From assembly GCA_029907255.1 (NCBI GenBank), contig JARYMF010000010.1, positions 1-64,000 on the forward strand: a stretch of 64,000 nt of DNA, given 5' to 3'. Shown here one piece after another: positions 1 through 64,000 of this stretch (positions are counted from its first letter, which is position 1; the number at the start of each line of letters is the position of its first letter). This DNA comes from Armatimonadota bacterium. GTDB taxonomy: Bacteria; Armatimonadota; UBA5829; DTJY01. The notes beneath the pieces were generated by a model, which saw only the letters and a list, made by a program, of their open reading frames with translations, did not search any database and was not told where the DNA came from. A program made the position numbers and the translations under genes.

Positions 1-1995
1 CAAACCTGCACACCAACAATGGGCAAGCTGAAGCATTGAGCCCTTGGGATGCGTCCAGTCGGTGTGGAACCATTGTTCGGTTATCATTCCTTTTCTTGCA
101 TTGAAGTCTCCATCCTCGCGTGCAATAAACTGATGGAAGCATGCAAGATGGTCTGCCGCCCTGCTAAGATAGTAGGTATCGCCTGTATATGACCACAGGC
201 GCAGCATCTCGGGATGACATATCAAGCCGTAGTTGTGAATATGGTTGTTTGATGGGGACGCAATATCTCCGCCCATTGTGCGAAAATTATATCTACCTAG
301 AATTGTTTCTTGCGAGAAAACCGTATTGTAGACCCATCGAAAAGTGGCTACCCAATCAGCAGCACGCTTGGCAAGCTCCAGCCATCGGTTATCCCTGGTA
401 GTCTCGTACAAATGGAGATAGGCAATCAATGCGTTGTAGCCATCCTCTGAAGTAGGTGTGAGGTGCACGTCCTCCGGCGCTCCATAAATATATTCGTCTT
501 CCACAAATTTCGAATAATATTCACCGGCCCGTATTCCAGCATCGGCATATGCGTCATTGCCAAAATATCTTGAGCCAGCAAGAAGCGCAGGAATCCACAT
601 CAATCCTCCAGCGCCATCCCATTCTTCTACTTCACCCGTCTTTACGTTATAGTAGGAGCCAAAGTTCCCGTCTGCTCGTTGGACCCTGAGAGCGACGTCG
701 AGGTTGCTCCGAACAGCTGACGCCCAATTTTCATGAGCTTCTTTTGCATCCTCAAGCGCTTGGAGGAAAAACCATGTGGCTTCGCTGACCGTACGAGCTT
801 GTATCCAATTAGGATTTGGGTTCCAGCCGGTTCCCCAACCTCGCTCTTGTGTCCATTCAGGCCAAAAGAGACCACACGGAGAAATTCCTTCATTGGCTAT
901 CTTGTCGAGCACCGAAAGCCCTGCCTCGGCATACTCTTTTATCCCTTTATCTTGCCCATATCGCCAAAGGACATAGGCATATGGAGCCCCGCTTACCCAG
1001 GCAACGTGCATGTGTGGCCTGTCAACTTGGCTTTTGCCTTTCCCAAAGTAGCTATCGAAAGCGCAGGTTTCATAAAGAACGCTTTGTTCGGCATCATAGT
1101 GCCAGCGATAAAGGCCATATGCTAGAAGTTCCTCGGCCTCAAGCTTCGTTAGCCAGGGACTGGTTTCATCCTCAGATTCATTGTAAATATCGCGAATCAA
1201 GCCATTGTAGGCATGTAGGTCGCGCTCGTCAACGTAGGTGCTAAACCCAAAAGAAACGCGTTCGGCCGGCATTATGGGGATTGTAAGTACTTCAGGCGCA
1301 TTTCCATCCTCGCGGCACGAGCTATATTTCACAGGCTCTTCGGCATACGGAAAGTTGAGCATCAATGCAATCTCTCCTTGTGTGCCCACGAAGCCAATCC
1401 CACTCTGCCCGTGACTGAACATCTCACTCGTTGCCAGACATGTTGTGAAGTTGTCTGTCCAACAGAAAACCGACGGACATGACGAGCGATCCGACCTAAA
1501 TGCCCAATAGCTAGATATAAAATCCTCGGGGCGATTTTCTTCGTATGAATAGCGGGGATATTTTCGCACGCAATTTTCGGGCCTGTTATGCTTATAGAAC
1601 ATCGCAGGCACCATCCAACGGGGAACGCCGGCATCGCAAACTTCGAAGCGCACTCTTAGACGGCATTCCTGCGCATTGTCGCCAATGTAGGCAACCCGAA
1701 TTTGCCAGTCGAATCTCGGCGCCTGGTCGCCAGCTGGAACGACACTGCCCGTTAGATGCCAATCAGGGAGGCCTGGAAACTCTCCTTCGAATTCTAGCTG
1801 TTCTTGCCCCAAAACCTTAATAATGCGGGCAGGAGCCACGATGTCTTCTGCCCATAAGGTCAAGAAACTCGGCGCAGACATCGCCATCACAAGCTGTCCT
1901 GAACGCTCCAGGTACAGCTTTGGAACGAACCATTCACCATCTGGCTCAAATATTAGCGTGGACTTTCCGTTTGTAATGGAAAATGCCCCAGGCAT
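1..1995 (-). CDS. Partial large protein, predicted six-hairpin glycosidase-like (3' end off the left edge)
   Basis: An uninterrupted minus-strand frame runs from a start near 2 kb to the left edge, so at least 665 residues are present and the C-terminus is missing. The N-terminal third looks beta-rich. The rest is helical with regularly spaced Trp, Tyr, Gly and Asp, for example AYVLWRYGQD, GTGWNPNPNW, WDGAGGLMW and SEDGYNALIAYL, which is the style of (alpha/alpha)6-toroid carbohydrate enzymes. I do not recognise an exact family. An ATG at 2025 is in frame, but it directly abuts a -10 box, so transcription would begin after it. I therefore prefer the ATG at 1995, which has GAG six bases upstream. 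No signal peptide is seen with either start. Confidence 0.6.
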   Translation of the reverse strand, partial: MPGAFSITNGKSTLIFEPDGEWFVPKLYLERSGQLVMAMSAPSFLTLWAEDIVAPARIIKVLGQEQLEFEGEFPGLPDWHLTGSVVPAGDQAPRFDWQIRVAYIGDNAQECRLRVRFEVCDAGVPRWMVPAMFYKHNRPENCVRKYPRYSYEENRPEDFISSYWAFRSDRSSCPSVFCWTDNFTTCLATSEMFSHGQSGIGFVGTQGEIALMLNFPYAEEPVKYSSCREDGNAPEVLTIPIMPAERVSFGFSTYVDERDLHAYNGLIRDIYNESEDETSPWLTKLEAEELLAYGLYRWHYDAEQSVLYETCAFDSYFGKGKSQVDRPHMHVAWVSGAPYAYVLWRYGQDKGIKEYAEAGLSVLDKIANEGISPCGLFWPEWTQERGWGTGWNPNPNWIQARTVSEATWFFLQALEDAKEAHENWASAVRSNLDVALRVQRADGNFGSYYNVKTGEVEEWDGAGGLMWIPALLAGSRYFGNDAYADAGIRAGEYYSKFVEDEYIYGAPEDVHLTPTSEDGYNALIAYLHLYETTRDNRWLELAKRAADWVATFRWVYNTVFSQETILGRYNFRTMGGDIASPSNNHIHNYGLICHPEMLRLWSYTGDTYYLSRAADHLACFHQFIAREDGDFNARKGMITEQWFHTDWTHPKGSMLQLAHCWCAGL

Positions 1996-2025
1996 AGGTA
2001 TCTCAATCCCATAATCGGCTCGCAT

Positions 2026-2055
2026 ATTATACGAACAGGGGACAAATGGTGTCAA
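2026..2055 (-). promoter_or_regulatory. Near-consensus sigma-70 promoter of the glycosidase-like gene
   Basis: Read on the minus strand: TTGACA at 2055-2050, an 18-base spacer, and TATAAT at 2031-2026. Both hexamers are perfect. The expected transcription start is near 2019, inside the longest possible reading frame, which argues for translation from 1995. Confidence 0.75.
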
Positions 2056-2262
2056 TGTGATGTGGTGCTAAAACAGTTTCTAGGGCTGAAGTTCAAAGCT
2101 AAGAGATTCAAACAAGCAGCCAGCTTTTTGCAAACTTGGCGAAGATCCCCTAAGCCGTTAAAGACAGCTTTTTATACCCTCCGCATCCTCCTGCATGTCT
2201 AATAAAAATAGAGCGCCAGAGAAACATAAACAAGCAAGAGTTCGACTAAACTTAAAATGCTG

Positions 2263-5200
2263 CTACTGAATTATTACCAAGTCAGTTGCTCGAATAAGCG
2301 GGCAGAGATTCGACCCCGACTGTATGCATGAACTAATACCGGTAACCTTCACATAATTGTTCAATGATGGGAAATTCGCAAAGCCAATAGCAGAAACCCT
2401 TATTCCCTCATGTCCAGAGTCACCAGTAACTTGAGAGCCGTCATCCAGCCAAAAATCCGTTCCCTCAACGTAGGTTACGCGGCCGGTTGTACAGATAAGG
2501 AGTCCTATATTGTTAAGTCCGCATGCACCGTCAATACCTGCCTGCCCAGCTCCCGTAACTTCGTTGTAATTCCAAGGCTCGCCTCCCACAGCGCGGTTGA
2601 TAAGCAAGAGGGATTCTATAGGGCAAGAAGCCCCAATTGTAGCGGTTGCCCCATTTATGTGTCTCTCGCTGCCAATTGTCTGCATTGTTCCGCCGACATT
2701 TATAAGCTTCCCTGCCGAAATTCCTTCTGGCATTTCAATAGGAGTAACACGAATGCCGGCTGCTTTGCTTTCTTCTTCGATGTAGAAGCAATCGGCAAAA
2801 ACTGCAGTAACTACCTTGTAATTCAATCCAACAGTGGCGCCATTCGGCAGGAGCTTTGCGCCGCCTATGGTCATTGGGGTATTTTGAACGACCGTTATGC
2901 CGTCGGAAACTCCTATTTCGCTCCAGAGGCCGGCGCCATTTTTGGCTTTCACGAGCACGTAATAAACCTGTCCATAAGAAAGAGAAAGGTCATTACGTGT
3001 TCCACTTTGCTGAGTGCCGACGCTTACCCAGCCGCCGTTTGGGATTATACCCGACTCAAACTTAGTTGTGCTAATGGCATATTGGTACTCGACAATGCCA
3101 GACTCAGAATCCGATGCCACCCAAGTTGCATGGATAGTGGTTGTGCTTGTGGTGAAAGCGCCATCATCGGTTACCACTGGTGTGGTGGGCGGCGTAGTAT
3201 CTAGAGGCGATAAATTCCACGTTCCGCTACCGCTTACACGCTTGATAACCAGATAACCGATTTCGCTTGCAGAAGGTGTATAGCTAATCGCTTCATCTAC
3301 GCCGTTTCCTCCGTTGGTACTGTAGGCGTGAATCACAGGGTTTCCTTTACTATCTGGTGTCCCCGAATAGAGATAAAGGTCAAAATCACCTGTAGAAGGA
3401 ACATCCAGGTTAACCGCAAACTGTACACCTGAAACCAAATTGACCTTTCTGGCCCAAGCTCTTCTATCGTAATACCCTCCAGTAGTTGAACCGGTGATTA
3501 TTGAGCCGTCATAAACCAATTTCACGGCCTCAACTGCAGCATCAGGATTTATAAGACCGAACCCTTCAAATAGGTCCTTGGGAGCTGTCGCACGCCCAAG
3601 CGTTGGGTTCGTGCCAGAATTGACTTCACGATTTGCATTTGACTCTGTGCATGTCGCGCACAAGAGCATCTTCACCAACAAAGGATGAGCATTTGAATTG
3701 AAATTCCAAACGAGACCATTTTCCTCAAGCGCTTGAATTACTAACGCCGCCGCCCCCGCAACGAACGGTGATGACATAGAAGTTCCTGCCATGTTGCAGT
3801 AGTCATTTGCTTGCACATCGGCAAACGAAGAGATTTCGGCATCTGAATTGTTTGTATCAGCAGAAAGTATGAGCGAATAGTAGTAGGACCCACCTGGTGC
3901 CATGACATCGGGTTTATAATCCTCGTCTGCGCCAGGCGAACTAAAACCACTGCTCGTATACTGCGTAAGCTCATTGATGTCATTACTCGCCGCCACGGTT
4001 ATCGCAAGCGCGGCTCTGCCTGGGTCATCAATCTGATTTGCCGCACCGGTGCCCGGTCCATCATTGCCAGCTGAACAAACAATCACTATTCCATTGTTGA
4101 CAGCCGTATTAGTTTTTGCCCGCAGAGTAGTATTTAGACCTGGGCTCCCGTAGACCCCCAAGCTCATATTGGCAACTTTGATTTTGTGAGTTACCCTCTT
4201 AGAAACAACGTCGTCCAGAGCCTCACCAATATCCGTTGTTGAACCTGTACCATCGTTTTTAAATACTTTCAATCCTGCCCAGCGGCATCCGGGGGCAACA
4301 CCTCGAAATGTATTGAATCCATCCCCAATTCCAGAATAAGTCACTAAGTTCGCCACCGCATATCTTCCAACGCTCTTGGATACGTTTTGAATTAAGGCAG
4401 CAGTATACTGATATTGTGACGAGGAGGTAAATGTGTTAGTCTCGGTAAGCGGCGAACTTCCGCTCGAAGCGCTACTTAACGCAGAATAGCTTCCAGTAGA
4501 GCCATTCGCGCGGTATAAACCATATAAACTCGTAGTTTTGTCACCGACCCAAGTCGCTGTGCTTGTGAATGTAGTATACAACCCGCTAGGGATATGTATT
4601 GGCGATGGATAGAAATAGCCACTGGTTAATTCAGACATATCGCCGCTGTCGGTATAGTATAGTACTGACGTTGAAGACCCGCCTGCGCCGCCGGTTCCTA
4701 GAGCGATTCCAGCAACGTGAGTTCCGTGGGCGCCATGATCAATAGGATTGGGTTCATTATCACTTGTCCAGTCCTTCCAGTACTGCATTCTGCCTGATAG
4801 ATCGGTATGCGATGCATCTATTCCCGTATCCAGGACAGCAATTGTCGTCCCACTGTTGCCCGAATATCCTGAGGAATTGCCGGCGAATCCTGGAGCCCAA
4901 ATAGGACGCACCCTGCCCGTCCGGGTCGCCTCATCAAGGTGAAGTTCAACTGGTTGGTCTTCGATTACGGCTACCAAAGAGTCGCCCATTTGAGCCTTAA
5001 GCATTTCGACAGCACCGAGCGTCATTGTTCCCGTCCAACCATAACTAACCGCCCGATAGATATGTTCAACTTTGCCGCCCAAAGCGATAAAATTTTCGAG
5101 TTGCTTCTGCGTAATTTGGCGATTAAATATCAACTCAACCCGGACGGGTACATCCAGTTGCTTTTTAAGTAATGCTTTGCGAAGGGGGTCAGGCGTGAGA

Positions 5201-5445
5201 GCAATTGCGTTATGGATTTCGCGAATTCGCTTTTGGATGCTATCCCCTATCTTGTCAAAATCGCTATCTGCTTCCAACGGATGCACAATTATAGGCTTCA
5301 CGTTAGGTTCAGGAGGCGGAGCAAGGACAACTTCTAATTGTCCGAAGGCTGGTGCATAAAGGATAAAAAGTAAAATTGCCGCGAGTAGCCAGAAAAAAGG
5401 TTTAAAGAGCTCGCCCTGAATTGCCTGATTACGGGATTTTCCCAT
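2263..5445 (-). CDS. Secreted subtilisin-like (S8) serine protease with PPC, FN3-like and OB-like C-terminal domains
   Basis: About 1060 residues. The start at 5445 has AGGGGG nine bases upstream; a longer frame to 5484 lacks this. A hydrophobic signal segment (about residues 15-36) precedes an I9-like propeptide region. The catalytic triad is visible: Asp206 (AVLDTGID), His243 (HGTHVAG) and Ser556 (GTSMSSPFVAG), with oxyanion Asn461 (SAGNDGPG). About 140 Ser/Thr/Tyr-rich residues are inserted between the His and the oxyanion Asn. After the protease come a pre-peptidase C-terminal-like domain, an FN3-like domain (after TTPPTTP) and two OB-like repeats. It should be exported to the envelope or outside. 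It is transcribed divergently from transketolase. Confidence 0.9.
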   Translation of the reverse strand: MGKSRNQAIQGELFKPFFWLLAAILLFILYAPAFGQLEVVLAPPPEPNVKPIIVHPLEADSDFDKIGDSIQKRIREIHNAIALTPDPLRKALLKKQLDVPVRVELIFNRQITQKQLENFIALGGKVEHIYRAVSYGWTGTMTLGAVEMLKAQMGDSLVAVIEDQPVELHLDEATRTGRVRPIWAPGFAGNSSGYSGNSGTTIAVLDTGIDASHTDLSGRMQYWKDWTSDNEPNPIDHGAHGTHVAGIALGTGGAGGSSTSVLYYTDSGDMSELTSGYFYPSPIHIPSGLYTTFTSTATWVGDKTTSLYGLYRANGSTGSYSALSSASSGSSPLTETNTFTSSSQYQYTAALIQNVSKSVGRYAVANLVTYSGIGDGFNTFRGVAPGCRWAGLKVFKNDGTGSTTDIGEALDDVVSKRVTHKIKVANMSLGVYGSPGLNTTLRAKTNTAVNNGIVIVCSAGNDGPGTGAANQIDDPGRAALAITVAASNDINELTQYTSSGFSSPGADEDYKPDVMAPGGSYYYSLILSADTNNSDAEISSFADVQANDYCNMAGTSMSSPFVAGAAALVIQALEENGLVWNFNSNAHPLLVKMLLCATCTESNANREVNSGTNPTLGRATAPKDLFEGFGLINPDAAVEAVKLVYDGSIITGSTTGGYYDRRAWARKVNLVSGVQFAVNLDVPSTGDFDLYLYSGTPDSKGNPVIHAYSTNGGNGVDEAISYTPSASEIGYLVIKRVSGSGTWNLSPLDTTPPTTPVVTDDGAFTTSTTTIHATWVASDSESGIVEYQYAISTTKFESGIIPNGGWVSVGTQQSGTRNDLSLSYGQVYYVLVKAKNGAGLWSEIGVSDGITVVQNTPMTIGGAKLLPNGATVGLNYKVVTAVFADCFYIEEESKAAGIRVTPIEMPEGISAGKLINVGGTMQTIGSERHINGATATIGASCPIESLLLINRAVGGEPWNYNEVTGAGQAGIDGACGLNNIGLLICTTGRVTYVEGTDFWLDDGSQVTGDSGHEGIRVSAIGFANFPSLNNYVKVTGISSCIQSGSNLCPLIRATDLVIIQ

Positions 5446-5584
5446 AAAAATTAACCCCCTAGCTACACGCACGGGAAGCAACAAGGGAAGCGTGAGGTGG
5501 GTACTTCATTTGTTATTTTTTTAGCATGCTTTAAGCGATATGTCAATACCAGTTTTTATTCTGAAACTTTCAGCAGGAGGGTAT

Positions 5585-5612
5585 TTGACTAAAAGCCAAG
5601 AATAACTAAAAT
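5585..5612 (+). promoter_or_regulatory. Candidate promoter of transketolase
   Basis: TTGACT (5585-5590), a 16-base spacer and TAAAAT (5607-5612). It lies about 110 bases before the transketolase start, which has its own strong ribosome-binding site, GAGGAGG, four bases before the ATG. Confidence 0.45.
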
Positions 5613-5636
5613 AAGGATAGTGTTTCGGCTTTTAGT
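5588..5636. repeat. 10-bp perfect inverted repeat around the transketolase promoter
   Basis: ACTAAAAGCC (5588-5597) and GGCTTTTAGT (5627-5636) are exact inverted copies with a 29-base gap that contains the candidate -10 box. The symmetry and position fit an operator. A weak RNA hairpin is the alternative. Confidence 0.4.
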
Positions 5637-5721
5637 TACTAAGTGTGTTATAGATAACTGGTAGCCGATATTTCAACTTATTAAAAAAACAATCAAAATC
5701 TGGCAACTTTGAGGAGGACAA

Positions 5722-7716
5722 ATGGCTGTTAAGCAATCGGTGATTTCCGAAGAGGAAGTACAGAGGCTAGAAGCAATTGCTAAGGAACTTCGAGCCTACA
5801 ACCTTATTTCCATATATGCTGCCGGGTCTGGGCATCCGGGCGGAACGTTATCAATAATCGACTTCGTTACCGTTCTTTATTTCCACACTCTAAACCACAA
5901 GCCGGAGGATCCATATTGGGAAGGTAGGGACCGAGTATTTTGGTCAACCGGTCACAAAGCGCCAGCGTTGTATGTAGCCCTCGCGCGAGCTGGATACTTC
6001 CCAATCGAGGAAGCTATGCGCCTCCGACAGCTTGGAAGCCCATTCCAAGGGCATCCGAATATGCTGGAACTCTGCGGCGTTGAAATCTCAAGCGGTTCGC
6101 TTGGGCAGGGGCTGGGTGTTGCAGTTGGTGCGGCCCTCGCCGCGAAACTGAACGGCCAGTCACACCGAATCTATTGCATAATGGGTGATGGCGAACAGCA
6201 AGAAGGAAGCATATGGGAAGCCGCCATGTCGGCTAGCCAATTCAAGCTAGATAATCTCTGCGGAATTCTCGACAAAAACAAGCTTCAAATTGATGGCTGG
6301 ACGAAGGATGTCATGAACATTGAGCCAATTGCCGACAAGTATCGGGCTTTTGGCTGGCACGTTATAGAGATAGATGGTCACGATATTGCTCAAATCGCAA
6401 CGGCATTTGAGGAAGCAAAAACAATCAAGGGCAAACCAACAATAGTAATTGGCGACACGATTAAGGGCAAGGGCGTTTCATTCATGGAGAATGAAGCGGG
6501 CTGGCATGGCATAGCCCCTAAGAAAGAACAATTCGAAAAGGCAATTGAGGAACTAAGATTCCCCGGGCTGACAGATGAAAGAATCAAGGAGTTGCTCGAC
6601 TACGCCTCAGCCCATGCCAAACGCGCTGCGGAAAATGCAAAATCAAAACTGCCTAAATTCAAGCGCGATTACTGGTGGAACTCCAGCAACGAAATGCAAG
6701 TTGAAATGGAACCAACTCGCATGGGCTTTGGCAAAGGACTTGCAAAAATTGGCGATGACCCAAGGATTGTTACAATTCACGCCGATATATCAGCTTCGAT
6801 TCGTATTACTGCCTTCGAGGAAAATAACCCCGAGCGCAAAAACCGAGTCTTCAGCGTTGGCATTGCCGAACAAAACATGATGGCAGTTGCAGGTGGCCTT
6901 GCAAAGGAGGGAAAAATTCCCATTACTGGCACCTACGGGGTATTCGCTGCTGGCCGGGCATGGGACCAGATTCGCACGACTATTTGTTATGCGAATCTCA
7001 ACGTGAAAATTGCAGGCGCACATGGTGGAATCTCAGTTGGGCCAGACGGTGCAACTCACCAAGCGCTTGAGGAAATCAGCCTTATGGCAATTCTCCCGAA
7101 CATGAACCTGATTGTGCCAGCCGATTCCATAGAAACCGAACGAGCAACCAAGATTGGAATCCTAGACGTTGTTGGCCCGGTTTATATTCGCTATGCAAGA
7201 GAGGCAACGCCGATAATTAGCACTTTCGAAACGCCTTTCGTTTTTGGGAAAGCCAACGTAATTCGCTACCGAGGCGCAAAACCTAATTTCGTTGATGCCT
7301 TCGAAACCATTTTAGCATCCGAATATAAGAACGAGAACGAGGATATTGCCATTATTGCATGTGGCCCTATGGTTCCTGAGGCAATGCGTGCGGCATGGAT
7401 ACTCAAGGAAGAGTTTGGCATGGAAACAAGGGTTCTAAATGTTCACACAGTCAAGCCAATAGACAAAGATGCTATCATCCGTGCGGCAAATGAAACCGGC
7501 GCTGTTCTCACTGCAGAAGAGCATCAAGTCGGCGGCTTCGGAAACATCGTAGCAGGAATCCTATTGAAAAACACCGAAAAGCCGATAGCATTTGATATGA
7601 TAGGAGTTCAAGACAAGTTCGGCGAATCAGGACAACCTTGGGAACTCATGCAAGTATTTGGCCTATGTGCAGAACATCTTGCTGATAAGGCGAAGAAGCT
7701 TGTTGAATCGAAATAA
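5722..7716 (+). CDS. tkt: Transketolase
   Basis: 664 residues, full length. The enzyme moves two-carbon ketol units between sugar phosphates in the non-oxidative pentose phosphate pathway and can make sedoheptulose-7-phosphate, the entry substrate for the heptose genes near 20 kb. The thiamine-diphosphate motif begins GDGEQQEG (residues 155-162) and ends at DNCG-like and NK residues about 25 positions later. The catalytic Glu of the pyrimidine domain is Glu383 in VGIAEQNM. The two halves resemble the split N and C subunits of archaeal and Thermotoga enzymes joined by a Lys-rich linker (about 290-320). It stands alone, divergent from the protease. Confidence 0.95.
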   Translation: MAVKQSVISEEEVQRLEAIAKELRAYNLISIYAAGSGHPGGTLSIIDFVTVLYFHTLNHKPEDPYWEGRDRVFWSTGHKAPALYVALARAGYFPIEEAMRLRQLGSPFQGHPNMLELCGVEISSGSLGQGLGVAVGAALAAKLNGQSHRIYCIMGDGEQQEGSIWEAAMSASQFKLDNLCGILDKNKLQIDGWTKDVMNIEPIADKYRAFGWHVIEIDGHDIAQIATAFEEAKTIKGKPTIVIGDTIKGKGVSFMENEAGWHGIAPKKEQFEKAIEELRFPGLTDERIKELLDYASAHAKRAAENAKSKLPKFKRDYWWNSSNEMQVEMEPTRMGFGKGLAKIGDDPRIVTIHADISASIRITAFEENNPERKNRVFSVGIAEQNMMAVAGGLAKEGKIPITGTYGVFAAGRAWDQIRTTICYANLNVKIAGAHGGISVGPDGATHQALEEISLMAILPNMNLIVPADSIETERATKIGILDVVGPVYIRYAREATPIISTFETPFVFGKANVIRYRGAKPNFVDAFETILASEYKNENEDIAIIACGPMVPEAMRAAWILKEEFGMETRVLNVHTVKPIDKDAIIRAANETGAVLTAEEHQVGGFGNIVAGILLKNTEKPIAFDMIGVQDKFGESGQPWELMQVFGLCAEHLADKAKKLVESK

Positions 7717-7757
7717 TGTGGGCAGGTTATAACAAAGTTTGCTGCCAAAAAGCCTGC

Positions 7758-7801
7758 GCTGATGGCTTCAGCCAATGTTTAATCCTGCTGAGGCCATCAG
7801 C
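7758..7801. terminator. Bidirectional terminator between convergent genes
   Basis: Arms 7758-7772 and 7787-7801 pair over 15 positions with one G-T wobble around a 14-base loop. On the plus strand they are followed by ATTTTATAATTTT, and on the minus strand by AGGCTTTTTGG. It can end both transketolase and the facing isomerase gene. The isomerase stop codon (7768-7770) lies inside the left arm. Confidence 0.7.
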
Positions 7802-8658
7802 ATTTTATAATTTTCCTCAAGCACTGACGCCGCTTCGCAAAGGCTTGCCGCTTCAAAGCGTGTCTCATACATAAAAGGCCCGGCATAACCAACTTCGTGA
7901 AGTGCTTTAATAAAGGTTTTCCAATCAATTATCCCCATGCCTGGCAGCCAGTGTTTTTCTTCTTTGCCGTCATAATCTGAGATATGAAGGGTAATTAAGT
8001 TTTTCCCCAATGCATATACCGATGGGATAATTTCATCCACAGGAAAAACATGATTTACATCAAGGCAAACGCCCACGTTGGAACGGTTAATCATTTGCAA
8101 GATGCTCAGCAGCTCCGAAGCACTGCTCCCAACAGCTAGATTTGTAAGCATTTCGACTGCTACCTCGATGTTTAAACCTTTGCAAAAATCTGCAATCTCC
8201 GCAATGCTCTGGGCGCTGTATTTTATCCGCTCAGGTTTTTGAGCGGCATCTTTTGCCGCAGAACCCCCATGGATAACCAAAGTCTTGCCTCCAAAAAGAT
8301 TCAACAAATTGGCAGCCCATTTGCATCCCTCAATTCCTCTGCGCCTGACATCATCGTCTAATGACCCCAGGTCCCGCATAGGACCAAATGGAGCATGCAT
8401 CGAGGAGATTTTGCCATGCTCGGAGAGGCGGTTTATACTAGCCGCAACATCCTCATCACCCAAGACATCGCTGTACCAAAGCTCGAGAGTTTGAATGCTG
8501 GAATTATGAACCACCTCAACCAATTCGCGGAAATACGCGCGCACATAGGGGAGATCTTCGGGCGAAGACTGCTCACCACCATCAAGAACAGCTCTAACTT
8601 GTCGTGAGGCTAAATCATTGAAGCACCAGGTTGACACTCCGAGCGGCATCTTCATCAC
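7768..8658 (-). CDS. Sugar phosphate isomerase/epimerase-like TIM-barrel protein (AP endonuclease 2 / xylose isomerase-like fold)
   Basis: 296 residues. The family opens and closes sugars or cyclitols at a divalent-metal centre in a TIM barrel; the substrate here is unknown. Characteristic stretches are MPLGVSTWCF at the N-terminus, VAVEMLTN (a metal-ligand Glu), GVCLDVNHVF, ITLHISDYDG with metal-site His and Asp, and MYETRFE near the C-terminus. The likely start is GTG at 8658 or ATG at 8655, with GGAGG 9 or 12 bases upstream. The first base of the GTG is also the last base of the add stop codon, so the two are probably translationally coupled. Confidence 0.8.
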   Translation of the reverse strand: MMKMPLGVSTWCFNDLASRQVRAVLDGGEQSSPEDLPYVRAYFRELVEVVHNSSIQTLELWYSDVLGDEDVAASINRLSEHGKISSMHAPFGPMRDLGSLDDDVRRRGIEGCKWAANLLNLFGGKTLVIHGGSAAKDAAQKPERIKYSAQSIAEIADFCKGLNIEVAVEMLTNLAVGSSASELLSILQMINRSNVGVCLDVNHVFPVDEIIPSVYALGKNLITLHISDYDGKEEKHWLPGMGIIDWKTFIKALHEVGYAGPFMYETRFEAASLCEAASVLEENYKMLMASAGLNIG

Positions 8659-9662
8659 TATCGCAAACCTCCAAAGCTTGCTTTGCGAGCATTCTCAATA
8701 AGTCGGTCAATATCATTCAAATCCATGCCAAACTTCTCGGTTAAAAGCAAATATTCGTTCGTCAATGTTACCCCACATACAGTGGGGTCATCGGTATTCA
8801 CAGTAACCTGCATACCTAAATCATAAAGCATTCTAATCGGGTGATTATCGAGAGAATCAACTGCGCGGGTAAGCACATTACTTGTCGGACAAAGCTCAAA
8901 ACATACTCCTTGGGCTAATGCAATTTCCAAAACATTTGGGTCGCGTACTATTCGAACTCCGTGTCCGATACGAACTGCACCGAGAATTTCAATTGCCTCG
9001 CGAATGCTTTCTGGACCCGAGTCTTCACCTGCATGCACTGTAACACCCAGGCCCGCCTCCCGAATTAATTGAAACTCTTTTGCAAAACGCGATGGTGGAC
9101 ATTCAGCCTCCAAACCCGATAAATCGAAACCTACCACTCCCCTATCGGCATATCTTACTGCAAGCTTGGCTACCTCCATTGGTGTTGGCCAGATTAGAGA
9201 GTTTCCTGGCGGGCGATTCACACTTACTATCAAGCCAACCGTTATGGGAAACCGTCGAGTAGCCACTTGGACACCCTCAATAATACCGTCCATGACCTCA
9301 GACATGGAGAGGGTGTGCGTGATAGCCATACATTCAGGGCTGAATCTAAGCTCAACATAGGTTATATTATCCAGCGAGGCATCCTCGATAACCTCAAATG
9401 TTATACGTGCAATTGCCTCTTTATTAACAAAGCAGTGTCTTATAACTTTAACAAATGGATTGAGAAATTCCCTGAGGTTTTTTGCTGGCTTAGAAAACTG
9501 GATAAGAGATCGTATTTCATCGGGGTCATAAGTTGGAAGGGGTAGCCTATGTTTTCTGCCAAGTTCGGCTATTGTTGTGGGTCGTATTGAACCCTCCAAA
9601 TGCCGATGTAGCTCGACTTTTGGTTTAGCGGCAATTTGAGATATCATCAAGTCGGCGGACAT
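8658..9662 (-). CDS. add: Adenosine deaminase family protein
   Basis: 334 residues, the usual length. It hydrolyses adenosine to inosine (or a related aminopurine or aminodeoxyfutalosine substrate) in the cytoplasm. The zinc and catalytic residues are all present: His19 and His21 (LHRHLEG), His210 and Glu213 (VTVHAGE), His234 (IGHGVRI) and Asp291-Asp292 (NTDDP). It overlaps the nucleotidyltransferase gene by 16 bases upstream and abuts the isomerase gene downstream, giving a tight three-gene unit. The start shown is the first ATG; MISQ, five codons later, is possible. Whether it acts on adenosine or a related compound cannot be decided here. Confidence 0.88.
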   Translation of the reverse strand: MSADLMISQIAAKPKVELHRHLEGSIRPTTIAELGRKHRLPLPTYDPDEIRSLIQFSKPAKNLREFLNPFVKVIRHCFVNKEAIARITFEVIEDASLDNITYVELRFSPECMAITHTLSMSEVMDGIIEGVQVATRRFPITVGLIVSVNRPPGNSLIWPTPMEVAKLAVRYADRGVVGFDLSGLEAECPPSRFAKEFQLIREAGLGVTVHAGEDSGPESIREAIEILGAVRIGHGVRIVRDPNVLEIALAQGVCFELCPTSNVLTRAVDSLDNHPIRMLYDLGMQVTVNTDDPTVCGVTLTNEYLLLTEKFGMDLNDIDRLIENARKASFGGLR

Positions 9663-10564
9663 GATGATATTATAGCATTTTTAAGGCACTCACGCCGATA
9701 AAAATCGGTTATGACATCAACAAGTTTCTCGGGGTATTGCGATCCGGTATCTTCAGCAATGCGTTGTCCATAACGATGGAAAAGATCAATGAGCCGTCCA
9801 AGGGTGTCAACCATCTCCTTTTTTTCGGCATCCGAGACAGTAGACGCAAGCTCAGAAACGAGATTATCTTCTAAATCTCTGCGCACGATACCCCATACTA
9901 CAAAAGACATATCAGTCATTTCATCCGGCCTGGTCCAAAGCCAGAACAGCTGAGCCAAGGTGCCACGAATAGCACTTATCATTCCGGCTGCGTACCAATA
10001 ATCTTCACGTTTTAAGAACCTAACCGCAGAATAAACACATATCCAGAAGTAAACCATTTTCCACCAGACGTGCTCAGAAAGAGGCGCGCCAAGGTTTTCC
10101 TCCTCTTTTGGCTCGTATGAGAAGTGCACAAGACGCTTGCGGTCAAATAAAACCTTCACTGGCGATTTTACGCAAATGTGGGGCATTCTTGAGGCACGGT
10201 AGACCTTTACATCTAGAAAATTGCAGTCCTCATAAAACGCGGTAAAGCCGGCTCCGTTGATGTCCTTCGGGCTTTCCCAAGCCACAACGCATTCCCCAAT
10301 GGAAGTTGCAATCCGTTTGGCGCTTTGGAACGCGTGGTAGAACTTGTCGTCATCAACAGCAACAGCCACATCAATGTCAGAAAATTTATCTGCACTGCCT
10401 GCTCCAAAGGAGCCGTGAAGCCAGCACGCAAGGATAAGGTTTTCCTCTGCAAATGCCGCTGCTAGTCGATTTATAAAACCAGCCTGGGGCTCTGGACCTT
10501 CTATTATTGGCAAATTCAACGTCATACTAACTAACCAATGGGATGCGTCTTTCTCGCACCCCAC
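9647..10564 (-). CDS. Nucleotidyltransferase-domain protein (MNT / aminoglycoside adenylyltransferase-like)
   Basis: 305 residues. The nucleotidyltransferase signature is clear: GSF (51-53) followed by SDIDV, with Asp63 and Asp65 as metal ligands. The C-terminal half is helical and Trp-rich and resembles the accessory helical domain of kanamycin-type nucleotidyltransferases. Target unknown. The first possible start is GTG at 10564, with an ATG at 10525; neither has a clear ribosome-binding site. Its 3' end overlaps add by 16 bases. Antitoxin (MNT-HEPN) function seems unlikely because no HEPN partner is adjacent. Confidence 0.7.
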   Translation of the reverse strand: MGCEKDASHWLVSMTLNLPIIEGPEPQAGFINRLAAAFAEENLILACWLHGSFGAGSADKFSDIDVAVAVDDDKFYHAFQSAKRIATSIGECVVAWESPKDINGAGFTAFYEDCNFLDVKVYRASRMPHICVKSPVKVLFDRKRLVHFSYEPKEEENLGAPLSEHVWWKMVYFWICVYSAVRFLKREDYWYAAGMISAIRGTLAQLFWLWTRPDEMTDMSFVVWGIVRRDLEDNLVSELASTVSDAEKKEMVDTLGRLIDLFHRYGQRIAEDTGSQYPEKLVDVITDFYRRECLKNAIISSCPPT

Positions 10565-10688
10565 ACAATTTTATTATTGTTCGCAAGCCAGGCAAAAATT
10601 ACCTTTAAAAGCATGGACGCAAAAATTTTTGAATAACAAAAAACGACACAGGGGTAAGAAATTGACAGGTTTTAAAGAGGAAACTCCA

Positions 10689-11165
10689 ATGAATAGAAAA
10701 AACACCTTGCTCATTATTACAGCGCTTGTTTTGCTAATAAACAATTACCTACTGCCTCAAGCTAAAATTGTGGTTAAAGAGCGCGTGACCATCACCGTTG
10801 ACAAGGCAGTGGTTCGAACCGACGTTCCACCAATAAGTATAAACGGCCGAACTCTCGTCCCTGTCCGTAGCGTATTTGAAGCATTCAACGCTGAAATAGG
10901 CTGGTTTCCACGTGAACGCAGAGTATTTATCCGCAAGGATAAGCAGGTTATCTGGCTGCACATCGGAGATGCCCATGCCAAGGTAGACGGACAAATCCTT
11001 ACGCTCGATGTTCCAGTAGTTATTTACCGAGGCAGGGCAATGGTGCCGCTCAGGTTTTTAGCTGAAACACTCGGTGCAGTTGTAACGTGGGATTCCAAGA
11101 CCCAAACAATTACAATCGTGACGCCAGAACGGACTTCTTCGCCCACTGACAAGCAGTCTAATTAA
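10689..11165 (+). CDS. Copper amine oxidase N-terminal (stalk) domain protein
   Basis: 158 residues from the ATG at 10689, chosen because GAGG lies eight bases upstream; an upstream in-frame start at 10629 adds a basic tail without a site. An N-terminal hydrophobic segment (residues 6-20) is a signal or anchor. Two copies of the stalk motif follow, INGRTLVPVRSVFEAF and YRGRAMVPLRFLAETLGA, each ending in a W-and-TITI-type strand. Such domains are non-enzymatic extracellular modules in surface proteins. No enzymatic domain is attached. Regulation is not apparent. Confidence 0.85.
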   Translation: MNRKNTLLIITALVLLINNYLLPQAKIVVKERVTITVDKAVVRTDVPPISINGRTLVPVRSVFEAFNAEIGWFPRERRVFIRKDKQVIWLHIGDAHAKVDGQILTLDVPVVIYRGRAMVPLRFLAETLGAVVTWDSKTQTITIVTPERTSSPTDKQSN

Positions 11166-11204
11166 CTTTATGCAAAGACACCTTAAATGGCCCGTTTAGA
11201 ACCA

Positions 11205-12092
11205 TTATTTCTGAGGACGCTCGGATATGAGATCATCATAGTAAAGATATTCCTGTGCCCATCCGGCAAATGCCCCAAATTTCGCTTGAAAATAATCCAC
11301 AATGTGCTGATAGATGCGCGGAGTTAGAGACTTGCCCCGCAGTTCTAGCATGTAGTACTTCACAGCAACGTTGTAGATATGGGTGTCCACAGGGAAAGCT
11401 TGGTCCTTACCCAATGAGAAAAGAAGAACGCAATCCGCAATCTTCAACCCCACACCCCTGATGGCGAGAAGCTCCCGGCGCGCCTCTTCGTAACTTGCTT
11501 CTTTAAGAGAATTTAGCCATCCATTCGGCCTGTCTAGAATCTGTCTTGCCACCGAATGGAGATTCGCTGCTCTGAAGCCCAACCCAGCGATTTCGGCAAG
11601 CTCATTAGGGTCTGCACGCGCAATAGCTTCAGCTGATGGGAAAGAATAGTAATCAACTCCATCAAGATTAGCAATTCTCTCACCATACCTGCTAGAAATC
11701 GCCTCAATTGCACTTACAATGCGAGAGATTGAGTTTGCAGTTGAACATATATAAGAAAAAAGCGTCTCCTCGGGCTCTTGTTGCAGCACTCTAAGACCTT
11801 TGAACCGTTCAATAATTTTCTTTAGACGCTCGTCTGCACGGATAAAATCGGCATATAAACGCGCAAGGCATACTTCCAATCGAAAATAACGACAAAGTAA
11901 GTCCTCATCGCTGGCATTCGGGAAAATTTCATATTTGACCTCGGTTTCCTCTTGCCAGATTCGCATAATGCGGCCGCGAACAACCCCCGTCCATCTCCCA
12001 TCAGCATCCATTCTCCAGCGGAAAGCTTGACCAGGGGTAAGAGTATGAAGTAAATTGAGCTCGCTTGGATTTATCAAGAGCGTGTTCGCCAT
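11205..12092 (-). CDS. ogg: 8-oxoguanine DNA glycosylase / AP lyase (OGG1 family)
   Basis: 295 residues, matching full-length OGG1 rather than the short archaeal types. It excises 8-oxoguanine and nicks the abasic site. The OGG N-terminal domain includes LTPGQAFRW. The helix-hairpin-helix-GPD motif is IRGVGLKIADC with catalytic Lys217, and the catalytic Asp236 sits in PVDTH. AAAGG lies six bases before the ATG. It converges on the stalk-domain gene with only 39 bases between, and I see no clear terminator there. Confidence 0.92.
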   Translation of the reverse strand: MANTLLINPSELNLLHTLTPGQAFRWRMDADGRWTGVVRGRIMRIWQEETEVKYEIFPNASDEDLLCRYFRLEVCLARLYADFIRADERLKKIIERFKGLRVLQQEPEETLFSYICSTANSISRIVSAIEAISSRYGERIANLDGVDYYSFPSAEAIARADPNELAEIAGLGFRAANLHSVARQILDRPNGWLNSLKEASYEEARRELLAIRGVGLKIADCVLLFSLGKDQAFPVDTHIYNVAVKYYMLELRGKSLTPRIYQHIVDYFQAKFGAFAGWAQEYLYYDDLISERPQK

Positions 12093-12158
12093 TGTACACC
12101 TTTAGTGAATCGCTTATATTACTTTTCTATTCGCACGAATTACGTAAAGTTCAAAGCA

Positions 12159-12806
12159 TCAAATCTTATAATGATAAGCATCAATTGTTTGGTCTTTAAA
12201 ACTTACAATCCAGTAATCACCTTCTCCGCCATAGCCAACATTAATAATTGTCCGACCATCTTTTAGAACCCGCTTCTGGGGAAGATGGAGATGGCCGCAT
12301 AAATAGAGGCGGGGTGATATTTGGCGAAAGGCTTCAAGAAAACACCGCTGGCCGCCATGCCCGCCACCTGGCACCTCGTCCGCGAGACCAATTGCACATC
12401 CGTGCGTAATCATTACGTCAACGTGTTCATGTTCATGAGCAACATGCTCGGCAATTTGCCTAACATCCTCATCGGTTACGTAGTGTGGCTTGCGATGAGA
12501 TTTTGCCCAGATTCCACTTATGCCAACAAACCTTAAGCCGCCAAACTCGCGAACTTCGCCTTGTGAAAGCAACACTAGGCTGCCGTCTTGGTTCTTGGCG
12601 TTCCGAAGCAGGTCCACATAATCATGATTACCATAAACTGTTAGCACAGGAACACGAGCTACGATGGCTTGAAAAATTCCTTCGTCTACTTGATTGGGAT
12701 CACCCCAGTCACCGGTAGAAACAAGAAGGTCAACCTTAGATTGCTCCAGGGCCTTAAGAACAACATTGAGATTTCCATGCATATCACCAACTGCAAGAAT
12801 ATCCAT
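12159..12806 (-). CDS. Calcineurin-like metallophosphoesterase
   Basis: About 215 residues from ATG 12806; a GTG at 12818 is an alternative. The dinuclear metal signature is complete: GDMHGN, GDWGDP, YGNHDY, ITHGC and CGHLHLPQ, spread from residue 8 to about 180. The size and motif spacing fit small cytosolic phosphodiesterases of the YfcE or UDP-2,3-diacylglucosamine hydrolase type, but no substrate-specific feature is visible. It is divergent from the LCP gene. Confidence 0.87.
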   Translation of the reverse strand: MDILAVGDMHGNLNVVLKALEQSKVDLLVSTGDWGDPNQVDEGIFQAIVARVPVLTVYGNHDYVDLLRNAKNQDGSLVLLSQGEVREFGGLRFVGISGIWAKSHRKPHYVTDEDVRQIAEHVAHEHEHVDVMITHGCAIGLADEVPGGGHGGQRCFLEAFRQISPRLYLCGHLHLPQKRVLKDGRTIINVGYGGEGDYWIVSFKDQTIDAYHYKI

Positions 12807-12865
12807 ACCAATCACCACTACCCTGTAATGGACAAAGAGAAAATTATTTTAGAACGATTGTTTGG

Positions 12866-12894
12866 TTGACTAGAAATAGACCGCTAGTTATAAT
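12866..12894 (+). promoter_or_regulatory. Strong sigma-70 promoter of the LCP gene
   Basis: TTGACT (12866-12871), a 17-base spacer and a perfect TATAAT (12889-12894). Transcription should start near 12901, giving a leader of about 85 bases before the LCP start codon. Confidence 0.75.
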
Positions 12895-12985
12895 ATGGAG
12901 ACTGCTTGTTTTGATCTCGTTTTGTTATATTTTGAGGGTTAACAAACCGCCCTAATTCGGTAAACACAAAAAGTTTTCGACGCGA

Positions 12986-13972
12986 ATGGGCAAAATGCAA
13001 ACTCAACCTAAAGCCAACCGGATACGAAAATCCCCACGCGGTGTTCGCAAAATAATTAGAGCATTTATCTTTCTTTTCCTTTTCTTAGTTTTTTCAATAA
13101 CTGGCACCCTTTTTTACTATTATTCCTCCTCTCAAACTGTGCACGACGCCATACAAGTGGCGCTCTCACATAATTATTCACCGGCGGAAGCCTTTCCCGG
13201 CAAGGATGAAGTCAACATTCTTTTGCTTGGGCGGGATGTAGACAGAGATAGACATGGACGCATCGTAAACACACGTGGTAGGACGGACGCCATGTTGTTG
13301 GTGCATGCTGATTTCCGCAACCACAAGATTAACATACTTTCAATTCCCCGCGATACCCTAGTACACATTCCAGGCCATAGGGGCAAACGAAGAATAAGCT
13401 ATGCAAACGCGCTCGGCGGCCCAAGCTTAACCTGTCAAACATTAGAGGAGTTTCTTGGCGTCTATCCGGAAAACTATGTGCTGATAGACTTTAATACATT
13501 CGAGAAAGCTGTGGATGCAATTGGCGGACTGGAGGTCACAGTTGACAAGCAGCTTGACTACGACGATAACTGGGGCAATCTGCACATACACCTCAAACCC
13601 GGCAGACAGGTTCTCAATGGCAACCAAGCCATGGGTTTCGTGCGGTACAGGCAGTCAAAGTCGGGAGATGCCGAGAGCGATTTCGTTAGAATAGGGAGAC
13701 AGCAAGAGCTTTTGCGAGCTGCCAAAGCAAAATTGTCAAACCCTTGCGTAATGCTAAAACTGCCTCATATCCTAGACATGATACGCAAGGACACCGAGAC
13801 TAACCTCTCATTTCGGCAGATGATGTGCCTGCTTTCATTTGCAAAATCTCTACCCCAATCCAATATAAGAATGGAGACGCTCCCTGCGCTCAATACAGGG
13901 GGAATTTTTGTCAAAGCAGATCCAGAAGCAACAAAAAAACTAATTTATGATATGTTTCAAGCGAACCATTAG
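12986..13972 (+). CDS. LytR-CpsA-Psr (LCP) family glycopolymer transferase
   Basis: 328 residues. LCP proteins transfer lipid-linked glycopolymers onto peptidoglycan or glycoproteins. A basic cytoplasmic head (about 1-24) precedes one membrane helix (about 25-46), and the LCP domain starts near residue 70 with NILLLGRDVD. The conserved Arg/Asp core is seen in RGRTDAMLLVHAD, ILSIPRDT and RRISYANALGG, with GFVRYRQ and the following D-FVRIGRQQ-L motif near residue 215. No clear ribosome-binding site precedes the ATG. It may act on the product of the polysaccharide locus at 16.6-40.9 kb, though it is not in that operon. Confidence 0.92.
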   Translation: MGKMQTQPKANRIRKSPRGVRKIIRAFIFLFLFLVFSITGTLFYYYSSSQTVHDAIQVALSHNYSPAEAFPGKDEVNILLLGRDVDRDRHGRIVNTRGRTDAMLLVHADFRNHKINILSIPRDTLVHIPGHRGKRRISYANALGGPSLTCQTLEEFLGVYPENYVLIDFNTFEKAVDAIGGLEVTVDKQLDYDDNWGNLHIHLKPGRQVLNGNQAMGFVRYRQSKSGDAESDFVRIGRQQELLRAAKAKLSNPCVMLKLPHILDMIRKDTETNLSFRQMMCLLSFAKSLPQSNIRMETLPALNTGGIFVKADPEATKKLIYDMFQANH

Positions 13973-14053
13973 CGAATCGCTGTCGTCTAAAACGTGAAAT
14001 TAGATTGCACTGCCACTTTGCTTCACAAGCATAAAAAGCGCAACCAATATTAG

Positions 14054-14082
14054 TTGACGCCAAACGCTAAGTGTGCTAATAT
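14054..14082 (+). promoter_or_regulatory. Sigma-70 promoter of the prepilin-like gene
   Basis: TTGACG (14054-14059), a 17-base spacer and TAATAT (14077-14082). The implied start near 14089 leaves a leader of about 220 bases. A second, weaker pair (TTGTCA at 14193) lies further down. Confidence 0.6.
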
Positions 14083-14088
14083 TTATTA

Positions 14089-14311
14089 AGCAGTACTGCT
14101 ATCTGCAGGTAAGCTTTGGTAGTCTCGCAAGTAATATAGGACTCATAAAAATCATACCGTATACTCAGCTCTAGATGGGCAGGTTTAACAAATTGTCAAA
14201 GTTCTTGCCCGTGTCAAAATAAATACAACTCAAGAAAGGAGGTGAACCTGGGACAAGTCGCGTAAGTCGGCGCGACGCTTATATTTTTGAATTACTCTGG
14301 AGGTGCTTAAA
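14089..14311 (+). promoter_or_regulatory. Long structured 5' leader with an isolated perfect Shine-Dalgarno and a hairpin
   Basis: This fills the 339-base gap between the LCP gene and the prepilin gene. A GGGCAGG/CTTGCCC imperfect hairpin spans 14178-14210. At 14233-14245 there is AGAAAGGAGGTGA, a full complement of the usual 16S rRNA 3' tail. It is followed in frame by GTG or CTG and a stop at 14263, so it could serve a 5-7-codon peptide. GTCGCG (14257-14262) and CGCGAC (14271-14276) form a hairpin over that stop codon. The gene's own GGAGG follows at 14299-14303. No known riboswitch class was recognised. Confidence 0.45.
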
Positions 14312-15067
14312 ATGCTTTTTGCAAAGCGTAATCGCTCGGGCTTCACACTAATTGAATTGCTCGTTGTCATAGCTATCATTGTTATACTCGCAGCAATTCT
14401 ATTTCCAGTGTTCGCTCGAGCAAAGGCGGCGGCAGTTAAGAATCAGTGCATCAACAACCTGAAGCAAATTACTGCCGCGATGAATCTCTACACGTCGGAC
14501 TATGATGACCATTTCCCACTCGTATCGGGATTTGGTCGAGTGTTCGATACAATGTCCATCTTTGAACTCGGAGGCACGGACCTTCGCGATCCCCAAAAGA
14601 GGGACTCGGCTTGGTTCCAATATCTCTTGCTGCCATACGTCAAGAATCAAAAGATTTTTGAGTGCCCTGCTGTGAAAATCAACGGTTCTTGGACAATAGG
14701 CAGCACAGATTACAAGTTTAGCGACAACTGGGCTTCTATAAACAGCCAAAGCCAAGATCCTCGCACTACCTATATATTCAATGCACGCTGCAAAGACCCA
14801 GTTTCAGGCGGATATTACCTAATTAGCGGACAATCTCTGTCGGTGTGCGACAAACCCGGTGATGCTCCACTAATTTGGGATGCGCCATCCGGCTTCAGGG
14901 TTGGCAATACAACTGAAGTCCAGCTGGCTCATGCTGACTCCATCAACGTAGCCTACGCTGATGGACACGTCAAGACCTTCCAGGTTTCAAACCCGCAGGA
15001 TCCAAAGTGGCAAAGCAATCACTTCTGGGTAAACTACGGAAGTGAAGGATGGGTGCCACCTCAATAG
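14312..15067 (+). CDS. Type IV prepilin-like / DUF1559-style protein with H-x9-DG-type C-terminus
   Basis: 251 residues from the ATG at 14312 (GGAGG eight bases upstream; a GTG at 14303 is less likely). The class III signal is textbook: a short basic leader ending in Gly10, then [18 protein letters not shown], with Glu5 of the mature protein. The next segment, [22 protein letters not shown], splits naturally after LYTSDY and is typical of this family in Armatimonadota and Planctomycetota. The C-terminus has [16 protein letters not shown], the processing-associated H-x9-DG-type element. It is a single gene ended by a strong terminator, so it may be an abundant surface pseudopilin. Confidence 0.9.
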
Positions 15068-15095
15068 TTAAATTAAAAAGACTGGCATAAGGTAG

Positions 15096-15135
15096 AAACT
15101 CAACAGGTGGATCGGTTGGTCCACCTGTTGAGTTT
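15096..15135 (+). terminator. Rho-independent terminator of the prepilin-like gene
   Basis: A perfect 16-bp stem (15096-15111 with 15120-15135) has an eight-base loop, and the 3' arm ends in a T run followed by TTATA. It lies just after the stop codon at 15067 and before the convergent CHASE2 gene. Confidence 0.9.
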
Positions 15136-15161
15136 TTATAAACCCAGCTACCCAGGGGACA

Positions 15162-16484
15162 TCATTCGGTTGAACCAGCGGGGTAAAGCAAACCCGCAAT
15201 AACAGAACCAAACAATATAAGAAGAATAGATGGGATAATAGGAAGAACATGTTTTAGAGTTGCAAGCACAATCATTGCAACCAATATGTAAACAAGTGGG
15301 GCAACAATTGCAAAATAGCTTAGCTGAGATTCGGAGAATGACGGTAATAAAAGACCAAGCAATATGCCGAGTATCAGCAAGACTGCAAGTGCCTCGAGCT
15401 TCCTTCTCACGAGGAAGCTCTTGTCTAGAATTGTCGTAAGTGCATTTGCCGTAACTTCAACTCGCGGCATCTGTCCATATGGCGTAAGTAAGACGCCAGC
15501 ATAAAGAGAAGATGAATCGGTGACCCCAACAAGAACTAGCTTACCTGCAAACAACGACCTGTCAAGCTTCCCTGAAAGAAGATCCGAGGCGCTGTAACGA
15601 GGAATTGTACCTGCTGGCCCGACGTAGTTTATGAGCATTCTACCCTGCTCATCTATTGGTATCTCGGCAACCAATGATTGATTTGCAATTAAATCAATGC
15701 TTCCAGTCAGGTCAACGATTATCTGATCTTTATCTACTCCCAGAATCTTCGCAGAAACAGCAAGCGGCAACCCAGGTAGAGCCACAACTTGGTCAGTTAA
15801 CTTTGGAAGAGGGGTTGTCTGGGGTAGCGGCTGAGTTGGAATTGGGTACTTTACTGTCGTAAGATATGCAAGCTGAGCTTCGCGAACAACTCCAGACGAA
15901 GGCGTACCTACCATTCCACCTATGCCTTCAGCCGCGGTCATCAAATTTGCTACCGGTGGTATGAAAAAGTAATAGCTAAACATTGGAGAATCTACGGGAT
16001 ACTCAATCCGACGTGAAATTGCAAAACGCTCCAAAATGATAAGCGCACGAACGTCGGAAGGCGTCCATTCGGTTTCTCTCAAAGGATCATAAGCCATCGG
16101 CAGGAATACATTTTCGGCGCTACGCACCGCTTCCCATAGCGCAGTATCGGCTCCCGGATGGAGACTATCTGGCCGGTCAAAAAGGAAATCATACACGATT
16201 CGACTTGCGCCAACCTTTGTAAGTGCCCGAATGATTCTGGCATGTTTTTTGTAGTCCCACGGCAATGGCCCAAGTTCGTCAATAGTCTTTGAATCAATTG
16301 CCAACACTACAACGTCCGGCCGAGGTGGTGCTTTAAAGCGCATGCGGAGAATCATGTCATACGCGCTGAGTTCCGCAGACGAATTCCACGACCATACCGC
16401 AAGGCCATACATTATCAGCGCCAAGAGAGACAAGAAGAGGAATATTACAATTCTACGTAGAAGACTGCGGCGTTCCAGGTTCAT
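15162..16484 (-). CDS. CHASE2-domain membrane protein without an output domain
   Basis: 440 residues. One N-terminal membrane helix (about 10-32) leads to an extracytoplasmic CHASE2 domain that begins ELSAYDMILRMRF and includes VVVLAIDSKTIDELGPLPW and ASRIVYDFLF. Three closely spaced helices fill residues 345-435. In most proteins a kinase or guanylate cyclase follows these helices; here the chain simply stops. GGAGGAG lies four bases before the ATG. It might signal through a separate partner, or the domain may have a structural role. I see no frameshifted catalytic domain downstream: the next gene is the convergent prepilin. Confidence 0.85.
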   Translation of the reverse strand: MNLERRSLLRRIVIFLFLSLLALIMYGLAVWSWNSSAELSAYDMILRMRFKAPPRPDVVVLAIDSKTIDELGPLPWDYKKHARIIRALTKVGASRIVYDFLFDRPDSLHPGADTALWEAVRSAENVFLPMAYDPLRETEWTPSDVRALIILERFAISRRIEYPVDSPMFSYYFFIPPVANLMTAAEGIGGMVGTPSSGVVREAQLAYLTTVKYPIPTQPLPQTTPLPKLTDQVVALPGLPLAVSAKILGVDKDQIIVDLTGSIDLIANQSLVAEIPIDEQGRMLINYVGPAGTIPRYSASDLLSGKLDRSLFAGKLVLVGVTDSSSLYAGVLLTPYGQMPRVEVTANALTTILDKSFLVRRKLEALAVLLILGILLGLLLPSFSESQLSYFAIVAPLVYILVAMIVLATLKHVLPIIPSILLILFGSVIAGLLYPAGSTE

Positions 16485-16606
16485 ATGACTCCTCCAGGGA
16501 TTTATCCTCGCAGGCTATTTTCCCCTAGAGGTAATGAACCTAAACAACGACAGAACAGTAGCTTGCTGGCACTAGGATGTTAGTCCACCGATTAAATGCA
16601 CTAATC

Positions 16607-17509
16607 TTATACCTCGCCTACTTGAAGGCCTTCAAACTCAAACTTAAATGGAATGACACGGCTGCCCAATTTTTCAACAACGCTGGCAACCTTGTCATAC
16701 TTTCCGGGCTCAGTAAAGAAAAGCACACACCCGCCGCCGCCTGCACCGCATGCTTTGCCGCCAATCGCACCAACTTTGAATGCTTCGTCAAAAAGCTCTT
16801 CGATTTGTTCATTAGTAATGGAAGCATCAAGCTGCTTCTGGTGTTTCCAGTTTTGATTAAGGAGCTCGGCAAACTCATTTAGATCGCCGTTTAACAGTAC
16901 GGTCTTCATCCTAATTGCAACGTTTCGAAGGTTGTACAAAGCATTCACTGTCTCCGGCACACCCCTGCGGTAAGCTCCCCAAACATTTTCGTGTATGTTC
17001 CCCGACAGCCTTGGCTTGCCAGTATAGCAAAGGAGAAGCCTGCTCTCCATTTCGGAAATTACATCAGGGTCAAGCTCCAGCCTCTCAACTTCTACAGTAT
17101 CGTTGAAGGTCATGAAGTTAATGCCACCAATAGCACTAGCATACTGGTCCTGCTTGCCGCCAAGGATTCCTAATATGCGCTCGAGCTCATAGGCAAGGTT
17201 CGCGATCATCTTCTTGTCTTCGATGCTGGTGATTTGGGATTTTATAAGGCTCAGCCACACAACGTTGAGTGAGGCAGACGTACCCAAGCCCGAGCCAGAG
17301 GGTAGATCAGACTTATATGTCACCGTTATTCCCTCATGGGCTTCTTTTTCCATGGTGGTTGTGCTTTCGAAAATCTCAAGGCGGCCAGTGACATATTTAT
17401 CTATAGTGGCGTTGAGTACGGCACCGCCAGCGCCCTTTGCGAATATGTCTACATCGGTCCATCCGCCAGCAAAATCTATGCGTACAGGTGCCTTACTTGT
17501 TATTATCAT
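16607..17509 (-). CDS. GHMP-family sugar kinase, paralog of HddA
   Basis: 300 residues. It opens with MIITSKAPVRIDFAGGWTD and carries the ATP-binding motif DLPSGSGLGTSAS (about 97-109), a GKQDQYASAIGG stretch and the C-terminal GGKACGAGGGGCVLF loop. These match D-glycero-D-manno-heptose-7-phosphate kinase and L-fucose kinase-like enzymes. It resembles the second kinase at 20244-21221 but is clearly diverged. It ends the polysaccharide locus, 23 bases after the SLH-Wzi gene. Substrate: a sugar or sugar phosphate, probably a heptose or fucose-type sugar. Confidence 0.85.
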   Translation of the reverse strand: MIITSKAPVRIDFAGGWTDVDIFAKGAGGAVLNATIDKYVTGRLEIFESTTTMEKEAHEGITVTYKSDLPSGSGLGTSASLNVVWLSLIKSQITSIEDKKMIANLAYELERILGILGGKQDQYASAIGGINFMTFNDTVEVERLELDPDVISEMESRLLLCYTGKPRLSGNIHENVWGAYRRGVPETVNALYNLRNVAIRMKTVLLNGDLNEFAELLNQNWKHQKQLDASITNEQIEELFDEAFKVGAIGGKACGAGGGGCVLFFTEPGKYDKVASVVEKLGSRVIPFKFEFEGLQVGEV

Positions 17510-17532
17510 CCTTTGTTACCCCTTTTCTTCGA

Positions 17533-19044
17533 TTAAAATGCAGCAGTTGCCCGTATTTGGTAGATAGTCCCGGAATTTCGGCTACCATCAGGCATCCTTA
17601 TAGTATAAGGAGCTAATCTTACTCCAATTGACTTGTCAGGCGAAATATCGTAAGTAAATAGGAATGACACAGCTCTTTCATTGTTCCTACGCGGATTTTG
17701 CGCTTCAACCTCATGTCTATCCAAATACTCACATATTACGCTCAGCTTCTCGGCTAAGCTTCGCTCCCAGCGAAGGTATAGGGCTTTCGAATTCGGGCCA
17801 ATCGCATGTCCTATTACCTCAGTGTTGTGGATATATGCAAGCAATGGATAATCTTCACGCGTCGCACCATAGGTAAGTCGGTCTATGTAGATATATTCTG
17901 CCCTGAACGTTGAGAGCTTATTTTTTGAAAGCATTCTAGGCAAATACACACCCAGCGTCCAGCCCGTTTTCCGAGGTCGCTCGAACCCACCGCCAAAAAT
18001 CCTTGGCGATGTTATATCATCAATCAATAATTCTCCGTATATCTGATACGAAGGTCTGGCTGCGTAAAGAAAATCGATGGAATAAAGGGTATTAAACTCT
18101 TCATCTACTTCATGAAACAAATGCTGATATAGATAAAATGGGAGCACAAGGATTAAGGGATTTGGCATCTTGCCTGTTTTGGCAGTTTCGCTGATACCTA
18201 TATTCCATCCGTGGGACAGCGTCCTTTCATAACGCCTGCCGAAAAGATAAAGCGTCTGCCCCTCGTCTTCAAAAGCGCTGGCAAATTGGCTGATTTTTAC
18301 TCGACCAAAGAATGGACCAAAAGAAAACTCCTTTGAACCTCCGGCATTCCAAAACCCAGCGCTGTTGTCCGAGAGTATCAATGAACTGGCATAGCAAGGG
18401 CCCCACCAGAAGTAGTCTCTTCCTATCTCCCATGTAAAATCTTCACCATAGCCCTTAATCATTATTTTTCCAGGCTGGGGGTCATTTCGCCTTTGCAGGA
18501 AAAACTTATCCTCTCGCTCTGAAAGCGTGCAGGCGCCAAGCATGTCCTCAGAAAAGTTTGCCAACGCGGAAACCCTGTACGGAATAAGAAGAAGGCTATC
18601 CCCGCCGGAATCGTCCTCTGCAACGCCGCGCACATAACCTGTCAAAACCATTGAATTGGGCGAGCCTGACTCCTCGCGGTTTGACCACTTTTCAAGCACC
18701 ACTGCATTTTGAAAAGCAATCTCAGGCCTGAATTCCTCAATCAGCTTGGTAATCAAAGCCACCTGGCTAGCGCTCAGCTTGCGTTCCAACGCATTATCTA
18801 CTGCCGATGCGACAATTTCTGCCATTTCCAGGCGATTGAAAAGCCTGTCGCCTGCAAAGAGTCGTGCAGGTAGACCGCTGATTAAGTTGTCCGCAGCAAG
18901 GTTGAGCATCGCATCATACGCCCAATGTTCAAGTGGCAACCGGTCGGCAGAAGGGACGCTCCTAGTATCCGCAAAAGGCGTCCCGATGGTGGTTAAAACT
19001 AGCGCTAAGGTGAGGAAAACCCAAATGCCCCCTGATTTGCCCAA
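17533..19044 (-). CDS. Outer-membrane protein: SLH domain fused to a Wzi-type capsule-assembly barrel
   Basis: 503 residues. The start is TTG at 19044, with AGGAAGGGG eight bases upstream. A signal peptide (about 1-25) is followed by one SLH domain (about 33-85; HWAYDAMLNLA, NRLEMAEIVASAV). The remaining 400 residues are beta-strand-rich, include GRDYFWWGPCYASSLILS typical of Wzi, and end in Phe, as outer-membrane barrels do. Wzi binds capsule at the cell surface. The SLH domain would tether the barrel to peptidoglycan-linked polymer. This is the best evidence in the window for an outer membrane. Confidence 0.82.
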   Translation of the reverse strand: MGKSGGIWVFLTLALVLTTIGTPFADTRSVPSADRLPLEHWAYDAMLNLAADNLISGLPARLFAGDRLFNRLEMAEIVASAVDNALERKLSASQVALITKLIEEFRPEIAFQNAVVLEKWSNREESGSPNSMVLTGYVRGVAEDDSGGDSLLLIPYRVSALANFSEDMLGACTLSEREDKFFLQRRNDPQPGKIMIKGYGEDFTWEIGRDYFWWGPCYASSLILSDNSAGFWNAGGSKEFSFGPFFGRVKISQFASAFEDEGQTLYLFGRRYERTLSHGWNIGISETAKTGKMPNPLILVLPFYLYQHLFHEVDEEFNTLYSIDFLYAARPSYQIYGELLIDDITSPRIFGGGFERPRKTGWTLGVYLPRMLSKNKLSTFRAEYIYIDRLTYGATREDYPLLAYIHNTEVIGHAIGPNSKALYLRWERSLAEKLSVICEYLDRHEVEAQNPRRNNERAVSFLFTYDISPDKSIGVRLAPYTIRMPDGSRNSGTIYQIRATAAF

Positions 19045-19122
19045 CCTAGAAACCCCTTCCTGAATAATAGGTTATTTATTGATAAGCAAATAATTAAGTC
19101 GTGAGAAGAAAATCATTAACCG

Positions 19123-19686
19123 TTAGTTAGACTTAATGCCAACTCGATTATTAATAATCCACTCGACGGCAGATTGAAGGTTGTCAGCAATATAATCGGG
19201 CTTATACTGCCAATGCTCAACATCATCAGCCGAAGACTTGCCAGTCAAAACCAGAATCGTAGTGCATCCTGCCCGGTATCCTGCACAAATATCGCTTTCG
19301 GTGTCACCTATTAAAAAACTACCCTCTGAATCAAGACCAAGCTCTTCACGTGCCTTTAGAAAGAGACCAGGTTCGGGTTTCCGACATCCGCAGCCTTCGT
19401 CTTTGCGATGTATGCAATAGTAGACACCAGCTATTTCTCCGCCTGTGAGTCTGATTTCACCAAGCATAGCTTTTGTTATTCGCTCAAGCTCATCCAAAGA
19501 AAATAAACCACGTCCAACCCCGGCCTGGTTTGAAACAATGACTGCCTTGTATCCGGCTTCCTTAAGTCTTGCCAACCCCTCCAGAGCTCCAGGCAGAAAC
19601 TCGAACTCATCAACTGTTTTTACGTAGTCATCGCGATTCTTATTAATTACGCCATCTCTGTCCAGGAATACCACTTTCAACGGCAC
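19123..19686 (-). CDS. gmhB: D-glycero-D-manno-heptose 1,7-bisphosphate 7-phosphatase (HAD family)
   Basis: 187 residues, standard GmhB length. HAD motif I is FLDRDGVIN (Asp8 and Asp10), motif II VSNQAG, and motif IV IGDTESDI. The zinc-loop cysteines are in YYCIHRKDEGCGCRKP. It removes the 7-phosphate from heptose bisphosphate. The start is GTG at 19686, with GGAGG four bases upstream, and overlaps the end of gmhA by ten bases, so the two are coupled. Confidence 0.93.
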   Translation of the reverse strand: MPLKVVFLDRDGVINKNRDDYVKTVDEFEFLPGALEGLARLKEAGYKAVIVSNQAGVGRGLFSLDELERITKAMLGEIRLTGGEIAGVYYCIHRKDEGCGCRKPEPGLFLKAREELGLDSEGSFLIGDTESDICAGYRAGCTTILVLTGKSSADDVEHWQYKPDYIADNLQSAVEWIINNRVGIKSN

Positions 19687-20240
19687 AGTTCCTCCAGTAG
19701 GTAGCGAAATATTAAATGCGAGATGACCATGTGAACATCTTCGATGTGCTGCATGTTATCGCTAAGTACAACGACATTATGGTCAGCCACCTGGGCAAGC
19801 TTGCCACCTTTGAAACCACTTAAGCCAGCAGTGATTGCACCTTTTTCCTTTGCAACTTCAATTCCCTTAATAATATTGGGCGAGTTTCCACTGCCGCTAA
19901 TGCCAATTACTAGGTCGCCTGGTTCCACCCAAGTTGCCAATTGCTCTGCGAAAATATTTGAGTAATCTGTATCGTTTGCCCAAGCGGTCATTATCGGAAC
20001 GTTGTCCGTGAGCGCCATTACGCGAAACTTTTTGTCTGGGTTGAGACAACCAATTCCCTTTTGCAGATCGCATGCTAGATGTGAAGCAGTGGCAGCGCTC
20101 CCGCCATTGCCCATGATGAAAACCTGCTTGCCGGAGAGATAAGCATCCATTACGAGAGATGCAATTTTACGAATGTCCTCCGTTGGCGCCTCTATCAGCA
20201 ACTGAGCAACATCATTTAGGTAGTTTTTTACTCTATCCAT
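19677..20240 (-). CDS. gmhA: Sedoheptulose-7-phosphate isomerase
   Basis: 187 residues with a single SIS fold. It converts sedoheptulose-7-phosphate into D-glycero-D-manno-heptose-7-phosphate. FIMGNGGSAATASHLACDL, GISGSGNSPNIIKGI and a C-terminal HMVISHLI-type helix are typical. GAGG lies nine bases before the ATG. It sits three bases after hddA and overlaps gmhB, so kinase, isomerase and phosphatase are made together. Confidence 0.94.
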   Translation of the reverse strand: MDRVKNYLNDVAQLLIEAPTEDIRKIASLVMDAYLSGKQVFIMGNGGSAATASHLACDLQKGIGCLNPDKKFRVMALTDNVPIMTAWANDTDYSNIFAEQLATWVEPGDLVIGISGSGNSPNIIKGIEVAKEKGAITAGLSGFKGGKLAQVADHNVVVLSDNMQHIEDVHMVISHLIFRYLLEELCR

Positions 20241-20243
20241 CGG

Positions 20244-21221
20244 TTACCGCCTCACATTAAAGATTACCTTGGTTCCGTCTCGTTCAAGGTTAAAGTTTAG
20301 CTCCCTGAGATTCGAGAGAGCCTCGCGAACCTTGTTTTGGCGCTCTGGCGGACAGTAGAGCAATAAGAAGCCGCCGCCACCTGCACCTGCGATTTTCCCG
20401 CCAAGTGCGCCGGCATCAAGCGCCCGCTCATACATGTTGTCAATCTCACTATTGCTAATCTTTCCGGCAAGTTGCTTTTTATACAGCCAGCCTTGGTGCA
20501 TAATCTCACCTAATCGGTCTATGTGCCCATTGAGCAGACTTTCTCGGATTTCTTCAGCCTGCTGCTTCATCTTTCTTAGTATGTCGACTCTGTCGGCAAT
20601 ATTCGCTTTCTGCTCGGAAAGTATTTCGCTCGAACTGCGGGTCATGCCTGTAAAAAAGAGCATTAGGCTCTCGCTCAATCTGCGTTTCTTTTCGGGATCA
20701 AGATTGATGGACTCAACTTTTACTTCTTCGGACGGCAAGAACGAGATAAAGCGGAGGTTGCCAAATGCTGCGATATATTGATCCTGTTTCCCTATCGGCT
20801 TGCCTAGAATGTCAATCTCAATTTCACATGCCTCCCTAGCAAGAACTTCGGCAGGCACTATCTCGCCTTTGTAAGCATACATTGCGTTGAGAAGACCAAC
20901 GGTCACGCTACTTGAAGAACCCAAGCCGGACCCCTCTGAGGGAATATCAGCCATGGTTGAAATTTCGACGCCGTGCGTTATGCCTGTCTTTCGGAGGCAT
21001 TCACGAACAAGCTCATGCTCAATCTCATCAATTGAATCAACCATTTCTGTTCGAGAATAGCCAATGCGGATTTTTTCATCAAAGCGTTCTTTGATAATCA
21101 CATAGATGTACTTATCGACCGCCGATGAGATTACACAACCACCATCCAAGCGGTAGAAATCAGCAAAGTCTGTACCCCCTCCAGCAAAACTTATTCGTAA
21201 CGGAGTCTGCGTAATGATCAT
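20244..21221 (-). CDS. hddA: D-glycero-alpha-D-manno-heptose-7-phosphate kinase (GHMP family)
   Basis: 325 residues. It opens with [18 protein letters not shown] and carries [18 protein letters not shown] (ATP site, about 93-110), [14 protein letters not shown] and [15 protein letters not shown]. All are characteristic of HddA, which phosphorylates C1 of heptose-7-phosphate in the GDP-heptose branch. With gmhA and gmhB it covers three of the four steps. The guanylyltransferase HddC is not in the window. A RfaE/HldE-type enzyme for the ADP-heptose branch is also absent. Confidence 0.9.
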
Positions 21222-21302
21222 CCTTAACCCTCATGCAATAATTTGTGAAGTTGATGAAATAGTAATTATTGTTTAAAGTGGCAGTTAGTTCCTTGCCGCT
21301 AA

Positions 21303-22313
21303 TTACTGCCTTTCACTATACCACTTCTTGGTAAATTCTTTATAATCTGCCTGGTGCTCTTTGATTTTCCGCCACCAAGCCTCATTCTTCACATACCAAT
21401 CTATTGTATTTGCCAGTGCCGTCTCGAACTTGTGTCGGGGTGACCATCCAAGTGCTTGAATTTTGGTGCAATCTAATGCATAGCGCCTGTCGTGCCCTGG
21501 CCTATCGGCAACGTACTTGATTAGCGATTCAGGCTTCCCGAGGTGGGATAGGATAAACTTGGTGATTTCAATGTTCATGCGTTCGTTTCCGCCACCAATG
21601 TTATATGCCTCACCTATCTCTCCCTTGTGAAGCACTAGGTCAATAGCCTCACAATGGTCAAGAACGTAGATCCAATCTCGAATTTGCTTTCCATCCCCAT
21701 AAACAGGCAGAGGTTTGTCCTCCAGCGCGTTTGTAATAAACAATGGAATAAGTTTTTCAGGATATTGATATGGCCCAAAATTATTCGAACCGCGGGTTAT
21801 TAATACTGGAAGTCCATAGGTTACAAAGTAAGACCTAGCCAGAAGTTCACCGCCAGCTTTGCTTGATGAATATGGACTGTTCGGAAGAAGCGGGTCACCT
21901 TCTTTGAAGCTTCCCTCTTGAATGCTTCCATAGACCTCGTCGGTAGAAATATGAAGGAACTTTTCAATGCCGAATTTCTTGCAAGCTTCTAGAAGCATGA
22001 ATACTCCGTACACGTCTGTGAGGACAAAGCTGCCAGGGTCGGCAATCGAACGGTCTACATGCGTTTCAGCTGCAAAATTTACAATGGCATCAACGTTGCG
22101 CACGAGGTTTTCAACAATTGTCTTATCTCGAATGTCGCCGTGAAAGAACATAAAACGCTGATTATCTTGAATATCAGCGAGGTTATCGAGGTTTCCGGCG
22201 TACGTCAGCGCGTCGAGCACAATAATGTTATAATCTTGGTATTTCTCAAGCATATATCGGCAGAAATTGCTGCCAATGAACCCTGCACCGCCAGTTACCA
22301 ATATGTTTTTCAT
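21303..22313 (-). CDS. rfbB: dTDP-glucose 4,6-dehydratase
   Basis: 336 residues. An extended SDR: NAD-binding GGAGFIGSNFCRY at residues 7-19, ETHVDRSI, the catalytic STDEVYGS and the YSSSKAGGE Tyr-Lys pair, then NNFGPYQYPEKLIPL. It makes dTDP-4-keto-6-deoxyglucose. No rfbA or rfbD is present in the window, so the dTDP-sugar is either supplied from elsewhere or diverted to another deoxysugar through the DegT aminotransferase at 35343. Confidence 0.94.
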   Translation of the reverse strand: MKNILVTGGAGFIGSNFCRYMLEKYQDYNIIVLDALTYAGNLDNLADIQDNQRFMFFHGDIRDKTIVENLVRNVDAIVNFAAETHVDRSIADPGSFVLTDVYGVFMLLEACKKFGIEKFLHISTDEVYGSIQEGSFKEGDPLLPNSPYSSSKAGGELLARSYFVTYGLPVLITRGSNNFGPYQYPEKLIPLFITNALEDKPLPVYGDGKQIRDWIYVLDHCEAIDLVLHKGEIGEAYNIGGGNERMNIEITKFILSHLGKPESLIKYVADRPGHDRRYALDCTKIQALGWSPRHKFETALANTIDWYVKNEAWWRKIKEHQADYKEFTKKWYSERQ

Positions 22314-22437
22314 ACTAACAGCCTCTTCTTTTTAATGGCTACCCACAATTAATACGCCCAAGCGCATGACACAGTTCCGCTAACTCTTGTAGGGTAAACC
22401 CAATCCCCAAATGTAACCGCCATTGGTGGAGATAGAC

Positions 22438-22893
22438 CTATCTCATCTTGATATCCCAATCGTATGGAATATCAGGCGTATTGTAAGGCAAGCGGTACTC
22501 GTCCGGGTCTGCTGCATTATAGGGCATTGTAGGCAGGTTGATAAGTAGCGACGACTCTGTTCCAATCGTTTTGTAGCCGTGCATAACACCAACCGGGATT
22601 CGGAGCAATACTGGGTTTTGTTCCCCCATGAAAACTTCTTGTATTTCTCCCTTAGTTGGCGAATCCTCACGTGAATCATACATTACGGCCTTAATCATGC
22701 CTTTAACAACAGCCCAGAAATCATCCTGTTTCTTATGGTAATGCCATGCGCGTATAACACCTGGATAGTTTAAAGATACGTATATCTGCCCAAATTTTTC
22801 AAAAATCTCTTCGTCGGAGCGAAGAATCTCCGTTAAACAGCCCCTTTCATCGGCATGGGGCTGAAGTTTTTTGATTTTCACACCGTAAATCAT
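22438..22893 (-). CDS. dTDP-4-dehydrorhamnose 3,5-epimerase-related cupin
   Basis: 151 residues from the ATG at 22893, which has GGAGAG four bases upstream. A divergent RmlC-family cupin: DERGCLTEI, VIRAWHYHKKQDDFW (with the active-site-type His) and LRIPVGVMHGYK. It lacks the standard RmlC C-terminus and is shorter than RmlC (about 180 residues). It may epimerise a dTDP-keto sugar or be a ketoisomerase. It lies upstream of rfbB in the same direction, 124 bases apart. Confidence 0.78.
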   Translation of the reverse strand: MIYGVKIKKLQPHADERGCLTEILRSDEEIFEKFGQIYVSLNYPGVIRAWHYHKKQDDFWAVVKGMIKAVMYDSREDSPTKGEIQEVFMGEQNPVLLRIPVGVMHGYKTIGTESSLLINLPTMPYNAADPDEYRLPYNTPDIPYDWDIKMR

Positions 22894-23012
22894 AAAACTC
22901 TCCAATCAAAACGTTTTATGGGATTCTAAGCAACCTCTCTCAAGGAATAAACTAGCGGTGAATATTCGGGTGCCGCATAATAATCTTTTCACCCTCTTTT
23001 AGGGGGGATGGA

Positions 23013-24218
23013 CTAGCCTCGTTTATCGTGCGTTACATCCGACGTGTGTTTCCTCTCGAAGTCAAAGCTTCTATCGCTCACCCTCGCAAGTATACCGAAC
23101 CTTTCGTCTCCCGTCAACATAGCAGAGGTCCGATACAGATGGAATTTCTCTCTTACAAATGTTGATATTTGTTCTTTAAACACCGAGACATCAAAAAGCT
23201 CGGCATGCTTGCGTATCTCGTAGGGATCAAAGCGGTCGGGGTCAAACCTTGAAACCGCCTCTGCCACTGCCTCGGGTGTCTGCTCATAGAAGAAGACTCC
23301 AGTAACCCCATCATTTACCGTTTCCAACGCGCCGCCCCCAGCAAATGCAATCACCGGCTTTCCGCAAGCCATTGCTTCAACTGGAGCAAGGCCGAAGTCT
23401 TCCAAACCTGGGAATATTAACGCCCGACAGGCGGAAAGACACTTATACATTTCATCATCTGGTATCCTTCCAAGAAACTCCACCGTAGGACCAGCCATTT
23501 TCTTTAGGCGCTCGAGGTCGCGCCCATCTCCGATGATTTTCAAGGGCAGTTTGAGCCTATTAAACGCTTCAATTGCAATGTCTATCCTTTTATAAGGAAG
23601 GAGTCTCGATAAAACCACGAAATAGCCATCATCCTGAACGCTTACCTTGAATCGAGAGGCGTCAATTGGCGGATGGATGACAGTTGCCTCTCGACGATAG
23701 TACTTACGAATACGCCGCCTTACTTCTTCGCTTATCGCAATATAAAAATCAACACGGTTTGCGGTAATTTCGTCCCATCGGCGGAGGCGATGGATAATAT
23801 AAGGCAAAACAATCTTTGTAAGCCGCGAGAAAGGCTCTTGTTCAATATACGTGTGGTAATTCCACACAAACCGCATTGGCGTATAGCAATAGCAGATATG
23901 GCATGTGTGCGGTTGGGTAATTACTCCTTTGGCGAATGACGATGAACTGCTAAGGACAACATCAAATTCTGAGAGGTCGAAAAGCTCAATTGCATACTGA
24001 TATAAAGGCAAGTACCGCCGGAAGTGCTTTTTTATCATTGGAAGCTTCTGCATAAAGGATGTTCGGATATCTGCAGTTTTAAACGAGGGGCACACAGCAG
24101 AAGGAACATAGATAGTCGTATAAATTGGAGCCTCGGGATAAATTTCCCGAAATATTTTGAGAACATGCTCGGCGCCGCCCATTTGATTGAGAAAATCGTG
24201 AACAATGGCGATTTTCAC
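23013..24218 (-). CDS. Glycosyltransferase family 4
   Basis: 401 residues, GT-B fold. The N-terminus has MKIAIVHDFLNQMGGAEHVL (the acceptor-side Gly-rich loop). The nucleotide-sugar side shows VLSRLLPYKRIDIAIEAF, FLGRIPDDEM and FPGLEDFGLAPVEAMACGKPVIA with the E-x7-E-type arrangement. It likely adds a sugar to the undecaprenyl-linked repeat unit on the inner face of the membrane. The C-terminal 30 residues are hydrophilic and unusual. Donor and acceptor cannot be told. Confidence 0.88.
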   Translation of the reverse strand: MKIAIVHDFLNQMGGAEHVLKIFREIYPEAPIYTTIYVPSAVCPSFKTADIRTSFMQKLPMIKKHFRRYLPLYQYAIELFDLSEFDVVLSSSSSFAKGVITQPHTCHICYCYTPMRFVWNYHTYIEQEPFSRLTKIVLPYIIHRLRRWDEITANRVDFYIAISEEVRRRIRKYYRREATVIHPPIDASRFKVSVQDDGYFVVLSRLLPYKRIDIAIEAFNRLKLPLKIIGDGRDLERLKKMAGPTVEFLGRIPDDEMYKCLSACRALIFPGLEDFGLAPVEAMACGKPVIAFAGGGALETVNDGVTGVFFYEQTPEAVAEAVSRFDPDRFDPYEIRKHAELFDVSVFKEQISTFVREKFHLYRTSAMLTGDERFGILARVSDRSFDFERKHTSDVTHDKRG

Positions 24219-24236
24219 CGACTCTCAGCCCCTTAT

Positions 24237-25361
24237 TTAAAAGATATTGTTATACACTTTCAACGTCTGACGGGCTGTTTCCTCCCAAGAAAACCGTTTT
24301 GCCCGTTCTATGCCTTTTGCTTTCATTTCCTGACGCAAATCAAAATCGCACAATACTCGCAAAATCGCATCAGCAAGTGCTTCGACGTCATGTGGTTCCA
24401 CCATAATCCCCACATCGCCGACTACCTCAGGCAAGGAGGTTGTTGACGATGTTATTACCGGCGTTCCACATGCCATCGCTTCCAGCGGCGGGAGTCCAAA
24501 ACCTTCATAGACCGATGGATATACAAAGACAGAAGCCGCTCCGTAAAGCGCCGGCAGGTCCTCAGCAGGAACATAACCCAAAAACCTTATGCTGTCCCCT
24601 AAATGTAATTGTCGGACAAATTCAAATAATTCATGATAAAACCAACCCTTTCCACCAGCTAAAACCAGAGTACAACGTTGGTTAAACTTTTTCCGCACGA
24701 CGTCAAAAGCCGCTATTAAAGAGTGAATATTCTTTCTAGGCTCCAAGGTACCGATAAAAAGGATTGTATTTTCTCCTATCCCATACCGACTAGCAACGCG
24801 CGCAATCTCCTCGCCGGCAACCGGATGAAAGTTTCGATCTACACCCAGAGGAGTGACAAAAACCTTGTTCTCTGGAACGTGAAGAAGCTCCACTATCTCG
24901 CGCTTCGAATGCTCCGAAATCGTAATTACTGCGTTTGCCCTTTGAACCGACCAAAAAGTAAACCATTTAAGATACTGCCGCTGAAATTGAGGGAAATATT
25001 GAGGAAAACGCAGAAAGCTAAGATCAAGTACAGTGACCACTGATTTGGACGGACACGCTATGGGAAGCACATGGGCAGGCGCATGAAGAATATCGAGCCT
25101 TAACCGCCTGACCAGCAGTGGAAGAATTGCCTGTTCCCAAGCAATTCGAAATAGAGGGCTTTCGGTGCGCCGACAACTCCAGTGCATATTGAGTTCGTTT
25201 AGAAATTCCATTCGTTCTGCGTCCCGCAAAAACACGTGTATTTCCTGAGTGTCGCGGCAAACAGCAAGAGCAGTCAATAATCCGCGAATGTACCTCGATA
25301 TACCGGCATTTCTGTAAGAAGCCGAGGATGAATAGAGCTGTGCATTTATCCCGATGCGCAT
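24237..25361 (-). CDS. Glycosyltransferase family 4 (mannosyltransferase-like)
   Basis: 374 residues, GT-B fold. MRIGINAQLYSSS starts the N domain, ITISEHSKREIVE is the usual linker strand, and the donor domain has LFIGTLEPRKNIHSLIAAF, FLGYVPAEDLPALYGAA and YPSVYEGFGLPPLEAMACG. This is the style of WbaZ or mannosyl-type enzymes. It lies 18 bases after the polymerase gene and 18 before the next glycosyltransferase, so all are co-transcribed. Confidence 0.88.
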   Translation of the reverse strand: MRIGINAQLYSSSASYRNAGISRYIRGLLTALAVCRDTQEIHVFLRDAERMEFLNELNMHWSCRRTESPLFRIAWEQAILPLLVRRLRLDILHAPAHVLPIACPSKSVVTVLDLSFLRFPQYFPQFQRQYLKWFTFWSVQRANAVITISEHSKREIVELLHVPENKVFVTPLGVDRNFHPVAGEEIARVASRYGIGENTILFIGTLEPRKNIHSLIAAFDVVRKKFNQRCTLVLAGGKGWFYHELFEFVRQLHLGDSIRFLGYVPAEDLPALYGAASVFVYPSVYEGFGLPPLEAMACGTPVITSSTTSLPEVVGDVGIMVEPHDVEALADAILRVLCDFDLRQEMKAKGIERAKRFSWEETARQTLKVYNNIF

Positions 25362-25378
25362 TGCTTCCTTGCCTTCGA

Positions 25379-26623
25379 TTAAGTATCCCTCACTTTACTG
25401 CCTGCAAAACCTATATTTGTCCACAGAAGGACTATACTCAACCAAAAAATCGGCTCCAGGGAAAGTTGGTAGAAAAGATTGACCACCATTAACCCAAGCA
25501 TCATTGGCATATAATTCCTAGACTTTACGAGGGGTAGGCAGCAGAGCAACAACAGCACAAAAAGGGAAAGAATACCGGTTTCGACAAGAAACGAAATATA
25601 AATTGAGTGGAAATTAGCATACTTGTCTATAAAAACGTCATTAAGCAATAATCTTGAGCTACCAAAACCCGTGCCAAGGAAAAAGTTTTGCACGCTTGAC
25701 GAAGCAATCTCCAAACCCCTTTCAACTAACATTAAGTGCATGCCGCCTGATTCTGACTCGCCAAAAGATAGACGTTCCGCCAATAATCTACCTATTTTAA
25801 GATAGGTTCCTAGCACCGTGCATCGGGCAACAAAAAGCAATAATATACCCAATCCACCGAAAACCACCGCCGCCTTTGCTATCGACGAGAGCCTAATCCT
25901 GCCATCTTGAACCAGCATAACCAATCCCATGATTATAAACCCAGCAATCCCAGACCTAGATAAAGTCGCCAATATCATAACCAACGCCAAATAGAAAAAT
26001 GCATCGCGCAATGGCGAACGACCGCTAAACTTCAGTACAAAGAACGCATAAACCATTAGAAGCGTCGCCCCTCGGTTCATGTCAATCGACACACCAGCTA
26101 GCCGAGGGCCAAACTGTCCAACAAGCCGTGGACCAAAATCAATGATACTCATGTTTCTGATTTGATCACTTAATGAGGTAGGAAGCCAATATAGAAGCTG
26201 GCCTAAATTCATCAGAAGGCTGAGGACAATGCCGCAATATGCGCCTAAGAGGAGAATACGCCCCGGATTTTTCAAATTAGCTAGAATAATTGCACCGAGC
26301 AAAGTCCCATAAACCTGAATAGCTAGCAAAGCAAATCTCTTCAAACCCAGGCGCATATCTCGCCCGAAAACCACTGACAACAGCACAAGAATAAGTAACA
26401 GTGTGAAGAGAAAGATAACTTGGCGGGTATTCCTCGGCACTAAAACCGCGGGGGCGCTCTTCTTAAGCATAAGGTGCATAAACCCAAATGAAAGCACCAA
26501 TGGCGACAAGATGAGGAACGGCGTAAGGATAAAATCGCCTGTGCCACCCAAGAAATCAATCCTGTCTGCACCAATCGTTGCAATCCAGATTATCAGTAAC
26601 AATTCAATCATGCTCATCGCCAA
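25379..26623 (-). CDS. O-antigen polymerase/ligase (Wzy/WaaL-type) membrane protein
   Basis: 414 residues with roughly eleven hydrophobic helices. A large periplasmic loop (about 270-345) contains RLLAERLSFGESESGGMH and NFFLGTGFGSSR, the latter close to the GxGxGxx pattern of the Wzy_C domain. It sits among glycosyltransferases with a Wzx, so polymerisation of repeat units is more likely than lipid A ligation. It overlaps the GT2 gene by ten bases. Confidence 0.83.
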   Translation of the reverse strand: MAMSMIELLLIIWIATIGADRIDFLGGTGDFILTPFLILSPLVLSFGFMHLMLKKSAPAVLVPRNTRQVIFLFTLLLILVLLSVVFGRDMRLGLKRFALLAIQVYGTLLGAIILANLKNPGRILLLGAYCGIVLSLLMNLGQLLYWLPTSLSDQIRNMSIIDFGPRLVGQFGPRLAGVSIDMNRGATLLMVYAFFVLKFSGRSPLRDAFFYLALVMILATLSRSGIAGFIIMGLVMLVQDGRIRLSSIAKAAVVFGGLGILLLFVARCTVLGTYLKIGRLLAERLSFGESESGGMHLMLVERGLEIASSSVQNFFLGTGFGSSRLLLNDVFIDKYANFHSIYISFLVETGILSLFVLLLLCCLPLVKSRNYMPMMLGLMVVNLFYQLSLEPIFWLSIVLLWTNIGFAGSKVRDT

Positions 26624-27630
26624 ATCTTAAAGACCATACCCACCCTGTCCCATTGGCGTCTTCTAATTCGATTTGCAAGAGTGCCGAGAATACCTAGATA
26701 AACAGTAGGTAGGGCATAAGGGAAGAACTTACGCGTGATTTTTATCTTATTCAGCAGATAATAATAATCCGAAATATAGCTTTTACAATTAGCCGCACGG
26801 CTACTTCCCCCAACAGCTCTGCCTTCTTTATGATAGACGACGCTGTCCGGAGCGTAGAGCAAGTCGAATGCACCCCGTGCGCGCATTACCCAATCGAGCT
26901 CTTCAAAATAGAAAAAATAGTCCTCGCTCATTAAACCAACTGTCTCTAGAAATTGGCGAGATACGAGCATGCATGCCCCAGTTACATATGACATATTGCG
27001 TTCCACTTCTAGTAAATCATAAGGCACATCTGCCGATTTTAGCCAGCCAATTTGTTTGGTTGTTCCGAACCACCGATTATATGAAACGCCGCCGAGGACC
27101 TGTACTTTTTCCGGCTCATCGTAGTAGAGTATTTTTGCACCACACATGCCAGCAACCGGCGATTCTACCATCCGACGCACCATGCCACTTAAGGCATTTG
27201 GAGTCACCACTGTGTCGTTATTCAACAGCCATACGTATCCGCAGTCTCCCTTGGCAAGCGCATATCGTATTCCAACATTGTTTCCGCCTGCAAATCCTAA
27301 GTTTTCATCAATCCTTATGATAACAAGCCGAGGCTCTGTATCCCCAGCTTCCCCACCTGCCTCCGCTTTGGCTCGGTCATATTCTTGAAATTCAATAGGC
27401 TTGGGAACCGGCGGAAAAACTAGATAACGAAGAGGATTTTCTGGCGCTATTTCGACTTGATACCGTCCCTCAGCCCATTCTTTTATTCGCTCTACCGAAG
27501 CATCTTTAGAGCCGTTATCGCACACTACCACTTGAAAATCGGGATAGTCGCTTCTAAAAACACTTTCTAGACATTCGATTGTGTCCTGCCAACCATTCCA
27601 ATTGAGGACAATGATGTAGACTCTCTGCAT
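26614..27630 (-). CDS. Glycosyltransferase family 2
   Basis: 338 residues, GT-A fold. MQRVYIIVLNWNGWQDTIE starts the Rossmann-like domain, VVVCDNGSKDAS and LNNDTVVTP supply the DxD-type metal site, and EELDWVMRARGAF is the acceptor-side ED motif. An insertion of about 40 residues rich in Pro, Glu and Ala (90-130) precedes the NLGFAGGNN strand. The size and NLGFAGGNN fit rhamnosyltransferase-like enzymes. It overlaps genes on both sides by one and ten bases. Confidence 0.9.
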   Translation of the reverse strand: MQRVYIIVLNWNGWQDTIECLESVFRSDYPDFQVVVCDNGSKDASVERIKEWAEGRYQVEIAPENPLRYLVFPPVPKPIEFQEYDRAKAEAGGEAGDTEPRLVIIRIDENLGFAGGNNVGIRYALAKGDCGYVWLLNNDTVVTPNALSGMVRRMVESPVAGMCGAKILYYDEPEKVQVLGGVSYNRWFGTTKQIGWLKSADVPYDLLEVERNMSYVTGACMLVSRQFLETVGLMSEDYFFYFEELDWVMRARGAFDLLYAPDSVVYHKEGRAVGGSSRAANCKSYISDYYYLLNKIKITRKFFPYALPTVYLGILGTLANRIRRRQWDRVGMVFKIWR

Positions 27631-28805
27631 TATGCCGCTCCAGTATTGCGTGAGCTTAGCAAATCGGAGATATAAGCCATTGCTTCATCAAACCGCGCCT
27701 TCCAGGAGTTCGATTTGGCACATTGAATACGCTCTTCTCGCAGACTATTTTTTTCCTCTTCCAACGCCTCACGAAGAAATGCCGCGAATTCTTTGGAATC
27801 TTGCGCAATCTTTACCAATGGCTTAAGTGGTTCGACTTCTGGCAAATATGTGGATACAACAGGCAATCCTGCCGAAAAGTACTCATAGAGTTTGTTTGGA
27901 TTGATTGCCGCCGTGAACTCATTTACTTTGAAGGGGATTATACCGACATCGGCATGTTGATAATATCCAGGTAACTCTTTATATGGCTTTGGTCCCAGTA
28001 GATACACGTTCGGCATGCTCGAAAACACACTGTTTTCAACCCCTTCGCAGCGACCAATTAGCACAAAAGACATGTCTGGAAGGTCTCTAGCTATGCTCGC
28101 AACTAAATCAGTGTCGAACCACCGCTCGATTGCACCTGCATACACTGCTCTTGGAGGCGGGATGCCCAAATAATCTGCGGGCAGGGGCATTGGAGATAAG
28201 AAATGTTCAACTTCCGCACCGTTTGGCAAATATATGCCTTTTCCACCTAAATTCTCCACGTGTTTGGCAAGTACTTTGGAAGTAACAAAAACTAAATCAG
28301 CGCTTTTAATTAGCGCCTTCTCAAACTCCTCTATGCAACTTGGCATTCCCCTGAAACCTGCATATAAATCATTTACTCTAAAGACAAGTACATCATGCTT
28401 CACGATGTTAGCAATTTCTGCAAACAAAGGGTTGGATATCCAAACTACATCTACCTTGTCAAAGCCAAGCCTAGTCAATACACTTTTCACCGAGGGAAAT
28501 GTACAGTAGAGACTCAGCTTGCCTACCACCTTGCTGTCAAAAAGCCAGTGGCGCCTACAAGGCAGTATTGTAAACGGCACGTACAGCGAGAGACGTTCGT
28601 GCTCCGAGCTTCGCGCCCCTCGGGAAAGACTGAAAGCATACTTTGTTCTTTCGCGGCATCCTGTAAGAAAACTCAAAGGGTGGATATACTGCGATACCCA
28701 GAGCACCTCATCCCCATGCTCGAGAAAATGCCTAGCATAGTGATGACTGCCTATTTGCACAGACGAATTCCAATCTATTGTTTCTGCAATAAGAATCTTC
28801 TTCAT
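27630..28805 (-). CDS. Glycosyltransferase (GT4-like, GT-B fold)
   Basis: 391 residues. The N domain begins MKKILIAETIDWNSS and contains VDVVWISNPLFAEI. The donor domain has AVYAGAIERWFDTDLVASIA, NVYLLGPKPYKELPGYY and YEYFSAGLPVVSTYLPEVE. This resembles the family annotated near teichuronic-acid and exopolysaccharide transferases of the TuaH type. The start codon overlaps nothing upstream; 131 bases without features separate it from the next gene. Confidence 0.83.
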   Translation of the reverse strand: MKKILIAETIDWNSSVQIGSHHYARHFLEHGDEVLWVSQYIHPLSFLTGCRERTKYAFSLSRGARSSEHERLSLYVPFTILPCRRHWLFDSKVVGKLSLYCTFPSVKSVLTRLGFDKVDVVWISNPLFAEIANIVKHDVLVFRVNDLYAGFRGMPSCIEEFEKALIKSADLVFVTSKVLAKHVENLGGKGIYLPNGAEVEHFLSPMPLPADYLGIPPPRAVYAGAIERWFDTDLVASIARDLPDMSFVLIGRCEGVENSVFSSMPNVYLLGPKPYKELPGYYQHADVGIIPFKVNEFTAAINPNKLYEYFSAGLPVVSTYLPEVEPLKPLVKIAQDSKEFAAFLREALEEEKNSLREERIQCAKSNSWKARFDEAMAYISDLLSSRNTGAA

Positions 28806-28936
28806 GTCTAACTATCAAAACCTATCTTCTGCAAAGGTATACCTATTTCCTTGACTTAGCCCTTGATTAAGCGCTTCAAGAATTGCACAAGAATCTATTT
28901 AGTGAGCCATCAAAAAGTCTTGCGGTACGAATAGAT

Positions 28937-30121
28937 TTATTTATTAAGAAAAATACCTTGGAGTAGCCTGTCGTAAATGGCTTCTAAACGTGGAATAGTT
29001 ACTCTAAGGCTATAATTTTCTTCTATATGCTTGCGCCCAGCAATCGCCATAGACTCCCATATTTCAGGATGATTTACTAGAAAGCGTAGACGGTCGGCAA
29101 GCGCCTCGACATCGCGTTCTGGCACGAGAAAACCTGATTGGCCGTCAATTATGACCTCAGGGATATCACAATGCCGACTTGCAATCACTGGCAAGCCAGA
29201 CGCCGACATTTCAATAAGACAAACCGGTGCTCCTCCTTCAGCATCGCCATCCGCAGCGACTACACTAGGAGCTAAACAAATATGTGCCTTCTCTACTTCG
29301 CGGAGAAACTCCTTGTATGGAATGTAGCCTGTGATGCGAACTTTATCCGCAATTGACTCAGCGGCAATTATTTTGAGAATCTCGGCTTTGATCTCAAGTT
29401 CGGGGCCAACTCTGCCATCGCCAACAATGGTTAAGCGAACGTTTGGATGGTCAGACGCAACTCGCGCGAAGGCGCGTAAGGCATAGGGAATTCCTTTTTT
29501 CTCTCGAAACGTGCCAACAACAATGATATTAATTAAGCCGTCGTCTGAAAGGCGGCGTGGTTTAAATGGAATAAGACTCAAATTAACACCAAGATGCTGA
29601 ACAACCACCTTCTCGCTAGGGCATCCTAGTGAAATAAGGGTTTGTTTCATGTGATTGCCCTCAGCAAGAAATAAATCGCCTTCCTCAAACAGCTTTTTAA
29701 ATCTGCGATGCCATTTCGGAGCACGGTTGGGAATTTGGCATGCATCTGCACCATAAAAGGCGGTTATCAGCGGCAGACCTGTTGTCCTTTTTAAGGGAAG
29801 CATACCATATCCTGTTGGACCAAAATGGGCGTGAATTAGGGCGGCTCCATACTTGTGGACGAGATGGGTTAACTTCCTTTTTCTGATGCCTAGCGCCATC
29901 TCGAAGGCGCGGTTTGCAGCAAACTGCCATAGCGAACGCGGATTTTCGATAAGGGGGCTACACTTATAAACGTCAGGAAAAGGAAAGACATCCGTATTCT
30001 CAATTTTGCTGGCGGCGACTATGGATCTGTAGCGGTTTGTTTCGGCAACCTGTGAATAAATCCAGCTGCCGGTAATAAAAAGATAGGTTTCTACGACATG
30101 TAAAACAACGTGATTACTCAT
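28937..30121 (-). CDS. Glycosyltransferase family 4 (WcaL/AmsK-like)
   Basis: 394 residues. Key stretches are ALIHAHFGPTGYGMLPL, LITAFYGADACQIP, FLAEGNHMKQTLISLG (the usual signature of WcaL-type transferases), VGTFREKKGIPYALRAFA, ITGYIPYKEF and MSASGLPVIASRHCDIPEV. WcaL adds galactose in colanic acid synthesis; the sugar here is unknown. It follows wzx after a 47-base gap. Confidence 0.87.
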   Translation of the reverse strand: MSNHVVLHVVETYLFITGSWIYSQVAETNRYRSIVAASKIENTDVFPFPDVYKCSPLIENPRSLWQFAANRAFEMALGIRKRKLTHLVHKYGAALIHAHFGPTGYGMLPLKRTTGLPLITAFYGADACQIPNRAPKWHRRFKKLFEEGDLFLAEGNHMKQTLISLGCPSEKVVVQHLGVNLSLIPFKPRRLSDDGLINIIVVGTFREKKGIPYALRAFARVASDHPNVRLTIVGDGRVGPELEIKAEILKIIAAESIADKVRITGYIPYKEFLREVEKAHICLAPSVVAADGDAEGGAPVCLIEMSASGLPVIASRHCDIPEVIIDGQSGFLVPERDVEALADRLRFLVNHPEIWESMAIAGRKHIEENYSLRVTIPRLEAIYDRLLQGIFLNK

Positions 30122-30168
30122 GTTTAATAAATTAATTTATTAAAAGCTAATGCCAACCCTCTTGTACG

Positions 30169-31707
30169 TCACAATGCTCTGGCACTAACAGCATCTGCGG
30201 CATCACTATCACCAAGCTGTTTGCGCATTTCTCGGAAGCGGCGGTATTGATCTAACAAGATTTCCCGTGTCTCCACATATGCTCTGACGCCTAAAAAATG
30301 AATCAACAGCCAATAAATTAGCACCCCAATTATTATTTGGCATGCAAGCTTTGCCCCGTAAGGCAACGTGGTTGGCAATATGACACCCACTCCGAATACA
30401 ACAGCAGCCATGGCAATAGAACAACCTAGCACCCCAAACAGATTGCGCCAAAGTTGCCAATAGCTTAGGTTTACCAGTTTTCCTGCGAAATAAAATGCCG
30501 GATAAGAATTCAAGAGCGATGCAACAGCATAACCAATTGCCACCCCCATTATTCCCCAACGCAAACCAATTACGATTCCAAGCACTGCAGTTGCTTTAAC
30601 GAAAAGGCTGACCTTGAATTGCAGGTCAGCCCTTCCTTGAGAAAGATACAGGTTTCCATTGAGTGTGCCAATGGACTGCATTAGTCCTACTATGGAGAAT
30701 ACCCTAAGCAGAGGTATCATTCCTGACCATTTTGCGCCGAAAACTGCCAAAACTAGTGGTTCCACGGCAACAAAGAGGCCTGCCATCATTGGAAAAGTTA
30801 TCAAAGCTATCGTTCGGGTTACTTGAAGGTATATGTTTCTCACGCGTGCCTTTTCATTTTGAATAATAGAAAGCGCCGGGAACATCACCCTTGAGATAAC
30901 ACGCGATACATTGGTTAAAGGAAAAAGCATAACCTGGTAGGCATTCTTATAAATGCCCAATGGGTTGCTACCAATAAACCGCCCAATTAGCAAATAATCT
31001 ATATTTCGAACCCAGTAGTTGAGCACATCGGTTCCTAACAAATTGGCACCAAACCCTAAAAGATCCCTTATTGCATTCCAGCGAAAAATGAGACTAGGCC
31101 GCCAAGCACTCATCAACCAAAGCATGGCGGCAGTCACCGATGTAAGAACAACCGATTGTGCAGCTAGGCTCCATACACCTGCACCTGCATAAGCCATCGT
31201 TATAGCCACAACGCTAGAAACTACAACCGCTGTTATATCAGCAACGAAAAGCCTGCGGAAATCAAGGGTTTTTACAAAGTTGGTCCTCTGGACGATGCTC
31301 AGCGAACCAATCGCAAAATTGGCTGATATTAGAAGAGTGAGCGGCCTCAGGATTTGCTCACCGTAGAAGTTTGAAATAAGCGGTGAACAGATAATAAATG
31401 CCGAAGTCAAAATCAAACCTGCGATCACGTTTAGCCAAAATACAGACGACAAATGTTCTTGGCGAATGTCTTGTTTTTGTACCAACGCAGAGCCTAATCC
31501 CATTTCTGCGAAGATATTGGCAAAGCTTGTGATTACTACAACCATCGCCAGCAAGCCAAATTCACGCGGCGAAAGCAAACGCGCAAGGACAATCATTGTC
31601 AAGGCCGCCAGAACTTGATTGCCTGCCTGGCCTGCCACACTCCAACCTATTCCACGAATTGTCTTAATCTTTAACTCATCAGCGGTTTGTTGTTTTTCAT
31701 TTAACAT
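30169..31707 (-). CDS. Lipopolysaccharide/polysaccharide flippase (Wzx/WzxC-type, MOP superfamily)
   Basis: About 512 residues, 12-14 hydrophobic helices. The start MLNEKQQ at 31707 is preferred: it lies inside ATGTTAA, which ends the methyltransferase gene, with AAGG eight bases upstream. Motifs GIGWSVAGQAGNQ, LARLLSPREFGLLAMV, FAEMGLGSALVQ and WVRNIDYLLIGRFIG are typical of WzxC. It flips the lipid-linked repeat unit across the inner membrane. The last 30 residues are cytoplasmic and charged. Confidence 0.9.
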   Translation of the reverse strand: MLNEKQQTADELKIKTIRGIGWSVAGQAGNQVLAALTMIVLARLLSPREFGLLAMVVVITSFANIFAEMGLGSALVQKQDIRQEHLSSVFWLNVIAGLILTSAFIICSPLISNFYGEQILRPLTLLISANFAIGSLSIVQRTNFVKTLDFRRLFVADITAVVVSSVVAITMAYAGAGVWSLAAQSVVLTSVTAAMLWLMSAWRPSLIFRWNAIRDLLGFGANLLGTDVLNYWVRNIDYLLIGRFIGSNPLGIYKNAYQVMLFPLTNVSRVISRVMFPALSIIQNEKARVRNIYLQVTRTIALITFPMMAGLFVAVEPLVLAVFGAKWSGMIPLLRVFSIVGLMQSIGTLNGNLYLSQGRADLQFKVSLFVKATAVLGIVIGLRWGIMGVAIGYAVASLLNSYPAFYFAGKLVNLSYWQLWRNLFGVLGCSIAMAAVVFGVGVILPTTLPYGAKLACQIIIGVLIYWLLIHFLGVRAYVETREILLDQYRRFREMRKQLGDSDAADAVSARAL

Positions 31708-32432
31708 ATCCAGGACCTTTGCAAGGCGAAGGTGATAAGCCGCTGCCAAAGAGTCAAACTTAGTCTATCTTCTGCGCAGGCAAAGAGAAAACGACGTCCT
31801 CTGCCCCATGGAGCGGTTGAGCCAAGGTAAGCAACATCCTTCGGCGAAGTGTTTTCCTTAAGCAAACGCCAAATCCAAGCAATCGGACGCTCAGCAACGT
31901 GAATGGCACTTTCACCGCTGTTGCACCCTAATTCAAAAAATAGAACTCTTGCAGAGTGCGCCACGGCACTGAGCAATGCTTTTGCTTCTTCTAGGTTTTC
32001 GTTACCTCTAGAAACCCATTGAAACACGCTCAGCATCAAGGCAATGTCGTAGCTTTTGCCCGCCAAATCTGCTTGCTCTAATCTCTTGTTATGCCATCGG
32101 ACTGGGAGGTTAGTAGCTTCCGCAATCTGAGCGCCAAATTGGGCATAATGCTTGTGCGGCTCATAAGCATCCACAAGTGCGCCCAGTTTGGCAAAATTAA
32201 ACGAATAGAACCCAGCATTAGCGCCAACATCCAGCACGCGCAATCCAGCTATTGAAGGAAATGACTGAAGGGAATGATTTATCAAGCGCCATTTACGAAA
32301 GGCAGACTCCTTCGAACTTGACGTCTTAAGTCGTTCGAATTCTGGAAAGGGCAACGGATGGTATATATGCCCTGTAGATTCGCAAGGGTTCCTTTCGATA
32401 TTCTCAGCAATCTGTCTTAGCCTGGTATTCAT
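31701..32432 (-). CDS. Class I SAM-dependent methyltransferase
   Basis: 243 residues. The SAM-binding loop LRVLDVGANAGFYSFNFAK lies at about residues 63-81, the acidic strand 2 ends in VDAYEPHK, and motif IV is DIALMLSVFQWVSRG. This resembles the methyltransferases paired with WbdD-like and FkbM-like enzymes in polysaccharide loci. AGGG lies nine bases before the ATG. The gene overlaps its upstream neighbour by 29 bases and wzx by seven, so production is coupled. The methyl acceptor is probably a sugar or the neighbour's product. Confidence 0.83.
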   Translation of the reverse strand: MNTRLRQIAENIERNPCESTGHIYHPLPFPEFERLKTSSSKESAFRKWRLINHSLQSFPSIAGLRVLDVGANAGFYSFNFAKLGALVDAYEPHKHYAQFGAQIAEATNLPVRWHNKRLEQADLAGKSYDIALMLSVFQWVSRGNENLEEAKALLSAVAHSARVLFFELGCNSGESAIHVAERPIAWIWRLLKENTSPKDVAYLGSTAPWGRGRRFLFACAEDRLSLTLWQRLITFALQRSWIC

Positions 32433-33105
32433 CTCGAATAGCCCTAATAAAATTCTGATTGATGGAATACTCTTGAGGATCTAAACTAAGTATGCGGTCA
32501 TATATCTGTCTAAAAAAAGGCTCTTGATTGACTTTGCTCGATACGAATCTTAAGTATAGGCAGTCGGTGCGATTAAAATAAGTTGCCAACGCCGCCTTGT
32601 GCTTCCCGTCAGCGATTAAATATACTGGCTTTTCTTTGAAGATTATCCTCCGCACGTAAATATAGAAGGGCTTATTCTCATTTAACTCCCCTAGCCTCAA
32701 TTGAAAGCAGTGGCGCAACTGCTCAAGGTCGGGGTCAAAAGGCAAGCGTGAGTCGAGAGTACCCGATTTGCATCTCAAAACGTAGTCAGAATCTTGCGTC
32801 AAAGTTCCCGACGCCATCTGTTGCATCAAACTAAAATGCGGCGATTGGAGCAAGCTAACGCCGCACAAGGTATAGCGGTCGCGGAGAAAATCAGCCGACA
32901 GCAAGAGGTCAGAAGAATCAACAAAGGCTGACTTTAGAGGCATTTCATCCTCTACATACTCATCCAGCCGATTTGAACTAAAACGGCCGAAAAGGCATTT
33001 TAGCCCGGCTTCCGTCTCAAAAACACATATTCTTCCAGGCCGACACAGATTATAAAACCGCTCTGCAATCTTTATCACACGGTTCCGCCGTAGATTTATA
33101 ATCAT
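32404..33105 (-). CDS. Protein of unknown function with a possible ParB/Srx-like fold
   Basis: 233 residues. I do not recognise a named family. The only motif is VYLIADGKHKAALATYF (about residues 178-194), similar to the DG-x-H-R-x-x-A loop of ParB/sulfiredoxin-fold proteins that bind or cleave nucleotides. Tyr, Phe and Arg are frequent, and there is no membrane helix or signal peptide. It overlaps the methyltransferase gene by 29 bases, which ties it to methylation or to a sugar-nucleotide substrate. No clear ribosome-binding site is seen. Confidence 0.65.
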   Translation of the reverse strand: MIINLRRNRVIKIAERFYNLCRPGRICVFETEAGLKCLFGRFSSNRLDEYVEDEMPLKSAFVDSSDLLLSADFLRDRYTLCGVSLLQSPHFSLMQQMASGTLTQDSDYVLRCKSGTLDSRLPFDPDLEQLRHCFQLRLGELNENKPFYIYVRRIIFKEKPVYLIADGKHKAALATYFNRTDCLYLRFVSSKVNQEPFFRQIYDRILSLDPQEYSINQNFIRAIRDEYQAKTDC

Positions 33106-33180
33106 ATTAACCGTCTGCCTCCAGGATGACTAACAGCTCTTCAACAGACGCTAGCATTTCTGCAAGATCATTACAAACAA

Positions 33181-33213
33181 GGCTTTGGAAAGCTCCATGC
33201 TGATTCCAAAGCC
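33181..33213 (-). terminator. Candidate terminator after the ATP-grasp/methyltransferase gene
   Basis: Perfect 10-bp arms GGCTTTGGAA (33181-33190) and TTCCAAAGCC (33204-33213). Read on the minus strand they are followed by TTGTTTGTAATG. The 204-base gap around it holds no gene. If it works, the genes downstream (33105 leftward) need a new start or readthrough. Confidence 0.5.
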
Positions 33214-33309
33214 GCTATCATTCTTGGGGAAATTTAGTTTTTATTACTACACATCCCTTCGGAATGGCAAAATTAAAGTTTTTCTATTGGTTATCGTGAC
33301 AAATCCAAC

Positions 33310-35199
33310 TTAATCTTCATTTTTATCTAACAAATAAATCATCTGTCTCGCGAATAAACTTGGAAAAAATCGAGCTAAAATACTATTTTGTGGAACAGCG
33401 GCTCTTGCAAACCGAACTTTCCAACCAAAGCTCTGGCATACATCCATGAAATCCTTGTGGGTCCATAACCTCACATGTTCCTTCATATGGTATAACACAT
33501 CGGTAATGGGCACCCTGCCAAAAAGCAACCGGAGCCTGTGCTGCCAATAGCCACAATTTGGAATTGAGACAACAATTTTATTGGATATGGTAAACATCTT
33601 TGCGATAGCATCTTCAGCATCAGGGATGTGTTCGATGACTTGAAGCATGGTTACTACGTCAAAATGCATATTACGAAAAAGCTCATTTTCGTTAAAGAAA
33701 GGTATTTCCCTTGGGAAGTCAGCGGGTTTGCAAACATCACAACCTGCTATATTCTTATAACCTTTGCTTTTAAGATATCTTAGAAATTCTCCACTGCCGC
33801 ATCCATAATCCAAAATATTATCCGTAGGCCGAATCATATTTGCCGCAATTTCAAACCTTGGATAGAAAGCCCTCGAACTTCCATCCTCTATACGGCGGTT
33901 CCAATAATCATTATAGGTCGGCATAGGGTCAATAGGAGCCTTTCGGCTGATGTATCTGGCGCATTGAATTACTGCCTTTAATGGCCTAAGAAACCTTCTA
34001 ACTATAGGCCGTGCAAGCCTACGTGCGCCTGGAATGGGATCTTTCCAACTGAAAACAGCCTCATTAAAGTAGAAATAAGGCTTAAGCCTTTCCCAAAGCG
34101 AAACCTTCCATTCAGGATTATTTCGCCTCCATTTCCAATCCTCCCAGTCGCCGATGATGTCAATCCAATACCTACCGCCATCACGCTGCCTAGCAGTAAA
34201 CAGATGCTGACCTGTGCTGAGGAGATATTGCTGAAGCGGAAGGTTTACGCCTTTTAATGCCGCCATACCAATCCAAAAATCTAGACGCGGATTAAGTTCG
34301 ATAAATTGCCATTTTCCTTCTTTCTTATTCCAAATAAACTCAATGCCACCAGGACCAACGTACTCAATAGCTTTTAAGAACCGCTCGGTTAAACTATATA
34401 TCTCAGGGATGTAATCAGACTCACCGACTGTGCATGTACCGAAGTCAGCAGGCCACTGACGAACCTTGCGCCCAATAAAAACTGCCGGGATAGAATGGTC
34501 CTCTGCCGCTACGAACTTAATAGTTGGGAGCTCGCGATTGGGTACGTATAGGTATTCCTGAACAAAATAGGCTATTTCTGCTTCCTCCACCATTGCCGCC
34601 TTTTCAAGCAATTCCTGGCGGTTGTTAACTTTTGCTGCTTTCGAGCCAAATAGATGTTGAAACCTTCCTGTATTGATGAGCTTTCTGCCTTTAAACGTGA
34701 ACCTAGCCACCAGAGGTTTAATTATCGCCGGGAAGGCGTCCCACTCTAATAGCTGATTCCTAGTTGGGTTTGTTAACGTTAGCGGAAGGGGCACTCCCGC
34801 CTGTTCAGCAAACCTTAGCATATGTTCTTTATTAAAGAATCGGTCAAGCTTATCAAGTGGCAGGTAGGGATATAGGCATACTGGCGAAAGTTCAACCTGA
34901 TAAAGACTTACAATATATGCAAAAACATCCTCTGCCATAAAGAGCACCGGCTTTGATTCTTGGTTTTTCCCATATTCAACGAGCCATTGAACAAAAGCCT
35001 CATGGTCCTTAAGTGGATCGGGGACAATGTGCCGTTCTACGACATAGCGTGAATAGAAACTGTCACACTTATCCGGATTAGCAGCAACTACGGGAATTCC
35101 AGCAAGTCCAAGTGATTGAATATGCCCATACCCGGCGACCGTGCCAGCAGGAAAGACAATAGCCTTTGATTCCCTAGAAAACTTCGGCAGGTTATTCAT
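33310..35199 (-). CDS. ATP-grasp ligase fused to a SAM-dependent methyltransferase
   Basis: 629 residues. The N-terminal half is a CarB-like ATP-grasp enzyme: a pre-ATP-grasp Rossmann region (10-110), a lid (about 120-220) with AIIKPLVAR at 158-166 (likely the ATP Lys161), and metal-binding Glu301 and Asn303 in FIELNPRLD. A basic linker (about 385-425) leads to a methyltransferase with ILDYGCGSGEF at 462-472 and MLQVIEHIPDAEDAI. ATP-grasp enzymes of this kind join a carboxylate to an amine. GAGGG lies before the ATG. The fusion suggests amidation of a sugar acid, made by the nearby UDP-sugar dehydrogenase, followed by methylation; this is inference. Confidence 0.85.
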   Translation of the reverse strand: MNNLPKFSRESKAIVFPAGTVAGYGHIQSLGLAGIPVVAANPDKCDSFYSRYVVERHIVPDPLKDHEAFVQWLVEYGKNQESKPVLFMAEDVFAYIVSLYQVELSPVCLYPYLPLDKLDRFFNKEHMLRFAEQAGVPLPLTLTNPTRNQLLEWDAFPAIIKPLVARFTFKGRKLINTGRFQHLFGSKAAKVNNRQELLEKAAMVEEAEIAYFVQEYLYVPNRELPTIKFVAAEDHSIPAVFIGRKVRQWPADFGTCTVGESDYIPEIYSLTERFLKAIEYVGPGGIEFIWNKKEGKWQFIELNPRLDFWIGMAALKGVNLPLQQYLLSTGQHLFTARQRDGGRYWIDIIGDWEDWKWRRNNPEWKVSLWERLKPYFYFNEAVFSWKDPIPGARRLARPIVRRFLRPLKAVIQCARYISRKAPIDPMPTYNDYWNRRIEDGSSRAFYPRFEIAANMIRPTDNILDYGCGSGEFLRYLKSKGYKNIAGCDVCKPADFPREIPFFNENELFRNMHFDVVTMLQVIEHIPDAEDAIAKMFTISNKIVVSIPNCGYWQHRLRLLFGRVPITDVLYHMKEHVRLWTHKDFMDVCQSFGWKVRFARAAVPQNSILARFFPSLFARQMIYLLDKNED

Positions 35200-35342
35200 T
35201 TAATCCCTCATAAATTTCCTTTTCTGTTGGAAAATCCATGTTAAAAGCAAGCCTTATAAAATTCCATTGTTTTCTAAGTCTCAATATTAAAAACAGGTGC
35301 GGGAAAGGCGTGCGGCAACAATGCTAAAGAGTTGGCTATTCA

Positions 35343-36548
35343 TCAGGCTTGAAATGCCCGACGGACAGCCAGAATTACGGTATTAACATCCTCTTCAGTC
35401 AATTTGGCTGAAAGCGGAAGCGAAATCGTCCGGCGTGAAACTTCCAAAGCATTTGGAAAATCCTCTGGCTGATAACCAAATGTCTCGGCATAATATGGGT
35501 GCAAATGCAATGATACAAAGTGAATTCCCGTACCAATGTTCATTTTGTGCAATCGTTGTTGAAATTCGTCTCTTGAGATATCAATCTCATCGATGCGCAG
35601 TAGTGGCGTGTAAAGATGTCTAGCATGAACAGTATCTTTTTCTTCAGGTGGTGGAAGATCCATCGGCAAACTTGAGAATTCTCGGTCGTAAGTCTCCCAT
35701 ATTTCTTTACGTCGGCGATGGTATTTTGCTATTTTTCTTAATTGATGGAATCCTATTGCGGCTTGGATGTCCATCATATTGTATTTGTAACCCGGGGCAA
35801 CTACTTGGTAATGCTTGAATCCGTCGTCAGAATAGCGCTTCCATGCGTCCTTGCTCAGCCCATGCAAGCTGTAGATGCGAATGGCATCTGCCCATTCGTC
35901 GTTATTGGTAGTTACCATCCCGCCTTCGCCGGTGATAATGTTCTTCGTCACGTAGAAGCTGAAACAGGTTAGGTCCCCTATATTGCCAATTTTCTGTCCA
36001 TGATACCACGCTTCAATTGCATGCGCCGCATCCTCAATAACGATAAGGCCATGCTTTTTTGCTATCTTCATAATCTTATCCATATCGCACGGCCGACCTG
36101 CAAAGTGCACGGGAATAATAGCTTTTGTGCGTTCAGTGATTGCACTCTCAATCAAAGCAGGATTTATGTTCATCGAAGGCAGTTCGATATCCACAAAGAC
36201 AGGCTTTGCGCCCACATGAATTATTGAATTAGCGGTCGCGGCAAAGGTCATTGGTGTAGTGATGACTTCGTCACCAGGACCAACGCCACTAACTAGAAGA
36301 GAAAGATGAAGCCCTGCGGTGCACGAGTTTAATGCAATGGCGTGTTTACAACCGATGTAGTCACGAAAGTCAGATTGAAACTTTGCAACCTTTGGTCCAG
36401 TTCCTAGCCAGCCACTTTTTAGACTCGCTACAACTTCTTCAATCTCGTCCTCTTCTATCCTCGGGCTACCAAAAATAAGGTAGTCAGGCCGCACTGGCTG
36501 CTCGGTTAATTTTTCTTTTTCCTCAAATCCGGCAATTTTGTTTTTCAT
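35343..36548 (-). CDS. DegT/DnrJ/EryC1/StrS-family PLP aminotransferase
   Basis: 401 residues. Lys202 in FSFYVTKNIITGEGGM is the PLP-binding residue. NSCTAGLHLSLL, VITTPMTFAATANSI and IEDAAHAIEAWY are conserved. These enzymes add an amino group to a nucleotide keto sugar. With rfbB in the same locus it could make a dTDP-3- or 4-amino-deoxyhexose. It lies 12 bases after the dehydrogenase gene. Confidence 0.93.
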   Translation of the reverse strand: MKNKIAGFEEKEKLTEQPVRPDYLIFGSPRIEEDEIEEVVASLKSGWLGTGPKVAKFQSDFRDYIGCKHAIALNSCTAGLHLSLLVSGVGPGDEVITTPMTFAATANSIIHVGAKPVFVDIELPSMNINPALIESAITERTKAIIPVHFAGRPCDMDKIMKIAKKHGLIVIEDAAHAIEAWYHGQKIGNIGDLTCFSFYVTKNIITGEGGMVTTNNDEWADAIRIYSLHGLSKDAWKRYSDDGFKHYQVVAPGYKYNMMDIQAAIGFHQLRKIAKYHRRRKEIWETYDREFSSLPMDLPPPEEKDTVHARHLYTPLLRIDEIDISRDEFQQRLHKMNIGTGIHFVSLHLHPYYAETFGYQPEDFPNALEVSRRTISLPLSAKLTEEDVNTVILAVRRAFQA

Positions 36549-36559
36549 GATTTAGTAAT

Positions 36560-37783
36560 TTAGCTAACCCTAATAGTTCGGCCTTTTGCCCAAATACCTC
36601 TTGTATCAATCAACCTTCCATTGCCGAACTTTTCACGCAAGCGGTCTATATCCAAGCTTTTGAACTCATCATGATCTACTAATAGGAGCAAACAATCAGC
36701 GCTATCTAATGCCTCGTTGAGAGGCACAAGTACCAAGCCATTGAGATTTTCCACATATGGGTCAACCACAAACAGCTCATATCCCTTTTCCTTAAGGCTG
36801 TAAATAATACGGAGCGCAGGGCTTTCACGAATATCACCTACATTGGCTTTATATGCCGCTCCTAAACAAGCAATCTTTGCGCCAGGTGGAACCACTGACT
36901 CAACCCACGATATTATTCGCTCCGGCATTGAGTCATTAAGTTGCCTTGCTGCTTTTATAAGAGCGGTAGCTTCGGGCACGCTTTCCACAAGAAACCACGG
37001 GTCAACTGCTATACAATGACCGCCAACGCCAGGACCGGGGTTCAGTATGTTTACACGCGGATGTTTGTTTGCAAGATCAATCACTTCCCAAACATTCGCT
37101 CCTAATTGCTGGGAAATCAATGAAATTTCATTAGCAAAAGCTACATTCACATCTCTAAATGCGTTCTCGACAAGCTTTACGATTTCGGCAGTGATTAAGT
37201 TGGTAATATACATATCTGCACGAACAAACCTGCGATAAAATCTTGCTGCACGAACTGCCGATTCGGTATTTAAACCACCAATCACACGGTCGTTGTTCAT
37301 TAGCTCAATTATTATCTTCCCTGGAAGTACCCGTTCTGGACAATAAGCTACATAAAAATCCTTCCCGGCGCTCAAACCCGATTCTTCTAAAATTGGAATA
37401 ACAACATTACTTGTAGTGCCAGGTGGTACAGTCGACTCGACGATAACTAACGCACCACTTTGAAGGTTTCCGGATATCATTCGGGCAGCATTAGTAACGC
37501 AGTTTAAGTCGGCGGTCTTATCTTCTTTTATTGGCGTGGGAACTGCAATCAAGAAAACATCAGCCGGACATGGAGAACTGCTGACCGTCAACGAACCATC
37601 AGCAATTACGCGAGCAACTGATGCCTGAAGCTCTGGCTCGGCAATATGTGCGCGCCCGGCGGAAAGGCAATTGATTACATTGGGATCTATGTCCACTCCT
37701 CTGACTTTGTAGCCACTTGAAGCTGCTAACGTGGCCGTAGGAAGCCCTATATACCCAAGTCCCAGCACACAAATCTGCTCCAT
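36560..37783 (-). CDS. wecC: UDP-N-acetyl-D-mannosamine dehydrogenase-type nucleotide sugar dehydrogenase
   Basis: 407 residues. It starts ICVLGLGYIGLPTATLAA (NAD site) and has STVPPGTTSNVV, YCPERVLPGKIIIELMNNDR, typical of the WecC branch, and catalytic Cys257 in PGVGGHCIAVDPWF. It oxidises C6 of a UDP-HexNAc to the uronic acid. WecB is not in the window. The gene starts immediately after the wzz stop (TGAATG), with GGAGG five bases before the ATG. Confidence 0.88.
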   Translation of the reverse strand: MEQICVLGLGYIGLPTATLAASSGYKVRGVDIDPNVINCLSAGRAHIAEPELQASVARVIADGSLTVSSSPCPADVFLIAVPTPIKEDKTADLNCVTNAARMISGNLQSGALVIVESTVPPGTTSNVVIPILEESGLSAGKDFYVAYCPERVLPGKIIIELMNNDRVIGGLNTESAVRAARFYRRFVRADMYITNLITAEIVKLVENAFRDVNVAFANEISLISQQLGANVWEVIDLANKHPRVNILNPGPGVGGHCIAVDPWFLVESVPEATALIKAARQLNDSMPERIISWVESVVPPGAKIACLGAAYKANVGDIRESPALRIIYSLKEKGYELFVVDPYVENLNGLVLVPLNEALDSADCLLLLVDHDEFKSLDIDRLREKFGNGRLIDTRGIWAKGRTIRVS

Positions 37784-39223
37784 TCAAACCTCCTTCTCAC
37801 GAGGTTGCTTTTGTGGAATCCCTTTAGCTTTTCTAAATTCGCCTGACGTACCTGCAAAGCCTTCTTGAACGACAGCTATGAACACGCCACCAAAAAGTCC
37901 CAACACCAGGCTCGCGAGAAAGAACAGTTTCACCGAGGGTTTCGCAGGCCCAGTCGGAACAACCGGCTTGTCAACGACAATAAACGACTCTGCATCCCGC
38001 TCCTCATTTACACGAGCTTTGGCATACTCCGCCAAGAGCGTCATGTAAACCGTTTCTGCAGCCTTAAGATCTCGTAGTAACCTTCCATATTCCACTTCTA
38101 ACGGAGGCAGATTAGATAATTGACGTTCAACCCTTGCCAGTGCAGAATTCAGCGCGGATTTTCTAGATTCTAAACCTTCGCCGTTAATTTCCAACAAAAC
38201 TAATTGCTTGACTAGTTCCTGATGTGCAGGGCTTGTGCTTCCAGCCTTCCCAGCTATGATGTGCGAAACTTCTTCTTGTATCCTATCGTAAGTCTTTTTG
38301 ATTTCCTGGTCCAAAGCAACTACATCCGGGTGGTTTTCGGTGAAATCCTCCAGCAACGTTGCGCGCCTAACCTCCAACTTTGCAAGGTTAGCTTTAAGTT
38401 CTGAAATGACGGGATTATCCATGACAGCCTCGGGTGAAAGCTCAGAAGGTGCGCCGGCTGTCCATGTGGCGCGTGCGCGGGCGATTTGCCCTTGTGCCTC
38501 CTGAAGAGCAATCTCAGCCTGTATCTGCTGGGATGCTAGTTCGAGCGCTTGGTTGGCGTACAACGAAGCTTTGTCTGGTGGCATTAGCGTTGGATTTGCT
38601 TTTTGGAACTTCTCAAGCCGCTCTTCAGCTTTAGCTAGCTCGTTCTTCGAGCGCTGTAGCTGACTCTCAAAGAACATTCGATCGGTTCGCCCCAGTAACC
38701 GCGAGTTCATTTGGTCAAACAGCTGAAGCTCGCTAAGATAACAATTTGCGATATCAGCTGCAAGGCGCGCAGCAGCCTCACCGACTTCACTTTTGCTTAT
38801 ATGACCTTTAAGCCAGGAAGTAGGCACTTCACATGTGATATTCAATCCGCCTTCTTTTGGCGTTTCGATGTAAAGATTTTCCTGTAAATCTTTATAGGTT
38901 AATCCGTACTGGTTCAAATTAAGACGTTTGCAAATATTCTCGTTCACAGTGCGGCTACGAAGAACGGTAATGCAAACGTTTCGCCCAGCAAGCGAAGGAG
39001 ACTCACCAAGTAACGGTATACCGCCAACAAGAGAAGCAAGTTGGGAACTTAATGCATTAGTGCGACGTTCGGGGAAAAGGAGCGTTGCCTTGCCCTGATA
39101 TGTGCGGGGCATGATGGCGAACACTATGCCTGAAATAATCATCACAGCAACAAGTATCCCAAGCACGGTCCGCTTGCGCCGCTTTAACACATATAAGTAG
39201 TCAGCAAGGTTTATCTCATCCAT
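37784..39223 (-). CDS. Polysaccharide chain-length determinant (Wzz/PCP family)
   Basis: 479 residues. Two membrane helices flank a periplasmic region: about 20-40 (TVLGILVAVMIISGIVFAI) and about 430-452. The N-terminus DEINLADYLYVLKRRK is the Wzz motif. A long coiled coil (about 175-395) lies between. The cytoplasmic tail (about 453-479) has no kinase domain, so this is a PCP-1/2a-like protein without BY-kinase. It works with Wzx, Wzy and Wza to set chain length and export. Confidence 0.9.
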   Translation of the reverse strand: MDEINLADYLYVLKRRKRTVLGILVAVMIISGIVFAIMPRTYQGKATLLFPERRTNALSSQLASLVGGIPLLGESPSLAGRNVCITVLRSRTVNENICKRLNLNQYGLTYKDLQENLYIETPKEGGLNITCEVPTSWLKGHISKSEVGEAAARLAADIANCYLSELQLFDQMNSRLLGRTDRMFFESQLQRSKNELAKAEERLEKFQKANPTLMPPDKASLYANQALELASQQIQAEIALQEAQGQIARARATWTAGAPSELSPEAVMDNPVISELKANLAKLEVRRATLLEDFTENHPDVVALDQEIKKTYDRIQEEVSHIIAGKAGSTSPAHQELVKQLVLLEINGEGLESRKSALNSALARVERQLSNLPPLEVEYGRLLRDLKAAETVYMTLLAEYAKARVNEERDAESFIVVDKPVVPTGPAKPSVKLFFLASLVLGLFGGVFIAVVQEGFAGTSGEFRKAKGIPQKQPREKEV

Positions 39224-39237
39224 TGGCTTTCCAACGC

Positions 39238-40860
39238 CTAGAGCCGGCGGAATAATGTAATTAGGCTTAAGCTAGAAAATACCATTTGCATCGCATCACG
39301 CCAGCCCCCTATAAACTTAGAGGGCACGTAAATAATATCGCCAGGTTCAAGCACAGGATTACTTTTAATTGTTCCTCTCATAATTGCTTGCTTGGCGTTG
39401 ACCTTCAAGATTATAGGTTTTTCAAAGCCGCCGCGGACAATGCTAACTTCTGTTAGCTTGGCTATGTCTGTAGTACCACCAGCATCCCCCAGATAGTCAA
39501 CCAGTCTTCGGTTGGGACTATATATATATGACCCCGGTTTCTTGACCTCACCAAACACGTGAATTTTGTCAGCAAGTGCAGGAAGTACTAGCGAATCTCC
39601 ATTTTGCAGTACAACATCCGCCGTGTCGTCGTTTTGCAAAAGAAGGCGTTCGAGATCAACAGGAATATTCTTCAAGACGCCGTTCTCGAAGCGCTCGATT
39701 CGTGCTCGTTTGAGATCAGCTTGCGGAGTGACCCCTCCGGTTGCCGTAATAACATTTTTAACAGTCTGGCCTTGCTTGAGGAAGTAAATTCCACTTTTGT
39801 TTTCGATATCAGTCGTCGTTGAACCAGGAGCGCGCTGGTATACCCCATCGCCTTTGAATTCTCCAATCAACCGTACAATAGGCTGGAATGCAGAAATCGA
39901 GGGGACCACCAAAACATCTCCTGGCTTAAGTGCAATATCATTCGTCTTTGAAAGCAGATTCACATTTATCGCAAACTTCCGTCCGTCTTCGCCAATTCGT
40001 TCGATGAAAGCCTTGTCTCGAGCGGCAGCAGGGGTAGTTCCAAGCGCCAAGCTAATTAGGTCGGAAACGGTGAATTCATCTGTTTTCCCGTCAAGCGAAA
40101 CCATCTCATATCTGCCCGGACGCGTGACTTCGCCTGTTACCTCGAGATAGTCGGTCACTGCAGGAACATGCAAGGTGTCGCCGGGTTCAAGACATATGTC
40201 ATTTTGCGGATTACCTGTTACAATTATTTTGTAAAGGTCAACAATCTTTTTCGAGCCATTTCGGATGACTTCGATTCGCCGAGTCGAACCTGTTGGCTTA
40301 ATTTGCGCCTGAAGAGCAGCAAGGCTAGCGGTACATACTGCCGGCAGTATTCGTGGGCCAGCGTTTTCAACCTCACCGCTTATCCATACATTGATTGTGC
40401 GGACATTCGAAACTGCGACTGAAACTTCAAAATGTTTGATATAAGTACTCAATCGCTGGCGTATAGCGTCTTCAAGTTCAGAAACCGTTTTGCCAGCCGC
40501 TTGTATTTTGCCAGCCAAAGGAAGATAGATATCTCCTCCAGGTGTAACCGTCACCTCATCAGGAGATTCGCCTGCCTTAGCATCCGGACGCGCTTTGTAG
40601 CCGAGTGTCGCCTTGCCCTGAACATTAATACTAAGCGTGTCCCCCGGCCCTATGCGGTATTCCGCCCCAGAGAAAGCAGCAGGTATCCATTCATTAAGGT
40701 TTCCCAGTTCGCATTTGACTCGGTCGCCTGGGGGAGATTCTGGAATACTCTGTTGGGGAGGGTTTATCAGTAACAAATCCTCAGTCGCGGCGAATGATGA
40801 AACGCCGAGGAGTAACAAGAGGCAAATTTTAGAAAGCAATCCTATGATTTGTCCGCGCAT
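39238..40860 (-). CDS. wza: Polysaccharide export protein with several SLBB domains (Wza-type)
   Basis: 540 residues. A signal peptide (about 1-25, no lipobox Cys, unlike E. coli Wza) precedes the Poly_export domain (YRIGPGDTLSINVQGKA to PLAGKIQAAGKTVSELEDAI). At least four SLBB-like repeats follow, each with a GE[VF]xxxGxY core: VWISGEVENAG, VTGEVTRPGRY, LIGEFKGDGVY and VFGEVKKPGSY. It ends ITLFRRL. This is longer than Wza (about 380 residues). It is the outer-membrane or periplasmic exit channel. No ribosome-binding site is clear. It heads the locus downstream of a strong promoter. Confidence 0.88.
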   Translation of the reverse strand: MRGQIIGLLSKICLLLLLGVSSFAATEDLLLINPPQQSIPESPPGDRVKCELGNLNEWIPAAFSGAEYRIGPGDTLSINVQGKATLGYKARPDAKAGESPDEVTVTPGGDIYLPLAGKIQAAGKTVSELEDAIRQRLSTYIKHFEVSVAVSNVRTINVWISGEVENAGPRILPAVCTASLAALQAQIKPTGSTRRIEVIRNGSKKIVDLYKIIVTGNPQNDICLEPGDTLHVPAVTDYLEVTGEVTRPGRYEMVSLDGKTDEFTVSDLISLALGTTPAAARDKAFIERIGEDGRKFAINVNLLSKTNDIALKPGDVLVVPSISAFQPIVRLIGEFKGDGVYQRAPGSTTTDIENKSGIYFLKQGQTVKNVITATGGVTPQADLKRARIERFENGVLKNIPVDLERLLLQNDDTADVVLQNGDSLVLPALADKIHVFGEVKKPGSYIYSPNRRLVDYLGDAGGTTDIAKLTEVSIVRGGFEKPIILKVNAKQAIMRGTIKSNPVLEPGDIIYVPSKFIGGWRDAMQMVFSSLSLITLFRRL

Positions 40861-40938
40861 GATAAACCGGGAATTCAGCGTTTTGGCAACTGTCGCATCC
40901 TTTTGACAAGCCTCTTAAGCCACCCAGGTAACGCAAAA

Positions 40939-40968
40939 AGTATAACACGACGCTTCTTAGGGTGTCAA
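40939..40968 (-). promoter_or_regulatory. Near-consensus sigma-70 promoter of the polysaccharide locus
   Basis: Minus strand: perfect TTGACA at 40968-40963, an 18-base spacer and TATACT at 40944-40939. The start near 40932 gives a leader of about 70 bases before wza. Genes from wza to the DegT gene are nearly contiguous after it. Confidence 0.7.
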
Positions 40969-40983
40969 CTAGACTACTGCCTA

Positions 40984-42717
40984 CTACTGTCTTTTTATTG
41001 TAAACGGAGTTAGTCCCTCAACGCTTGCGGTAACTTCGCCTGAGGTGCCTTCTTCCCAAGTAATTGCAAAAGAAGCTTTGCCATCGGCATTTGTGTTTTT
41101 CCACGGCTGGTCAGAGGCGCCGCCGGTAACTTTGACTGAAACCATGCAATCCTGCACCGGTTTCCCAGCAGCATCAACGACCAAAACGTTAAGGATACTC
41201 TTATTAGCATCACCCGAAGGGTCTGGAATCAATTCTGCAGTGAGCTTACCCGTCGCCTTTGAAATTACCTCAATAGGTAGAGACGCAATTTTGCCATCTA
41301 ACTTTACAACAATCTCAGTCTCGCCAACCCTTCCGGCGTGGAGCACTCCTCCCTGGTCCACGAAGTTTGTAACGCCGTTCATGCTCCAGATTGCCTTTTC
41401 TGCTAACTTTGGATCAATAGGCTGGCCAGATGAATCTACAAGGCTTAGGCGGACAGTTGACCCAGCTACTATGGGAGCAGATGGGGCTGATATAGTAAAT
41501 TCGGGAACGTCGAAATCCTCAGCCTCTTCGGCAAAGACAGCGAGCGCATTGGGAAGTGGACGAAGCCAGCCATCCGAGGGGCTATTGAGCGTGCCAAACC
41601 ACGTGGAAAGGGTTGTTGAACCTCCGCCATCGAGATTCATTGCATCAACACATCCTATGGAAAGCATTAGTTCCGCTAGGTCCTTCAGAGGCATGCCGGT
41701 GCTTACCTCTTGCCTGCCATCAACTGTAACTAGCACAAGTTTCCCATCTGCTGTTACGCCGAGTGCCGAGCGAGGATGGGTAACGGTAACAAATTTGGAA
41801 TCCAGCGTTAGGTTTTCCTTTTCAACTTCTAAGCTTATCTTGCCATTACGAACAAGCCTGGGGGTACCACCAGTTGCCTCTATGACCTTTTCCCAACCGG
41901 TTGTCGTTTCACCTTTGACATTGAACTGCAAAGTCAACTCTACGCCTTCTTTTAAATTCTCTTTAATAAAGTCCGAACCTGTGCCTCTACCAGAGAGCAC
42001 AATGCCGTTTTCGGGTATGGGCGTATCACCCGCGTCGGGATTTACGCAGGTAACAGTGCCCTTTAGGGGAACACCAAGCCTGATGGGAAGGTCGGGCGAA
42101 ATTACAACTGCCTCTGAGCCATTTGACTCTGTGCATGTGCTCTTGAAAAACTTCGGCGTATAGACAACCATCTCGTGATCGCCCCGGGGCCGATTTATGC
42201 CCCTTATCGGAAACCACCTGCCATCGGGGAGAATGATTCGAGCATCGAATTCGAGGCGGTCGAATAAGTACTGACCATCGGATGTAATGCCAAACATCGT
42301 CCGATTTGGATATGGTTCGCTGACGAGCTCTCCTCCGCTAATGTGAAGACCTAGTGGATCGCCGGTCCAATTGCAAAAATCTGTATTTAGAACAGCAATT
42401 GCACGAAGGCGCTTAGCCATGGAGCCAATTGTCTCACGGCCTTTTGTCTTGTCGAGACCCCAAACACAATCACCGCCAAGTACCATTTTAATTTTAATTC
42501 CAGGGGCTTTAGGGTCAACTTTTACAATATTTATGATTCGGGGAATTGTATTATCATTTGGCCCAGAACATTCTTTTACAATCTGAGTTAGCACAACACC
42601 TGGCGCTAACTCTTTTGTCCATTCTCCTGCATACAAGTTGCATGCAGTAAGCACCAAGAGGGCAAGCGCCAATAAAGAATGTGGAAGCCTAAACAAAACA
42701 CGTCTTCTTGAAAACAT
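40984..42717 (-). CDS. Secreted phosphodiester glycosidase-family protein (NAGPA domain) with Ig-like domains
   Basis: 577 residues. A signal peptide (about 10-30) ends near CNLYA. The NAGPA domain (about 60-390) has HPRSALGVTADGKLVLVTVD and the invariant AMNLDGGGSTTL. Two C-terminal bacterial Ig-like domains follow (about 410-575). The family cleaves GlcNAc-1-phosphodiester or related bonds in exopolysaccharide and teichoic-type polymers. AAGGAG lies seven bases before the ATG. Direct repeats lie just upstream at 42735-42756. Its position just upstream of the export operon suggests trimming or release of the polymer. Confidence 0.9.
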   Translation of the reverse strand: MFSRRRVLFRLPHSLLALALLVLTACNLYAGEWTKELAPGVVLTQIVKECSGPNDNTIPRIINIVKVDPKAPGIKIKMVLGGDCVWGLDKTKGRETIGSMAKRLRAIAVLNTDFCNWTGDPLGLHISGGELVSEPYPNRTMFGITSDGQYLFDRLEFDARIILPDGRWFPIRGINRPRGDHEMVVYTPKFFKSTCTESNGSEAVVISPDLPIRLGVPLKGTVTCVNPDAGDTPIPENGIVLSGRGTGSDFIKENLKEGVELTLQFNVKGETTTGWEKVIEATGGTPRLVRNGKISLEVEKENLTLDSKFVTVTHPRSALGVTADGKLVLVTVDGRQEVSTGMPLKDLAELMLSIGCVDAMNLDGGGSTTLSTWFGTLNSPSDGWLRPLPNALAVFAEEAEDFDVPEFTISAPSAPIVAGSTVRLSLVDSSGQPIDPKLAEKAIWSMNGVTNFVDQGGVLHAGRVGETEIVVKLDGKIASLPIEVISKATGKLTAELIPDPSGDANKSILNVLVVDAAGKPVQDCMVSVKVTGGASDQPWKNTNADGKASFAITWEEGTSGEVTASVEGLTPFTIKRQ

Positions 42718-42734
42718 AGTAGGACTCCTTAACC

Positions 42735-42756
42735 AAGAACTTAATTTAAGAACTTA
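42735..42756. repeat. Two direct copies of AAGAACTTA
   Basis: Exact copies at 42735-42743 and 42748-42756, period 13, between the glycosidase gene start and the next gene. The spacing of just over one helical turn would suit a dimeric regulator. This is short and may be chance. Confidence 0.3.
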
Positions 42757-42794
42757 GTTGTCTTCTATGAGCCACAACCTTAAAAGTTGAAAGA

Positions 42795-43916
42795 CTACTC
42801 TTGTATTATCTCAACATTCGCGCGTGGAACTGTAACGTCCTCGCCGTTCTCAAGCTTGGCTTTTAGGGTTCGAACCTTTGCCCCCGATTCAATTAGCACT
42901 GGTTCAGGCGGCAATGCTACTACCTCGCCAAGCATGCCAAAATAAGGCTCGCGAATAATACGTATCCTTGTTCCCAATTCAAGAGTTTGCTCACCCGAGG
43001 AATCTACGCTGGCAACAACAATGTTTTTAATAGGCACGATTATTTCGGGACGGATTACTCCAGCGCGTATTTGGGTTGCGCCGTTAATTGACGCCTGCCG
43101 TCCTTCGAGCGATTTAAGAAGCTCAAAAGTACGATGTGCCATTCGCATCACACCAAAGCCCTCGGTTGCTATTAGCGTTGTTGGGATTTCCTCATGTCCT
43201 GTGATGGCAACGCCTATGTCGTAACCGAGGTAATCAACAAGGTCTTTGTCTATAATTCCGCCAACCACTATTCCTGCGACCCCAATCCCGGCGGCTTTTC
43301 TTATGGCCGTGCCAGTAATATTAGCGCCCGCGACGATTACCTTTCCGGCGAGATCACCAGTGATTGCATCCTCGTCTACAATTTCACCAGGTTGAGCTAC
43401 TATTACCTTAATTTCTCCCAGACGCTCGCCGCCCACTCCGAAGATTCCCTGTATAAGTGCACCAGTGGTCTCGACTACGACGCCTTCCTCCGGCAAAACC
43501 TCAACGATATCGCCTTCTATATAAGCCTTGACCTCAACCAATGTTGGCTTGTATCGAATGCCTACATGTCCCGAGATTGGCGAGATCATTTCAACCGTGC
43601 CAGCAATTGGAGACTTACACTCGTTTCTGAACAGGCCGAAGAAAGATCGGCTCTCAGCGAGGACTGTCCCGGGTTCGACTTCGTCGCCAATGGCAACCTT
43701 AAGTACGCGCTCAATCTCCGATGGCTCAATCCCTAGGTACTCTGCCACGCGAACGGTCTGCATTACGCCGGGAAGTTCTGTCCGGGCGACAACTGTGTCA
43801 GGCAGGACGTGGTCGCCAACCTTTACGCAAACCTCTCCTTTTAGAGGCAGGCGCCTCATCTTGCGTATTGTCGTTTTCGAACTAACTTTAAGTCCTGGTG
43901 TATATGCTGTTCCCAT
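42795..43916 (-). CDS. Protein of unknown function paired with GlmL, with barrel-sandwich and KOW-like segments
   Basis: 373 residues, not assigned to a named family. Residues about 20-130 have repeated VGDxVxPxTVxA and IGDEVEPGTVLAES motifs with SPIAGTVEMI, like biotinyl-lipoyl or RnfC-N barrel-sandwich hybrids. A middle domain has GKVIVAGANITGTAIRKA and GIVVGGIIDKDLVDYLG, Gly/Ile-rich like a swivelling or Rossmann domain. The C-terminal 60 residues (IRIIREPYFGMLGEVVALP) look like a KOW/SH3 barrel. Cytoplasmic, no signal peptide. It is three bases after the GlmL gene, so the two products probably act together. Confidence 0.7.
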   Translation of the reverse strand: MGTAYTPGLKVSSKTTIRKMRRLPLKGEVCVKVGDHVLPDTVVARTELPGVMQTVRVAEYLGIEPSEIERVLKVAIGDEVEPGTVLAESRSFFGLFRNECKSPIAGTVEMISPISGHVGIRYKPTLVEVKAYIEGDIVEVLPEEGVVVETTGALIQGIFGVGGERLGEIKVIVAQPGEIVDEDAITGDLAGKVIVAGANITGTAIRKAAGIGVAGIVVGGIIDKDLVDYLGYDIGVAITGHEEIPTTLIATEGFGVMRMAHRTFELLKSLEGRQASINGATQIRAGVIRPEIIVPIKNIVVASVDSSGEQTLELGTRIRIIREPYFGMLGEVVALPPEPVLIESGAKVRTLKAKLENGEDVTVPRANVEIIQE

Positions 43917-43919
43917 GCT

Positions 43920-45740
43920 TTACTCCGGTCTTAGCCCTAATGCCTCCATCCATTCTCGCAACTTGGCAATGCGTTTATCATCCTCCGAAGGAATAACCAG
44001 CGGACGACCCCGTGCGTCTATTATCAGACCGACCACTCCGCCCTCAACCTCAACAGTGTGCAAGCGACCTCGCCCTGAACCAACATCAAAACCTCTGGCA
44101 GGAGTAATCGCAACTTCCGCTTTTTCACCCACGCCTAATGGAATCACTTTGATGCTTCCGAATGGAATGGTATAGGTCTTTGCTTCACTCTCTTGTGATT
44201 TTCGATACCTGACTGCTACGGTGCAAGCCGTCTGCCCCTCCTTGCCTATACCTACGGGAACAATTGAGGTTCCTAATTTAATGAGGCAATCACGCTCAAA
44301 AACCTGAGATGCCGCCTCGGGCATGATGGTCGAGAGTATTCCGAGCTGGGGCATCATAAATATCGAATCCACTGCCAACATTGTTACTCCCTCAGGTTGA
44401 TAGGCATCAAGCATCATAAGAGCAGCCTCTGCCCTCCTCGGAGCGTGGCTTAGGATTCCACCACTGCCGACAATCATATCGAGGTCCATCAAATGAACAA
44501 GTGTTTTGCCCGTACCTTCTTGGCTAATAGCATCGGCGATTGTCCGAACCTGCTGGACGCCCTTGAGCTCACGGGCAAGCGATTTATGATGTTCAAATGC
44601 AAGTCTGAGGGCCTCGCGTGCGACTGCCTGCTCGATATAAAGATCGCGAAGAGTCTGGGGAATCGTTGTTGGTCGAATCATCTTATTGCGAAGTTGATTC
44701 CTTACATACCCCTCATCGGCAAGGAATGGAATCCAGCGACGGATATTTTCTATCCCAGCTTCGGCGAGGACGTTGCAAATGGAGTAGCTCATGCCTAAGT
44801 TTGCGCTGACAGTACGAGTAAATACGCCAGAAAAAACGGAAAACACATCAGTTGTCGCACCACCTATATCAACTGCTAGCACATTGATTTTCTCCTGCTC
44901 GGCAATTGTTTGTATTATTTTGCCGACAGCATTCGGGGTGGACATGATTCCAGAGCTTGTCCAAGTCATCAGCTTGCTGTAGCCAGGAGCTTGTTGCATA
45001 ACGTGCTGGAGGAACAGCTCATGGATTGCCTCACGCGCTGGTTGAAGGTTCTCGCGGTCGAGAGTTGGACGCAGATTAGGCACGACACGAAGGTCAACGC
45101 GGTCGCCAAGTATCTGCTTGACTGCTTCCACAGCATCCTTATTCCCCGCATAGATTACAGGAAGTTTAACGCCAATCCCGAGTCTCGGCTTGGGGTCGGC
45201 GGAAATAAGCATTTCAGCTATGTCAACGAGGTGTTTGACCGTCCCACCGTCAGTGCCGCCAGACATTAGTATCATATCGGGCCTAAGCTGACGAATGCGT
45301 TCGACCTTCTGATACTCCTTGCGCCCGTCATCAATGGCTATAGTATCCATGATAATCGCCCCTGCTCCGAGCGCTGCTCTTTGAGCACTTTCGGCGCTCA
45401 TCATTTTCACAACGCCTGCAACGGTCATTTGGAGGCCGCCGCCCGCGCTGGATGTTGACAGATACATGTCTACGCCTACGCCATCTTTTGTGGGCACTTG
45501 AATTTTAATTCCTTCTCCAGGATTCGACCCCTCGAAAAGTATCTTTCGGCCAGAAAGTTCTTCGACCTCGCGAACAGCATTCACCACCCCGACCGTTACA
45601 TCGTCAAACGGAGCTTCAACAGTCGTGGGAGCCTCGCCGCGAACCACAAGTCGGTATTCATCGCCTTGTTTTTCAATGAGAATTGCTTTTGTAGTAGTAC
45701 TTCCGCAATCGGTTGCCAAGATTGTTTTGACTTCTGCCAT
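43920..45740 (-). CDS. glmL: GlmL/MutL-family ASKHA ATPase
   Basis: 606 residues. The ASKHA nucleotide-binding loops are clear: phosphate-1 TDCGSTTTKAILIE (10-23) and phosphate-2 AVDIGGATTDVFSVF (289-303), with MILMSGGTDGGTV (157-168) in between. GlmL lies beside the B12-dependent glutamate mutase genes in clostridia and is thought to protect or reactivate the mutase. No mutase subunit is present here. The family also exists as orphans in Chloroflexota and related phyla. The C-terminal 130 residues (after VPVGIGKEGQ) form a beta-rich extension. Not the DNA mismatch repair protein MutL. Confidence 0.9.
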   Translation of the reverse strand: MAEVKTILATDCGSTTTKAILIEKQGDEYRLVVRGEAPTTVEAPFDDVTVGVVNAVREVEELSGRKILFEGSNPGEGIKIQVPTKDGVGVDMYLSTSSAGGGLQMTVAGVVKMMSAESAQRAALGAGAIIMDTIAIDDGRKEYQKVERIRQLRPDMILMSGGTDGGTVKHLVDIAEMLISADPKPRLGIGVKLPVIYAGNKDAVEAVKQILGDRVDLRVVPNLRPTLDRENLQPAREAIHELFLQHVMQQAPGYSKLMTWTSSGIMSTPNAVGKIIQTIAEQEKINVLAVDIGGATTDVFSVFSGVFTRTVSANLGMSYSICNVLAEAGIENIRRWIPFLADEGYVRNQLRNKMIRPTTIPQTLRDLYIEQAVAREALRLAFEHHKSLARELKGVQQVRTIADAISQEGTGKTLVHLMDLDMIVGSGGILSHAPRRAEAALMMLDAYQPEGVTMLAVDSIFMMPQLGILSTIMPEAASQVFERDCLIKLGTSIVPVGIGKEGQTACTVAVRYRKSQESEAKTYTIPFGSIKVIPLGVGEKAEVAITPARGFDVGSGRGRLHTVEVEGGVVGLIIDARGRPLVIPSEDDKRIAKLREWMEALGLRPE

Positions 45741-45836
45741 CTATGGTCTCCGTACCCGAAGGTAGGTTTCTTCGATGGCACATTCTACCACAGGGAAATT
45801 GGTGATGCAACGTTTAGAATGAGGATGCAGAGGTGT

Positions 45837-46298
45837 TTATGATGCTCGTTCGGCTTGCTCTTCTTCTTCGCACTGCTGGCGTCGGAGGGTTCGAATGAGC
45901 CAATCGCGGAATATTGCCGCTTCGACTGTTTTTCCGATTCCCTCAGCTCGATTTTTGCCTATTAACGCAAGCATTTGGACATGATGCTGCCCACGTTTAT
46001 TTCCTTCGCGTTCGAACTGCTTGTACGCTTCATCGAGCAGTCTGACGGATTCTTGTGCAGCTGCGGGGTCTTTGAACCGAAGAATACCTGAGAGTCGTCT
46101 GGCTTCTTCCGAATATGTACGACCGCTCGTAGTTACATACAGATTCTCATACTCGACCGGTCGGCCAGACTTGATGAGTACATTTGCCACATAACTGCGG
46201 TCGGTATTTAAAGCATCGGCTATTGCCTCCACATCGAGACCACGGTCATACAGCTCAATTATCCGCTCTTTTTTGGTAACTTTTTGTTGAGTCTCCAT
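45837..46298 (-). CDS. Small helix-turn-helix protein
   Basis: 153 residues. The first 45 form an HTH: KERIIELYDRGLDVEAIADAL then NTDRSYVANVLIKSGRP, like a resolvase or sigma region 4 HTH. The C-terminal helices (about 70-150) contain KDPAAAQESVRLLDEAYKQF and a run of Glu, which could dimerise. A regulator of itself or of the GlmL pair is plausible: it is 96 bases upstream of the GlmL gene on the same strand. Confidence 0.72.
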   Translation of the reverse strand: METQQKVTKKERIIELYDRGLDVEAIADALNTDRSYVANVLIKSGRPVEYENLYVTTSGRTYSEEARRLSGILRFKDPAAAQESVRLLDEAYKQFEREGNKRGQHHVQMLALIGKNRAEGIGKTVEAAIFRDWLIRTLRRQQCEEEEQAERAS

Positions 46299-46359
46299 CG
46301 CCCTTCCACAACCCTATGCGGTCGATTCAAAAACTACAGACTTTCTCTACTTTTTTGGA

Positions 46360-46377
46360 ATAATACCCAAATTCGGG
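46360..46377 (-). promoter_or_regulatory. Weak promoter with palindrome ahead of the HTH gene
   Basis: Minus strand: TATTAT (46365-46360) adjoins the near-palindrome CCCGAATTTGGG (46377-46366), which would sit inside the spacer. The -35 region is poor. The layout fits autoregulation by the HTH protein. Confidence 0.35.
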
Positions 46378-46510
46378 AACTAGGACGACGTGAAAAAACG
46401 TATTGAAAGTTGAAGAACTGATTACAGAACCTTTTTCTCCTTTCAGACCGATACCGACTGCAATTGTCATAGCTTAGCGTCTTGGATGTTATCGTAGAAC
46501 CTCCCGACGA

Positions 46511-46542
46511 AACCCTGCCGGCCGAAAAAGACCGGCAGGGTT
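46511..46542 (+). terminator. Strong hairpin with T tract, apparently orphan on the plus strand
   Basis: Perfect 11-bp arms AACCCTGCCGG (46511-46521) and CCGGCAGGGTT (46532-46542) around a ten-base loop, followed on the plus strand by ATTTCTTTGTTTA. No plus-strand gene precedes it. On the minus strand it lies 10 bases after the foldase gene but is followed by TCGTCGGGAGG, not T. Confidence 0.55.
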
Positions 46543-46552
46543 ATTTCTTTGT

Positions 46553-47818
46553 TTATTCTGAACCTTTTACCAAATTGAAAATCGCCGTTTGATAGCGTCT
46601 GAGATTGATTTTGATTGTCGCATCCCTCCATGCTTGCTGCATTAATTGGTTCAAATCGTTAGCCGACTTGCCTTTCTCAAGCATTAGTTTTTGACGGATG
46701 TGGATGCGCACTTCTTCTAAGGGTCTAACCACAGCTTCTTTCTTATCCAACACTTTGAAGATAACGTACTCGCCGCCGCCTGCCTCAATTGGGTCAGTCC
46801 ATTGACCAACAGGTGTGCTCAGTACGATATCCTGAACTTCCTTGGGCACCTCCTGGCTGCCGCGCGTAATTGGTCTCCTTAGGCGCCCGCCTGCCTTCGC
46901 CGAAACTTTGTCATCCGACAACTCCAACGCCACCTCGCCGAAATCTTTGCCCTCTCTTAACATCTGGGCGGCTTTATCCGCAATGTCCTTGTTTTTCGCA
47001 AAAATAGCGGCAACGACAGCTTGCTCAGGTACGGTGAATTCTTCAGCTTTGTGTTGGTTATAGTATTCCTCTACCTCCTTATCAGTAACTACAACGCCCT
47101 TAGTAGCAAGGTTGTATTGCGTTTGTTGAATGCGAATCATCTCCCTCATCTCGTCTTGGGTTAGGCTTCCCTCTGTAAATTGGCGTGCAATCTCAGGAAT
47201 CTTAACGGTTGCCTGCCAAGCTTCCTCGATTTGCTCAGCAGTAGGAACGACACTCTCCCTTTCCGCTAGCTTTGCCTGGAGGGATTCGCTTATTAGGTCT
47301 CTTAAAACCGATAAGCCACTAATATTTCCTTCAACGCTTAATGGAATGCGCTCAAGACGCCGGTAGTAATCACGACTGCTAATCGGTTGGCCATCCACGA
47401 TTGCAACCGGGGGCATGATTTGGAGCATTATGTCATTTAGCCAATCGTTTAAGCTTTCTGCGCCAAATTCCGTGGGGGCATTGAAAATAAAAAGTCGAGA
47501 TTTTGCAACCGCAATGCCTAAAGTTCGATTTGCTTGCTTAGGTTTGCATACGCGCACTAGCCCCCAAGGCGTATCACAATTAACAGTATAAACCCAACCC
47601 GTGCCAAGACCCATCTTGGTTTTGTAGAACGCCCAAACTTCGATCGGCTTTGCATTCGCTGGCAAGTTATATTCAAACACACTAGCACCGCCACGCAGGT
47701 CCTGATTGGCAAGCTTTGCTCCAGGGTATTGGGGAATCTCAACCGAAGCATCTGCCGCGAACACGGAGTTTATGCCAACCGCTAGCAATATCAACGCACC
47801 AAGCGAAAATAACTTCAT
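46553..47818 (-). CDS. Periplasmic parvulin-type peptidyl-prolyl isomerase (SurA/PrsA-like foldase)
   Basis: 421 residues. A signal peptide (about 1-21, ending VFAADA), an N-terminal domain of about 110 residues that looks like a small alpha+beta module, then a SurA-N-like helical region (about 130-255) and a rotamase domain (about 258-345): VPEQAVVAAIFAKNKDIADKA, FGEVALELSDDKVSAKAGGRL and WTDPIEAGGGEYVIFKVLDK. GGAGG lies eight bases before the ATG. It helps outer-membrane or secreted proteins to fold. Confidence 0.87.
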   Translation of the reverse strand: MKLFSLGALILLAVGINSVFAADASVEIPQYPGAKLANQDLRGGASVFEYNLPANAKPIEVWAFYKTKMGLGTGWVYTVNCDTPWGLVRVCKPKQANRTLGIAVAKSRLFIFNAPTEFGAESLNDWLNDIMLQIMPPVAIVDGQPISSRDYYRRLERIPLSVEGNISGLSVLRDLISESLQAKLAERESVVPTAEQIEEAWQATVKIPEIARQFTEGSLTQDEMREMIRIQQTQYNLATKGVVVTDKEVEEYYNQHKAEEFTVPEQAVVAAIFAKNKDIADKAAQMLREGKDFGEVALELSDDKVSAKAGGRLRRPITRGSQEVPKEVQDIVLSTPVGQWTDPIEAGGGEYVIFKVLDKKEAVVRPLEEVRIHIRQKLMLEKGKSANDLNQLMQQAWRDATIKINLRRYQTAIFNLVKGSE

Positions 47819-47865
47819 TTGTTCTTACCTCCAAATTAATGCATACAACATGGATTATTCCTGAA

Positions 47866-47888
47866 TGGCAAAAGAATTCCTTTTGCCA
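47866..47888. repeat. 9-bp perfect inverted repeat upstream of the foldase gene
   Basis: TGGCAAAAG (47866-47874) and CTTTTGCCA (47880-47888) around AATTC. It is 47 bases upstream of the foldase ATG in a 348-base divergent gap (47819-48166) that otherwise shows no gene or strong promoter. It may be an operator or an RNA hairpin in the leader. Confidence 0.45.
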
Positions 47889-48166
47889 GGATATGGAAGT
47901 TAAATCGAAGGACTAACCCAACCAATCGTCCAATAAATTTTGCAGATTTTACTCTGGGCAAAGTAATTGTGGCGATGCGGCCCGCTGAGATTATAGCCAA
48001 TTCAACATGTCTAACATTAATCTAGACGATTCCGCCAGCAAACGCAATAATTTCGTGATATGTAACGAGATTGCCAACCATCAAGATGTAGACGCCGCTG
48101 GCATTCCAAACGCTTTGCATTGGCTAAGCTGGCAAGATTGTAATTTATTGATTGGAGGTTACCAAT

Positions 48167-50236
48167 TTGGACTTAATGAAAGTAGGTTCATTTTTGTCGG
48201 CCGCCATAATTGCCATTTGTTTGTTCACATACGCAATTGCCACTGAAGAAAGGAGCATGCATTTGAATCCATATGATATTGGTAGCATCCACGATAACCG
48301 ATGTGAGGAAATTCGACATTTGGATATGATATACTCGTTCGCCGCACCTGCAACAAAGAAGGCATGGTCCGAGCGAGCGAAATACCTGCGCGAACAAATA
48401 CTCACAGGCGCAGGGCTCCTTCCAACGCCAGAAAAGACGCCTCTCAACGTACGCATCTTTGGACGAATCGAGCGGGACGACTACTCTATTGAAAAGGTTT
48501 ATTTCGAGAGTTTCCCAGGCTTTTATGTAACAGGCAATCTCTTCCGGCCGATTGGTAAGAAGGGACCGTTCCCGGCAGTATTAAACACCCATGGCCACTG
48601 GAGCGATGGCAGACTAGTGCATAGAGAGGAAACCTCAATCCCCGGCAGATGCATTAATTTCGCAAAGCAAGGATACATCGCATTTGCTTATGATATGATT
48701 GGCTTTCTCGACTCCAAACAGGTTGAACACCGACTTGGCCAACTTGACGGCGAACGTGAGCATTTGTGGGGCATCAGCATCGGCGGCCTGCAACTTTGGA
48801 ACAGCATCAGGGCAGTTGACTTCCTACTTTCTTTGCCCGATGTGGATAAGAACCGCATTGCATGCACCGGAGCATCCGGCGGTGGCACGCAAACCTTCCT
48901 CTTAACGGCGGTTGACGACCGGGTGAAATTTTCAGCACCTGTTAACATGATATCCTCCACAATGCAAGGCGGCTGTCAATGTGAAAACCCACCGCTCATT
49001 AGGCTTGACACAAATAACATGGAGATTGGTGCGCTAGCCGCTCCCCGTCCACTACTTCTTGTCTCCGCCACTGGCGACTGGACTGTAAAAACGCCGACAG
49101 TCGAGTTCCCTGCGATTAAAAGCGTTTACAAGCTTCTTGGTGTAGAGGATAAAGTGGCATACGTTCAGTTTGATGCACCACATAACTACAACAAAGACAG
49201 CCGTGAAGCCGTATATGCTTGGTTTGGACGTTGGATTTTAGGTAACCCAGACCCGTCAGCATTCAAGGAGCGCCCTTTTGAAATCGAGAAACCCGAAGAC
49301 ATGCTTGTTTTTGCAAAAGAGCCGCGGCCTGCAAATGCTCTGGATGCCAAAGGAATTATTGAAAACCGCATAGAGGCAGCGAAAAAACAGCTCCAAACAA
49401 TGAAACCGTACGACGAGGAAAGTTTAAAGCTGTTTCGAAAAACGTTTGGCGTGCCATTCAAGCATTGTCTTGCCGCCGTGATGCCCAAAAATGCCGAAGT
49501 TATAGCTGAACCACGCGGAACCTTTGTTTTTGGCAATTTCAAAGGCGAAAAGCTTGTGATTGGACGCAAGGGAAAAGGCGACCAAATTCCAGCCTGCCTC
49601 ATTCACCCGAATTCTACCGCAAGAAAGCCTCACGCGACATTAATCGTTGGAAGCTCCAAGAGCGACATTCTTATCAATCATGACACACTCGTCCGTATTC
49701 TCCTAGACAAAGGCACGACTGTTCTTACAATAGACTGCTTTAACACTGGAGAAGCAATTTGTGAAAATCCCAATCGAACAACAAAGTATAAATTCTTTTC
49801 TACGTATAACCGCACCGACACGGCAAATCGTGTCCAGGATATCTTAACTGCTCTGTCCTACCTACAAAGCATGAAAGGTATATCATCAGTCAGCCTTATT
49901 GGAATTGGCGAGGCGGGTCCCTGGTGCATGCTTGCTAGGGCTCTCGCTGAAGGGGTTCAAAAAACTATTATAGATGCAAATGGCTTTGACTCATCCAATG
50001 ATCAAGCTTTCGTTGAAAAGCTTTTCGTACCATGTCTCAGAAGAGCAGGTGATTTTCAAACGGCAAGTGCACTAATTTGCCCTGGCTGGCTATTTATACA
50101 CAATACAAGGGGCTTTTTCAAAACAGACTGGGTTGAGGACGTCTACCGTGCCGCTGGAGCATTGTCTTCTCTGAAAATTCGGGGCACAAGGGCCACCGAC
50201 GCCGAAATTGCCGACTGGGTTACCCGTGTTCAATAA
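48167..50236 (+). CDS. Two-domain acetylxylan-esterase-like alpha/beta hydrolase
   Basis: About 689 residues. The TTG at 48167 is the best start: GGAGG lies eight bases upstream, while the next ATG (48176) is too far. A signal or anchor helix spans about 7-25. The first domain has the triad Ser237 (CTGASGGGTQ), Asp304 (ATGDWT) and His339 (FDAPHNYN), as in AXE1/DLH-type esterases. A second hydrolase-like domain (about 490-680) has GIGEAGPW where the nucleophile elbow should be, so its nucleophile Ser is missing. The likely substrates are acetylated polysaccharides in the periplasm or outside. Confidence 0.82.
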   Translation: MDLMKVGSFLSAAIIAICLFTYAIATEERSMHLNPYDIGSIHDNRCEEIRHLDMIYSFAAPATKKAWSERAKYLREQILTGAGLLPTPEKTPLNVRIFGRIERDDYSIEKVYFESFPGFYVTGNLFRPIGKKGPFPAVLNTHGHWSDGRLVHREETSIPGRCINFAKQGYIAFAYDMIGFLDSKQVEHRLGQLDGEREHLWGISIGGLQLWNSIRAVDFLLSLPDVDKNRIACTGASGGGTQTFLLTAVDDRVKFSAPVNMISSTMQGGCQCENPPLIRLDTNNMEIGALAAPRPLLLVSATGDWTVKTPTVEFPAIKSVYKLLGVEDKVAYVQFDAPHNYNKDSREAVYAWFGRWILGNPDPSAFKERPFEIEKPEDMLVFAKEPRPANALDAKGIIENRIEAAKKQLQTMKPYDEESLKLFRKTFGVPFKHCLAAVMPKNAEVIAEPRGTFVFGNFKGEKLVIGRKGKGDQIPACLIHPNSTARKPHATLIVGSSKSDILINHDTLVRILLDKGTTVLTIDCFNTGEAICENPNRTTKYKFFSTYNRTDTANRVQDILTALSYLQSMKGISSVSLIGIGEAGPWCMLARALAEGVQKTIIDANGFDSSNDQAFVEKLFVPCLRRAGDFQTASALICPGWLFIHNTRGFFKTDWVEDVYRAAGALSSLKIRGTRATDAEIADWVTRVQ

Positions 50237-50245
50237 TTTTATAAA

Positions 50246-50270
50246 ACGGCGGCTACAGTACTGCCGCCGT
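50246..50270 (+). terminator. GC-rich hairpin after the esterase gene
   Basis: ACGGCGGC (50246-50253) and GCCGCCGT (50263-50270) form a stem with a nine-base loop. The T tract is poor (GAGTTTCC). It probably works with the next hairpin to end the esterase transcript. Confidence 0.4.
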
Positions 50271-50304
50271 GAGTTTCCAATGCATTTGCAATTATTAAAA
50301 ACAA

Positions 50305-50339
50305 AGGGTTCGCAGGCTTAAAGTTCTCCCGCAAACCCT
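50305..50339 (-). terminator. Terminator of the MFS gene (bidirectional)
   Basis: Arms 50305-50316 and 50328-50339 pair at 10 of 12 positions, with wobble pairs at the rest. On the minus strand they are followed by TTGTTTTTAATAATTG, and on the plus strand by AATAATTTTCTA. Confidence 0.7.
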
Positions 50340-50383
50340 AATAATTTTCTAAAATGAACTATTGCCGCCTAAAAAAGAACCTG

Positions 50384-51667
50384 CTAGCTCTCTTCCAACT
50401 TTGTGGTAACTTCTGGCGTCACTTCTGCCTCGGCTTGAGTAGAAGCTGCTGATTCAGCCGGGGTAAGCTTAACAGCTCTGTAACCACCCTCAAGCTTATG
50501 AATGACATAGAAGACCGCCATGACAACAGTCAGAATGGCAGGAAGAATTGCTGCATGCCTCAGAGCGCCAACGACCCCGAATTTTTCGTACCAGCCTCCA
50601 AAGATTGGCTGGGCAAAACCAGCAGAAGCCATTCCCGCGGCGCCCATCAAACCCATAAGGAGCGCCCCACCCTCAGGGAACCGCTCTGATGTGTATCCTA
50701 ACATTGTGGGCCAGAAGTAGCAAATGCCTGCAGAGAAAACCGTCGCTGCCAAAAACGCCATTACTGGCCCCTTAGCCATGCTAAGCGCAATCAAACCTAT
50801 GAAAGAAACAATTGACGAAAGCAGCAGCACACCAATGGGCGACAGTTTATGCACTACTGGACCTGCAAACACACGTCCTATCAGCATTACAAAGCTAATC
50901 CACCCAAGGACAAGGGTCCCGACCTTAATTCCGCTATTTTTCATCATCTCAGCTATCCACTGATTCGTGCCTAGCTCGGTTGCCGCACTCAACCACATAC
51001 AAACCCAAAAAACCAAATACAAGGAGAAAATGGAACGCCACATTCTAGCAGTTGACACTCCAGATTGGACGCGCTCGGTAGGCGGGAGCTTGAGCTTGAT
51101 GAACATTGCGCCGTATAAAAGCGTGGGGATGAAAAGCACGCCCGTCTTAATCTGCCAACTTGCGTTGAAAAGCGACATAATATAAGCAATAACAGTTCCA
51201 ATTACGATTCCGCCGGGCCACCACGCATGCAATGCGTTCAGTTTGGCAGTCTTGTCCTCGGGATACAATGTAGCTACTAGAGGATTGACAGCACCCTCAA
51301 TAAAACCGTTTCCAAAACCGATTAGCAAAGTTCCTATGGCTAACATTTGAATACTGTTAGCAAAGACAGTCCCACTGATGCCAGCCATGTGCAGTATCCA
51401 TGCGAATACTAGCAGTGTCTTCATCCCAAGCCAGTCGCAAACAATCCCACTTAAGGCGATTGCAATCGTGAAGCCCCAGAATGCACCCACAATCGCCCAT
51501 CCAATCGCATCTGGTGTCGCGTTAAACTGCTTCATAAAATCGCCTAGAGTGTCACCGCGAATACCAAATGCGATTGCGCTTACTACCAGCGCAATGCAAC
51601 TTGCAGCAAATAACTCTGAGCGAGCGCTCGCAACATAACTTGATGAGCTTGAAGCTTTTGTACTCAA
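50384..51667 (-). CDS. MFS transporter (FucP/sugar-permease-like)
   Basis: 427 residues from the TTG at 51667, which has GGAGG seven bases upstream; the longer frame to 51757 lacks a site. Twelve hydrophobic helices lie between residues 20 and 405. GDTLGDFMKQF in the first loop and GFGNGFIEGAVNPLVA in the fifth helix fit the Glc/Gal/fucose permease and nitrate/sugar porter-like branch. A 30-residue charged, Glu/Thr-rich tail follows. Substrate unknown. It is divergent from the ECF operon. Confidence 0.83.
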   Translation of the reverse strand: MSTKASSSSSYVASARSELFAASCIALVVSAIAFGIRGDTLGDFMKQFNATPDAIGWAIVGAFWGFTIAIALSGIVCDWLGMKTLLVFAWILHMAGISGTVFANSIQMLAIGTLLIGFGNGFIEGAVNPLVATLYPEDKTAKLNALHAWWPGGIVIGTVIAYIMSLFNASWQIKTGVLFIPTLLYGAMFIKLKLPPTERVQSGVSTARMWRSIFSLYLVFWVCMWLSAATELGTNQWIAEMMKNSGIKVGTLVLGWISFVMLIGRVFAGPVVHKLSPIGVLLLSSIVSFIGLIALSMAKGPVMAFLAATVFSAGICYFWPTMLGYTSERFPEGGALLMGLMGAAGMASAGFAQPIFGGWYEKFGVVGALRHAAILPAILTVVMAVFYVIHKLEGGYRAVKLTPAESAASTQAEAEVTPEVTTKLEES

Positions 51668-51834
51668 TTTTTTACCTCCGTGTCCGAATGAGTTCGCCAA
51701 CAACATAGTTGCACCCGCCAAATAGCCCTTTTGTAGGCACAAATTGCGGGTCTGCAACTTCTTAGCGCTTAAATTCTCTTAAATTGATAAGATTTCCTCC
51801 TTGAGTTATTCAAATTTTGCTGAAACAAAGTTGT

Positions 51835-51842
51835 GGTATAAT
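51835..51842 (+). promoter_or_regulatory. Extended -10 promoter of the ECF sigma operon
   Basis: TGG before TATAAT (51837-51842) forms an extended -10 element. No good -35 lies upstream. The start would be near 51849, inside the inverted repeat listed next. Confidence 0.5.
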
Positions 51843-51847
51843 TCGAA

Positions 51848-51865
51848 ATCCATAAAAATATGGAT
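51848..51865. repeat. Inverted repeat at the ECF operon start site
   Basis: ATCCATA (51848-51854) and TATGGAT (51859-51865) are perfect inverted copies around AAAA, centred a few bases after the expected transcription start. A repressor site or a 5'-end RNA hairpin are both possible. Confidence 0.45.
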
Positions 51866-51894
51866 GCTATTCTCTACAGCGAGAGTCAATATTA

Positions 51895-52497
51895 ATGACT
51901 AAGCCGGCTGATAAAAGCAAAATGGAGATGCCCGATTCCGAATTTGTGCGATTAGCAAAGCAAGGAAATACCTTGGCCTTTGAAAATTTATACCGGCGCT
52001 ATAACGCCAAGATTTATAATTTCTCAAGGCAAATTGTCGGGCACGAAGAGGATGCTGAAGATGCAACTCAAGAAGCTTTTGTCCGCGCATGGAACGCTCT
52101 TGAGCAATTACGAGAAGGCGATTCGTTTAATGTTTGGCTTCATCGTATTGCACTAAATGTTTGCAAGGATCTCTTAAAGAAACGCGCAAAAGCTTCGACA
52201 AATACAATAAAAATAACTCCGAATGATGAAAATAAATCTGAAGAAATCCATATCGCTGGCAAGGAACCTGACCCTTCTTCGAAGCTTGAAATTGAAGAAA
52301 AAAGGCGTGTAGTGGCAAAGGCAATTGATGCATTAAGCCCAGAACATAGGCTTGTAGTTACAATGCACCATTTGGAAGGCATGGACATCGAGAGTATAGC
52401 CGAGGTTCTTGGCACAAGGCGCGGCACTGTAATGTCGAGGCTCGCGCGAGCAAGGGAGGTTCTCCGGCGCAAGCTTGCGCCATATGTAGAACCATAG
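51895..52497 (+). CDS. ECF-subfamily RNA polymerase sigma factor
   Basis: 200 residues. Region 2 contains ALFENLYRRY-like LAFENLYRRYNAKIYNFS and DAEDATQEAFVRAW; region 4 ends SIAEVLGTRRGTVMSRLARAREVLRRKL. The region 2-4 linker (about 96-128) is unusually long and Lys/Glu/Ser-rich. The gene heads a four-gene operon with its anti-sigma. It resembles RpoE-like ECF02 sigma factors in length and neighbourhood. Confidence 0.92.
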   Translation: MTKPADKSKMEMPDSEFVRLAKQGNTLAFENLYRRYNAKIYNFSRQIVGHEEDAEDATQEAFVRAWNALEQLREGDSFNVWLHRIALNVCKDLLKKRAKASTNTIKITPNDENKSEEIHIAGKEPDPSSKLEIEEKRRVVAKAIDALSPEHRLVVTMHHLEGMDIESIAEVLGTRRGTVMSRLARAREVLRRKLAPYVEP

Positions 52498-52537
52498 AGC
52501 CAATAATAAATGAGCCATAAGCCAAAGATTCTCGACC

Positions 52538-53062
52538 ATGCAAAAAGCAAAATTAAGAGCACTTATGGGAAAAACCATGAAAGAATCGCAGAATAGAGAA
52601 TGCACTGAAATAGCTGCTAAATTGGCTGATTATTCAGTTGGCGGTTGCAGTGCGCGGCTTCGCCGTAAGATTGAAGACCATGTCGCTTCATGCTCAAAAT
52701 GTGCACGAGAGCTCGACGCTCTGGCCCGCACCGCAAGCCTAATACAGGAGGCTGGGCTAGAGAAAGCTCCCGATGCATGGAACGCAATCGTGTGCCGTCT
52801 CCGGCCGAAACCCTTGCGCACGAGGACTGCCAACCCAATTTGGTGGCTTGCGCGACACAAACTTCATTCGGCGGCTGCCGCAGGCGCAGTTTTGATTACC
52901 ATCGGCGCCTTGCTATTTACGAATATTCAAAACCCACCAGAAATCGGAGCCAACACATATTTTGCGCATCATGCCACTATGAGCTGGAACGAACCTTTTG
53001 CAGATAAGGCCGTCCTAGGTCTGGTGAGCTGCATCGAACTTAAAAAGGAGGGATCGCTGTGA
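52538..53062 (+). CDS. Membrane-anchored anti-sigma factor with zinc-binding ASD
   Basis: 174 residues from 52538; ATGs at 52565 and 52577 are also possible because no site is clear. The motif HVASCSKCARELDAL is the H-x3-C-x2-C zinc anti-sigma domain. A membrane helix (about 111-128) follows, then a short extracytoplasmic tail. It should hold the upstream ECF sigma at the membrane. The stop overlaps the next start (GTGA), so the RseB-like protein is coupled to it. Confidence 0.85.
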   Translation: MQKAKLRALMGKTMKESQNRECTEIAAKLADYSVGGCSARLRRKIEDHVASCSKCARELDALARTASLIQEAGLEKAPDAWNAIVCRLRPKPLRTRTANPIWWLARHKLHSAAAAGAVLITIGALLFTNIQNPPEIGANTYFAHHATMSWNEPFADKAVLGLVSCIELKKEGSL

Positions 53063-54066
53063 GGAAGATTTGTGGATGGGCCTTAATCATTGCAACTTTC
53101 GTCATCCCACAATTCGCTCTCGCAGCGATATCTGCGCGCGAAATAGTAGAAAAAACTTACGCCGCCGAGAAAAAAGCAACACTTCAAGGAATAAAGTTCG
53201 TTTCTGTCCAGGCGGGCAGGGCGCCGGTATCTTCGAAAGTCAGGGTATACCGAAGTCAAGGGCGTTCACGAATGGAATTCCTTACTGGCCCAACAGCTGG
53301 CACAATCATTATTGAAAGCAACAACTCAATAATTACGATTTCTGCAAAGCAGAAAATGCCAACCGCTTGCTTGCAACATAAGACAGGAGATTATCTTGGT
53401 CAGCTTTTTAAAAATTATGTGCCAAAGCTTGTCGGCTCGCAAAGCATAGCAGGCCGCAACTGCTACATAATTAAGCTTGAACCGAAGTTTAGCGGCAATC
53501 CTACAAGCAAGATTTGGGTAGACAAGGAAAAATACATCATTCTGAGGACCGATTGGTACGGCTTAAATGGCAAACTTTTTAGCCTCAGCCGATATGATAG
53601 CATAGATTTTTCCGCTAGGCCGCCTGACTCTCTATTCACCGCCCCAATTAAGCCTGAAAGTTCGGCTGTCTGCAGAAGCACTATGAACATAAATGAAGTT
53701 CGCAAGGCGGTGGGATTTACACCACTAAAACCAAAATATCTTCCAAAAGGCTACACATTTGATGGGTACTACATACAAACTTCGCCTTGCGGCATATCAT
53801 TCGCGGCCCTAAAATACGCAAATGGCCTAAACACTATTTCGGTTTTCGAGAGCAAGTGCCCATGTGGTGGACCGGGATGCATGGCAGACAATCGCGGGCA
53901 AAAGCGCAGATTTGGCCGTGGAGCAAGATGTGGCCCAAACGGATGCATTTTAGCTGACCGTCCACACGCAAGGATGTTCCAAACAAGGGTTGGCGACATC
54001 ACAATCGCCGTCGTAGGCGATGCGCCTACGTCTGAGCTTGTGAAAATTGCTGAGAGTATCAAATAG
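53059..54066 (+). CDS. RseB/MucB-like periplasmic regulator with Cys-rich C-terminal part
   Basis: 335 residues. The start is GTG at 53059, with GGAGGG six bases upstream. A signal peptide (about 1-22) precedes a LolA/RseB-like beta domain (about 23-200; SRMEFLTGPTAGTIII, KIWVDKEKYIILRTDWY). The C-terminal domain (about 215-335) is a DUF4367-like fold with PKYLPKGYTFDGYYI. An unusual insertion, CPCGGPGCMADN to ARCGPNGC, carries six Cys in 30 residues. RseB proteins bind the anti-sigma and sense stress ligands; the Cys cluster suggests a metal or redox input. Confidence 0.8.
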   Translation: MRKICGWALIIATFVIPQFALAAISAREIVEKTYAAEKKATLQGIKFVSVQAGRAPVSSKVRVYRSQGRSRMEFLTGPTAGTIIIESNNSIITISAKQKMPTACLQHKTGDYLGQLFKNYVPKLVGSQSIAGRNCYIIKLEPKFSGNPTSKIWVDKEKYIILRTDWYGLNGKLFSLSRYDSIDFSARPPDSLFTAPIKPESSAVCRSTMNINEVRKAVGFTPLKPKYLPKGYTFDGYYIQTSPCGISFAALKYANGLNTISVFESKCPCGGPGCMADNRGQKRRFGRGARCGPNGCILADRPHARMFQTRVGDITIAVVGDAPTSELVKIAESIK

Positions 54067-54135
54067 TTTTTAGGAATGCAAAACGATTTACATTAGTCTA
54101 ATAAACGGCAAAACTTCAAACTTAGGAGGATTGAG

Positions 54136-54792
54136 ATGAAAACAAGAACGTATGTTTTAGTAGCGTTTCTAATTATCTTAGCGCTTGCAGCAACGCTCGC
54201 ATACGCCTATGGCCCAGGTCGCGGCCCAAGAATGGCTGGGCCACCGGCAGGCTGTCCACGCATGGGGATAGGTCTTGCAGGTGGAGGCGCGTGGTGGATG
54301 ACAGCCCAGCCAAAAACTCCAGAGGAAAAAGCCTTCATAGATAAAGTCCGAGGATTGCACGAAGAGATTCGGACCAAACAGTTTGAACTAGCGCGACTTC
54401 GAAACCAAAAGGGAACCGAAAAGCAAATCGCCAGCCTTGAGAAAGAAATCGCCAAATTGCGCACCCAACTTCATGAGACCCTATGGAACAATCGTGAGCT
54501 AGCAATGAAGTTAGGCGCAGGACCAGGTGTAGGAACAACCCCGCCTGGCTGCGGTATGTGGTGTAAAGGCTACCCAGGAGCATGCGACCAATGCCCATTC
54601 AAAGACGAATGCCCTTGTTATGGCAAGCAGGCTGGCAAACGCATCCAGGGCTATGTTTGTCCCAGAATGTGCGCTCCTTGCTGCAATGGTGCTCCAGGGC
54701 AATGTGCAAACTGTCCATACAAAGATAAGTGCCCTTGTCCATATAAAGGAAAACCAGCAGCTGAAGTGCGACAAGGCCCTCCTGCAAAGTAA
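54136..54792 (+). CDS. Secreted Cys-rich protein: ZraP/Spy-like coiled coil plus two Cys-rich repeats
   Basis: 218 residues. AGGAGG lies six bases before the ATG. A signal peptide (about 1-25) is followed by a Gly/Pro region, a helical hairpin-like stretch (about 60-125; EEKAFIDKVRGLHEEI, RLRNQKGTEKQIASLEKEI) like periplasmic ZraP/Spy chaperones, and two Cys-rich repeats. Repeat 1 has Cys at 139, 143, 150, 153, 159 and 161; repeat 2 at 175, 179, 182, 183, 190, 193, 199 and 201. Both end with a common core, CP[FY]KDxCPC. It is the last gene of the ECF operon, ending at a strong terminator. Metal binding or disulfide sensing is likely. Confidence 0.8.
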   Translation: MKTRTYVLVAFLIILALAATLAYAYGPGRGPRMAGPPAGCPRMGIGLAGGGAWWMTAQPKTPEEKAFIDKVRGLHEEIRTKQFELARLRNQKGTEKQIASLEKEIAKLRTQLHETLWNNRELAMKLGAGPGVGTTPPGCGMWCKGYPGACDQCPFKDECPCYGKQAGKRIQGYVCPRMCAPCCNGAPGQCANCPYKDKCPCPYKGKPAAEVRQGPPAK

Positions 54793-54821
54793 CAGGACTT
54801 TAAGCATCAATTAAGACCTCT

Positions 54822-54859
54822 AAAGAAAGCCTATCGTTGCAAGACGATAGGCTTTCTTT
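54822..54859 (+). terminator. Rho-independent terminator of the ECF operon
   Basis: A perfect 16-bp stem (54822-54837 with 54844-54859), six-base loop, arm rich in T at the 3' end. Confidence 0.9.
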
Positions 54860-54909
54860 TAATGCAAACGTGCAACTTCAAAATATTACTTCTTTTGGAG
54901 GAGAAAAGG

Positions 54910-54936
54910 TTGTTATCTAGAATTAAGAATGTATGA
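54910..54936 (+). CDS. Possible eight-codon leader peptide before the sialidase gene
   Basis: GGAGGAG at 54897-54903 is well placed for a TTG at 54910. That frame reads eight codons and stops at TGA (54934-54936), which overlaps the sialidase ATG (54933) as ATGA. The sialidase ATG itself has no ribosome-binding site nearby. Termination-reinitiation coupling is one explanation. A sequencing error joining the two frames is another. Confidence 0.35.
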   Translation: MLSRIKNV

Positions 54937-56102
54937 AAGCGCTAACAAGACTTTTACTACTGATCTTTGTTGTCAATTTCTACCCGCCCCACCCGGTTGC
55001 GAAAGGAGAAGCTATTCGCATGAGAAAGGTGAAAGACCTTATCATCTATCGAGATGACATGTATTATTGTGCATTTCCATCGTTAGTGGTTCGAAAGGAT
55101 GGCGAAATTCTCTGCGCATTTCGGAGGGCGCCAAACCGGAAGCTTTTGTGGGGCGGCAAATACAGCCATACCGACCCCAATAGCTACCTTGTTCTAGTTC
55201 GCTCGAAAGATGGCGGTGAGACTTGGACCAAAGAGCCCGAGCTTATCTACGCTCATCCACTAGGGGGTTCGCAGGATCCTTGCATGATACAGCTTAAAGA
55301 TGGGTCAATTGTTTGCTCAAGTTATGCTTGGGCGTTATTGCCGCCCGAGGGCGTTGAAAAATATCAAAAGACTTTAAGTCACCCCCCATTTGGATTCCTG
55401 GGGGGTTATATCATGCGCTCGGACGACGGCGGCAAAACTTGGAAAGGCCCGTTTATACCGCCACCAGTTCCAGAAGACAAAACGCTAGACGTGCTAGGTA
55501 AGCCCTGCCCCGCTTACAATCGAGGCGCTATGATTCAGCGTAAAGACGGAAAGCTGTACTGGGCCGTTGCCGCAAACGAAGGAAAACGCGACCGACTGAC
55601 GTCTGTTCACCTTATGACTTCGTCGGACCGCGGCGAGACATGGGAATATGTTTGCCCGATTGCTAAGGACAGCAAGATTACACTCAATGAATCATCGCTG
55701 GTTGAAACAGTAAAAGGTGACATAGTTTGCTTTATACGAACGGCAAACTTCAACGACCATCTGGTAATCTCGCGCTCGACAGACGGTGGCAAGAGTTTCA
55801 AGTGGGAAGATGGCAAAATCATTGGCCACCCATATCATGCAATACGATTAAAAGATGGGCGTGTGTTTTTGGTCTATGGTTACCGGCATGAGCCCTACGG
55901 GGTACGCGCGAGATTACTGAACCCCGACTGCACCAATGTTGCCGAGGCACCGGAACTCGTTATCCGCGATGACGGAGGCAATGGGGATCTTGGGTATCCA
56001 TGGGCGGCACTACTCCCAGATGGGCGAATCCTTGTCGCATACTATTTCAACCAATCAGACGGACCCAGATTTATTGCAGGAAGCATAATTGAAATAAATT
56101 AA
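54933..56102 (+). CDS. Sialidase/BNR-repeat-family glycosidase
   Basis: 389 residues. The ATG at 54933 keeps a signal peptide (about 5-25); a second ATG (55021) lies after it. Four Asp-boxes are visible, SKDGGETW, SDDGGKTW, SSDRGETW and STDGGKSF, typical of a six-bladed sialidase propeller. An Arg-rich FRRAP element follows ILCA near residue 63, and EAPELVIRDDGGNGDLGYPW near the C-terminus. Exact specificity (sialic acid or another sugar) cannot be assigned, and this family includes non-sialidase members. It is exported. Confidence 0.85.
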   Translation: MKALTRLLLLIFVVNFYPPHPVAKGEAIRMRKVKDLIIYRDDMYYCAFPSLVVRKDGEILCAFRRAPNRKLLWGGKYSHTDPNSYLVLVRSKDGGETWTKEPELIYAHPLGGSQDPCMIQLKDGSIVCSSYAWALLPPEGVEKYQKTLSHPPFGFLGGYIMRSDDGGKTWKGPFIPPPVPEDKTLDVLGKPCPAYNRGAMIQRKDGKLYWAVAANEGKRDRLTSVHLMTSSDRGETWEYVCPIAKDSKITLNESSLVETVKGDIVCFIRTANFNDHLVISRSTDGGKSFKWEDGKIIGHPYHAIRLKDGRVFLVYGYRHEPYGVRARLLNPDCTNVAEAPELVIRDDGGNGDLGYPWAALLPDGRILVAYYFNQSDGPRFIAGSIIEIN

Positions 56103-56170
56103 CCCCAAATTCTAGCTAAGCCAAACGCTAAAGGTCTCAATTACCTGAATATTCAACACATGGCTAGCAT

Positions 56171-58147
56171 TTATGGTTCGGGCATCTTCGCGGATAACAT
56201 CCTCAGGAAGTCTTCCGGCAAGTTGATGCCAAGCTTTTGGAGCTCATGAACCTGCTGCCAAACCGCAGCATATCGGCGTTTTACGAAAAGCACGCCCACA
56301 AGCCGCCTGCGAGCTTCGATGTCGTCCGGTTTTTCTTTTATCGCAAGCTCTAGCTCCCGGATGGCATCGTCGAACTTCCCCAACTTCGCAAATGCAATTC
56401 CTAGATTGTAGTGCAAATTTGGCAGGTGGGGGTCAATTTGCATAGCTTTTAGGTAGTGTGCTATTCCCTCTTCCACTCGGCTTCGACTAACCAAAAGGAC
56501 ACCAAGATTTGTATAAGCCTCGGCGAAATCCGGTTCAATGCGAATTGCCTCTCTGTAATTTGCTATGGCTTCATCGGTTCTCCCCAAATCGGCAAGCACA
56601 TCAGCCAAGATGCAGTGAACTTTCGCATCGTTTGGCCTAAGCTTAAGACACTCATAGTAATGAGCAACAGCCTCATCAGCCCTCCCATCCTTCACAAGCG
56701 AATCGGCAAGAGCTTGATGTGCATCTGCATCCGTAGGCCTAAGCTTGAGCGCCACTTCGTAATGAGGAATTGCATCGGCATGACGCTCCTTCTCGGCAAG
56801 AGCCAACGCAAGATTAAAGTGCGCTATGAAGTTGTCCTTTGTAATTGCCACTGTATGGCCAAACAGCGTTATGGGATTTCTCCAGTAACCAACCTGGACC
56901 CAGGAAGCAATTATGAAGGCGATTAGAGCGACAATGCCAATAAAAGGCAAAACAGAAGAACGGAGTAAAAATCGGAGAGGAGTTTTTTCTTTCCCATGCT
57001 CACACCTTCCAATCTTTGCCTTCGAACAACCAACCACATCCGATATTCCCCAAGTAACTAATATAAAGATACCAATAAGCGGAATGTACGTATACCTATC
57101 TGCCATCGCCTGTGAGCCAACCTGGACAAGACCAATAACGGGTACAAGCGTGCCAAGGTACCAAAGCCATCCCACGCCGAGGTAAGGATATTCCCGCATA
57201 GCTCGCAGGATAATCACAGTCAAGCAGAAAAGCACAAATGCTGAAATAATTACCTCCCAAGTAGGTAACGAATCCTCAGGATGTGGATAGAACACAGCTA
57301 GTCTCTGGGGCCAAATGGCTTTAAGGATATAACTGACGTAGGAGACTAGTGCATTTGCCAACCTAACACCAAGAGGGAGGCTCTTCATTACGCGAGTAGT
57401 TCCACCTGCCTCTTGGGCAAGGTAAGTTATAAAGCACGAAACTGCAGACAAGCAAAAAAGAGGGATTTTCTCCAATACGAGGCTTTTAATCCTGCCTTTG
57501 GGCATAATAATTGACGGAAAATTAGCGAAGTTCCACCTATTTAGGGGCCAGTAATCTAATAGGAGTAACACAAAAGGAAGGGTAACAATCATAGGCTTAG
57601 CCATAAGGCCAATAGTGAAGAACATTAATATCGGAACATAGGTCTTAATTCCAGGACTCAGAGTATATCGAACATACGCCAAAATCGTCAGCATCCCAAA
57701 AAAGGCGCTTAATACATCCTTGCGCTCTGAAACCCATGCAACCGACTCGACATGGAGCGGATGAACCCCAAACAGAGCAGCTACGAAGCCGCTTTTCCAA
57801 ACCGAGCCAGTCAGCCTGAGAAGCAGGACAAACAACAATATTGTGTTTATGGTGTGAAACAGTAGATTCTGAACATGGTGTCTGCCAGCATCAAGCCCAA
57901 AAAGTTGGCAGTCAAGCATATGGCTTATCCATGTTACGGGATGCCAGTTTGCCGCATAAAAAGCCGTGAAGCACCACTTGACTGCCTCAGCGTTGAGTCC
58001 TTTATGCAAATGCACATTAGTTTGGATATACTGCGCATCGTCAAAAAGAAACTCATACCCTAAGATGCGCCAATAAACAGCGGCTACAATAAACGCTAGG
58101 AGAACTGCAACAATATAGGCTTGATAATTGCCCTTCAATCTACGCAT
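56171..58147 (-). CDS. Polytopic glycosyltransferase-like protein with C-terminal TPRs (TMTC-like)
   Basis: About 658 residues from ATG 58147; the frame continues to 58456 but that part is a frame-shifted reading of the neighbour's repeats. About ten membrane helices (residues 7-440) contain DDAQYI near residue 35 and the hallmark HPLHVESVAWVSERKDVLS. Five or six TPRs follow (from about 455), ending DFLRMLSAKMPEP. The fold is like dolichyl- or polyprenyl-phosphate-mannose protein O-mannosyltransferases. It may glycosylate surface proteins in the periplasm, with TPRs docking the target. Paralog of the next gene. Confidence 0.82.
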   Translation of the reverse strand: MRRLKGNYQAYIVAVLLAFIVAAVYWRILGYEFLFDDAQYIQTNVHLHKGLNAEAVKWCFTAFYAANWHPVTWISHMLDCQLFGLDAGRHHVQNLLFHTINTILLFVLLLRLTGSVWKSGFVAALFGVHPLHVESVAWVSERKDVLSAFFGMLTILAYVRYTLSPGIKTYVPILMFFTIGLMAKPMIVTLPFVLLLLDYWPLNRWNFANFPSIIMPKGRIKSLVLEKIPLFCLSAVSCFITYLAQEAGGTTRVMKSLPLGVRLANALVSYVSYILKAIWPQRLAVFYPHPEDSLPTWEVIISAFVLFCLTVIILRAMREYPYLGVGWLWYLGTLVPVIGLVQVGSQAMADRYTYIPLIGIFILVTWGISDVVGCSKAKIGRCEHGKEKTPLRFLLRSSVLPFIGIVALIAFIIASWVQVGYWRNPITLFGHTVAITKDNFIAHFNLALALAEKERHADAIPHYEVALKLRPTDADAHQALADSLVKDGRADEAVAHYYECLKLRPNDAKVHCILADVLADLGRTDEAIANYREAIRIEPDFAEAYTNLGVLLVSRSRVEEGIAHYLKAMQIDPHLPNLHYNLGIAFAKLGKFDDAIRELELAIKEKPDDIEARRRLVGVLFVKRRYAAVWQQVHELQKLGINLPEDFLRMLSAKMPEP

Positions 58148-58166
58148 TTCGGATGTAATTTGCCAA

Positions 58167-59993
58167 TCAATTGTATGGTTTTTTAATATCTTTTTGTACA
58201 CCAGGCTCATGCATTTTAGCAGACAGCGCTTTGAGTAAACTCTGGGACGGCCGCCCACCATTTTGGCGGCACAGAGCAATTTCCCTCCATGCTTCTGCAT
58301 AGTTTCCATTAAGATAAAATACTTCGGCAAGGTTTTCATGAATGTCTGGAAGATGCGGATTAATCCTAATAGCTTTCCTAAAGCAATTGATAGCGTCGGC
58401 ATACATTCCTTTTTGAGCAAGCGCCACGGCAAGGTTGTTCTGAAGCATTGGATCATTAGGCCGAACCCGCACAGCCGCCTTGTATTCCCTCAAAGCTTCT
58501 TCCACCTTCCTTTGCTTAAGGAAGATATTCCCAAGATTCACATGGGCTCGCGCCTGATTGGGCTCAACTCGCAACGAAGCACGATAGAATAAGACAGCTT
58601 CGTCTAAACGTCCCGCCTCTTCAAGTGCCGCACCAAGATTATTGTATGTGAAATAATTGCCTTTCGTCACCCTCAATGCATGCTGGAATAGCCTAACCCC
58701 ATCATGCCAATAGCAAACCTGAACCCATGTGCAAACAGCAAAAACTGCCAGCGAAATAACAGATGCAGCCGGTAAAATGGTTTGCGGGCGAATTTGGCTT
58801 CTGCCATTTGCCACTGACATCCGATTATTATCGCAAAAACATCCAACCAAGTCGGGCACGCCCCATGCAATCATTATGAAAAGACCAATAAGTGGGATAT
58901 ATGTAAACCGGTCAGCCATGGCATGGGCGCCGAACTTCACGATACCGGACACAGGTATAAGCGTGCCAGTGTACCAGAACCACCCAACGGCGATGTATGG
59001 GTGCCGACGAAAACTGAGACACGCCAAAAGTGTTATGCACAATAGTGCCAATCCTGCACCTATCAATTGCAAAGTAGGAATTGTCGCGCCGGGATGCGGA
59101 TAAAAAACAGCCAAGTCCCTTGGCCAGAACATTTTCACAACGTAAACAACATACGACACCATGGCATTTGCTATTCTAACGCCAAGCGAGAATTCTGCCC
59201 GCACATCAAGCGCTTCTCCCTTCCCTTGGGCGACGTATGCAATAGCACTTGCAACCGCTGAAAGCAGAAAAAGAGGAATTTTTTCAACCACAAGGTTTGA
59301 AGATAAAGCACTTGCCTGGGTTTGACGGCCAGCAAGGCCTGTACCTTTCTCTTTTGGAGGGATGTTCGAACGAAAAATCCGTCCAATTGGCCAATAATCA
59401 AGCAGAAGGAGCACAAAGGGAAGAGTCACTACCATCGGCTTCGACATCAGGCCAAGGGCAAAGAAAACAACAACGAGAGCATATCTGCCAAATTTGGGAA
59501 TTTTGACATATTCAACGTAAGCCAATACTGTAAGTAAGAAGAAAAATGTGCTTAGAACATCCTTTCTCTCCGCAATCCACGCTACCGACTCCACATGAAG
59601 CGGATGGATGCCAAAAAGAGCAGCAACCAATGCACTTCTCCAGATTGAAAGGGTTGCGGTTTTGAGCACCAAAAAGAGCAAAATTGTATTTAGAATGTGA
59701 AAAAGCAGATTAGTAAGGTGGTATCCGAAAGGGTTCAACCCCCAGATATCATAATCCAACATGTAGGAAAGCCAGACTAATGGATGCCAAAAGCATTGGT
59801 CGAAGGTCGTGAAAGCCCACTTGATATTCTCGAGCGTTAATCCTGCTTTCACATGGTTGTTCTGCGTCACATAGACAACATCGTCGCAGTTTATAAATTT
59901 GGCGCCCAGTATTGGGAGAAATGCTACTGCTGTGAGTACTAAAAGAAAAAGCGCAATTATAAAATTAAGCCGGTGATTTGACTGCTTTCCCAT
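58167..59993 (-). CDS. Polytopic glycosyltransferase-like protein with C-terminal TPRs (TMTC-like), paralog of neighbour
   Basis: About 608 residues from ATG 59993 (a TTG at 60023 is also open; neither has a clear site). N-terminal helices from residue 8, DDVVYV near residue 38, HPLHVESVAWIAERKDVLS and an YWPIGRIF stretch match the 56171 gene throughout. Four TPRs (about 450-595) are followed by LKALSAKMHEP, the shared tail. It lies 19 bases before that gene and starts 41 bases after the stop of the upstream gene at 60035, so the cluster is one operon. Confidence 0.82.
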   Translation of the reverse strand: MGKQSNHRLNFIIALFLLVLTAVAFLPILGAKFINCDDVVYVTQNNHVKAGLTLENIKWAFTTFDQCFWHPLVWLSYMLDYDIWGLNPFGYHLTNLLFHILNTILLFLVLKTATLSIWRSALVAALFGIHPLHVESVAWIAERKDVLSTFFFLLTVLAYVEYVKIPKFGRYALVVVFFALGLMSKPMVVTLPFVLLLLDYWPIGRIFRSNIPPKEKGTGLAGRQTQASALSSNLVVEKIPLFLLSAVASAIAYVAQGKGEALDVRAEFSLGVRIANAMVSYVVYVVKMFWPRDLAVFYPHPGATIPTLQLIGAGLALLCITLLACLSFRRHPYIAVGWFWYTGTLIPVSGIVKFGAHAMADRFTYIPLIGLFIMIAWGVPDLVGCFCDNNRMSVANGRSQIRPQTILPAASVISLAVFAVCTWVQVCYWHDGVRLFQHALRVTKGNYFTYNNLGAALEEAGRLDEAVLFYRASLRVEPNQARAHVNLGNIFLKQRKVEEALREYKAAVRVRPNDPMLQNNLAVALAQKGMYADAINCFRKAIRINPHLPDIHENLAEVFYLNGNYAEAWREIALCRQNGGRPSQSLLKALSAKMHEPGVQKDIKKPYN

Positions 59994-60034
59994 GAGAAAT
60001 ACAGAAAAGAAATGCTTTTTCAAAAAAACAAAAA

Positions 60035-62086
60035 CTATTGCTTTGGTATTTTGTGCGAAAGCGCTTTAATGAAATCAGGATTTGGCTTGATTCCATATTT
60101 CTGGGCTAGCTCCACTTCCTTTAAAGCAGACGCATAATCGCCCTTTTCGAAAAGTACCACTGCAAGGTTATTGTGTGCCTCGGCGAGGTCGGGCTTTATG
60201 TAGATTGCCTTCCGATACGCGCTTTCCGCCTCATCCAATTTGCCCTTGCGTTTATACATTAGCCCCAAACAATAATAAACATTTGGGTCGCTCGGATTCA
60301 TTTTCGATAATTTCAGGAAATGCGATATTGCTTCGTCAAGCTTCCCTTGGCGCGCTAGAACCAACGCAAGATTGTACCTTGCCACGGCGAAATCTGGGTC
60401 TAAATGCAAAGCCATTGAGTAGCGCATGACGGCGGCATCAAGCATTCCTAAACGCTCAACCACAGCGCCTAAATTATTCTGCGCCTCAGCGGAGTTTGGA
60501 TGGTCTGCAGCTATATCGCTGTATACATCCATAGCCTCAACGTACCTGCCTGCCTGCACCAGGGCTTCTCCTAATTTATCACGGGCGTACTCATAACTCG
60601 GATTCAGTTTTATAGCCTCCATGAACTGAACTACCGCATCATTGTACCTGCCCATTTCCATAAAGCTATATCCCATATTAGCTGGGCCCTCGGCGGTAAT
60701 TGGCGGAACTGGATATGGGACAAGCGAAACAAGGGCGGATGGCACAACGCATAGAGCAGCCGTGGTTAACACTTTCGAATTTCTTGAACAAAATGAATCT
60801 ATAATGCGAACTACGCCAAAGCCAGCCAAAACCGCCAAAGCAGGCACGGCTGGCGCTCTATACCTGGAAGATACAAAGAAAACCAGCATGCCAACAAACA
60901 CACTAAGAGCATAAATTGCAAGCAATCCTGCTTCCTTTATACCTTCTCGGCATGAGAAAACATAGCCGAGCACGCCCAAACCAAAAATCACCCAAAAAGG
61001 AATAAAAAGAGCTCGGAGCGCTGGCACGAACTTCCGCTCAAGGTAAAAATTATAATTACACGGCGCTTCCCTGTTGTGGACAGACCAAATGACTTTTTTC
61101 CCGATGAGGCAGATATATGCTGCTGGGTGCTCACGGATGAAACTCAATCCACGTCCGAGCCAGTAAGCTGAGGACTCGGATGCAGTCACCTTCCTCTTGA
61201 GCGCTTTTGCTGCCAGCGCCATCTCTTCTTTTTGCTGCTCCATAATAGAAGTTGTTAATCCTGACGGAATAGCGCAAATTCCCATGGCCTCTGGGTTATT
61301 CCCATGCCAGAAAGTCATGCCGTAATTTGTTGAAATAGGTACAAATTCCCCACTTACCGCATAGTTCCGAACCGTTACTGGCAATATAGCAAGTGAAATC
61401 CCTGCAAGCAACGGGATGAATACTATTGAAAAACTACGATGCTTATTTAAATAGAGCCAAACTAAAGCAAATACGATAAAGATAAATATAACAGGCCGAC
61501 ATATCGCAGATAATCCCAGCAAAATTCCAACGACAAGAAATTTAAAAGGCGAGGGCTGGTCAAGGGCTAACAGAAGAAGGAAAATTGATAACAAACTTAG
61601 AGTTATTCCGAGGGTCTCGCTTAGAAGCTTGGACTCCAAATACGCGACTGGTGCATAGAAAAGAAGTAACATCATTGACACAATGCCAGCCCAATGGCCA
61701 AATAATCTTCTCCCGAGCAGGTAGACAAGCATAATATTGAAGACGCCCAAAATTGCCTGAAAAATATAGACCACTACCAGCTTGTGACCGACGACTCCGT
61801 AAATCATCGCAAGCAAATAAGGATACAGCGGCGCAAGGTAGAATGGCAACTGCCCATAGCCTTTCCCTGCGGTGATTCTCTGCGCCCAGGCGTCGTAATA
61901 TGCCGAGTCACCCACCAACACAGAGTAATACGGAATGTGAGCCTTATATTGAATAAGATAGATAACTCGAAAGGTTACTGCCACTACCAGTACCAAGGCA
62001 ATCGCAAGCCACTCTTGGCGGCTGAGCTTTCCTGTGGCGGGCTTGGAATTCGCACGTAGAACTTTCTTTCGCTTTGTGGCAGGCAT
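60035..62086 (-). CDS. Family-39-like glycosyltransferase with C-terminal TPRs
   Basis: About 683 residues. A TTG at 62095 has GGAGGG too close; ATG 62086 is 12 bases from it. The N-terminal 40 residues are basic. About ten helices follow, with YYDAWAQRITAGKGYG and APLYPYLLAMIYGVVG of the GT39/ArnT-like (PMT_2) type, and VRNYAVSGEFVPISTNYG. Seven or more TPRs (about 455-670) end DFIKALSHKIPKQ. It belongs to a different family from the two downstream proteins but shares their tail. Clear paralog of the next upstream gene. Confidence 0.83.
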   Translation of the reverse strand: MPATKRKKVLRANSKPATGKLSRQEWLAIALVLVVAVTFRVIYLIQYKAHIPYYSVLVGDSAYYDAWAQRITAGKGYGQLPFYLAPLYPYLLAMIYGVVGHKLVVVYIFQAILGVFNIMLVYLLGRRLFGHWAGIVSMMLLLFYAPVAYLESKLLSETLGITLSLLSIFLLLLALDQPSPFKFLVVGILLGLSAICRPVIFIFIVFALVWLYLNKHRSFSIVFIPLLAGISLAILPVTVRNYAVSGEFVPISTNYGMTFWHGNNPEAMGICAIPSGLTTSIMEQQKEEMALAAKALKRKVTASESSAYWLGRGLSFIREHPAAYICLIGKKVIWSVHNREAPCNYNFYLERKFVPALRALFIPFWVIFGLGVLGYVFSCREGIKEAGLLAIYALSVFVGMLVFFVSSRYRAPAVPALAVLAGFGVVRIIDSFCSRNSKVLTTAALCVVPSALVSLVPYPVPPITAEGPANMGYSFMEMGRYNDAVVQFMEAIKLNPSYEYARDKLGEALVQAGRYVEAMDVYSDIAADHPNSAEAQNNLGAVVERLGMLDAAVMRYSMALHLDPDFAVARYNLALVLARQGKLDEAISHFLKLSKMNPSDPNVYYCLGLMYKRKGKLDEAESAYRKAIYIKPDLAEAHNNLAVVLFEKGDYASALKEVELAQKYGIKPNPDFIKALSHKIPKQ

Positions 62087-62135
62087 TCGTGGCAAAACCC
62101 TCCACGAAGGTTGTTAACGTTAGTCAACTAGAGCA

Positions 62136-62164
62136 GTGTAATTGATAAACACCCATGGTGTCAA
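62136..62164 (-). promoter_or_regulatory. Candidate promoter of the 60035 gene
   Basis: Minus strand: perfect TTGACA (62164-62159), a 17-base spacer and TTACAC (62141-62136), a poor -10. It lies in the only wide gap (155 bases) of the array. Confidence 0.35.
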
Positions 62165-62251
62165 ACGAGACTAACCCTGGCGTCTTCCATTTAACCTGCA
62201 GGGGATCAAATGATTTGAGGATAATATTTCTGAATATCTCTGGCGGTGCAA

Positions 62252-64000
62252 TTACTCACTCTCAGGCTTTGGCATTTTCTGTGATAGCGCCTGAATAAAA
62301 TCTGAGTTTGGCTCCATGCCATACTTTCTTGCAAGAATGACCTCGCGCCATGCTTTGGCATAATCCCCACTTCTAAAATAAGCCACAGCCAAATTGTTGT
62401 GTGCCTCTGCTAGGTCAGGTTTGAGCCTAATCACTTCGAGGTATTCGCAAATCGCATCTTTGGCCCTGCCAGCTTGATAAAGAACATTGCCAAGCGACAA
62501 GCGAATTTTTGGGTCTTCCGGCTCCAAAGCAACAGCAGCCGAGTAATGTTCGATTGCCTCATCAAACTTACCTTTCTGAGCTAGCGAATCGGCAAGCAGA
62601 ACGTGCGCGATTGCAAAGTTAGGTGCAATCCTCACAGCCTCATAAAACTCCATGATAGCCTCGTCCTCATTGCCCTGCTGTTTAAGCGCCATCCCAAGGT
62701 TCTTATGTGCCATAACATCCCTGGGATTTACAGCAAGCACCTGTCTAAACTCCTCAATCGCCTCGTCAAGCTTCCCCTGCCTGGCAAGGGCAATTCCTAG
62801 GTTATTTCGCACATATGTATAGTCAGGTTTCATATCCAGTGCTCGCTCAAATTGCGAGATTGCCTCATCAAGCTTGCCTACGGCCAGGTAGCTAACACCA
62901 AGATTTCCTGGACCTTCAGGCGTTACAGCAGGGATTGGGTAAGGAACAAGAGACAGCGCCAAGATTGGAACCACGCAACCAACCAGCCGCACTAACACAC
63001 CAATGTCTCGCTCCCGAGCAGCTTTCAGCGCTTGGACAACCCCAAACCCGGCAAATATCGCCAGTGCCGGTACTGCTGGAGCTCTGTATCTAGAACTAAC
63101 CGAAAAGATGACCAGGCTAAGGAATATGGAAACCACATAAAGGGCAACTAGGTTTGTCTCTCGAGGCATGCCTTTTAAAAGCCCTCGAAGGAAACCAAAG
63201 AGTGCTAAGCCGGCAAGCAAAGGAAATGGCAAAACTAAAAAACGCAGTATGGGTATAATTTCTTGCTCAAGGTAAAAGTTATAGCTACATCTTGATTCCC
63301 TATTGTGGAGAGACCAAACCACCTTGCGCACTAGAAGCCATACAAATTCACCAGGGTGGTCGCGAATAAACTTAATACCTTGCCCAAACCAATATGCAGC
63401 AGATTCAGACTGCTTCACTGGATGGCCGAGAGCTTTAGCCGCAAGAGCCATCTCTTCTTCGCGCTGGGCACCTATCGAACCGCTGAACCCCGGAAGCGGC
63501 GCAGAAACGCCGTTTGCATACTCGTTATTTCCCTGAGCAAAGACGATGCCTCCATTTGACGAAATCAAGACAAAGTCATTACCAACAAAGTAGTTTCGCA
63601 TGGTGACCGGCAATATCGCTAATACGACTCCAAGCACCATTGGAAGAACACTTTTTGCTAAGGAACCTGTTTCCCGCTGTGATAGGAATACCCACCCGAT
63701 AAATATGACAGCAGTTAAAAGTGCGTTCGCTCTGCACACCGCACTCAAGCCTAGTAGGATTCCACAAACAAGGAATTTTGGTACACTTTGCCGCTCAAGC
63801 GCGATCAGCAATAAAAGAATGGACCCAAGGTTCAGCGCTACCGAAAGCGTCTCGGTCATAATCTTTGGTTCAAGATAGATTAGAGGTCCGTAAAAGAGCA
63901 TGAAGATAACCGCGAAAATTCCCGAAGTATGCCCCACAAGCTTTCGTGCAATCAAGTAGACCATGAATGTATTAAGGACTCCCAGGATCATTTGAAAAAC
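62252..64000 (-). CDS. Family-39-like glycosyltransferase with C-terminal TPRs (5' end off the right edge)
   Basis: At least 582 residues. The frame stays open to the right edge (codons GTT TTT CAA precede the ATG at 63991), and the homologous FQAILGVFN of the 60035 protein starts about 110 residues in, so roughly that many residues are missing. YGPLIYLEPKIMTETL, VRNYFVGNDFVLISSNGG and ALGHPVKQSESAAYWFG match its neighbour. Six or seven TPRs lead to DFIQALSQKMPKPESE. Confidence 0.85.
   Translation of the reverse strand, partial: VFQMILGVLNTFMVYLIARKLVGHTSGIFAVIFMLFYGPLIYLEPKIMTETLSVALNLGSILLLLIALERQSVPKFLVCGILLGLSAVCRANALLTAVIFIGWVFLSQRETGSLAKSVLPMVLGVVLAILPVTMRNYFVGNDFVLISSNGGIVFAQGNNEYANGVSAPLPGFSGSIGAQREEEMALAAKALGHPVKQSESAAYWFGQGIKFIRDHPGEFVWLLVRKVVWSLHNRESRCSYNFYLEQEIIPILRFLVLPFPLLAGLALFGFLRGLLKGMPRETNLVALYVVSIFLSLVIFSVSSRYRAPAVPALAIFAGFGVVQALKAARERDIGVLVRLVGCVVPILALSLVPYPIPAVTPEGPGNLGVSYLAVGKLDEAISQFERALDMKPDYTYVRNNLGIALARQGKLDEAIEEFRQVLAVNPRDVMAHKNLGMALKQQGNEDEAIMEFYEAVRIAPNFAIAHVLLADSLAQKGKFDEAIEHYSAAVALEPEDPKIRLSLGNVLYQAGRAKDAICEYLEVIRLKPDLAEAHNNLAVAYFRSGDYAKAWREVILARKYGMEPNSDFIQALSQKMPKPESE

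Follow-up and report, generated by a model that had tools for sequence, protein, structure and literature searches.

An ECF sigma operon of Armatimonadota encoding an RseB-like and a ZraP-like protein, probably an envelope-stress circuit

Introduction

What does a bacterium sense with an operon in which an ECF sigma factor and its anti-sigma factor are followed by two Cys-rich periplasmic proteins? Such an operon lies in a stretch of 64,000 nucleotides from an Armatimonadota bacterium (contig JARYMF010000010.1), which is called the window here. The first-pass annotation had proposed a new stress circuit for metals or thiols, with a Cys-rich periplasmic sensor or sink. RseB-controlled sigma circuits have been described mainly in Proteobacteria. 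In the RseA/RseB and MucA/MucB systems, RseB shields the anti-sigma factor from site-1 cleavage until an envelope signal is received (PMC4598750, PMC7400510). From a computational analysis of the window and of related genomes, we conclude that the operon probably forms an envelope-stress circuit that amplifies itself in the manner of RpoE-RseA-RseB, with the ZraP-like protein as an added output, and that a metal or redox specialisation of this circuit is possible.

Results

Layout and boundaries of the operon

The locus is composed of four co-oriented genes on the + strand, encoding an ECF sigma factor, an anti-sigma factor, an RseB-like protein and a ZraP-like Cys-rich protein, and they stand in the order that had been read from the sequence before. 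The genes and the terminator are as follows:

51895..52497, + strand, ECF sigma factor of 200 aa with regions 2 and 4 (Pfam Sigma70_r2 7e-18, r4_2 5e-14; TIGR02937 2e-33)
52538..53062, + strand, anti-sigma factor of 174 aa (Pfam zf-HC2 above cut-off; NCBIfam antisigma 4e-9, below cut-off)
53059..54066, + strand, RseB/MucB-like periplasmic protein of 335 aa with signal peptide, LolA-like N-domain and RseB C-domain (Pfam, profile, AlphaFold2/Foldseek)
54136..54792, + strand, ZraP-like secreted protein of 218 aa with signal peptide, helical hairpin and Cys-rich tail (AlphaFold2, profile A5)
54822..54859, + strand, intrinsic terminator hairpin with a 17-bp stem (RNA fold -27.6 kcal/mol, z -7.6)

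The coupling by overlaps that had been claimed for these genes was found at the anti-sigma/RseB junction only, where they share 4 bp (GTGA), while gaps of 40 bp (sigma/anti-sigma) and 69 bp (RseB/ZraP-like) separate the others. The strong terminator annotated at the end of the operon was confirmed by its folding energy, for which shuffled sequences gave a mean of -9.2 kcal/mol, and it places the operon end after the fourth gene; the terminator scan that accompanied the sigma-70 scan missed this 17-bp hairpin. No tRNA or Rfam RNA was found in the window, and a PHROGs search returned no matches. An MFS transporter gene (window 50384-51757) is divergent from the sigma gene, the upstream region being common to both.

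Distribution of the gene order across Armatimonadota

RseB homologues were detected in 183 of 291 Armatimonadota genomes (E <1e-20), and most genomes that have any carry one to five copies of the RseB circuit. We read 116 RseB loci of the phylum in full and found that sigma, anti-sigma and RseB genes stand together in most of them, and that in 21, distributed over 12 families, RseB is immediately followed by a ZraP-like gene. Since the same order recurs in 12 families, the gene order of the window is not due to chance.

Several variants were seen alongside. At L143, L155, L185 and L226, a ZraP-like gene is located just upstream of sigma, replacing or adding to the one downstream of RseB. The genome of the window (G000) has a second sigma/anti-sigma/RseB operon (G000:C9:152872-153858, L161) with few RseB Cys and no ZraP-like gene, which is conserved in the related genomes G001-G004. 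RseB and ZraP-like genes, the latter with Cys-rich tails, also occur in MAGs labelled Verrucomicrobia (L048, L050, L053) or uncultured bacterium (L049); these occurrences reflect either real spread beyond the phylum or mislabelled bins.

The anti-sigma factor is of the zinc type

The anti-sigma factor consists of a cytoplasmic zinc anti-sigma domain, a single hydrophobic stretch around residue 120 and some 40 aa of periplasmic tail, with two motifs:

52601..52705, + strand, zf-HC2 / ZAS motif, residues 22-56 (C22 ... H48-x3-C52-x2-C55; Pfam and residue reading)
52970..53020, + strand, conserved periplasmic motif HATMSWNEPFADKAVLG, residues 145-161 (related tails in anti-sigmas of many families)

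The zf-HC2 domain scored 25.0 bits against a cut-off of 22.2, and the H-x3-C-x2-C signature of ZAS proteins (H48, C52, C55) is complemented by the upstream fourth ligand C22, in agreement with the zinc motif recognised earlier. Because zf-HC2 was the sole domain to pass in Pfam, where no RseA-type domain was found in this protein, we filed it as a ZAS anti-sigma factor and not as RseA. The tails of anti-sigma factors from many families take the form H..MSW..P[LF][AS]DKA.LG or looser versions of it, and the motif HATMSWNEPFADKAVLG is a candidate for the segment gripped by RseB or exposed to the protease.

The RseB-like protein has a predicted two-domain fold and a variable loop

The RseB-like protein matched Pfam MucB_RseB at 2e-8, above the cut-off; the Pfam model for the RseB C-domain stayed below its cut-off (17.1 of 30.1), and profile and fold searches cover both domains. 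A profile of ten relatives matched MucB (6in8) with an E-value of 8e-12 over the C-terminal two thirds, and a Foldseek search with the AlphaFold2 model (pLDDT 86) placed RseB (2v42, 1e-18, 330 columns) and MucB at the top, well ahead of LolA proteins. The third protein is thus modelled as a full two-domain RseB/MucB fold, and its annotation as RseB-like is backed by profile and predicted fold alike. Ten Cys are present in the protein, six of them in the C-domain, namely C244 and five in one loop:

53857..53946, + strand, variable loop of the RseB C-domain, residues 267-296, with five Cys (267, 269, 274, 291, 296) and an Arg/Gly stretch (sequence, model)

This loop connects a strand ending in ISVFE to a strand beginning near residue 295, and its residues 270-288 had a pLDDT below 50 in the AlphaFold2 model and are predicted to be disordered. 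The first-pass annotation had described an added Cys cluster in RseB; the five clustered Cys are there, whereas the supposed insertion turned out to be a loop that is hypervariable in length and sequence in the 116 loci, Cys-rich in some clades of Armatimonadota and Gly/Arg-rich without Cys in others. In 27 of the 116 loci, which represent 13 families, the loop holds at least two Cys, often placed close to its two ends. This placement suggests a disulfide or a metal site, which is possible given that these Cys are better conserved than those of the last protein. In MucB the C-terminal domain carries the main anti-sigma grip, and the C90-C198 disulfide, although located elsewhere than this loop, gives Cys pairs a precedent in the RseB/MucB family (PMC7400510).

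The disorder and hypervariability of the loop would be expected of a functionless low-complexity expansion beside gene neighbours that are mechanistically unrelated. Nevertheless, loops with at least 10 Gly+Arg were found in all 21 RseB proteins linked to a ZraP-like gene and in 34 of the 95 that lack this linkage (Fisher p 1e-8, not corrected for the tree); of the genomes with a rich loop, 35 of 51 carry a ZraP-like gene, compared with 6 of 34 of the others. In a tree of RseB built without the loop columns, the linked genes fall in several supported clades, and loop richness largely tracks supported clades, which also argues against an expansion devoid of function. The tree-corrected test gave 1.9 pairs for the association of loop richness with linkage and 0 against, too few informative pairs for significance, so this association is suggestive only and a functionless loop keeps some standing, though we regard it as rather unlikely.

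An ECF-type promoter is shared by the sigma gene and unlinked ZraP-like genes

A pattern search, together with recurrence in relatives, located the following site upstream of the sigma gene:

51862..51889, + strand, ECF-type promoter with -35 GGATGC, 16-base spacer and -10 AGTCAA

Both this promoter and the periplasmic tail motif of the anti-sigma factor were absent from the first-pass annotation, and a sigma-70 promoter scan gave nothing better than shuffles. The promoter stops 5 bases before the first sigma ATG (51895), and the predicted transcription start is at or just past that ATG, so translation of sigma may begin at ATG 51922 or 51928, or be leaderless. Within the family to which the genome of the window belongs, the site reads GGATGC-N16-AGTC: G001 and G004 have it upstream of sigma at the same spacing, as has G003 apart from one change. 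The sole exact match to GGATGC-N16-AGTCWA in the genome of the window is the site at this operon; one-mismatch matches there are intragenic or do not precede a gene, and for this reason no wider regulon is claimed for this genome.

ZraP-like genes that are unlinked to the operon often carry the ECF-type promoter of the sigma gene, GGAATC-N16-CGTC. The genus g20 is one in which the ZraP-like gene is unlinked to the sigma operon. A search with GGAATC-N16-CGTCTTATC in nine genomes showed that the recurring exact or one-mismatch sites belong to sigma, to the unlinked ZraP-like gene and to a gene for a DUF5666 protein adjoining RseB. With a looser pattern, a site was found upstream of sigma at 57 of 112 loci, whereas the reverse strand gave 5 and shuffles 5.2. 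The same pattern gave a site at 19 of 31 unlinked ZraP-like genes, compared with 0 on the reverse strand and 1.4 in shuffles, the independent cases being fewer because one genus contributes several of the genes and a few sites lie inside a predicted reading frame. As the pattern was picked after viewing a dozen of the same upstream regions, these counts are partly circular; some protection comes from the two controls, reverse strand and shuffles, and from unlinked genes found in other families. With an ECF-type promoter both at sigma and at unlinked ZraP-like genes, the circuit appears to regulate itself and to have the ZraP-like protein as its regular output.

In g20, a secreted DUF5666 protein is encoded next to RseB (L174:2266-2643 and L178:3919-4299) behind its own copy of the ECF-type promoter, and on that ground it is a probable third regulon member in this genus.

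The Cys-rich tail of the ZraP-like protein is a local feature

The last protein was modelled by AlphaFold2 as a signal helix, two helices (residues 62-90 and 95-125) and a disordered, low-confidence Cys tail. Two parts were distinguished:

54319..54510, + strand, helical hairpin, residues 62-125, the conserved part of the protein (homologue comparison, AlphaFold2)
54550..54738, + strand, two Cys-rich repeats, residues 139-201, each with C-x2-CP[FY]KD[EK]CPC (G000 and G001 only)

It had been annotated as ZraP/Spy-like, which profile searches support in part: ZraP (3lay) was the first match of profile A5, in which no LTXXQ relatives were included (E 5.6e-8), and profile A7 matched LTXXQ/Metal_resist relatives of the same class (3e-8, 95% probability). 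With the hairpin core alone the match to ZraP was weak (E 0.19), and the Gly-rich tail may accordingly account for some of the profile signal. The Pfam family cut-offs were missed (Metal_resist 14.5 of 29.2 bits; LTXXQ not listed), and Foldseek against the PDB gave no match at E <0.001, only generic helical hairpins. For these three reasons the protein is called ZraP-like here and is not counted among the members of ZraP/Spy/CpxP. It most likely acts as an ATP-independent chaperone or buffer.

The 14 Cys in two repeats that had been noticed before were all found within residues 139-201, out of 15 in the protein, and they probably provide disulfide or soft-metal binding. The Cys-rich tail occurs only in the genome of the window and in its 95%-identical congener G001. 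A genome of a sister genus in the same family (G003) keeps the operon with a last protein that has a duplicated hairpin and 3 Cys, and the ZraP-like copy of G004 runs off the contig end before the tail. The median over ZraP-like homologues is 3 Cys (n=55); G037 and G070 also have single C-x2-CP repeats, and a CP-x motif is frequent at the C-terminus. The tail was considered as a defining feature of the system and rejected, as it does not persist in the sister genus, whose orthologue indicates that the circuit cannot in general depend on it. By this comparison, the extreme Cys content is a local elaboration of a widespread arrangement.

These data bear on the proposal that the operon is a stress circuit dedicated to metals or thiols, with the Cys cluster of RseB and that of the last protein serving as sensor and sink. 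The six Cys of the RseB C-domain, the 15 of the last protein and its similarity to ZraP are in line with it, as are the repeats in G037 and G070. Conservation among orthologues is divided: the Cys of the last protein, confined to two near-identical genomes, are not conserved, whereas loop Cys in RseB are retained in the 13 families mentioned above. Many linked loci nonetheless lack loop Cys, and no metal genes were seen under the promoter in the genome of the window. The proposal is therefore not established, and we hold it to be improbable.

The ZraP-like protein could instead be a sensor that acts on the anti-sigma factor or on RseB upon ligand binding, as the ECF-anti-sigma-CnrX precedent of a periplasmic metal sensor (PMC4598750, PMC7689651) and the linkage to an ECF operon in 12 families might suggest, but this is very unlikely, since unlinked genes with sigma-type promoters in g20, G037 and others fit an output better, the sensor role is already taken by RseB, and the protein has no membrane anchor beyond its signal peptide.

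Discussion

The preferred reading remains an RpoE-RseA-RseB-like circuit with a ZraP-like output. At rest, the membrane anti-sigma factor would hold the ECF sigma factor, and the RseB-like protein would grip the short periplasmic tail of the anti-sigma factor and shield it from the site-1 protease. An envelope signal, which from RseB/MucB we infer to be a lipid or a misfolded or mislocalised protein, would release RseB, whereupon the anti-sigma factor would be cleaved and sigma set free. Free sigma would then transcribe its own operon from the GGATGC-N16-AGTC promoter, yielding more sigma, the two brakes and the ZraP-like protein, whose hairpin would be the main product added over E. coli. Because a Cys specialisation or a functionless loop would be compatible with this reading, the confidence given to it overlaps with that given to those alternatives.

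The ZraP-like protein might further dampen the circuit by way of the RseB loop, much as CpxP acts on CpxA; CpxP, a relative of Spy, attenuates the pathway to which it belongs, and misfolded proteins titrate it (PMC6737893). In the fullest form of this idea, which is speculative and which we consider quite unlikely as a whole, the RseB loop would be a docking or sensing element for the co-regulated ZraP-like protein, which when bound there would keep RseB on the anti-sigma factor until clients or metals titrated it away; both partners being rebuilt with Cys here, the feedback would read soft metals or thiol oxidation.

The operon resembles RpoE-RseA-RseB of E. coli and AlgU-MucA-MucB of Pseudomonas in combining an ECF sigma factor, a one-pass anti-sigma factor and a two-domain RseB, as well as in its apparently autoregulatory promoter and predicted RseB fold. 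It differs from them in the zinc-type anti-sigma factor with a tail of about 40 aa, the long Cys/Gly/Arg loop of the RseB C-domain and the ZraP-like gene in operon or regulon. With ZraP, Spy and CpxP, the last protein shares a signal peptide, a predicted helical hairpin, Gly/Cys-rich ends, the profile match to 3lay and its apparent place as a stress-regulon output; unlike them it has no LTxxQ, fails the Pfam cut-offs, has a 14-Cys tail and is driven by an ECF sigma factor instead of a two-component system. CnrYXH of Cupriavidus likewise joins an ECF sigma factor, an anti-sigma factor and a periplasmic helical protein in one operon, but here RseB is present, and in place of a membrane-anchored sensor the helical protein is probably an output. 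Metal efflux genes under sigma, characteristic of CnrYXH, were not found: the operon ends after its fourth gene and contains no efflux pump, and its genome has no other promoter-placed exact site.

RseB-controlled sigma circuits appear to be in use across the whole phylum Armatimonadota, and in a supported subset a sigma-E-type sensor and a probable chaperone of Cpx/Zra type are joined in one operon. A literature search, with subscription journals mostly outside its reach, returned no paper on this module or combining its elements, and the sigma/anti-sigma/RseB/ZraP-like arrangement seems to be widespread and undescribed. If the RseB loop does read the ZraP-like protein, this kind of feedback would have no described counterpart among RseB systems.

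In G003, where the operon is kept, contig C36 encodes a further RseB paralogue (L165:4347-5354) with no ZraP-like gene beside it; this paralogue has 14 Cys and is accompanied by sigma and a ZAS-like anti-sigma factor.
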